Virus record (IMG/VR): IMGVR_UViG_3300042540_000798
Span: 1-24,898 of that record
Strand: one strand, 5' to 3'
DNA: 24,898 bases
Source of the DNA: a virus
The translations under genes were made by a program, and so were the position numbers. The notes beneath the pieces are model-generated. The model saw nothing but the letters and a program-made list of their open reading frames with translations. It made no database searches and was not told where the DNA came from. Below are positions 1 to 24,898 of the stretch, piece after piece; within the stretch, counting starts at the first letter, position 1, and every line of letters begins with the position of its first letter.

Positions 1-1341
1 GGCCATCTGGCGCAGCACGTCGGCATACGTCTGGCCGACCCGGAACACGTGCGCCTGGTCGCTCGGCCACGGCTGGCCGGCGGAGTCGACCGTGTCGGTG
101 CAGCCGAGTGACCAGCCGGTGAGCGCACCACGCGCCTGCGCCTCCTCGAGCAGCTGGCGCAGGATGCGGCCAGGCGTCGGTGCCGGATACACCGTCGGGT
201 AGTCGAGGCACTTCCACGAAGCGCTGGTGCCGACCAGCAGGTTGCCCGACGAGTAGACCGCACCCGCACCGCCACCGGAGTGCACCGCCACCTGCAGGAT
301 GCCACGGGACACGCCCGGCAACGCCGGGGTCCACGCCCGTGACTCGGCCTCCACGGCGATGTAGTGCGTGCCTGCGGACAGCGCAGGAGTGGCCCGGTGT
401 CCATACAAAAAGCTTTCCTCATTGGGCTCCGAGGTCCAGCCGGGCGTGACCAGGACGCCGTCGATCCACACCCGGCACCTCGAGGAGGCCGTGTAGAAGA
501 TCGCCACCCGGTCGGCGCTGCCGAGACTGAACGTCGTGCGGAACAAGCTGGCACCCTCAGGGTTGCCGCTGTTCGTCGCCCGACTCCAGATCCAGTCAGT
601 GCCAGTCAGGACCGACGTCCAACCCTTCGGCGGGAACCACGGGTCCGGCAGCGGCGGGTTCGTTCTCGTGTTCGGTGCCAGACCAGAGATGCCGACCACC
701 GCCGACTGCCAGCCGGTCGTCGACAACTCCGGCGAGTACCAGCCGAACCCACGACTATCCGAGGTCGGCCGAGCGCCGGTGCCGCCATACGGGAAGACGA
801 TCGCATCCTCCCAGGCCGACACGAGACCCCGGCCGGTCAGCGTGAAGCCACGCGTCGACTCCTCGCCCTGGTCGTAGCGCCACTGCTTGGACTCGACCCG
901 ACTGGCGAACGCATACGACCCGCCGGTCGTCGCCAACTGGCCGGGTGTCGCCACCTTGAAGCGCAGCACCCGTGCGTCGATCGAAGCGTTCGCCGACGAA
1001 GACAGCACGCTCGCCTGACCACGACCCATGCCGGACAGCTCGTCCTGGAACGACCGGCCGTAGGACTCGTCCAGCGACCCGAGGAACGTCAGGTTGTCGG
1101 CAGACCACGCCTCGACCAGCAGCTTCGCCGGCGTGAACGTCGCCGACGGCACCGACGTGGAGAACTGGCCCGGCTGCGCCGACGTGGCGAGCGTGTCGAA
1201 CGTCGCCGTGACCGCGCCCGTCGTCGTCGTGAACTCCACCGGCCCGCCGCCACCGGCGAGCGTGTCGAACTGCTGCGGCGAGTGCGAGAACGCAACCGGA
1301 CCGCCAGTCCCTGTGAGCGTGTCGAACGTCGCGGTCGTCAT
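1..1341 (-). CDS. Minor tail protein, C-terminus cut by window edge
   Basis: An open frame of 447 codons runs from the ATG at 1341 to the window edge without a stop, so the C-terminus is missing. GAGG overlapping the upstream gene's stop codon sits 6 nt before the ATG. The N-terminus carries three spaced FDTL units separated by Gly/Thr-rich linkers (residues about 5-60). A region with tail-tip character follows (LLVEAWSADNLTFLGSLDE). Around residues 270-340 there is a beta-rich stretch with CRVWIDGVLV and HYIAVEAES, resembling a jelly-roll/PA14-like carbohydrate-binding fold; that resemblance is my inference. Its position as the last tail gene after tape measure and two tail-tip genes fits a large minor tail or receptor-contact protein. 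The family assignment rests mostly on synteny. Confidence 0.75.
   Translation of the reverse strand, partial: MTTATFDTLTGTGGPVAFSHSPQQFDTLAGGGGPVEFTTTTGAVTATFDTLATSAQPGQFSTSVPSATFTPAKLLVEAWSADNLTFLGSLDESYGRSFQDELSGMGRGQASVLSSSANASIDARVLRFKVATPGQLATTGGSYAFASRVESKQWRYDQGEESTRGFTLTGRGLVSAWEDAIVFPYGGTGARPTSDSRGFGWYSPELSTTGWQSAVVGISGLAPNTRTNPPLPDPWFPPKGWTSVLTGTDWIWSRATNSGNPEGASLFRTTFSLGSADRVAIFYTASSRCRVWIDGVLVTPGWTSEPNEESFLYGHRATPALSAGTHYIAVEAESRAWTPALPGVSRGILQVAVHSGGGAGAVYSSGNLLVGTSASWKCLDYPTVYPAPTPGRILRQLLEEAQARGALTGWSLGCTDTVDSAGQPWPSDQAHVFRVGQTYADVLRQMA
1187..1327 (-). repeat. Three-copy repeat encoding FDTL units
   Basis: Near-identical 13-15 nt units (plus strand gcgagcgtgtcgaac or its last 13 nt) occur at 1187-1201, 1256-1270 and 1315-1327. 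They are spaced about 60-70 nt apart at the 5' end of the minor tail gene. Each encodes FDTL in the same reading frame. They look like an internal duplication of a short tail-protein segment. Confidence 0.7.
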
Positions 1342-1348
1342 GCCGACC

Positions 1349-1753
1349 TCAGATGGTCAGGATTCCACTGGCCCCGAAGGACAGGGTGAAGTTGCCGCCG
1401 TTGGGCGTGAAGCTCAGCGCACCGCCACCGCTGACCGTGTCGAAGAAGGCGATGAGCTGGCTCGTCGACTCGGTGCCGGTGTCCTTGAACAGAATCCAGC
1501 TCGTGACTGCGTTCCCGGTCAGCGCCGTGAACGTCACATCGGCGGCGTCGAACGCGCCGCCGGTCGTGGTCTTCGACGACAGCGCACCCGAGGTCGCCAC
1601 CCGGTCACCGGCGGCGATGTCGTTCAGGAAGTCGTGCGCCGAGTTATAGGTGACCGTCACGTCGCATAGGACGATCTTGATCGTGTCGGTCAGGAAGTCG
1701 ATGTCCCCGTCGAGGATCGCCTTCTTCCCGATCGGGTAGAGCGCATTCGCCAT
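1349..1753 (-). CDS. Tail-associated structural protein, 134 aa
   Basis: The chosen start is the ATG at 1753, which overlaps the TAA stop of the upstream gene by one base (TAATG) and gives MANALYPIGKKAIL. The body (DIDFLTDTIKIVLCDV, then SAHDFLNDIAAGDRVATS and FDAADVTFTALTG) matches a widespread actinophage family encoded among minor tail genes, recognised by pattern only. It is beta-rich and ends in a Gly-rich sequence (GGNFTLSFGASGILTI). No catalytic motif or membrane segment is seen. It is probably a virion protein at the tail tip, but its exact role is unknown. The gene sits 7 nt before the large minor tail gene. Confidence 0.75.
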   Translation of the reverse strand: MANALYPIGKKAILDGDIDFLTDTIKIVLCDVTVTYNSAHDFLNDIAAGDRVATSGALSSKTTTGGAFDAADVTFTALTGNAVTSWILFKDTGTESTSQLIAFFDTVSGGGALSFTPNGGNFTLSFGASGILTI

Positions 1754-2235
1754 TACTGAATCCTCCCGCTGGGGATGCTGATGCCGAGCACGGCACGCAC
1801 CCATCGTCCATCTAGCGACACCTCGCCGGTCTCGAGGGACAGCACGTGAACCGGCTCGGTCAACGTGCTGCCACCCGGGATCGTCAACACTGCCGACCGG
1901 GTGCCGTCGCCGGTGCCGGTCGGGGCGACCACGTTGTCGCGCAGGTAGACGATGTTCGTGTACAGCTGGGCCGCGTAGCTGCCGGTCGCTGCGACCCCGT
2001 TGCGGTCGGCGAGACCGGAGATGAGCAGGTCCAGGGACACCGCACGAGACGTGTTCCGTCGCTGCAACGCCACGACACCCGACGCACCGGGCACGATCCG
2101 ATCGTCACCACGCTGCGGCGCCGGCATCCACAGGCGCATCAGCGAGTCGCCGGTCAGCTTCCAGCCGGCGCAGTTCATCGCGACGCCGCCGATGCTCAGG
2201 TCCCCGGCCGTGGTGGTCCACGTCAGACCGGCCAT
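1753..2235 (-). CDS. Minor tail protein, distal-tail (Dit)-like position
   Basis: The 160-aa product directly follows the tape measure gene. The ATG at 2235 shares one base with the tape measure TGA stop; a GTG one codon earlier (2238) is an alternative. The sequence is beta-rich (LTWTTTAGDLSIGGVAMNCA at the start, GEVSLDGRWVRAVLGISIPS at the end) with no enzymatic motif. Siphovirus gene order places the distal tail or first baseplate protein here, and the size fits a short Dit-like hub. The assignment is by position and general character, not by a diagnostic motif. Confidence 0.65.
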   Translation of the reverse strand: MAGLTWTTTAGDLSIGGVAMNCAGWKLTGDSLMRLWMPAPQRGDDRIVPGASGVVALQRRNTSRAVSLDLLISGLADRNGVAATGSYAAQLYTNIVYLRDNVVAPTGTGDGTRSAVLTIPGGSTLTEPVHVLSLETGEVSLDGRWVRAVLGISIPSGRIQ

Positions 2236-4844
2236 CACACACCCGCCAGGAACATGGCGTCGCGCTGCTGGCGGATCACCTCAGAGGCGGTCAGGCGGGC
2301 GTCGCTCGACTCGGTGATGTTGATCGCCCCGATCGTCATCGATGTCTGACGTGACGACGACAGGTCCTGCACCAGGTTGTTCGGCACGATCATCCCCGAC
2401 GTCTCCGGGACGAACAGCTCGGGGCCACGTTCGCCGACCATGAACGTCTCACCGGCCGTGACCGGTCCGCCGATGGCTCGGGGAGTGCCGTCGGGATTCT
2501 TCTGACCGAACCAGCCCAGGATTGTCCCGGGCCTGAACAGTGCGCCGATGACGACCTGCTTGTCTTGGAACTGGTTGTAGACGGCCAGCGCTGCGTCCCA
2601 TTCGCCCCGACGGACCTTGGCGTAGATCTCCGACTGGACCTCGGCGGGCAGGTTGTCGAAGTCGGCCTGGAGGAACTGCAGCTGCGCCTTCGCTTCTTCG
2701 GTGCCGGAGATCAGAATCTGCGTGTTCACCTGCTCGGGCGTGAGGCCGATCGTCTCGATGTACTGGCGGGCAGCTTCCTCGGACATCCCGAGCGTGCCGA
2801 TCAGGTAGTTCCGCAGGAACGCCTCGTAGTTCGACGCCGAGGCCAGCACGTCCTCGTTCGTGGCGCCGGCGGCGATCTGTGCCTGCAGGCTCTTGTTGAC
2901 GGCGTCGCCCCAACCCTGCAGCGCGTCGACCGCCTTGTTCTGCGCTTCGGTGTACCCGCCGAGGGACGCAGCGACCGGGTCGAACCCCTCCGACGGCAGC
3001 GCCGACAGGACGGCTGCGACGGTCTGGCCCTCCTCGTCGGTCGTCGTACGGAACGACTTGAACGCCTCGCCGAGACCCTGCGCTGAGTCGACGATCCCCT
3101 GCAGGTCTCCGGTGACGACCTCGTAGCCGCGTGCGAACCCCTTGGCTGCAGCGCGACCCAGGTCGAACTCGGCGGTGACCTTGGCCAGCTCAAGGGTGAG
3201 CTCACCCTGAATGTCCTTCAGGTCCTCGGCGGTGGCTGTGACTTCAACGAGACCGTCGGCTGTCTTGCCGCTGGCGAGGGCCTGGTCGCGTGCTGCTTGG
3301 GCAGCCTTGCGGGTCTCGACGTCGAGGTTGCGCTGCGATCCCGCAGCGTTTTTCAGGTCACCGATGTAGCCCTCGGTCCTTGCTCTGGCTGCATCGACAG
3401 CAGCCTGCTGCTCCGGGTTGGCGATCTGGATGCCGTCGAGCTGTCGTAGGAACGACTCAAGCGCAGGGATCGACCCGGACTCGGCAACCTTGTCGATTGT
3501 CTCACCGAGCTGGTTCAAGTCGATCTGAGTTGCACTGGCGCCTTCACCGAACTGCGCGATGAGGTCGGCGCTGTTCCCGAACTGATCGTTGAGGTCGCCA
3601 AATCCACTGATGAGTGGACCGCCAGGCAGCAGCGTGAGCGCGGCGTCGCGGATCGCGCCACCGAAGGTCCCGAACCTGTCGGTCGCTCCGTCGATGTCGG
3701 CGGACAACCTGTCAAGCGTGCCGACGTTCGCGTTCACAGCCGTACTGAACGCCTCAAGTTCGTTGCCTTTGGCAACCCCTTGGAGGACGAGCAGGGACTC
3801 GGTGAACGCCTTGGCGTCCTGGCTGCCCTTGTTGAAGGAGTTGCCGATCTCGATCAGCGCCGCCGTCACCGCAACGCCGACGCCCACCGCGCCGATGCCC
3901 GCGACAGCCTTCCCGAAGCCGGTGAGCCGGCCTTCGGTGTCGCGCAGCTTCTCGAAGACGCCCGACAGATTGTCGCGCATCTGCAGGAACTGGCCGGTAG
4001 CGAACGACAGCGCACCGAGACCGCCTGCGCCGATGGCCGAGATCGTCGCCAGCGACCCGGCTGCAGACGACAGCCCTGGGTTCATGTCGTTGAGTGCGCC
4101 GGTCAGCGAGATGCCCGCCCCGACGATGTTGCTCAACGTCGACGCTGCTCCGACGCCGACCTGTTCGCCGATCTCGGACAGCTGGTTCTTCAGGATGGCG
4201 AGCTGACCGTTGAAGGTCTGCGCCTCCTGCTGGGCGAACCCGCCGACGGTCTGCTGCAGAGCGGAGATCGTCCGCTCCATGTCGGTCGAGCCTTCGCCGA
4301 TGGCGTTGACCTGGATGCCCATCCGCTGCAGCGCCGTGGTCGACCCGCCTGCGGCGCGCCCCACCGCTTTCGCTGCGGTCTCGAGGTCGATGCCCATCTT
4401 GCGGGACAGGTCGACGACCAGCGGGGTGAGCGCGAGAACCTGGTCTTCGGTGTAGCCGAACTGGATGAGGAGTGCCTCGACACCCTTGACGGCCTCGTCG
4501 TCGACGACGGTGCTGCCCATCAGCTGGTCGGCGAGGTCGCCGAGCGCCTTGCCGTTGTCGACGAAGCTCTGCGTCGAGTTGGCGATCGAGCTGTCGAGCT
4601 TGGCCTGGGCGACCTCGGACTCGCCGGCCATCGTCGCCAGCTTGCCGAGACCGATCGCCGCGACGGACGCTGCGCCGAACGTGGCGGCGCCCCACGTGGT
4701 CATGCGCCCGGCCATCTTCTCCAGGCGCTCGTCGGTCTTGCCGAGTTCACGTTCGGCGGCGGCCCCCGCCTTGTCCATGCCGGACACGAAGCCCTGCACG
4801 TTGGCGTCGATGAGGAACTCGAGGACCTCACGTGTCGTCGCCAT
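2235..4844 (-). CDS. Tail tape measure protein
   Basis: This is the longest gene in the window (869 aa), immediately after the tail assembly chaperones. Its ATG overlaps the frameshifted chaperone stop by one base. The protein is Ala/Gly/Gln-rich and helical, with hydrophobic segments near residues 50-75, 260-290 and 310-335. It has a typical C-terminal tape measure signature (GGPVTAGETFMVGERGPELF, then VPETSGMIVPNN). Tape measures span the tail lumen and set tail length. At the usual ~0.15 nm per residue, 869 residues would suggest a tail of about 130 nm before any processing. I see no peptidase or lysozyme motif. Confidence 0.95.
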   Translation of the reverse strand: MATTREVLEFLIDANVQGFVSGMDKAGAAAERELGKTDERLEKMAGRMTTWGAATFGAASVAAIGLGKLATMAGESEVAQAKLDSSIANSTQSFVDNGKALGDLADQLMGSTVVDDEAVKGVEALLIQFGYTEDQVLALTPLVVDLSRKMGIDLETAAKAVGRAAGGSTTALQRMGIQVNAIGEGSTDMERTISALQQTVGGFAQQEAQTFNGQLAILKNQLSEIGEQVGVGAASTLSNIVGAGISLTGALNDMNPGLSSAAGSLATISAIGAGGLGALSFATGQFLQMRDNLSGVFEKLRDTEGRLTGFGKAVAGIGAVGVGVAVTAALIEIGNSFNKGSQDAKAFTESLLVLQGVAKGNELEAFSTAVNANVGTLDRLSADIDGATDRFGTFGGAIRDAALTLLPGGPLISGFGDLNDQFGNSADLIAQFGEGASATQIDLNQLGETIDKVAESGSIPALESFLRQLDGIQIANPEQQAAVDAARARTEGYIGDLKNAAGSQRNLDVETRKAAQAARDQALASGKTADGLVEVTATAEDLKDIQGELTLELAKVTAEFDLGRAAAKGFARGYEVVTGDLQGIVDSAQGLGEAFKSFRTTTDEEGQTVAAVLSALPSEGFDPVAASLGGYTEAQNKAVDALQGWGDAVNKSLQAQIAAGATNEDVLASASNYEAFLRNYLIGTLGMSEEAARQYIETIGLTPEQVNTQILISGTEEAKAQLQFLQADFDNLPAEVQSEIYAKVRRGEWDAALAVYNQFQDKQVVIGALFRPGTILGWFGQKNPDGTPRAIGGPVTAGETFMVGERGPELFVPETSGMIVPNNLVQDLSSSRQTSMTIGAINITESSDARLTASEVIRQQRDAMFLAGV

Positions 4845-5253
4845 CAGCGCTCCGCTTCCATCAACAGCTGCAGGTCACGCCACGAACACTGGCGAACCTG
4901 GGGTGGGGTCCATCCGTACCGGCGGGCCGCCCAGACGATCACGGCGTCGTCTGGTCGTCCGCCGTCGGAGGGTTTCCGTTCTCCCACATGGTCGGGAGCG
5001 TGTCGTCCTCGACGGCGGTGAACGCCGACAGGATGACCTTCGGAGTGATCGGCTCGACCGGCTTGTCGCCCGCCACCTGACAGCAGTGGCGATAGAGGGC
5101 GATGGTCGCCTTCCCGTGACGGGCTGGCTGCATGTACAGGTCGAACCACGACTCGAGTCCGGCGTCGCCGGCGAGCCGTTGGAGGTCCTCGATGGGCAGG
5201 TCGTCCAGGCGAACGACCTGCCCGTTCGGGACAGTGCAGGCGAAGGAGAGCAT
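4844..5253 (-). CDS. Tail assembly chaperone, -1 frameshift (gpGT-type) product
   Basis: Translation starts at the ATG at 5253, reads frame 0 for 95 codons to 4969, slips -1 at 4969-4975, and continues to the TGA at 4846-4844. This gives a 136-aa fusion. The added 41 residues (beginning SDGGRPDDAVIVWAARRYGW) end just where the tape measure ATG begins, and contain the WxPxxVxxxxWRDLxLLM-like pattern common in such T-domain extensions. In lambda-like phages the G/GT pair binds the tape measure protein and recruits tail tube subunits, and the ratio is set by frameshifting. The start and reading frames are visible in the sequence; the frameshift itself is inferred. Confidence 0.8.
4931..4954 (-). 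promoter_or_regulatory. Hairpin downstream of the slippery site
   Basis: A perfect 8-bp inverted repeat (CCAGACGA / TCGTCTGG on the minus strand) has an 8-nt loop that contains the frame-0 stop codon. It starts 14 nt after the slippery heptamer. A competing stem pairs ACGGCG (4965-4960) with CGCCGT (4946-4941), only 3 nt from the heptamer. Either could act as the stimulatory structure for frameshifting. Confidence 0.6.
4939..5253 (-). CDS. Tail assembly chaperone, frame-0 (gpG-type) product
   Basis: The unshifted product is 104 aa and starts 7 nt after the tail tube gene stop. It has the size and helical character of G-type chaperones (LDDLPIEDLQRLAGDAGLES, then ATIALYRHCCQVAGDKP). Without frameshifting, translation ends at the TGA at 4941-4939, which lies in the loop of a hairpin. 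No strong Shine-Dalgarno is seen before the ATG, so coupling to the highly translated tail tube gene is likely. The identification rests on position between tail tube and tape measure plus the overlapping -1 frame extension. Confidence 0.85.
   Translation of the reverse strand: MLSFACTVPNGQVVRLDDLPIEDLQRLAGDAGLESWFDLYMQPARHGKATIALYRHCCQVAGDKPVEPITPKVILSAFTAVEDDTLPTMWENGNPPTADDQTTP
4969..4975 (-). promoter_or_regulatory. Ribosomal -1 slippery heptamer AAACCCT
   Basis: On the minus strand the zero-frame codons read A AAC CCT, the canonical X XXY YYZ arrangement, so both tRNAs can re-pair as AAA CCC after a -1 slip. The -1 frame is open from here to 4844. CCC in the A-site half is less common than AAA or TTT, so efficiency is uncertain. 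CGGAAAC, two bases upstream, is a weaker alternative. Confidence 0.7.
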
Positions 5254-5260
5254 CAGCGGG

Positions 5261-5695
5261 TCAGACCCGGTAGATGCTGGTGGCGGCGGACCAGTTGATC
5301 GTCCACTTCACGGCGTCGCCGACGCCGCCCTGGGTGGACACGCCGTTGAACAGCGCCTGCCCGTACCAGTAGCCCTTGCCGGTCGGGACCGGGGACTTGG
5401 ACGTGGCGTCGGTGTTGTCGACGTACAGGTAGAAGGTCCGGGCGATGCCGTCGGCGACGGTGTAGATGCCGTTGGACGCCGTGTTCAGCACGCCGTTGAG
5501 CGTCCCGGTGAAGTCGGACATGCCGGCGACGTAGGTCTTGACGTTCTCGCCGAGGACCGAGACCTCGATCTGGTCTCGCTGGCCGTCGATCGACCAGTCG
5601 GACAGGTTGCCCAGCTGTGATGCCGACCCGTTCGCACCGGCCGACTGGTCGACCAGCAGCGCACCGAAGCGGCCGTGGATTGCGTTGGTTGCCAT
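5261..5695 (-). CDS. Major tail tube protein
   Basis: The chosen start is the ATG at 5695, preceded by AGGAGG about 8 nt upstream. The 144-aa product begins MATNAIHGRFGALLVD and has the compact, beta-rich, Gly/Ser/Thr-rich character of siphovirus tail tube proteins, with SDWSIDGQRDQIEVSVLGEN and a Trp-rich C-terminus (VKWTINWSAATSIYRV). These subunits stack as hexameric rings around the tape measure. It is followed by the chaperone pair, as expected. It is shorter than many tail tube proteins and shows no Ig-like C-terminal domain. The 26-nt gap upstream holds only the ribosome binding site. Confidence 0.88.
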   Translation of the reverse strand: MATNAIHGRFGALLVDQSAGANGSASQLGNLSDWSIDGQRDQIEVSVLGENVKTYVAGMSDFTGTLNGVLNTASNGIYTVADGIARTFYLYVDNTDATSKSPVPTGKGYWYGQALFNGVSTQGGVGDAVKWTINWSAATSIYRV

Positions 5696-5721
5696 GTCGG
5701 CTTCCTCCTGGTTGTTGGGGA

Positions 5722-6723
5722 TCAGGACAGCCGGGCGAGGACCCGGGCTGCGTGGTTGGCGAACGTCCGGTCGGCGAGCGCCGCCCGTCCGGCTTCGACG
5801 GCGGCGTCGCGCTCGTCGGGATGAGCGAGCGCCCAGCGAACCTGGTCGACCATCTCGTCGGGCGAGGTGAACGTCGGGAACATCGACAGGACCTCGTCGC
5901 CCTCGGGACGGGGGTCTCGTGACAGCCACACCCCGCACATGACGGCCTCGACCTCACGGGGTGAGATCGCCACACCGTCGGCGTGGCTGTGCGTTCCGTA
6001 GCTGTCGGTCCGGTAGACGTTGAACGTGGTGACCGCCCGCTGGTAGAGCGGCACGGTCTCGGTCGCGTTGTCGGTGCAGCCGTCGACGCCGACGTCGAGG
6101 ACGCAGCGACGCAACGGGTGGGCGTCATCGAGGCCCTTCCACATTCCAGCGAGGTTCAGGTCGACCCCGGACCAGTCGGCCGAGGCGATCCACTCGATCC
6201 GGTTCGGGAACCCGGTGCCGACGAACAGACAGTCGAGGTCCCGTCGCCAGGTGCCTGGCGTGTGGACCTCGGGCCGGTAGGCGTGCGGCAGGTAGAACGT
6301 CGGGGCGAACTGGCTGTACACCTCGGCGCCCTGCGGGTCGTTGACGAGGATCAGATCCGGTTCGATCGCTGCGCACGCCTGCGCCTGGCCTTCGAGCTCG
6401 TAGGGGCACTCGGTGAGGACGAGCACCTTCTTCGCGTCGATGCGGGCGGCCAGCTCGTAGTCGAGGTCGTTGCCGGTGACGATCACGACGACGTCGGGGC
6501 GCAGCAGGTAGCACTCGGCGAGCAGGTTGTACGTGACCGCCTGTCGGGCCTGCGTCGCCGTCATGGTCTCGCCGCGCACTTCGGCGGCGAGGAAGTAGCC
6601 GAGCTGCAGCGACAGGTCGAAGTACGCGGTCTCGACGCCGACCTCGCGCAGTCCGTCCACCCAGCCGGCGGCGACGTCGGCCACCGAGTAGGCCGCCAGC
6701 GGCCCGACGACAATGGCTCTCAC
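5722..6723 (-). CDS. Glycosyltransferase, GT-B / CgeB-like
   Basis: The 333-aa product starts at the GTG at 6723, overlapping the upstream stop by 4 nt (GTGA). The N-terminal half looks like a Rossmann-type acceptor domain (VRAIVVGPLAAYSVADVAAG; RPDVVVIVTGNDLDYELAAR; KKVLVLTECPYE). The C-terminal half has the nucleotide-sugar-domain pattern of GT-B enzymes of the CgeB/Glyco_trans_1_2 type: LFVGTGFPNRIEWI (about 167-180), VTTFNVYRTDSYGTH (231-245) and SPREVEAVMCGVWLSRD (254-270), then a SPDEMVDQVRWAL helix. It lies between the gp10-like gene and the tail tube gene, where accessory enzymes are unusual. The likely activity is transfer of a nucleotide-activated sugar; donor and acceptor cannot be read from sequence. 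Confidence 0.8.
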   Translation of the reverse strand: MRAIVVGPLAAYSVADVAAGWVDGLREVGVETAYFDLSLQLGYFLAAEVRGETMTATQARQAVTYNLLAECYLLRPDVVVIVTGNDLDYELAARIDAKKVLVLTECPYELEGQAQACAAIEPDLILVNDPQGAEVYSQFAPTFYLPHAYRPEVHTPGTWRRDLDCLFVGTGFPNRIEWIASADWSGVDLNLAGMWKGLDDAHPLRRCVLDVGVDGCTDNATETVPLYQRAVTTFNVYRTDSYGTHSHADGVAISPREVEAVMCGVWLSRDPRPEGDEVLSMFPTFTSPDEMVDQVRWALAHPDERDAAVEAGRAALADRTFANHAARVLARLS

Positions 6724-7307
6724 TGGAACCGCTTGATCGTCTCGCGCGCCATCTGCAGGCGGTACCGCTCCCAAGCAGGACGCTTCGCTTCGCGTCCGAT
6801 GCGTGACCACAGGCGCGTCGGCCGGGTGCCGGGGTGGTTGACGCCGTAGCGCATCTGGCCGTTGCCGAGCCGCAACGCCGGCGGGTACACGAGGCGCCGG
6901 CTGCCGCCGACCCGCTTCGTGTTCGCGCCCTTGCCGCGTGTCTGACGCTTCACCCGTGACGGCTTCGGCACGATCCGGTGGGGCTGTGCGCCGAACTCGA
7001 GCATGTACCACGGGCCGGAAACCCGAGCCCAGCGGGGCCACGGTCGGGGCCGGATGATCGCCTTGACGTCCCGCTCGCCTTCGAGCTCGAAGCCGATATT
7101 GAGCTTGAGTGGGATGTACTGGCCGTTGCGGTACCGCCAGTGGGACAGCTGCAGGTCGGAGCCGACCTCCTCGGCGAGCATCCGCAGGCCGACCTGCTTG
7201 AACGTCACGGCGGCGTTCTTGATCGCCCGCTTGTTGTTCTTGCCGGCCATGCCGGTCGTGTCCTCGATCTTGCGGATCAGTTCCGCGGGCGACGAGGAGC
7301 GCCCCAT
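6720..7307 (-). CDS. HK97 gp10-like neck / tail completion protein
   Basis: The 195-aa basic protein starts at an ATG sharing one base with the upstream stop. The central LEFGAQPHRIVPKPS motif (around residues 103-118) is characteristic of the HK97 gp10-like family, which acts at the head-tail neck or tail completion. The stretch after it is unusually rich in Lys/Arg (KRQTRGKGANTKRVGGSRR), followed by YPPALRLGNGQMRYGVNHPG. It sits in the head-tail connector block after the connector and tail-terminator-like genes. Function is inferred from family and position. Confidence 0.8.
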   Translation of the reverse strand: MGRSSSPAELIRKIEDTTGMAGKNNKRAIKNAAVTFKQVGLRMLAEEVGSDLQLSHWRYRNGQYIPLKLNIGFELEGERDVKAIIRPRPWPRWARVSGPWYMLEFGAQPHRIVPKPSRVKRQTRGKGANTKRVGGSRRLVYPPALRLGNGQMRYGVNHPGTRPTRLWSRIGREAKRPAWERYRLQMARETIKRFQ

Positions 7308-7708
7308 CAGAGCATCACCTGAACGCTGAACGCTGCGGCGTAGTAGGCGACGTCGGCGACGGTCGTCGCCTGGTAGTTGCCGGCGTCGGTCACAACCGTC
7401 GAGGACACGACCCCGCCGAGCGACGGGTCGGACTCCACGCAGGACCAGACTGAGCCGTCAGCGCCCGGGGAGAGGACCTCGTCGAGGAGTTCGATCTGGT
7501 CGACGTGGCGGTGCGAGACGAGCACGTTCACCTCGGCCTCTGCCATGTCGACCCGGGCGGCGGCCTGCGGCACGACTGAGAAGCCGGTGATGACGAACGC
7601 CGGCACCTCGACGGTCTCCGGTGGGAGCCGGTAGACGTTCCAGCCGGGGTAGGCGTCCTCGAGTGCGGAGGCCAGCGCGTTGCGAACCTGACCGAGCGTT
7701 GCGGCCAT
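7307..7708 (-). CDS. Tail terminator / head-tail joining protein
   Basis: The 133-aa protein overlaps both neighbours by a single base. It has the family pattern of small tail-terminator/minor capsid proteins: an N-terminal helix (LGQVRNALASALEDAYPGWN), RLPPETVEVPAFVITG, a central beta strand with DMAEAEVNVLVS, then LLDEVLSPGADGSVWSCVES and DPSLGGVVSS. The final strand is AYYAAAFSVQVML. Such proteins cap the tail tube and join it to the head. A head-tail stopper is the alternative role. Confidence 0.72.
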   Translation of the reverse strand: MAATLGQVRNALASALEDAYPGWNVYRLPPETVEVPAFVITGFSVVPQAAARVDMAEAEVNVLVSHRHVDQIELLDEVLSPGADGSVWSCVESDPSLGGVVSSTVVTDAGNYQATTVADVAYYAAAFSVQVML

Positions 7709-8340
7709 CAGGCGAGCCCCACGTTGTCAGGGTGGCGGAACGGCTGGAGCAGCTGTCGGGCCCGGGCTGGCATCGACGACGACACCCGCACCACGCCGTA
7801 TTCCGAGAAGCCCGCGACCATGAGCGGGGCGTCCTGCAGCTTCGCGAGTTCAGCGACGAGGATGCGTGTCGCCTGCTTCACCTCGGGCGGGACCGCCGGC
7901 CAGCCCCACGTGCCCGTGATGCGGATCAGACGCTCACGGCCCGACGCCGTCGGCGGCGACGGGAGCAGCGTTGAGGTGACGTTGCGCAGCTGCGTGTACG
8001 GCCACGTCCCCGGGGCCTGGCCCTGCACCGGTGCGAGCAGCTGGTACTGCGAACCGGTCAGGGTCGACTCGTACACGCCGTCGTCGTTGTTGTCGTAGGC
8101 GACGGACGTGACCGACACGAGGTCGTTGAACGCCCCGAACGTCACCGTGTAGCCGTCGGAGTCGACGTCGAACTCTCGGGCGTCGGCGGACGCCTGGTAG
8201 AAGTGCCGCCCGCAGTGCCGGTCGACCATCCGCGACGCAGCAGTCACCACGTCCTCGAGCTCGTAGGTGTCCCGGGATTCGTTGCGGCCGACGTAGCTGA
8301 CCGCCTCCTCGATCGTGAGGTACCCGTTGGAGATGGTCAT
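7708..8340 (-). CDS. Head-tail connector (adaptor) protein
   Basis: The 210-aa product starts at the ATG at 8340 within an ATGA overlap. The N-terminus (YLTIEEAVSYVGRNESRDTY then ELEDVVTAASRMVDRHCGRH) matches the helical DNA-packaging/connector family that binds below the portal (HK97 gp6-like). The middle has a beta insertion (REFDVDSDGYTVTFGAFNDL). The C-terminus has WGWPAVPPEVKQATRILVAE, which is typical of this family. Its place at the head of the connector genes fits. Unusually, three sugar-transfer-type genes and a small gene separate it from the capsid gene. Confidence 0.85.
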   Translation of the reverse strand: MTISNGYLTIEEAVSYVGRNESRDTYELEDVVTAASRMVDRHCGRHFYQASADAREFDVDSDGYTVTFGAFNDLVSVTSVAYDNNDDGVYESTLTGSQYQLLAPVQGQAPGTWPYTQLRNVTSTLLPSPPTASGRERLIRITGTWGWPAVPPEVKQATRILVAELAKLQDAPLMVAGFSEYGVVRVSSSMPARARQLLQPFRHPDNVGLA

Positions 8341-8876
8341 CGTCTGTCGATCTCCTCGGGGCGAATCAGGTAGGCGACCTCGGGGGATGCCACGACGGCA
8401 CGCCCGTGGTCGACGAACCGGCGGAACAACTCGAAGTCCTCACCCTTGAACGTGAACGGGAACCCTGCGACGAACCCGCCGAGTGACCGCAGCACCGAGG
8501 TGCGCACCGTCATCGCGATCGTCGTGTTCGCGAACTCGGTGAGCCACCCGGGTCGGGGGATCGGGCCGAGCTGCGGGTGCCAGGCCGTGTGCAGGATCAG
8601 GTCGGCGTCTGCGTTCGCCTCGAGCACCCGTCGGTAGACGTCGGGGACGAGCTCGTCGTCGTCGTCGAGGAACCCGACGAACGTCGTGTCGACCAGGTCG
8701 AGGCCGGCGTTGCGGGCGAGGCCGGCCGCACCGAACTGGCCGTGGACTTCGGCTGGCACCTTGGGGCAGTCGTCGGCGACACGGATGACACGCTGGGCGC
8801 ATCGACACGCCGACCGGTCGGCGCGCTCCAAGGTGTCCCGGCCGATGGTCGGGATGACGATCGACAGCGACGTCAT
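8337..8876 (-). CDS. Glycosyltransferase family 2-like (GT-A)
   Basis: The 179-aa product starts at the ATG at 8876, sharing one base with the upstream stop. An in-frame start 8 codons earlier would run into the previous gene and is less likely. The sequence shows GT2 hallmarks: MTSLSIVIPTIGRDTL at the N-terminus, GLARNAGLDL (52-61), the metal-binding acidic run FLDDDDELVPD (69-79), and a C-terminal FKGEDFELFRRFV (143-155) that supplies the GED motif. It is compact, lacking the membrane segment of processive GT2 enzymes, so it is likely a soluble transferase using a nucleotide sugar. The substrate is unknown. Confidence 0.85.
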   Translation of the reverse strand: MTSLSIVIPTIGRDTLERADRSACRCAQRVIRVADDCPKVPAEVHGQFGAAGLARNAGLDLVDTTFVGFLDDDDELVPDVYRRVLEANADADLILHTAWHPQLGPIPRPGWLTEFANTTIAMTVRTSVLRSLGGFVAGFPFTFKGEDFELFRRFVDHGRAVVASPEVAYLIRPEEIDRR

Positions 8877-9709
8877 CAGCCGGTCACCGGTGGACGCCAA
8901 AAGAAGATGGCCGGCAGCAGGGCCAGCGGCAGCCAGCGCTCAGGGATCACGCTGCACGCTGCGAGCGCTACCACAGGCGCAGCTGGCGGCTGGTACACCC
9001 TCACCGTGTCGGTCGCCACGAGCAGCGCTGCGTAGCCGACTGCGAGCGCCGCCACGAGCTGCCACGACGGCTTCAGGAGTGCCGCAACGCCCACCGACCA
9101 CGGTGCCACCATGAGCCAGAAGTTTCGCCAGCCACCGGCCTGCGCACGATGCTCGAACGCTGAGCGGACCGGATGGTCGTGCACTCGGCGCAGCAGCGGC
9201 GTCGCGGTGATCGGGTCGATCTGCGGTCGGCGCACGAAGTAGGCGATCAGCGCCAGCGGCAGGACGACCAGCGGCCACGGTGACCACACCCACAGTGCGA
9301 TCCACACCGGAGCCTGTTCCTTGATCCCGACGGCCCAGACAGCGAACACGAGCGCCAGCAGCCAGTTGCCATGCACGAAGCAGGCAGCCGACGCCGCCGA
9401 CATCGCCATCGCCGGCAGGTCGACGCCGACCGGCCACGTCGAGTGCGGCTGCATCACGCCAGGCAGCGCCAGCACGAGCACCGCAGCGGCGACTGACACC
9501 GGCCACGAGGCGTCCATGCCACGCGCCCACAGTGCGACGGACACGCCGAGCACCGGCCACGAGAGCGCCCACACGACCCACCAGGCTGCGAGGTCGCTGC
9601 CACAGACCGACGGCAGAAGCCACCGGACGTTGAACGGGAACGCCACCGGCTTGCCGTCACCGGCCAGCAGGTAGCGGGCGGCGTCGGGACCGGGTCGAAC
9701 GGCGATCAC
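8876..9709 (-). CDS. Polytopic membrane protein, GT-C glycosyltransferase-like
   Basis: The 277-aa product starts at a GTG in a GTGA overlap. I count about eight hydrophobic segments between residues 40 and 271. The N-terminus (RPGPDAARYLLAGDGKPVAF, then NVRWLLP) resembles the first extracytoplasmic loop of lipid-linked-sugar GT-C enzymes, where an Asp acts near a Tyr. Further on there are a KEQA motif after a TM segment (130-133) and TDTVRVYQPPAAPVV (233-247), also GT-C-like. No hydrophobic helix precedes the Asp loop, unlike most GT-C enzymes. Flanking glycosyltransferases suggest it uses or moves a lipid-linked sugar in the host membrane. This function is an inference; a flippase or other transporter is possible. 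Confidence 0.6.
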   Translation of the reverse strand: MIAVRPGPDAARYLLAGDGKPVAFPFNVRWLLPSVCGSDLAAWWVVWALSWPVLGVSVALWARGMDASWPVSVAAAVLVLALPGVMQPHSTWPVGVDLPAMAMSAASAACFVHGNWLLALVFAVWAVGIKEQAPVWIALWVWSPWPLVVLPLALIAYFVRRPQIDPITATPLLRRVHDHPVRSAFEHRAQAGGWRNFWLMVAPWSVGVAALLKPSWQLVAALAVGYAALLVATDTVRVYQPPAAPVVALAACSVIPERWLPLALLPAIFFWRPPVTG

Positions 9710-10461
9710 GCTGCGAGCCCTCGCAGCGCCATCATCGCCTGTTGCAGGTCGTAGGTCTCCTCGTCGAGGAAGACAGCGCCCTTGTCGTGGGTGGTCTTCA
9801 CGCTGGTGTCGACGTGGATCGAGGCGCCAGCGGCCCTCGCCCTGATGCAGAACGACAGGTCCTCGCCGAAGTCAGTCCGACCCGTTGAACCCTTGGCGAT
9901 CGACACCTGGTCGAACGGTCTGCCCGGTGACTCCCGTGTGATCTTCTCCAGCACCGAACGGTGGATCAGGATGCAAGCCGCGCCCGTGGCGTCGACCTCA
10001 ACGAGCTGGTCTCGCGGATAGTCGAAGACTGGCACGAACCCGACTTCCGTTTCGGTCTCGTACATCCGATAGATCGTCGGGCACATCCGGTAGCGGCGGG
10101 CGTACATGGCCCCGATGCCGTCGGACTTCTGCGCGAACGCCAACCCGCCGACGATCGGCCGGTCAATCGCATCGGCCGCATCGAGCAGTCGCTCGACGGT
10201 GTCGGGAGCGAAGCCCATGTCGGCGTCGATCATCAGGAGCCAGCCAGCTTCCTGCTGATTGAGCAGCATCGACGCCAGCGTGTTGCGTCCAGCATTGATG
10301 TGTGCCGCCCCCGTCTCCTTCGGTGCTACCCCGTAGGCGTGAGACACGATGTGTTGTCCGTGGGCTGCGTCGTAGAACATCAGCTCCCGCAGTGAAGCTG
10401 CGAAGCAATGCTGCTCGTGTCCCGGGTGGAGGTAGCCGAGCATCACCTTCTGGTGCTTCAC
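9706..10461 (-). CDS. Glycosyltransferase-like protein (GT-A, DXD)
   Basis: The 251-aa product starts at a GTG at 10461 in a GTGA overlap with the small head gene. Key features are an N-terminal ARNxL-like region (HINAGRNTLASMLLNQQEAG, residues 54-73), a strand ending in WLLMIDADMGFAPD with the DXD motif D79-A-D81, and DRPIVGGLAF (100-109). Further on are VEVDATGAACILIHRSVLEK (154-173) and DFGEDLSFCIRARAAG (197-212), where an acidic pair follows Gly as in GT2-type folds, and H225 near the end. It is probably a soluble nucleotide-sugar transferase. It is the first gene of the three-gene sugar-transfer block, close downstream of capsid. Confidence 0.8.
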   Translation of the reverse strand: MKHQKVMLGYLHPGHEQHCFAASLRELMFYDAAHGQHIVSHAYGVAPKETGAAHINAGRNTLASMLLNQQEAGWLLMIDADMGFAPDTVERLLDAADAIDRPIVGGLAFAQKSDGIGAMYARRYRMCPTIYRMYETETEVGFVPVFDYPRDQLVEVDATGAACILIHRSVLEKITRESPGRPFDQVSIAKGSTGRTDFGEDLSFCIRARAAGASIHVDTSVKTTHDKGAVFLDEETYDLQQAMMALRGLAA

Positions 10462-10649
10462 GACGGCCTCTGGCGAGTCTGGCGGCGCTCACCCGGACGG
10501 GCGGTCGCCTGCTCGACGCCGGAGCTGAACAGGTCCGGAAACGCACGCACGACCGGGTCGTCGGCGTCGAAGGCCTCGTCCTCACGCACGACCAAAGGGA
10601 CGCCATTGTGAGTGACGATGCAGGTACGGGACGCGTGCACCTTTCGCAC
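10458..10649 (-). CDS. Small head-region protein, 63 aa
   Basis: The start is a GTG at 10649 with AGGAG 7 nt upstream. The first 43 residues (MRKVHASRTCIVTHNGVPLV, then VREDEAFDADDPVVRAFPDL) match a short protein often encoded just after the capsid gene in actinophages: a small beta-rich domain with a DADDPVV motif. The C-terminal tail is Arg/Gln-rich and looks disordered. A role in head assembly or decoration is possible but not shown. It follows the hairpin-containing gap after the capsid gene and overlaps the glycosyltransferase start by 4 nt. Confidence 0.75.
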   Translation of the reverse strand: MRKVHASRTCIVTHNGVPLVVREDEAFDADDPVVRAFPDLFSSGVEQATARPGERRQTRQRPS

Positions 10650-10684
10650 GGCAGACTCCTCTCGCGGCAGGCAAGGTGGCAGGC

Positions 10685-10725
10685 GTGAGGGACGGGCGGA
10701 GCCTGCCAGGCCGCCCGCCCCTCAC
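10685..10725 (-). terminator. Strong hairpin after the capsid gene
   Basis: A 15-bp stem (10685-10699 with 10711-10725) closes an 11-nt loop. The one non-Watson-Crick position (10692/10718) is A-C on the plus strand but G-U in the minus-strand transcript, which supports action as minus-strand RNA. No T-run follows, so it may be a partial terminator, attenuator or mRNA-stabilising structure that lowers expression downstream of the capsid gene. Confidence 0.6.
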
Positions 10726-10735
10726 GGTCGAACTC

Positions 10736-10757
10736 GACCTCGGATCAGGCCGAGGTC
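10736..10757 (-). terminator. Hairpin overlapping the capsid stop codon
   Basis: A perfect 8-bp inverted repeat (GACCTCGG / CCGAGGTC on the minus strand) has a 6-nt loop, CCTGAT, that contains the capsid TGA. It lies 10 nt before the larger hairpin, so two stem-loops stand in tandem at the end of the capsid gene. It could act as part of a terminator or protect the 3' end of the capsid message. Confidence 0.5.
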
Positions 10758-12169
10758 TTGTCCTGGAGCAGCCGGAACGCGCCGTCGACCACCGAGTCGG
10801 CACCGGTCCGCCAGTAGGCGTACCAGCCGCGCCGGCCGTCGGGGAGGTTGTTCGACGTGTTGAACAGCTGCGGGATGTACTCGACGGCGAAGCTGCCGGG
10901 CTTGTCGACGATGACGTAGTTCGAGAAGTCACCGAAGATGACCTCGTTGTCCTTCACCGTGGTGCTGGAGGCGCTGGGAGCGTCGTCCGACTCGACGACC
11001 GGGCGGCCGTAGAGCTGGGTGGCGGTGCCCTGCGTCAGCTCGGTGGTGAACTTGTTGGACACCGCGGAACCGAGGTTCTGGATCGCGAGCGCCCAGATCG
11101 GGTGCATCAGCCAGGACGCCCTGCTCCGGAACCGCACCGGCACGGACCGGTACATCTCGTCGAGGTCTTCCTTGTTGATCTGCGCCGCGGTGTCGCTCAC
11201 GATCTCCGAACCGGCAGCCGCGTCGAGCGCCGTGAAGATGCCCGTCGGCTGGTCGGTGCCGGTGCCCGTCGCGTGGGCTGCGCCCTCGAGGCGGTCACGG
11301 GCGTCGGCGAACATGCCGAGGATCTCGGTCTGGAGACCGGCGATGTCCTCGGCCGCCTCGATCGACGCCATCACGAACGCCTGCGCCTTGTGCACCGGGA
11401 TGCTCGGCTGGGCGAACGTCGGGGAGTCGTCCGAGACCTCGGTCAGCTGGGCGTCGAAGCTGGCGGTGACGCCGGCCGACGTGATGCCCTGCCACGAGGT
11501 GTCACCCGGACGGGTGAGGGTGACGACGCGGGAGATCGCCCGGATCGCGTTGGAGCTGCCGTCGTTCGACAGGATCACCGTCGGGTCCAGGTGCGTCGGC
11601 ACGAGGAAGTTCCCGTTGGCGTTCGTGACGGTCGACAGAGCGGTGCGCTCCTCCGGGGTCAGCTGGAACTCGCGACCGGTGACGACCTTGCCCCACGCCG
11701 ACTCGTAGACGTCGGAGGACCGGACGATCAGCGACCGAGCCCAGTCGGTGTCACCGCGGTGGCGCAGCACGAGCTTGCGGACGTGCGCCATGTCCTCGGG
11801 GCGATCGACCTTCGGCTCGAGGCTGCGGGTGACGGCGTCGGCGACCTGCTGCGGGGTGGCGCCACGGTCGACGAGCACGTCGGAGGGCTCGGGCTTGGAG
11901 ATCACCTGCAGCGACGGGCGGCTGGCGCGCTCGGCGGTCCGCTCCTCGATGGCGACCAGCTCGGCCTCGCGAGCGTCGAGCGCGGACAGCTTCCCGTCCA
12001 GCTCCACGACCTCGGCCTGGCGGGCGGCGATCTCGGCGTCGTCCTCGGTGCTCAGGGATCGGGTCTCGTCGAGGGCGGCGGTGGCGACGGCCTCCATCGC
12101 CTCGACGGCGGCGGTGCGCTGCTCCTCGAGCTTCTCGCGCTCGGCGCGCAGCAGTTCCAGTGCCTTCAT
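10745..12169 (-). CDS. HK97-fold major capsid protein with N-terminal scaffold (delta) domain
   Basis: The 474-aa product starts at the ATG at 12169, with AGAGG about 8 nt upstream. Residues 1 to about 75 are a charged coiled coil (RAEREKLEEQRTAAVEAMEA), the usual scaffold/delta domain removed by the prohead protease. The rest has HK97 capsid features: VTNANGNFLVPTHLDPTVIL (start of the mature fold), SWLMHPIWALAIQNLG, YGRPVVESDDAP and VIFGDFSNYVIVDKPGSFAV. The gene lies 11 nt after the protease gene and is followed by tandem hairpins, consistent with independent high expression. The cleavage site cannot be placed exactly. Confidence 0.95.
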   Translation of the reverse strand: MKALELLRAEREKLEEQRTAAVEAMEAVATAALDETRSLSTEDDAEIAARQAEVVELDGKLSALDAREAELVAIEERTAERASRPSLQVISKPEPSDVLVDRGATPQQVADAVTRSLEPKVDRPEDMAHVRKLVLRHRGDTDWARSLIVRSSDVYESAWGKVVTGREFQLTPEERTALSTVTNANGNFLVPTHLDPTVILSNDGSSNAIRAISRVVTLTRPGDTSWQGITSAGVTASFDAQLTEVSDDSPTFAQPSIPVHKAQAFVMASIEAAEDIAGLQTEILGMFADARDRLEGAAHATGTGTDQPTGIFTALDAAAGSEIVSDTAAQINKEDLDEMYRSVPVRFRSRASWLMHPIWALAIQNLGSAVSNKFTTELTQGTATQLYGRPVVESDDAPSASSTTVKDNEVIFGDFSNYVIVDKPGSFAVEYIPQLFNTSNNLPDGRRGWYAYWRTGADSVVDGAFRLLQDKTSA

Positions 12170-12180
12170 GTCAGTACCTC

Positions 12181-12876
12181 TCAGTGTCGTGGCCGCACGC
12201 GAAGGGCGTGGGCCAGGGCGAGTACGGCGCGCGGGTCGCGGCCGTTGGGACCCGAGGTGTCCTCACGGACGGCGTCGGGGGTTGGCGTCGAGGTGTCCAG
12301 GTGGACGGCGTCGACGCCGAGTTCTGCGAGCAGCGCCTGGCGCTGCGTGTCGTCGAGTCCGGCGAGCAGTGAACGCACGCCGACCGAAGTGGCCTCGTAG
12401 GCAGGGAACACGACGGGTCCGAGCTCGAACAGCGACAGCTCCCGGATGGTGCGCAGCGGCGTGTCGCGAGTCTCGTCCCAGCTCTCCCGGGTCACACGGA
12501 ACCGGAACGACATGCCGTCGATCGCGCCGCCGGCGATGGCCTGACGGATCGGCTCGACCCGGGGGTTGTCGAACATCGTGGCTCGCACGAACAGGCCGTG
12601 GTCGTCCTCACGGATCGACTCGATCGCAGCGATCGGCACCGAGCCCGTGGCGATGTCGTGGCCGTGGTCGAACTGCATGACCGGCTTGCGTTCGCTCAGC
12701 GTCTTCGTGAACGCACCCCGGGAGATCTGCTCGTCGAACAGTCCCTCCCACGAGTCGATGCGGGTCGGAGTGTCGAACACGGCGGCGTACCCCTCGAGGG
12801 TGAAGCCGTTGTCGTCGGTGGCCCGGGTTGTGAAGGGTGCGGCCCGGGTGACCAGGGCCTTCGGTGCGTCAGGCAT
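12181..12876 (-). CDS. Prohead protease (HK97 / U35 family)
   Basis: The 231-aa product starts at the ATG at 12876, overlapping the portal gene by 8 nt, with GGAGG 6 nt upstream inside the portal coding region. The sequence has the family core: FTLEGYAAVFDTPTRIDSWE, FDEQISRGAFTKTL, MQFDHGHDIATGSV with the candidate catalytic His (H71), AIDGMSFRFRV with Ser (S123), and RELSLFELGPVVFPAYEAT with the acidic residue (E151). It cleaves scaffold domains during head maturation. The C-terminal ~60 residues (after VRSLLAGLDD) look like a tail that is usually self-cleaved. Confidence 0.93.
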   Translation of the reverse strand: MPDAPKALVTRAAPFTTRATDDNGFTLEGYAAVFDTPTRIDSWEGLFDEQISRGAFTKTLSERKPVMQFDHGHDIATGSVPIAAIESIREDDHGLFVRATMFDNPRVEPIRQAIAGGAIDGMSFRFRVTRESWDETRDTPLRTIRELSLFELGPVVFPAYEATSVGVRSLLAGLDDTQRQALLAELGVDAVHLDTSTPTPDAVREDTSGPNGRDPRAVLALAHALRVRPRH

Positions 12877-14101
12877 TGGGAGCCTCCGGGATGATGTCGG
12901 GTGAGTCGTCCGGCGAGCTGTCAGGGTCGTCGCCGCTGACGGGGAACGCTCGGTACGGCGGCCAGAGGTACTGGTCGCCCGACTCGATGGGTGCTTCGTC
13001 TTCCAGGGCCCGGACCTCGTTGACGCTCATCCAGCCGTTCCGCAGCGCGGTCTGGTAGGCGGTGAAGCGACCGTCGGTGTCGGAGCGGAGGAACGCCGCC
13101 CGGTTGAACCGAGCGAACTGCGGACGTGGCAGCAGACGGGTCAGCGCCTTCTCGATGCGGACCAGGTGGCCTTCGAGCGAGTGCTTCAGGTAGGCGAGGT
13201 CGGCTTGGCTGACGTTGGCGTAGGTGACGGACTGACCGGACGTGGCGGCGTAGACCATCGACGGAGGTACCCGCCAGAATCGGCACGCCTCCTCGGTGGT
13301 GAAGCGCATCAGGTCGATGAACTGCGAGTCGTTCGGGTCGACCATCAACGGCTCGAAGCTCAGGCCGGAACCGACGACCATCGGCTCGCGGTTGCCGCGC
13401 ACGGCGTTCAGGAACGAACGCTTGATGCCCTGCGCCTGCTCCTGAGTCAGCTCCTGGTCCGAGCGGATCAGGCCGCCGGGGTGGCCGCCGTCGCCGAAGA
13501 ACCTGCTGCCGAAATCGCGCGCTGCGACCGCGGCGCCAATCGTCGAGCGGGCCCGCTGCACGGGGGAGTCGGCGAACGGGCTGCCGGGGCGGACGAACCT
13601 GCCGGGCAGGTGCCACAGGTCGCCGAAGGGCCACAGCTGACGGTCGACGTTCTTCACCGTCACCGTCGGGATGCCGTCGACGACCCGACGGTTCAGCACC
13701 TCGTCACAGTCGACCAGCTCGATCGACGTGGGCAGACCGTTCGCCGAGAACCCGAGGATCTCGCCGAACGCGTTGCCGTCGGTCAACAGCGCGAACATCA
13801 GCTGGTACAGCCACACGTCCTGGTCGACCAGCGGCGACGGCTCCCGGATCACGGACGGTGCCGGCGTCACCGGGATGCGCTGTGATCCCGACTGACGGAC
13901 AGCGTCGAGCGGAAGCGCCGAAACCGACGAGGCGAGCGTGTCGATGCAGGCGGAGCTCGCGGCGTGCGTCAACGCCGTCGACGTCGACACCGGCACCGGG
14001 CTGTAGGCCGACAGGCTGTCGGTCCACAGGTGGGCGTAACGCCCGAGGCTGATCGTCGAACGCTCCTCGCTGGGAGTCGTCGCACGTCGGAACAGTCCCA
14101 T
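12869..14101 (-). CDS. HK97-type portal protein
   Basis: The chosen start is the ATG at 14101 (MGLFRR), which shares one base with the stop of the tiny membrane gene. It gives 410 aa, the usual length for HK97 portals. Family features include SSACIDTLASSVSALPLDAV, LLTDGNAFGEILGFSANGLP, FGDLWHLPGRFVRPGSPF, GGLIRSDQELTQEQAQGIK, FTTEEACRFWRVPPSMVY and GWMSVNEVRALEDEAPIESG near the end. The C-terminus is acidic and Pro/Ser-rich (DDPDSSPDDSPDIIPEAPNA), probably disordered. Portals form the dodecameric DNA channel and terminase docking site. Confidence 0.95.
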   Translation of the reverse strand: MGLFRRATTPSEERSTISLGRYAHLWTDSLSAYSPVPVSTSTALTHAASSACIDTLASSVSALPLDAVRQSGSQRIPVTPAPSVIREPSPLVDQDVWLYQLMFALLTDGNAFGEILGFSANGLPTSIELVDCDEVLNRRVVDGIPTVTVKNVDRQLWPFGDLWHLPGRFVRPGSPFADSPVQRARSTIGAAVAARDFGSRFFGDGGHPGGLIRSDQELTQEQAQGIKRSFLNAVRGNREPMVVGSGLSFEPLMVDPNDSQFIDLMRFTTEEACRFWRVPPSMVYAATSGQSVTYANVSQADLAYLKHSLEGHLVRIEKALTRLLPRPQFARFNRAAFLRSDTDGRFTAYQTALRNGWMSVNEVRALEDEAPIESGDQYLWPPYRAFPVSGDDPDSSPDDSPDIIPEAPNA

Positions 14102-14238
14102 CAGTCCTCCAGGACCCAACCGACAGCGAACATGGCGACACCGGCGACGACGAGGCCGAGAGGCAGCGAGACGAGGAACGCAGCGCTCGACACGGCCACG
14201 AGACCGGCAAGCTCGAGCAGCGTGGACAGCAGCTTCAC
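14101..14238 (-). CDS. Tiny two-TM membrane protein between terminase and portal
   Basis: A 45-aa frame starts at a GTG at 14238, with GGGGA 5 nt upstream and 11 nt after the terminase stop. Its TGA shares one base with the portal ATG. It reads VKLLSTLLELAGLVAVSSAA, then FLVSLPLGLVVAGVAMFAVG and WVLED. That is two hydrophobic segments (about 8-22 and 26-42) with a Ser-Leu-Pro turn and a short acidic tail. Short hydrophobic genes occur at this place in other actinophages. A holin-like or membrane-anchoring role would be a guess. Confidence 0.65.
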   Translation of the reverse strand: MKLLSTLLELAGLVAVSSAAFLVSLPLGLVVAGVAMFAVGWVLED

Positions 14239-14249
14239 CAGGTCCCCGA

Positions 14250-15662
14250 TCAGTAGGCGAACACCGGGCCGGGCGACTCGGGCTCCTCGCGTTCCAGCAC
14301 CGTCGCCCCCCACAGGGCGAGCGTCACCGCCACCAGCGGTGAGATGTCGACCGTCGACGACGACCTCGACCACGCCCACGCGTCGCCGAGCTTGCGGACC
14401 GCAGCGCCAGCCACGGCGGCGTCGAGGTCGGGTTGCGACGAGTGGCGCACCTGACGGTTCGTCACTGCGTCGAAGATGCGCCCGCACGCCGCAGCCATCT
14501 GACGTCCACTGGTGCGAACGACGCGCACCCCGGCCGCCTCCAGCTCCGGGACCAGCGACGACGCCGGACCGGCGTCGTCGATCACGAACGCGACCGGCGT
14601 GTGGGCGTCCCACATGCGGATGCACTCTGCGACGATCCACTCGGTGCCCGACTGGCGGGCAGCGATCTCGAACGTCGAACCGTCGCACACGCCGATCGTG
14701 CCGACCGTCCGATCAGGCGACACGTCGACTGCGAAGGTCAGATCCTCGCCGTCCGGTGAACTCTGACCAGCGCACGCCGCCCAGCTCCTCGCCGGGATCT
14801 TGCTGGCGAACGCGTTGGCCGTCCACCGGTTCAGGTAGGCCCGCTCGAACTCCGCCGGCTCCTTCGACGCCTGCTCCGCAGCGATCGCCGACTCAGGGAT
14901 CGTGCGGCCCAGACTCGGGATGCACGACCACCAGGTCTGCGGGTCCGAGGGATCATCGTCGGCCGAAGCGGCCCACTCGAAGTACGCCAGCCCCGTCGTC
15001 ACGCCGTCGCGCACAGCGTCGCGGCCACGCTCAACCTTGGACAGCAGGTACGTCGAGCGGGACGTTCCCGCCGTCGAGATCACCCACATCTGCGGCTCCG
15101 GCCGCGTGATCATCGCCGGGCCGAAGCCCTGGTCGAGTCGGAAGTCCTCGAACTCCCAGCACTCGTCGATGACGCACAGGTCCAGGCTCTTGCCGTGGCC
15201 CGCCCGGTCGGTCGGTGCAACGACCTCGTGGAGGCTGCCGTTGCGCCAGCGCACCGCTTCCTCGCCGTTCGAGTAGCGGATCGTGTAGCCGGCCGAGTAG
15301 GGCGACGCCTCGAGCATCGGCACTTGGTCGTTCTTGAACTTCGCCCGGGCCGCTGCGCCGTCCTGCGCTGTGAAGATGATCCGCGCCCCCGGGTCGTGCA
15401 GCGCACGCCAGACCATGAGGCTCAGACTCAGCGTCGTCTTGCCGCACTGGCGGGGCACGGTGACCACCACCTCCCGGTGCACCAGCAGGCCGGTGTCGGG
15501 GTCGTACTCCAGCGCCGTGTCGACGACCTGTCGCTGCCACGGCATCAGCGGCGTGCCGAGGTGCTCGGCGACCGTTGCCACCTGGTCGCCCCAGGTCGGA
15601 CGATCAGTCCGACGGGTCGCGAACCGCGGCGGACAGCTCGGCAGCGAGGAGGTCGAAGGCAT
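14250..15662 (-). CDS. Terminase large subunit
   Basis: The 470-aa product starts at the ATG at 15662, with GGAGGG 8 nt upstream; a GTG at 15671 abuts that GGAGG and is a poor start. It overlaps the small terminase gene by 59 nt. The ATPase domain has the Walker-A-like VPRQCGKT (69-76), Walker B LCVIDE (162-167) and coupling motif STAGT (196-200). The nuclease half has acidic candidates at D313 (AVDVSPD), D362/D363 (VIDDAGP) and D439 (STVDISPLVA). It translocates and cuts DNA at the portal. The N-terminus PPRFATRRTDRPTWGDQVAT followed by LMPWQRQV is typical of actinophage terminases. Confidence 0.95.
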   Translation of the reverse strand: MPSTSSLPSCPPRFATRRTDRPTWGDQVATVAEHLGTPLMPWQRQVVDTALEYDPDTGLLVHREVVVTVPRQCGKTTLSLSLMVWRALHDPGARIIFTAQDGAAARAKFKNDQVPMLEASPYSAGYTIRYSNGEEAVRWRNGSLHEVVAPTDRAGHGKSLDLCVIDECWEFEDFRLDQGFGPAMITRPEPQMWVISTAGTSRSTYLLSKVERGRDAVRDGVTTGLAYFEWAASADDDPSDPQTWWSCIPSLGRTIPESAIAAEQASKEPAEFERAYLNRWTANAFASKIPARSWAACAGQSSPDGEDLTFAVDVSPDRTVGTIGVCDGSTFEIAARQSGTEWIVAECIRMWDAHTPVAFVIDDAGPASSLVPELEAAGVRVVRTSGRQMAAACGRIFDAVTNRQVRHSSQPDLDAAVAGAAVRKLGDAWAWSRSSSTVDISPLVAVTLALWGATVLEREEPESPGPVFAY

Positions 15663-15855
15663 CGCCGGCACCCTCCAGGGGTTCGAGTCGGGCCAACGTC
15701 ATGCGCAGCTCCCGCACCAGCGGGCCGGACACGTCGCCGGCGTCAAGGGCCTTCGCCACCGTCGTCGCGAGCGCCGCGAGCGGTTCCATGTCGGCCGACC
15801 AGTCGTCGTCACCACGCCGAGTGGTGATCCACTTGCTGACGGCCTTGGCGATCAC
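15604..15855 (-). CDS. Putative terminase small subunit, 83 aa
   Basis: This short protein starts at a GTG at 15855, with AGGAG about 10 nt upstream. It is immediately upstream of, and overlapping, the large terminase gene. The core (LAALATTVAKALDAGDVSGP then LVRELRMTLARLEPL) resembles the C-terminal helical part of actinophage small terminase subunits with their SRELRxTL pattern. It lacks an obvious N-terminal DNA-binding helix-turn-helix and is shorter than usual, so DNA recognition may differ or another protein may help. Position strongly supports the role; the sequence alone is weak. Confidence 0.6.
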   Translation of the reverse strand: MIAKAVSKWITTRRGDDDWSADMEPLAALATTVAKALDAGDVSGPLVRELRMTLARLEPLEGAGDAFDLLAAELSAAVRDPSD

Positions 15856-15889
15856 GGCGACCCCGCTCCTGCATAGTCATGCGTCGGCC

Positions 15890-15898
15890 TGTGGACAA
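15890..15898 (-). promoter_or_regulatory. DnaA-box-like nonamer TTGTCCACA
   Basis: The minus strand reads TTGTCCACA, the preferred DnaA box of high-GC Actinobacteria such as Streptomyces and Mycobacterium. It is oriented opposite to the second nonamer at 15943. Whether DnaA acts here is unknown. Confidence 0.4.
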
Positions 15899-15920
15899 CT
15901 GGCCTAGAGAGAGGCCGGGG

Positions 15921-15938
15921 GGACCTCGGGCGGGGTCC
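15921..15938 (-). other. Short hairpin between the DnaA-like boxes
   Basis: A 7-bp stem (15921-15927 with 15932-15938; six Watson-Crick pairs and one T/G position) closes a 4-nt loop. It lies midway between the two DnaA-like nonamers. It may be part of a protein-binding or packaging structure. Confidence 0.35.
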
Positions 15939-15942
15939 AGGG

Positions 15943-15951
15943 TTATCCACA
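15943..15951 (+). promoter_or_regulatory. DnaA-box-like nonamer TTATCCACA
   Basis: The plus strand reads TTATCCACA, the classic DnaA box. Together with TTGTCCACA on the minus strand it forms an inverted pair with 44 bp between them, flanking a small hairpin. Confidence 0.4.
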
Positions 15952-15973
15952 CCCCTAGAAACTCCATGCGCTC

Positions 15974-15993
15974 GGGTGCATGGGTATGCACCC
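15974..15993 (-). terminator. Perfect hairpin just after the kinase-like gene
   Basis: GGGTGCAT and ATGCACCC form a perfect 8-bp stem with a 4-nt loop. The stem begins 6 nt after the TGA of the P-loop gene (minus strand). No T-tract follows. It is placed like a terminator closing the upstream operon, and its lack of a T-run is common in high-GC actinobacterial hairpins. Confidence 0.5.
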
Positions 15994-15999
15994 TGACCG

Positions 16000-16461
16000 T
16001 CACCAGACCCGGGTCGCTCCGACGACCACGCTGCGTGGCATCGGGTAGATGATGTCGTCCCAGCCCTCGGCTCCGACCTCCGCCCGTGCCCGGGGCAGGC
16101 GGTCCAGGTACCGGGCCATGCGCTGCGGCGTGACACGTTCGCCTCGAGGTCGGCCGGCGTTGCGTCGCAGCGCCTCGTCCGGGTCGCACTCGATGATCGC
16201 CAGAACGCAGCGAGCATCAGCGTCGCGTCCCACGGCCAGCCACGACCGTCGGGTCCTGGCATCCACGTTGCAGCCGTCGGTGACCACGTCCACCCCGGCA
16301 CCCAGCTGGCGTGTCGCTCGACCTTGCAGCGAAGCGATGAACGCTCGATGGTCGACCGAGCTGGTCCGCTCGAGGTCGGTGCACGCCCACCAAGCGGGCA
16401 GGGTGGCCGCCCACGTCGACTTGCCCGATCCGGGCACGCCGAGCGTCACGGTGAGTGTCAC
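16000..16461 (-). CDS. P-loop kinase-like protein (polynucleotide-kinase type)
   Basis: The 153-aa product is read from the GTG at 16461 (GTGA overlap with the HNH gene); another GTG one codon earlier is possible. It opens directly with a strand and Walker A loop (VTLTVTLGVPGSGKSTWA, loop at 8-16). TDGCNVDARTRRSWL (61-75) and CVLAIIECDPDEALRRNAGR (85-104) follow, with an Arg-rich lid (RPRGERVTPQRMARYLDRLP) as in polynucleotide-kinase/Zeta-toxin-like P-loop enzymes. It probably phosphorylates a nucleic-acid end or nucleotide, but the substrate cannot be read. Its place between HNH and the terminase genes suggests DNA-end processing. Confidence 0.75.
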   Translation of the reverse strand: MTLTVTLGVPGSGKSTWAATLPAWWACTDLERTSSVDHRAFIASLQGRATRQLGAGVDVVTDGCNVDARTRRSWLAVGRDADARCVLAIIECDPDEALRRNAGRPRGERVTPQRMARYLDRLPRARAEVGAEGWDDIIYPMPRSVVVGATRVW

Positions 16462-16742
16462 CACTGGCGGGTCGCTCCCCGAGTGGGCTCGATCACCGCA
16501 GCGTCGCCGCGTCGGGCGTTGCACCCACGGTGAGCGAGGCGCCAGTGCGTCGTGTCCATCGGGTCCGCACCGCTCGAGGTGGGCACCACGTGGTCGACGG
16601 TGGGCGCATCAGCGGACTGCGGTGGAACGTCGGGGTGCACCGGCCGGCCGCACAGGTGACACGTCCATCCGTGGTCCGCAGACCACAGCCAGGCGTCACG
16701 TGCGCGCCGGTAAGCGGCTGAGCGTGCCGAGTGTCGACTCAC
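16458..16742 (-). CDS. HNH endonuclease
   Basis: The 94-aa product starts at a GTG in a GTGA overlap. It has the compact phage HNH layout: zinc CxxC at C28/C31 (WTCHLCGRPV), DH pair D50-H51 (PTVDHVVPTSSGADP) and C-terminal RLAHRGCNARRGD with H71, C74 and N75. The residue usually Asn before the Leu/Trp-Arg segment is His (H66). HNH nucleases next to terminase genes are often needed for genome end cleavage or packaging in HK97-like phages. Here a kinase-like gene and a small terminase separate it from the large terminase. Confidence 0.85.
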   Translation of the reverse strand: MSRHSARSAAYRRARDAWLWSADHGWTCHLCGRPVHPDVPPQSADAPTVDHVVPTSSGADPMDTTHWRLAHRGCNARRGDAAVIEPTRGATRQW

Positions 16743-17005
16743 GCCAGCTGGGTGCGACGTCGCACCAGCGCAGTCGGGATGTGGATGCCACCACCGAAGT
16801 GATCATCCTCGTCCGACTCGACGATGCTCGTCGCCAGCGTCACGAACTCGTCGGTGTCCTCGACGAGGTAGCCGACCGACTGCACCAGCTGCTCACGGTC
16901 GGAGCGCTTCACGCTCGACGCCTTCTGCCAGGCCGGGAACGCGTCGCTGGCATCCAGCCACTCGACGAGCCAGACGTCGTGGCGGGGTTCAGGCCGACGT
17001 GGCAT
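16739..17005 (-). CDS. Conserved phage protein of unknown function, 88 aa
   Basis: The ATG at 17005 is chosen over an upstream in-frame start because GGAGG lies about 5 nt before it. The protein has the pattern VWLVEWLDASDAFPAWQKAS, then REQLVQSVGYLVEDTDEFVT and IPTALVRRRTQL. This resembles a short family seen in many phages: a small beta-sheet domain with SVGxLV and a C-terminal IP...R...L motif. No function is known to me. It overlaps the HNH gene by 4 nt and is preceded by a hairpin-containing gap. Confidence 0.75.
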   Translation of the reverse strand: MPRRPEPRHDVWLVEWLDASDAFPAWQKASSVKRSDREQLVQSVGYLVEDTDEFVTLATSIVESDEDDHFGGGIHIPTALVRRRTQLA

Positions 17006-17027
17006 GGACCCTCCGCAACGAACAAGG

Positions 17028-17043
17028 CCGGGCACACGCCCGG
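17028..17043 (-). terminator. Hairpin in the gap before the 88-aa gene
   Basis: CCGGGC and GCCCGG pair perfectly (6 bp) around a 4-nt loop. On the minus strand the stem is followed by CCTTGTT, mildly T-rich. It is placed 45 nt after the preceding gene's stop, in an 83-bp gap. It could be a weak intrinsic terminator or attenuator. Confidence 0.4.
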
Positions 17044-17088
17044 TCACCTACACAATGTCCCACAGTCACGTCGACGCTGTCCACGACT

Positions 17089-17553
17089 TCACGCACTTTC
17101 TTCGGTCGGGTTGCGACGGTCGAGGTCGTTGCGCCGGTGGTAGCGGTAGCAGGTGTCGCAGCGACCGGCACGCTCAGCCCACGCGTCGTCGGGGCAGCCG
17201 TGCATGTTGCAGCACTTCGCCAGCCCACGCTCCTCGGGGTGTCGACTCGGTGGGTCGTCCATGACCTGGCGTCGGATCGACTCGACGTTGCGCATCGCCC
17301 GGTCGGCGATGAGCAGCTGGTGGACGAGCTGTTCGCGCAGCTGGCCGAACTGGTCGTGACCGAGCGCCTGCGCCTCGGTGGGCCTGCCGACCTGATTCTT
17401 GGGGGACGGTCCGCTCGACGTGTTCGACGCACCGGCCGACCAGTCGCGCAGCCGTCCGAGGACGACGGCGACGTCGGCCTGGCAGCGTCGAGCTGCGAGG
17501 TGGATGAAGCCCGCGGTCTGGGCAAGTTCACTCGGGCGTTTGGTCCTGGGCAT
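17089..17553 (-). CDS. Unknown protein with C-terminal Cys/His cluster, 154 aa
   Basis: The chosen start is the ATG at 17553, with AGGAG 6 nt upstream, giving MPRTKRPSELAQTAGFIHLA. This overlaps the preceding gene by 26 nt. The middle is helical and charged (LREQLVHQLLIADRAMRNVE, then SIRRQVMDD). The C-terminus has a probable zinc site: C114, C115, H118, C120, C132 and C135 in KCCNMHGCPDD...RCDTCYRYHRR. The N-terminal half resembles a helical DNA-binding domain only loosely. A nucleic-acid-binding role is a reasonable guess but unproven. Confidence 0.7.
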   Translation of the reverse strand: MPRTKRPSELAQTAGFIHLAARRCQADVAVVLGRLRDWSAGASNTSSGPSPKNQVGRPTEAQALGHDQFGQLREQLVHQLLIADRAMRNVESIRRQVMDDPPSRHPEERGLAKCCNMHGCPDDAWAERAGRCDTCYRYHRRNDLDRRNPTEESA

Positions 17554-17767
17554 GGCGGTACTCCTGTGGTGCTCGGGTGCAGGTGGGGTCGAACTCCCAG
17601 GCGGCGTCGGCGAGGATGACCGGCCACAGCTCGAGGTCGCCGGGGTCGTAGCCGAGGGCGCGCAGGATCTTGAGCGCGGTGACGAGGTAGCTGGCCGCTT
17701 CACGCAGGGCGACGCCGGCGGCGATCGAGTACAGGAAGTCGTAGACCTCGTCGTCGTGCCTGCTCAC
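17528..17767 (-). CDS. Small helical protein of unknown function, 79 aa
   Basis: The GTG at 17767 lies in a GTGA overlap with the DUF3987 gene, arguing for translational coupling. The sequence (MSRHDDEVYDFLYSIAAGVA, LREAASYLVTALKILRALGY) forms an acidic/hydrophobic helical domain with a Trp-containing end (ELWPVILADAAWEFDP). I recognise no family. Its tight coupling to the replication ATPase suggests a related role, which is inference only. Confidence 0.65.
   Translation of the reverse strand: MSRHDDEVYDFLYSIAAGVALREAASYLVTALKILRALGYDPGDLELWPVILADAAWEFDPTCTRAPQEYRHAQDQTPE
17557..17569 (-). promoter_or_regulatory. Start-associated ribosome-binding element, copy 3
   Basis: The minus strand reads CCACAGGAGTACC, 3 nt before the ATG at 17553. 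It resembles the elements before the genes starting at 20260 (CCACAGAAGGGAACC) and 20745 (CCACAGAAGGAACC). Confidence 0.45.
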
Positions 17768-19557
17768 AGCAGGGGCCCCAGGTCGGCCTCGGTGAGTTCG
17801 CGTACAAGAACGTGTACGCGCGCAGGGTCCGGGTCCTCGTCTGTGGGTGTGCTTTTGGGAGGAGGAGGAGGTGTTTTCCCCTGCTCTAAGCGCGTACTCG
17901 TTCTTGTACGCGAACTTGTGCTGTCCGTGAGATTCTGAACGCTGCGCGTGAGAACTTCGGGTCGAGTTCGCGCGAGAACGTGTACGCCACGCTGGCCGAC
18001 GTCGGTCAGCTCACCGTGCACGAACCAGAGCCAGCCCTTCGCTTCGAGCAGCTCCAGGCCGGGCACGAGGTCCTCGACGTGGTAGTACCGGCGTCGCAGC
18101 GACAGGTTGACGTCCCTCGGGGTGAACTCCGTTCGGCCGTGCTTCCGGCACCAGTTGAGGATGTCGACGGCCACGTCGACGGCGTGCTGGTCCTCGGAGT
18201 CGGCACCGAGGACGACACCTTCGACGGCCATCGCGTGCGCCACCCAGTAGTCGCCCACCCTGATCGCCGCCCGCATCGTGGCGACGTCGACGGTGAGCGC
18301 CTGGGTCGACGCTGTGGTGAGGATCGCGGCGAGCCTGAGCGTGGACGACCTGATCTTCGATGAGGCGTCGTGGAGGGGTTCGAGGGGCCGGCCGGGGGCG
18401 AGGTCGGCCTCCATCTGTTCGCACCACCCGTAGAACTCCTCGGCGGCGTCGTCGTCGAGCGTGATGGTGAACTCGGGGCCGCTGAGGGTGTCGGCGAGGT
18501 CGGCGATCCGGGCGGCGTAGCGTTCGGCCTCAGGCCCTGGGCCTCCACGCTTGGCGAACCTCCGGGTGCCGACCAGCGACGTCGGCATCGACGGCATGAA
18601 CCGGGCGAAGAACCCGCGGCCACGCAGCTCCGGCTGGGTCTGCTGGTACTTCTCGATGACCGACGGCTGGATCGTCAGGACGACCGACAGCAGGGCGTCC
18701 TCGACGACGGTGGTCTCGGGCCCGCCGTCACCGCCCTTGCGGTCCCGGATGATCGTCTCGCCGGCCCACGCCTTCAGGTACACGTCGAGGTTCGCCTGAG
18801 AGTTCGCGGCGTAGGCCCCGGCGACCATGTCGAGGAGCCCGGCTTCGGTGGAGATGAGGGCGAGTCGCTTGTGGGCGGCGAGGAGCTGGGTGAGGCGTTC
18901 GGGCGTGGTGTCGTCGACGGTGAGCCGGAACGGCGCAGGCCGCGGGTCGGCGGCGCGGATCGCAGCCTCCCGGAACTCCGACAGGTCGCAGGCACCTTTC
19001 GCGTGCTGTGATTCGAGTTCCTTGACGCGCTTCTGTGCGACCCTCCACTCGGCGTCCGCGATGGCGTGGTCGTCGGCGGTGTCGGCCCGCCGGCGGCGTT
19101 CCCACTCTCGCAGTGGCCCGACGATCGCCTTCTCGGCCGGGGACTTGCCGGCACCGGAGTGCATGGCGCAGTAGCAGAACAGCGCGGTCGGTTCGGCCCA
19201 GTCGTCGACGGCGACCCGGACGTGGCCCTGGGTGATCGAGGCGAGGACGCCGACGGCCAGCTGGCAGCAGAGGTCGACGGGCACCTGGAGCCGGGCGGCG
19301 GTGGTGGTGACGTGGTCGGCCACCCAGTCGGGCAGCACGTCGACGGGCCAGTCGGGCAGCTCGACGTGCTCGACGAGGGGCTCGGGTTGTGACGCTGTGA
19401 CGCGCTGGTCGACGAGGTCGGCGAGGATCGCCTCGGTCGCCGGGTCGGCGTTGTCGACGAGTGTCTGCTCGCGCTGTGCGATGCGCGCCTCGGCGAGCTT
19501 GGCGCGCATCGCGAGCGCATCCCGGAAGTTCGCTTCGCGTGGGTCGAGGTCGGTCAC
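17764..19557 (-). CDS. DUF3987 (YfjI-like) P-loop replication ATPase / primase-helicase-like
   Basis: The chosen start is the GTG at 19557 (GTGA overlap), giving 597 aa. Residues 64-150 (VELPDWPVDVLPDWVADHVT, then VRVAVDDWAEPTALFCYCAM) lead into HSGAGKSPAEKAIVGPL with the Walker A loop G135-S139, typical of DUF3987. Further family features are LALISTEAGLLDMVAGAYA (232-250), a VLTIQPSVIEKYQ segment (293-305) and the Arg-rich RGRGFFARFMPSMP (312-325). The C-terminal part (450-525) looks like a winged-helix. The last ~70 residues are low complexity with five consecutive prolines and overlie an inverted repeat. DUF3987 proteins occur with phage replication genes; helicase or primase activity is not proven. 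Confidence 0.85.
   Translation of the reverse strand: MTDLDPREANFRDALAMRAKLAEARIAQREQTLVDNADPATEAILADLVDQRVTASQPEPLVEHVELPDWPVDVLPDWVADHVTTTAARLQVPVDLCCQLAVGVLASITQGHVRVAVDDWAEPTALFCYCAMHSGAGKSPAEKAIVGPLREWERRRRADTADDHAIADAEWRVAQKRVKELESQHAKGACDLSEFREAAIRAADPRPAPFRLTVDDTTPERLTQLLAAHKRLALISTEAGLLDMVAGAYAANSQANLDVYLKAWAGETIIRDRKGGDGGPETTVVEDALLSVVLTIQPSVIEKYQQTQPELRGRGFFARFMPSMPTSLVGTRRFAKRGGPGPEAERYAARIADLADTLSGPEFTITLDDDAAEEFYGWCEQMEADLAPGRPLEPLHDASSKIRSSTLRLAAILTTASTQALTVDVATMRAAIRVGDYWVAHAMAVEGVVLGADSEDQHAVDVAVDILNWCRKHGRTEFTPRDVNLSLRRRYYHVEDLVPGLELLEAKGWLWFVHGELTDVGQRGVHVLARTRPEVLTRSVQNLTDSTSSRTRTSTRLEQGKTPPPPPKSTPTDEDPDPARVHVLVRELTEADLGPLL
17795..17916. repeat. 27-nt imperfect inverted repeat, 26/27 matching
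   Basis: The segment at 17795-17821 is the reverse complement of 17890-17916 except at one position, with 68 bp between the arms. Each arm also contains a GCGTAC...GTACGC dyad around an 8-nt spacer. Both arms lie in the 3' coding end of the DUF3987 gene and encode different peptides (VHVLVREL and SSRTRTSTR). A shorter related copy lies at 17966-17988. The arms could fold into a long RNA stem or form paired binding sites. Confidence 0.8.
17966..17988. repeat. Third, degenerate copy of the inverted-repeat unit
   Basis: This segment matches the arm at 17796-17821 in orientation, sharing gttcgcg at one end and gagaacgtgtacgc-type sequence at the other, but lacks about two central bases. It encodes VHVLAR, parallel to VHVLVR in the downstream arm. 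It suggests duplication of the unit. Confidence 0.55.
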
Positions 19558-19844
19558 GTCACCTCGGACTGGCAGCACTCGTCGAGCAGGCCGGTGTTCA
19601 GAGCGAGGTACGCCTGGAAGGCAACGTTGCTGTCCGACGACGTGACCGTCAGCCCACAGATGGCGAGCCAGTCGAGCATGTCGCGGTCGGTGATTTCGTC
19701 GGCAGTCAGCAGGTCCTCGTTGATGACGTCCACCAGTAGACGGACCCGTTCGACGACAGCAGACAGCTCGAGTTCCATGAACTCCGCGAACCTGCTCAAC
19801 TTCAGATCGTCGCTGTGGTTGCACTGACACTGTTGGCCACTCAC
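19554..19844 (-). CDS. Small acidic protein with terminal Cys residues, 96 aa
   Basis: The GTG at 19844 lies in a GTGA overlap. The N-terminus has CQCNHSDD (C6, C8, H10) and the C-terminus has DECCQ. The middle is helical and acidic (RFAEFMELELSAVVERVRLL, VDVINEDLLTADEITDRDML). The paired Cys clusters may form a metal site or disulphide, but this is conjecture. I do not recognise a family. Coupling to the DUF3987 gene on one side and to another unknown on the other suggests a replication-module accessory. Confidence 0.65.
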   Translation of the reverse strand: MSGQQCQCNHSDDLKLSRFAEFMELELSAVVERVRLLVDVINEDLLTADEITDRDMLDWLAICGLTVTSSDSNVAFQAYLALNTGLLDECCQSEVT

Positions 19845-20260
19845 GACGCCACCTCCGCGTCGACGTAGCGCAGGCAGGCTTGGCGTCCGACCTCGTCGAT
19901 CGACGTGGCACGCCGGAGGTGGTCGTGGAGGACGTCGCCGTCGAGGCGTCCCATCTGACGGCAGGTGAGGCGCTGCCGTGAGGTGAGCTCGGCGAACGCC
20001 GGGCCGGGGTTAATCGGCTTCCCGTCGGGTGTGACGCCGTCACCGAGACGCACGCCGATCACCCACTCCGACCAGCGTCGGGCAGCGACGAGCGCAGCGT
20101 TGTGGACGCCCTGGTCGGCGGCGAGGATGCAGGCGCAGGCGAGCCGGTGGAAGTGCTCGACGAGCTGCTCGTCGTCGGCCTGTTCGAGCGTGTGGGCGGT
20201 GGTCGTGAACCAGCCGTCGGGCGTGGCCCAGATGGGCGTGGGGATCAGTAGTGTCGCCAT
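19841..20260 (-). CDS. Unknown protein, 139 aa
   Basis: The start is the ATG at 20260, supported by AGAAGGGA 12 nt upstream. The protein is helical with EQLVEHFHRLACACILAADQ and WSEWVIGVRLGDGVTPDGKP. LTSRQRLTCRQMGRLDGDVL near the end hints at a small helix-turn-helix. It is the first gene after a gap containing a perfect hairpin, so it may head a transcription unit running through the DUF3987 gene. I recognise no family. Confidence 0.65.
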   Translation of the reverse strand: MATLLIPTPIWATPDGWFTTTAHTLEQADDEQLVEHFHRLACACILAADQGVHNAALVAARRWSEWVIGVRLGDGVTPDGKPINPGPAFAELTSRQRLTCRQMGRLDGDVLHDHLRRATSIDEVGRQACLRYVDAEVAS

Positions 20261-20268
20261 GTCTTTCG

Positions 20269-20283
20269 GGTTCCCTTCTGTGG
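20269..20283 (-). promoter_or_regulatory. Start-associated ribosome-binding element, copy 2
   Basis: The minus strand reads CCACAGAAGGGAACC, containing the AGAAGGGA ribosome binding site for the gene starting at 20260. The element before the start at 20745 is the same apart from one base. A perfect hairpin lies 16 nt upstream. Confidence 0.55.
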
Positions 20284-20299
20284 AGGACTGATGGACACC

Positions 20300-20332
20300 G
20301 GCCCGGTCCGGGGCGCAATCCCGGACCGGGCC
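20300..20332 (-). other. Perfect hairpin upstream of the 139-aa gene
   Basis: GGCCCGGTCCGG (20300-20311) and CCGGACCGGGCC (20321-20332) pair perfectly over 12 bp; one more G-C pair closes the loop to 7 nt. It lies 23 nt after the stop of the SSB-like gene. No T-run follows on the minus strand. It may be a terminator, an operator for a dimeric protein, or an mRNA processing or stabilising element. Confidence 0.6.
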
Positions 20333-20355
20333 AACTGGTGGCAGTGGCGCTCAGG

Positions 20356-20745
20356 TCAGAACGGGGCCTCGTCGTCGCTGTACGTCGGGACGATCGGCGC
20401 GACGGGCTTCGGGGTGACGGCGACGGCGAACGACTTGCCCTTCGTGCCGTGCTTCGTCTCGTAGTCGGAGTCGTAGGTGACCTTGCAGCCGTGGCCGACG
20501 GTGAGCCGGGTGGCGAGTTCGGTCATCTGCCGGCGCAGCGACGCCTGGGAGCCGGTGATCTTGACGTTCCCGTCGACGGTGGCGAGGACGAGGAGCGGCA
20601 CGGGGTTGCCGTCGAAGTCGGTGCCGCCGTCGAGGCTGAACTGCTCGATGCGCCCCGTGTAGCTGTCGCCGAGCGACTTGAACGTGGCGAACGTGCCGGA
20701 GGTCGAGAGTTCCTCGAACTCCCAGTCGGTGTCGTTGCTGGTCAT
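20356..20745 (-). CDS. Probable single-stranded-DNA-binding protein with SSB-like C-tail
   Basis: The chosen start is the ATG at 20745, with AGAAGGA 10 nt upstream; the longer frame overlaps the preceding gene and is rejected. The 129-aa product looks like a beta-rich, OB-fold-sized domain (FATFKSLGDSYTGRIEQFSL, NPVPLLVLATVDGNVKITGS), with GHGCKVTYDSDYETKHGTKG further on. It has a Pro-rich linker (TPKPVAPIVPTY) and ends SDDEAPF. This tip matches the acidic DDxxPF tail by which bacterial SSB proteins recruit partners. It lies among recombination and replication genes. The core lacks an obvious classical SSB signature, so the call rests on tail, size and context. Confidence 0.65.
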   Translation of the reverse strand: MTSNDTDWEFEELSTSGTFATFKSLGDSYTGRIEQFSLDGGTDFDGNPVPLLVLATVDGNVKITGSQASLRRQMTELATRLTVGHGCKVTYDSDYETKHGTKGKSFAVAVTPKPVAPIVPTYSDDEAPF

Positions 20746-20749
20746 GGTT

Positions 20750-20763
20750 GGTTCCTTCTGTGG
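20750..20763 (-). promoter_or_regulatory. Start-associated ribosome-binding element, copy 1
   Basis: The minus strand reads CCACAGAAGGAACC, 4 nt before the ATG at 20745. It contains AGAAGGA. It matches the element at 20269-20283 except for one inserted base. The 37-nt gap holds nothing else apart from CCAACCAACC-type repeats. Confidence 0.5.
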
Positions 20764-20782
20764 TGGTTGGTTGGGGTTCGCT

Positions 20783-20995
20783 TCAGCCGTTCGGCCGGGC
20801 GATGGTGGAGAGCCGCTGCACCTCGGCGCGCAGCTCGACGATGGTCGTGTGGCAGGACTTGAGGCAGGCGACGATGTCGGCCAGGTCGGTCGGCAGCATG
20901 GCGACGCGCTGGGTGATGCCACCGTGGACGCCTTGTCGCTGTTCAAGGACGATCTCCCACACGGCGATGATCCGAGGGGCGTCATCGGGGCTCAC
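20783..20995 (-). CDS. Small coiled-coil-like protein, 70 aa
   Basis: The GTG at 20995 lies in a GTGA overlap with the nuclease gene. The product (IIAVWEIVLEQRQGVHGGIT, then LKSCHTTIVELRAEVQRLS) has a C-terminal helix with heptad-like Leu/Val spacing, suggesting oligomerisation. I recognise no family. It lies between a nuclease and a probable SSB, so an accessory recombination role is possible. Confidence 0.6.
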   Translation of the reverse strand: MSPDDAPRIIAVWEIVLEQRQGVHGGITQRVAMLPTDLADIVACLKSCHTTIVELRAEVQRLSTIARPNG

Positions 20996-22371
20996 GCCGG
21001 GACCACCTGGAGTCGGCCGGCGTCGTCGTAGTGGGCGACGGCGGTGCGGGCGAGTTCGTCGACGGTGACGGCCTGCTCACGGGTGAGCGTGCCGAGGAGC
21101 TGGCCGACGGTGACGGACAGCTTGTGGGCGTCGTCGCCGAGGACGACAGCGAGCACGGCCCGTGCCCACTCGTCACCGTCGCCACCTTCGGCGAGGGTGA
21201 CCGACGCCGACGATATGAGGAAGCGTCGTTCCGAGTGCAGGCCGCGCCCCATCGAGTAGTCGCAGTGGGCGTCCCGTGACTCCTGCACCCAGCGTCGGAT
21301 GGTCGGCTCCTCGTCGGAGGCGAGGGCACGGTCGCGGAGTTCGTGGACGAGTTCGACGGCCACGAGGTCGCCCTCGGACGGGTGCAGCTTCAGCATCGGT
21401 GCAGGTCGGGCGTTCGCCCGTGCCGCTGCCTCGGTCTCCGGGGGCAGGTCGGGCATCGGCACCGGTTCGAGGGTGCGCTTCGGGACTGCAGTCTCGGCAG
21501 CCTCAGCGCTCCCGTTTCCGCGCTTCGGCTTCCCGGCAGCTTTCCGTCGGGCCTTCGGCCGTTCGACGGGCTCTAGGTCGCGCACCAGGCCGTCGTTCTT
21601 CCTCCAGCGACGCACCCACAGGGCGTGTTCGAGGGCTTCAGCGCCGGCGGCGATGTCGAGCCAATGGAGGGTGCACGGCCCGCCGGCCGCGGGCAGGTGG
21701 ACGATGATCGCCCGCTCCCGGTCGACGTCGACAGGCTCGCTGTGGGTGTCGGTGGCGACGTCGTAGTAGCTGGTCGCCCCGGCGTAGATGGCGAGCTGGA
21801 CGGCGAAGCTGCGCCCCGACCAGGCGATTGACGCCCCGGTCTTCAGGTCGGCGATGTAGCTGCGTCCGTCGTGCTCGACGATCATGTCGAACGTCCCGGC
21901 GGCGTGGATCGGTTCGTTCACGCAGAACTGCTCGACGTGGTCCGGGTTGACGGTCAGGCCGTGGCGTTCGAGGGCGGCGGTGTACTCGGCGATCGCGTCG
22001 GCGAACATCGCCGGGGCGTCGTCGCCGCGGTTGACCTGTTCGACGGCAGCGTGGATCGCCGTCCCCATGTTCGCCGCGGCGCTGCTGCCGGCGGCGTCCC
22101 GTGCGTCGGAGCAGATGCCGTTCAGGGCGCCCTTGTCGTCGGCGCTCGTGGTGGCAATCCGGGCGACGAGGTCGGGTCGGGCGGCGAGGCCGAGGGCCAC
22201 CTGGCGCTGCATCCACAGCTCCAGGTTGTGCCGGTCGTCGAGGGTGTCGGCGATCGTCGTGGGCCGGGTGTAGGCGACGGGCTTGTCGCCACCTTTCGGC
22301 AGGATCAGCGGTCGCCCGTAACGGTCGCGACGGGGCTCGACGCGGGTCAGGTCTTCGAGGTCGTTGCTCAC
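20992..22371 (-). CDS. RecB/Cas4-type PD-(D/E)XK exonuclease with C-terminal extension
   Basis: The chosen start is the GTG at 22371 (GTGA overlap), giving 459 aa. The nuclease core has GTAIHAAVEQ with H107, AAGTFDMIVEHDGRSYIADL then KTG with D162 and the D175-L-K177 pair, and SFAVQLAIYAGA with Q192 and Y196. This is the full H / D / DxK / QxxxY set of RecB-like nucleases. A basic linker (KARRKAAGKPKRG, 273-285) joins it to about 150 further residues including TIRRWVQESRDAHCDYSMGR and VTVGQLLGTLTREQAVTVDE. It probably resects DNA ends for recombination or replication, acting with RusA and the SSB-like protein. Related nucleases are common in actinophages. Confidence 0.88.
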   Translation of the reverse strand: MSNDLEDLTRVEPRRDRYGRPLILPKGGDKPVAYTRPTTIADTLDDRHNLELWMQRQVALGLAARPDLVARIATTSADDKGALNGICSDARDAAGSSAAANMGTAIHAAVEQVNRGDDAPAMFADAIAEYTAALERHGLTVNPDHVEQFCVNEPIHAAGTFDMIVEHDGRSYIADLKTGASIAWSGRSFAVQLAIYAGATSYYDVATDTHSEPVDVDRERAIIVHLPAAGGPCTLHWLDIAAGAEALEHALWVRRWRKNDGLVRDLEPVERPKARRKAAGKPKRGNGSAEAAETAVPKRTLEPVPMPDLPPETEAAARANARPAPMLKLHPSEGDLVAVELVHELRDRALASDEEPTIRRWVQESRDAHCDYSMGRGLHSERRFLISSASVTLAEGGDGDEWARAVLAVVLGDDAHKLSVTVGQLLGTLTREQAVTVDELARTAVAHYDDAGRLQVVPA

Positions 22372-22832
22372 TTCGCTCCTGTCGGTCGGTAGAACACGGT
22401 GCGCCCTTCGTTGCGGCACTCCAGGCGTCCGGCGAGGAGGTGCTCCCGGAGTCGCCTGCGGGCCATCTGCTGGGTCCAGCCGGTCGTCTCGGCGAGCTGC
22501 GGTGCGGACCACCAGCCGCCGACGTCGACCATGAGGTCGATCACGGAGAACTTCCCGGCCTCGGGCATCCGACGCCGGCCACCCCACACGCCGTGAATCT
22601 CGGGGCGCTCGTCGGCGGCTTCGGCGCACGGGGTTCGGACCGGGCAGCCGTTGCAGACGGCGATCGCCTCGGCCCACCGCTGCGACCGGTTCCTCGACTT
22701 CGGGAACATCACGTCGGTCCGGCCGCGGCACGCAGCCTCGGCGTGCCAGTCGGGACGCTGCAGGAGGTGCGTGATCGCCTCGATGCGATCGGAGGGTTCG
22801 TTGCCGTGGAACGGCTCGGCGTGGACGATCAC
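22368..22832 (-). CDS. WhiB-family regulator with C-terminal winged-helix-like domain
   Basis: The chosen start is the GTG at 22832 (GTGA overlap), giving 154 aa. The Fe-S ligands are C35, C60, C63 and C69 in EAACRGRTD...AVCNGCPVRTPCAEAA, followed by the G-rich turn GVWGG (81-85), the WhiB signature. The last 60 residues (SVIDLMVDVGGWWSAPQLAE, QMARRRLREHLLAGRLECRN, EGRTVFYRP) look like a winged helix, which is not part of canonical WhiB proteins. WhiB proteins bind the housekeeping sigma factor and modulate transcription. This one may redirect host polymerase or repress host WhiB targets. Confidence 0.9.
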   Translation of the reverse strand: MIVHAEPFHGNEPSDRIEAITHLLQRPDWHAEAACRGRTDVMFPKSRNRSQRWAEAIAVCNGCPVRTPCAEAADERPEIHGVWGGRRRMPEAGKFSVIDLMVDVGGWWSAPQLAETTGWTQQMARRRLREHLLAGRLECRNEGRTVFYRPTGAK

Positions 22833-23839
22833 GACGCCGCCCGCTGGTGGCTCAGCATCTTCTGCCGGTGGTGCCGGGCGTGGCGGCACTCCTCGCTGCA
22901 CACCTTCTGCTGGCCCTGGGCGACGAACGCGTTGCCGCACTCGGGGCACTCGACGGTCGGGGCGTTCTGGCGCAGGTGGGCGTGGATCGACACGCCCCCC
23001 CACATGCCGATCCGCAGACGCTTCGACTCGGCGTAGGCGAGGCACTCGGCCTGGACCGGACACGCCGTGCAGATGCGCCGGGCCTTCGCCTGCGTCGGGA
23101 CGTCGCCGCGCGCCGTGAACCACATCCACGTCGGCCGGTCCTGGCCGCGGCACGCAGCCTGCGCACGCCACGGCTGCTGTCGCTCCAGGACGACGTCGGC
23201 CAGCTCGTTGAACAGCCGGTCGATCTCGTCGGACTCGGCGAACGTGCGGCGGGGCTTCTCGGCTGCCGGCGGGGCGATCGTCTGATCGCCGTGGCGTGAG
23301 CGTCGGACCGTCACCAGCGTCCCGGCGTCCAGCTCGGCCGCCATGCCGGCGATGATCCGGTGGGTGCGTGCGGTGACGTGCTTGCGGTCGGGTCGAATCT
23401 GCAGCGTCGGGACACCGAGACGCTCAGCGATGCGGGCACGCGGGACACCGGCGGTGGTGAGCTTGGCGATGGCGGCGTGGGTGCTGGCAGCGTCGATCCT
23501 CGTCCCGTCGGCGAGGTGGTCGACACTCCAGCTCACCGCCAAGATCGCCTCGGCCGTCGACGGCCTGATGCGCTTGGTCGGTGGCCGGCCGGGCTTGCCG
23601 TAGATGAGGGCCGTCATCGTCGACGTCGACAGCCCGGCCAGCTGGCCGACACGCTTGAACCCGAGGCCCTGCGCCATGAGTTCGAGGACGTGACGTCGGG
23701 CAGGCTCAGCGGAGACGAGGCGTGGGGTGAGGGCGTTCCGACGCTCCAGCTCGTACAGCCTCGACGCGTCCCGGCAGTCGTCGCAGCGACAGCCGTCGAT
23801 CGTGTACTTCGCTCGGGTGCCGTGCTGTCGGTGGCTCAC
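22829..23839 (-). CDS. Chimeric WhiB protein: N-terminal Cys/HTH modules and C-terminal zinc finger
   Basis: The 336-aa product starts at a GTG in a GTGA overlap with rusA. Residues 5-35 carry HGTRAKYTIDGCRCDDCRDA, a short Cys motif seen in actinophage proteins. Residues 46-80 form a probable helix-turn-helix (HVLELMAQGLGFKRVGQLAG, LSTSTMTALIYGKPG), and 120-145 may form another (AKLTTAGVPRARIAERLGVP). The WhiB domain spans about 222-290 with C230, C257, C260, C266 and GMWGG (278-282). A CxxC...CxxxC finger follows (C298, C301, C314, C318). WhiB proteins are normally about 80-130 aa, so this fusion could read DNA directly while binding sigma factor. Confidence 0.88.
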   Translation of the reverse strand: MSHRQHGTRAKYTIDGCRCDDCRDASRLYELERRNALTPRLVSAEPARRHVLELMAQGLGFKRVGQLAGLSTSTMTALIYGKPGRPPTKRIRPSTAEAILAVSWSVDHLADGTRIDAASTHAAIAKLTTAGVPRARIAERLGVPTLQIRPDRKHVTARTHRIIAGMAAELDAGTLVTVRRSRHGDQTIAPPAAEKPRRTFAESDEIDRLFNELADVVLERQQPWRAQAACRGQDRPTWMWFTARGDVPTQAKARRICTACPVQAECLAYAESKRLRIGMWGGVSIHAHLRQNAPTVECPECGNAFVAQGQQKVCSEECRHARHHRQKMLSHQRAAS

Positions 23840-24279
23840 CGGTCACCCCCGAGCGCGTCGAGGGGCCAGACTGCGATGTCGGCCCCGGCGGCGTCGGTCG
23901 TCTCGACCTTCGACGCCATCACCATCCCGATCCGGGCGTCGTCGCGTATCAGACCCGAGACGGTGAGGGCGTCGCCGACGGAGCGGATGAGCTTGTCGAG
24001 GTCCGGGGCTGTCTGCTTCCAGGCGCGACCGATGCGGAGCAGACGCTTCGGCCTGGACGCCGGCATCGGGAACGAGAACGCCACCGACAGGCACAGCGGC
24101 CCGTCGAGGGGCGTGTCGGTGCGCCGGGCGGCGACGGCCGCTGCTTCGGTGGCGACGGCGTGACGCCACTCCCGGTGCCCGTTCGCGGCCTCGATCATGC
24201 GCCCATTGCCGACGTGACGCTTCGAGCCCTGCTGGACCGGCGTGCCGACGACGCTGAACCTGACGACAGGGTTGCTCAC
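23836..24279 (-). CDS. rusA: RusA-family Holliday-junction resolvase
   Basis: The 147-aa product starts at a GTG in a GTGA overlap. The N-terminus has the family strand and GTPVQQGSKRHV (residues 12-23), and the active-site block is APDLDKLIRSVGDALTVSGL then IRDDARI. This aligns with RusA catalytic Asp residues (D93, D95 and D113/D114) and the conserved Lys (K96). RusA enzymes cut four-way junctions symmetrically. In phages they resolve recombination or replication intermediates before packaging. It belongs with the RecB-like nuclease and probable SSB in this module. Confidence 0.9.
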   Translation of the reverse strand: MSNPVVRFSVVGTPVQQGSKRHVGNGRMIEAANGHREWRHAVATEAAAVAARRTDTPLDGPLCLSVAFSFPMPASRPKRLLRIGRAWKQTAPDLDKLIRSVGDALTVSGLIRDDARIGMVMASKVETTDAAGADIAVWPLDALGGDR

Positions 24280-24497
24280 GCCTGCACCCCGTTCCCGCCG
24301 TCACGATCGCCGAACGTCGCAGCGGTCTCCCACAGGGCGACGTCGGCGTCGTGCTGGGTGGTGTCGTCGGCGTCGTCGGCGACGCACGCAGCCCGGTGGG
24401 CGGCGATCGCTGCGAGCAGCCGGTCGCGCTGGCGGCTCACCCGGCGCACCTCCAGCTGCAGCAGGTAGGCGACGTCGTACTGGGTGCCGGCGGTCAC
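24276..24497 (-). CDS. Small helical protein of unknown function, 73 aa
   Basis: The chosen start is the GTG at 24497, which overlaps the preceding stop by 4 nt. An upstream start would extend the product by 20 residues into the previous gene and is rejected. The product (MTAGTQYDVAYLLQLEVRRV, SRQRDRLLAAIAAHRAACVA) is helical with an acidic DDADDTTQHDAD segment and a Gly-rich end. I recognise no family. It is coupled to rusA by a GTGA overlap. Confidence 0.65.
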   Translation of the reverse strand: MTAGTQYDVAYLLQLEVRRVSRQRDRLLAAIAAHRAACVADDADDTTQHDADVALWETAATFGDRDGGNGVQA

Positions 24498-24781
24498 CAG
24501 ATCACCTGGTCGTCGTCGTCGGCCTTCGTCAGGTTGCGCTCGGCACGCTCCCGCCACGCCTCGGGCAGCTCGTCGAGGATGCGCTCGGCACAGTCGGAGT
24601 CGTGGTCCCGGACGTCGGCGAGGAACGCCTGCAGCTTCTCGGCGCAGTCGACGTCGGTGTCGCCGAGCGTCCAGGCGAAGCCCTCATGGTCGAACACCCG
24701 GAGGTTCCGGCCGTCGTTCAGCACCTGGACCCGGCGGGCCTCCCGGCTCCAATGGAACGACTGATCGCTTTTCTTCGCCAT
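24494..24781 (-). CDS. Unknown acidic protein, 95 aa
   Basis: The ATG at 24781 follows the upstream TGA by a single base. The protein begins MAKKSDQSFHWSREARRVQV and has helical, acidic segments (DCAEKLQAFLADVRDHDSDC, ERILDELPEAWRERAERNLT) ending in DDDDQVIW. Two Cys residues lie 18 apart. I recognise no family. Context places it at the start of the visible recombination block. Confidence 0.65.
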   Translation of the reverse strand: MAKKSDQSFHWSREARRVQVLNDGRNLRVFDHEGFAWTLGDTDVDCAEKLQAFLADVRDHDSDCAERILDELPEAWRERAERNLTKADDDDQVIW

Positions 24782-24782
24782 G

Positions 24783-24898
24783 TCACGCCCCTTTGACGGC
24801 GTCGAGGAGTGTGATAATCACGAGGGTGGCGGTGAGGGCTGCGACCGACCAGGCGAGCGTGTGCAGCAGGCGGGTGGTCGCTTCTTCCCGCCGGGCCT
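24783..24898 (-). CDS. C-terminal end of a one-TM membrane protein, truncated by window edge
   Basis: The last 37 codons of a frame end at a TGA one base before the next ATG. They read ARREEATTRLLHTLAWSVAA then LTATLVIITLLDAVKGA. That is a charged helix leading into one hydrophobic segment of about 18 residues and a short Lys-containing tail. The start lies outside the window. The junction spacing (TGACATG) and frame match its neighbours, supporting a real gene. Function cannot be told. Confidence 0.6.
   Translation of the reverse strand, partial: ARREEATTRLLHTLAWSVAALTATLVIITLLDAVKGA

Follow-up and report, generated by a model that had tools for sequence, protein, structure and literature searches.

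One phage gene joins a tandem helix-turn-helix (HTH) module to a complete WhiB protein in a single chain. It is located at 22829..23839 on the minus strand of the window, by which we mean the whole stretch of DNA analysed here, a 24.9-kb virus contig. The source is a virus of an actinobacterium. The gene has a GTG start and a TGA stop and encodes 336 amino acids, arranged as two HTH repeats, a WhiB domain and a Cys finger. Judged from sequence comparison, the sole new thing about it is one junction, in which the HTH part of family phrog_1590 is followed by a linker and then by a whole phrog_1333 protein. We give roughly an even chance to the reading that the product is a transcription regulator encoded in the early operon, which would engage host sigma-A through WhiB and choose phage promoters through the HTH repeats.

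The fusion is encoded by one uninterrupted gene

A first-pass annotation had placed a 336-aa ORF at exactly these coordinates and left the strand unstated. On the plus strand, the frame that it used contains an internal stop and makes no coding sense. On the minus strand, the gene overlaps at its start with the stop of a RusA gene and at its end, in the sequence GTGA, with the GTG of the following gene; overlaps at both ends are arranged as in a translationally coupled operon. GC content at third codon positions is 0.86-1.0 in all modules, as expected for coding sequence in a window of 69% GC.

The same uninterrupted ORF occurs in two further IMG/VR metagenomic phage contigs, L002 and L003, with 98% and 95% amino acid identity, respectively. 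The 336-codon frame is kept in all three contigs across all modules and the junction, with neither indel nor internal stop, and dN/dS between the window and L003 is ~0.4. Since three independent contigs keep the same frame, the gene does not result from a frame error, which the first-pass annotation had named as a possible refutation. That two genes were merged by sequencing or assembly error, or that the ORF arose by chance, is highly improbable: the two halves are indeed encoded separately in many relatives and the start codon is altered in one contig, but the frame runs through the junction at 2-5% divergence and both halves match known families.

The altered start codon belongs to L002, where a single T>G change (positions 3998-4000) turns GTG into GGG and also destroys the TGA stop of RusA. 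The L002 copy may use another start (the first ATG is codon 55), or the change may be a sequencing error. As it stands, RusA would run on out of frame into the fusion gene in this contig. A 1259-base tblastn span in L002 and L003 was considered as an insertion and rejected; its tail end matches the second WhiB gene described below. A DNA-level search of phages gave zero matches.

The N-terminal half derives from a tandem HTH family

The N-terminal half matches phrog_1590 (E = 1.3e-17, residues 9-166, profile positions 12-176 of 281), a duplicated XRE-like HTH that is normally encoded by its own gene. The match is confined to the N-terminal two thirds of the family, consisting of a Cys motif and two HTH repeats. 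The C-terminal third (GW..PLAWDD..IDDP) is absent, and in its place stand the linker (residues 172-222, 23174..23326, minus) and WhiB. According to these profiles, the fusion carries the N-terminal part of phrog_1590, not a whole member. The linker has zero amino acid differences among the window, L002 and L003.

The first module is the putative metal-binding motif HGTRAKYTIDGCRCDDC (H6, C17, C19, C22; residues 6-22, 23774..23824, minus). It had been pointed out at first pass as HGTRAKY...GCRCDDC and is kept in 26 aligned relatives, in which H6, T8, Y12, C19 and C22 never vary and conservation of G7, C17 and R18 is at least 90% (alignment A6). From its residues we infer that the motif binds metal. 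It is followed in the AlphaFold model by a long helix (residues 20-37).

The number of HTH segments, previously given as one or two, is two in the AlphaFold model of residues 1-200 (pLDDT 86.6). Repeat 1, which resembles XRE proteins and 434 repressor, spans residues 41-106 (23522..23719, minus) and repeat 2 spans residues 113-171 (23327..23503, minus). Residues 1-200 were folded alone; the full-length mixed alignment (A5) was left out because it misplaced the second repeat, and alignment A1 proved too diverse to be used in scans of the collection. By hhalign, the two repeats are homologous to each other with a probability of 96%; their score of 50.5 compares with a maximum of 11.4 among 30 column shuffles. 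Repeat 1 aligns with SinR, Aca1, C.Esp1396I and 434 repressor (Z 5-5.9 over 57-65 residues, rmsd 2.3-3.7 Å), a likeness that holds at class level only, since the XRE-type HTH is a small and common fold. Pfam HTH_31 scores 15.0 bits, under its cut-off of 27; the second repeat is degenerate; and Foldseek gave zero significant whole-domain matches for the N-terminal half.

Amino acid changes between the window and L003 cluster in the predicted DNA-contact region of repeat 2 (residues 143-160, 23360..23413, minus), which takes up 8 of the 17 differences (scan P = 1.5e-4). These residues sit past the second helix of the repeat, where the recognition helix is expected. Synonymous changes between the same two sequences are not significantly clustered (four in the densest 18-codon stretch, P = 0.29), and three synonymous changes also fall inside the 143-160 stretch. 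A short recombination tract explains the cluster equally well as selection for a new binding site.

The C-terminal half is a complete phage WhiB protein

The WhiB domain (residues 223-290, 22970..23173, minus) is intact, in agreement with the first-pass annotation. PF02467 matches residues 224-284 (E = 3.8e-14, 53.4 bits against a cut-off of 23.6), and all four cluster cysteines, C230, C257, C260 and C266, are present with the spacing CX26CX2CX5C. The G(V/I)WGG turn reads GMWGG in the window and GIWGG in L003. W224, W240, F241 and W280 align to W3, F17, F18 and W60 of WhiB1, with a two-residue insertion ahead of W240. The closest PDB match of the fusion is a WhiB chain (8dy7_H, E = 4e-9). The domain is followed by a CxxC-x12-CxxxC finger (residues 298-318, 22886..22948, minus), also recognised at first pass and found likewise in phage WhiB proteins.

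Domain and finger together match phrog_1333 (E = 9.7e-20, residues 219-332, profile positions 15-138 of 166), the family of WhiB with a C-terminal Cys finger that is found in hundreds of actinophages; at least 80% of the C-terminal half is matched by 271 phage records. The view that typical WhiB proteins are single small domains thus fails for phages, in which WhiB plus Cys finger is a standing family. Its members Pacc40 gp51, Nebkiss gp72 and prophiGD91-2 gp46 from Mycobacterium phages have WhiB with a CxxC..CxxxC tail and share 30-34% identity with the fusion over the C-terminal half, but lack the N-terminal HTH half. Among the fetched loci, other phage WhiB proteins have tails with HTH, winged helix, Cys fingers or HGT/CxCxxC modules. 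One mycobacteriophage WhiB (L064, 3674-4315) has three CxxC..CxxxC fingers in its tail.

Two WhiB genes follow each other in a phage operon

The gene whose start overlaps the fusion stop (22368..22832, minus) encodes a second WhiB protein (PF02467, E = 8e-14), with full-length relatives only in L002 and L003. Its C-terminal tail (22383..22547, minus) is modelled as an ArsR-family-like winged helix (pLDDT 75-87), to which ArsR-family repressors match at 1.1-1.9 Å over ~54 residues; Foldseek E-values are weak (~5e-3), owing to the poor quality of the remainder of the model. That two WhiB proteins in a row carry DNA-binding folds of different kinds makes it more likely that these folds serve as DNA readers.

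Directly upstream in the same operon is a RusA-like resolvase gene (23836..24279, minus; PF05866, E = 4.6e-11). Genes for a PD-(D/E)XK nuclease, a DUF3987 protein, HNH, terminase and capsid are found downstream of the fusion, and intergenic gaps are nearly absent. Glycosyltransferase-like genes were recognised by eye among the head and tail genes (~5722-7041, 8337-8900 and 9706-10461, minus).

The operon shared with RusA and the PD-(D/E)XK nuclease would also suit a DNA-processing accessory rather than a transcription factor, in which Cys fingers and HTH would bring a structural WhiB fold to DNA for these two enzymes, and both the HGT/CxCxxC motif and Cys fingers occur in HNH endonucleases as well. 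We nevertheless hold this to be quite improbable, given that the WhiB cluster and sigma-interface residues are all kept and no catalytic residues were recognised in the fusion.

In L003, the operon extends rightwards, starting from an intergenic region; adjoining that region on the other strand, ~2 kb upstream of the fusion gene, are what looks by eye like an XRE repressor gene and a tyrosine integrase gene; an integrase lies upstream in both sister contigs. This neighbourhood suggests that the phage is probably temperate and that the fusion gene is on its early, lytic side. It would also fit a repressor, or a regulator like Cro, that acts on early or lysogeny genes of the phage itself, with the XRE repeats at the switch region and WhiB modulating RNA polymerase. 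Such a role would agree with the XRE-like fold, which 434 Cro and C.Esp1396I also have, and with the capability of both WhiB and WhiA for repression (PMC4850268). However, a separate XRE repressor-like gene already adjoins the integrase, and we regard this role as improbable.

Proposed mode of action

Were the fusion a regulator of phage promoters, as we propose, its WhiB domain with a [4Fe-4S] cluster would dock on region 4 of the host principal sigma factor, like WhiB1, WhiB3 and WhiB7. Wbl proteins bind sigma-A region 4 via aromatic residues around the cluster, and alanine in WhiB3 at the counterparts of WhiB1 F17, F18 or W60 abolishes this binding (PMC10245118). The duplicated XRE-like HTH, aided by the two Cys motifs, would recognise a particular phage operator adjoining the -35 element. 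Host RNA polymerase would thereby be brought to a subset of phage promoters, among which delayed-early or late ones are the likeliest. The second WhiB, which is translationally coupled and has a winged helix, would probably either act together with the fusion or be a regulator in its own right, with a different target site. For the fusion itself we infer the cluster, sigma binding, DNA binding, the targets and activation over repression.

The simplest reading, drawn by analogy, is that of a single-chain counterpart of WhiA plus WhiB. The Streptomyces WhiB and the DNA-binding WhiA are mutually dependent for in vivo DNA binding (PMC4850268); there the sigma-docking Wbl protein and the DNA reader act in trans, whereas WhiB7 has its reader, an AT-hook, in cis. 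The fusion would act like either of them, but with a built-in and exchangeable reader, the duplicated XRE-like HTH, in cis. The analogy is one of mechanism, with no homology of the DNA reader. Like the fusion, WblP of the Streptomyces coelicolor plasmid SCP1 combines a Wbl domain with a further transcription domain in one protein (PMC6282962).

The analogy with WhiB7 speaks for activation, which is nonetheless no foregone conclusion, since TM4 WhiB, the only phage WhiB studied during infection, inhibits host whiB2, according to work cited in PMC8612146. The main rival is therefore inhibition of host genes, in which the fusion would act on sigma-A or on host wbl promoters and shut down functions such as division or superinfection. 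The same citation credits TM4 WhiB with lowering host whiB2 expression and conferring superinfection resistance, overexpression of several phage WhiB and HTH proteins is toxic (PMC13148394), and the early-operon position of the gene is compatible with such a role. On the other hand, a duplicated HTH with a changing contact region suits co-evolving phage operators better than conserved host sites, and the gene sits among replication genes. Host-directed inhibition is unlikely in our opinion, though it retains an appreciable chance.

The two families are recurrently associated

WhiB and the tandem HTH of phrog_1590 are also joined in one protein in Gordonia phage GAL1 (Orf53, YP_009324445.1, 412 aa), which is encoded in the early region of a phage with an integrase. 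In contrast to our fusion, the order is reversed (WhiB first, HTH second), phrog_1590 is full, including its C-terminal third (profile positions 6-280 of 281), and the CxxC-x12-CxxxC finger is missing directly after WhiB. Elsewhere the two families are separate polypeptides. Their genes are adjacent and on the same strand, WhiB preceding HTH, in Gordonia phages BritBrat (gp64/65) and ODay (gp76/77), and Thermobifida phage P1312 (083/084) has the same-strand order RusA, WhiB, HTH. The order of the fusion, HTH and then WhiB, is found on the same strand in Mycobacterium phage Dusk (89/90) and also in a prophage-like locus (L163) ~5 kb from an integrase.

When phrog_1590 proteins were clustered at 60% identity, 2 of the 38 clusters were fused to WhiB and 5 adjacent to it. 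The rough chance estimate is far below this frequency even after allowing five-fold for the tendency of early genes to lie together (P ~8e-5, in a sample chosen partly by WhiB searches). Because the two families are recurrently fused and adjacent, it is plausible that the fusion couples sigma binding to sequence-specific DNA recognition, as had been suggested at first pass. The remaining 31 clusters have no neighbouring WhiB gene, so the HTH module also works alone. Stand-alone genes of this kind, in which the C-terminal third is conserved, occur in phages of Arthrobacter, Brevibacterium, Gordonia and Mycobacterium.

The exact order of modules in the fusion was found in no isolated phage or host genome among those searched, which comprised one phage collection and 396 sampled genomes besides pattern scans of IMG/VR and a single scan of GTDB; this absence is provisional. 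In the 396 genomes, which belong to one actinobacterial phylum, the HTH family was detected in seven and fused to WhiB in none. The first-pass annotation knew of no described protein with this order, which holds for the exact order within the searched data, the reverse order being that of GAL1. It had also named as a refutation that the architecture be common in databases; each half is common, but the junction is not. We found neither a paper describing such a WhiB-HTH fusion nor one that demonstrates sigma binding by a phage WhiB carrying modules of this kind. The main text of a survey of actinophage WhiB proteins (PMC8612146) contains neither helix-turn-helix nor zinc.

WhiB is joined to a different HTH family in Mycobacterium phages Nimbo (gp53) and Deb65 (gp54). 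These 213-aa proteins resemble the fusion in having two HTH segments, but the segments are of the HTH_38/HTH_23 family and the order is WhiB-HTH. WhiB and the tandem HTH, one protein in Nimbo (L176, 339-980), are two overlapping genes in Dorothy (gp57/58; L177, 332-972). By comparison of these loci, Dorothy on one side and Nimbo and Deb65 on the other appear as a natural recent fusion pair.

It is tempting to generalise, though with more doubt than confidence, that actinophages repeatedly build single-chain activators from a sigma-docking WhiB and interchangeable readers (tandem XRE HTH, winged helix, sigma-r4-like HTH, Cys fingers). The fusion and its neighbour would then be two of these, encoded in the same operon, and each would direct the host polymerase to its own group of phage promoters. 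Few members of the Wbl family have an evident DNA reader that would account for their choice of promoters. Phage fusions of WhiB with defined DNA-binding folds, which occur naturally in both orders, are ready-made constructs to ask whether WhiB is a general sigma-A adaptor. They could supply modular activators for actinobacterial genetics, and they suggest a reason for the many whiB genes kept by actinophages.

A clade of phage contigs (L113-L125) with apparent coverage of residues 4-301 was considered as further fusions and rejected, as these contigs contain a WhiB gene and, adjacent on the same strand, a separate HTH gene in another frame. In these loci (~2470-3490), WhiB has an HGT..CxC..C tail and the separate HTH gene that comes directly after it starts with the same module. 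A member of the HTH family from a bacterial genome (L164, 1000-2151) has an extra HGT/CxCxxC module ahead of the main one.
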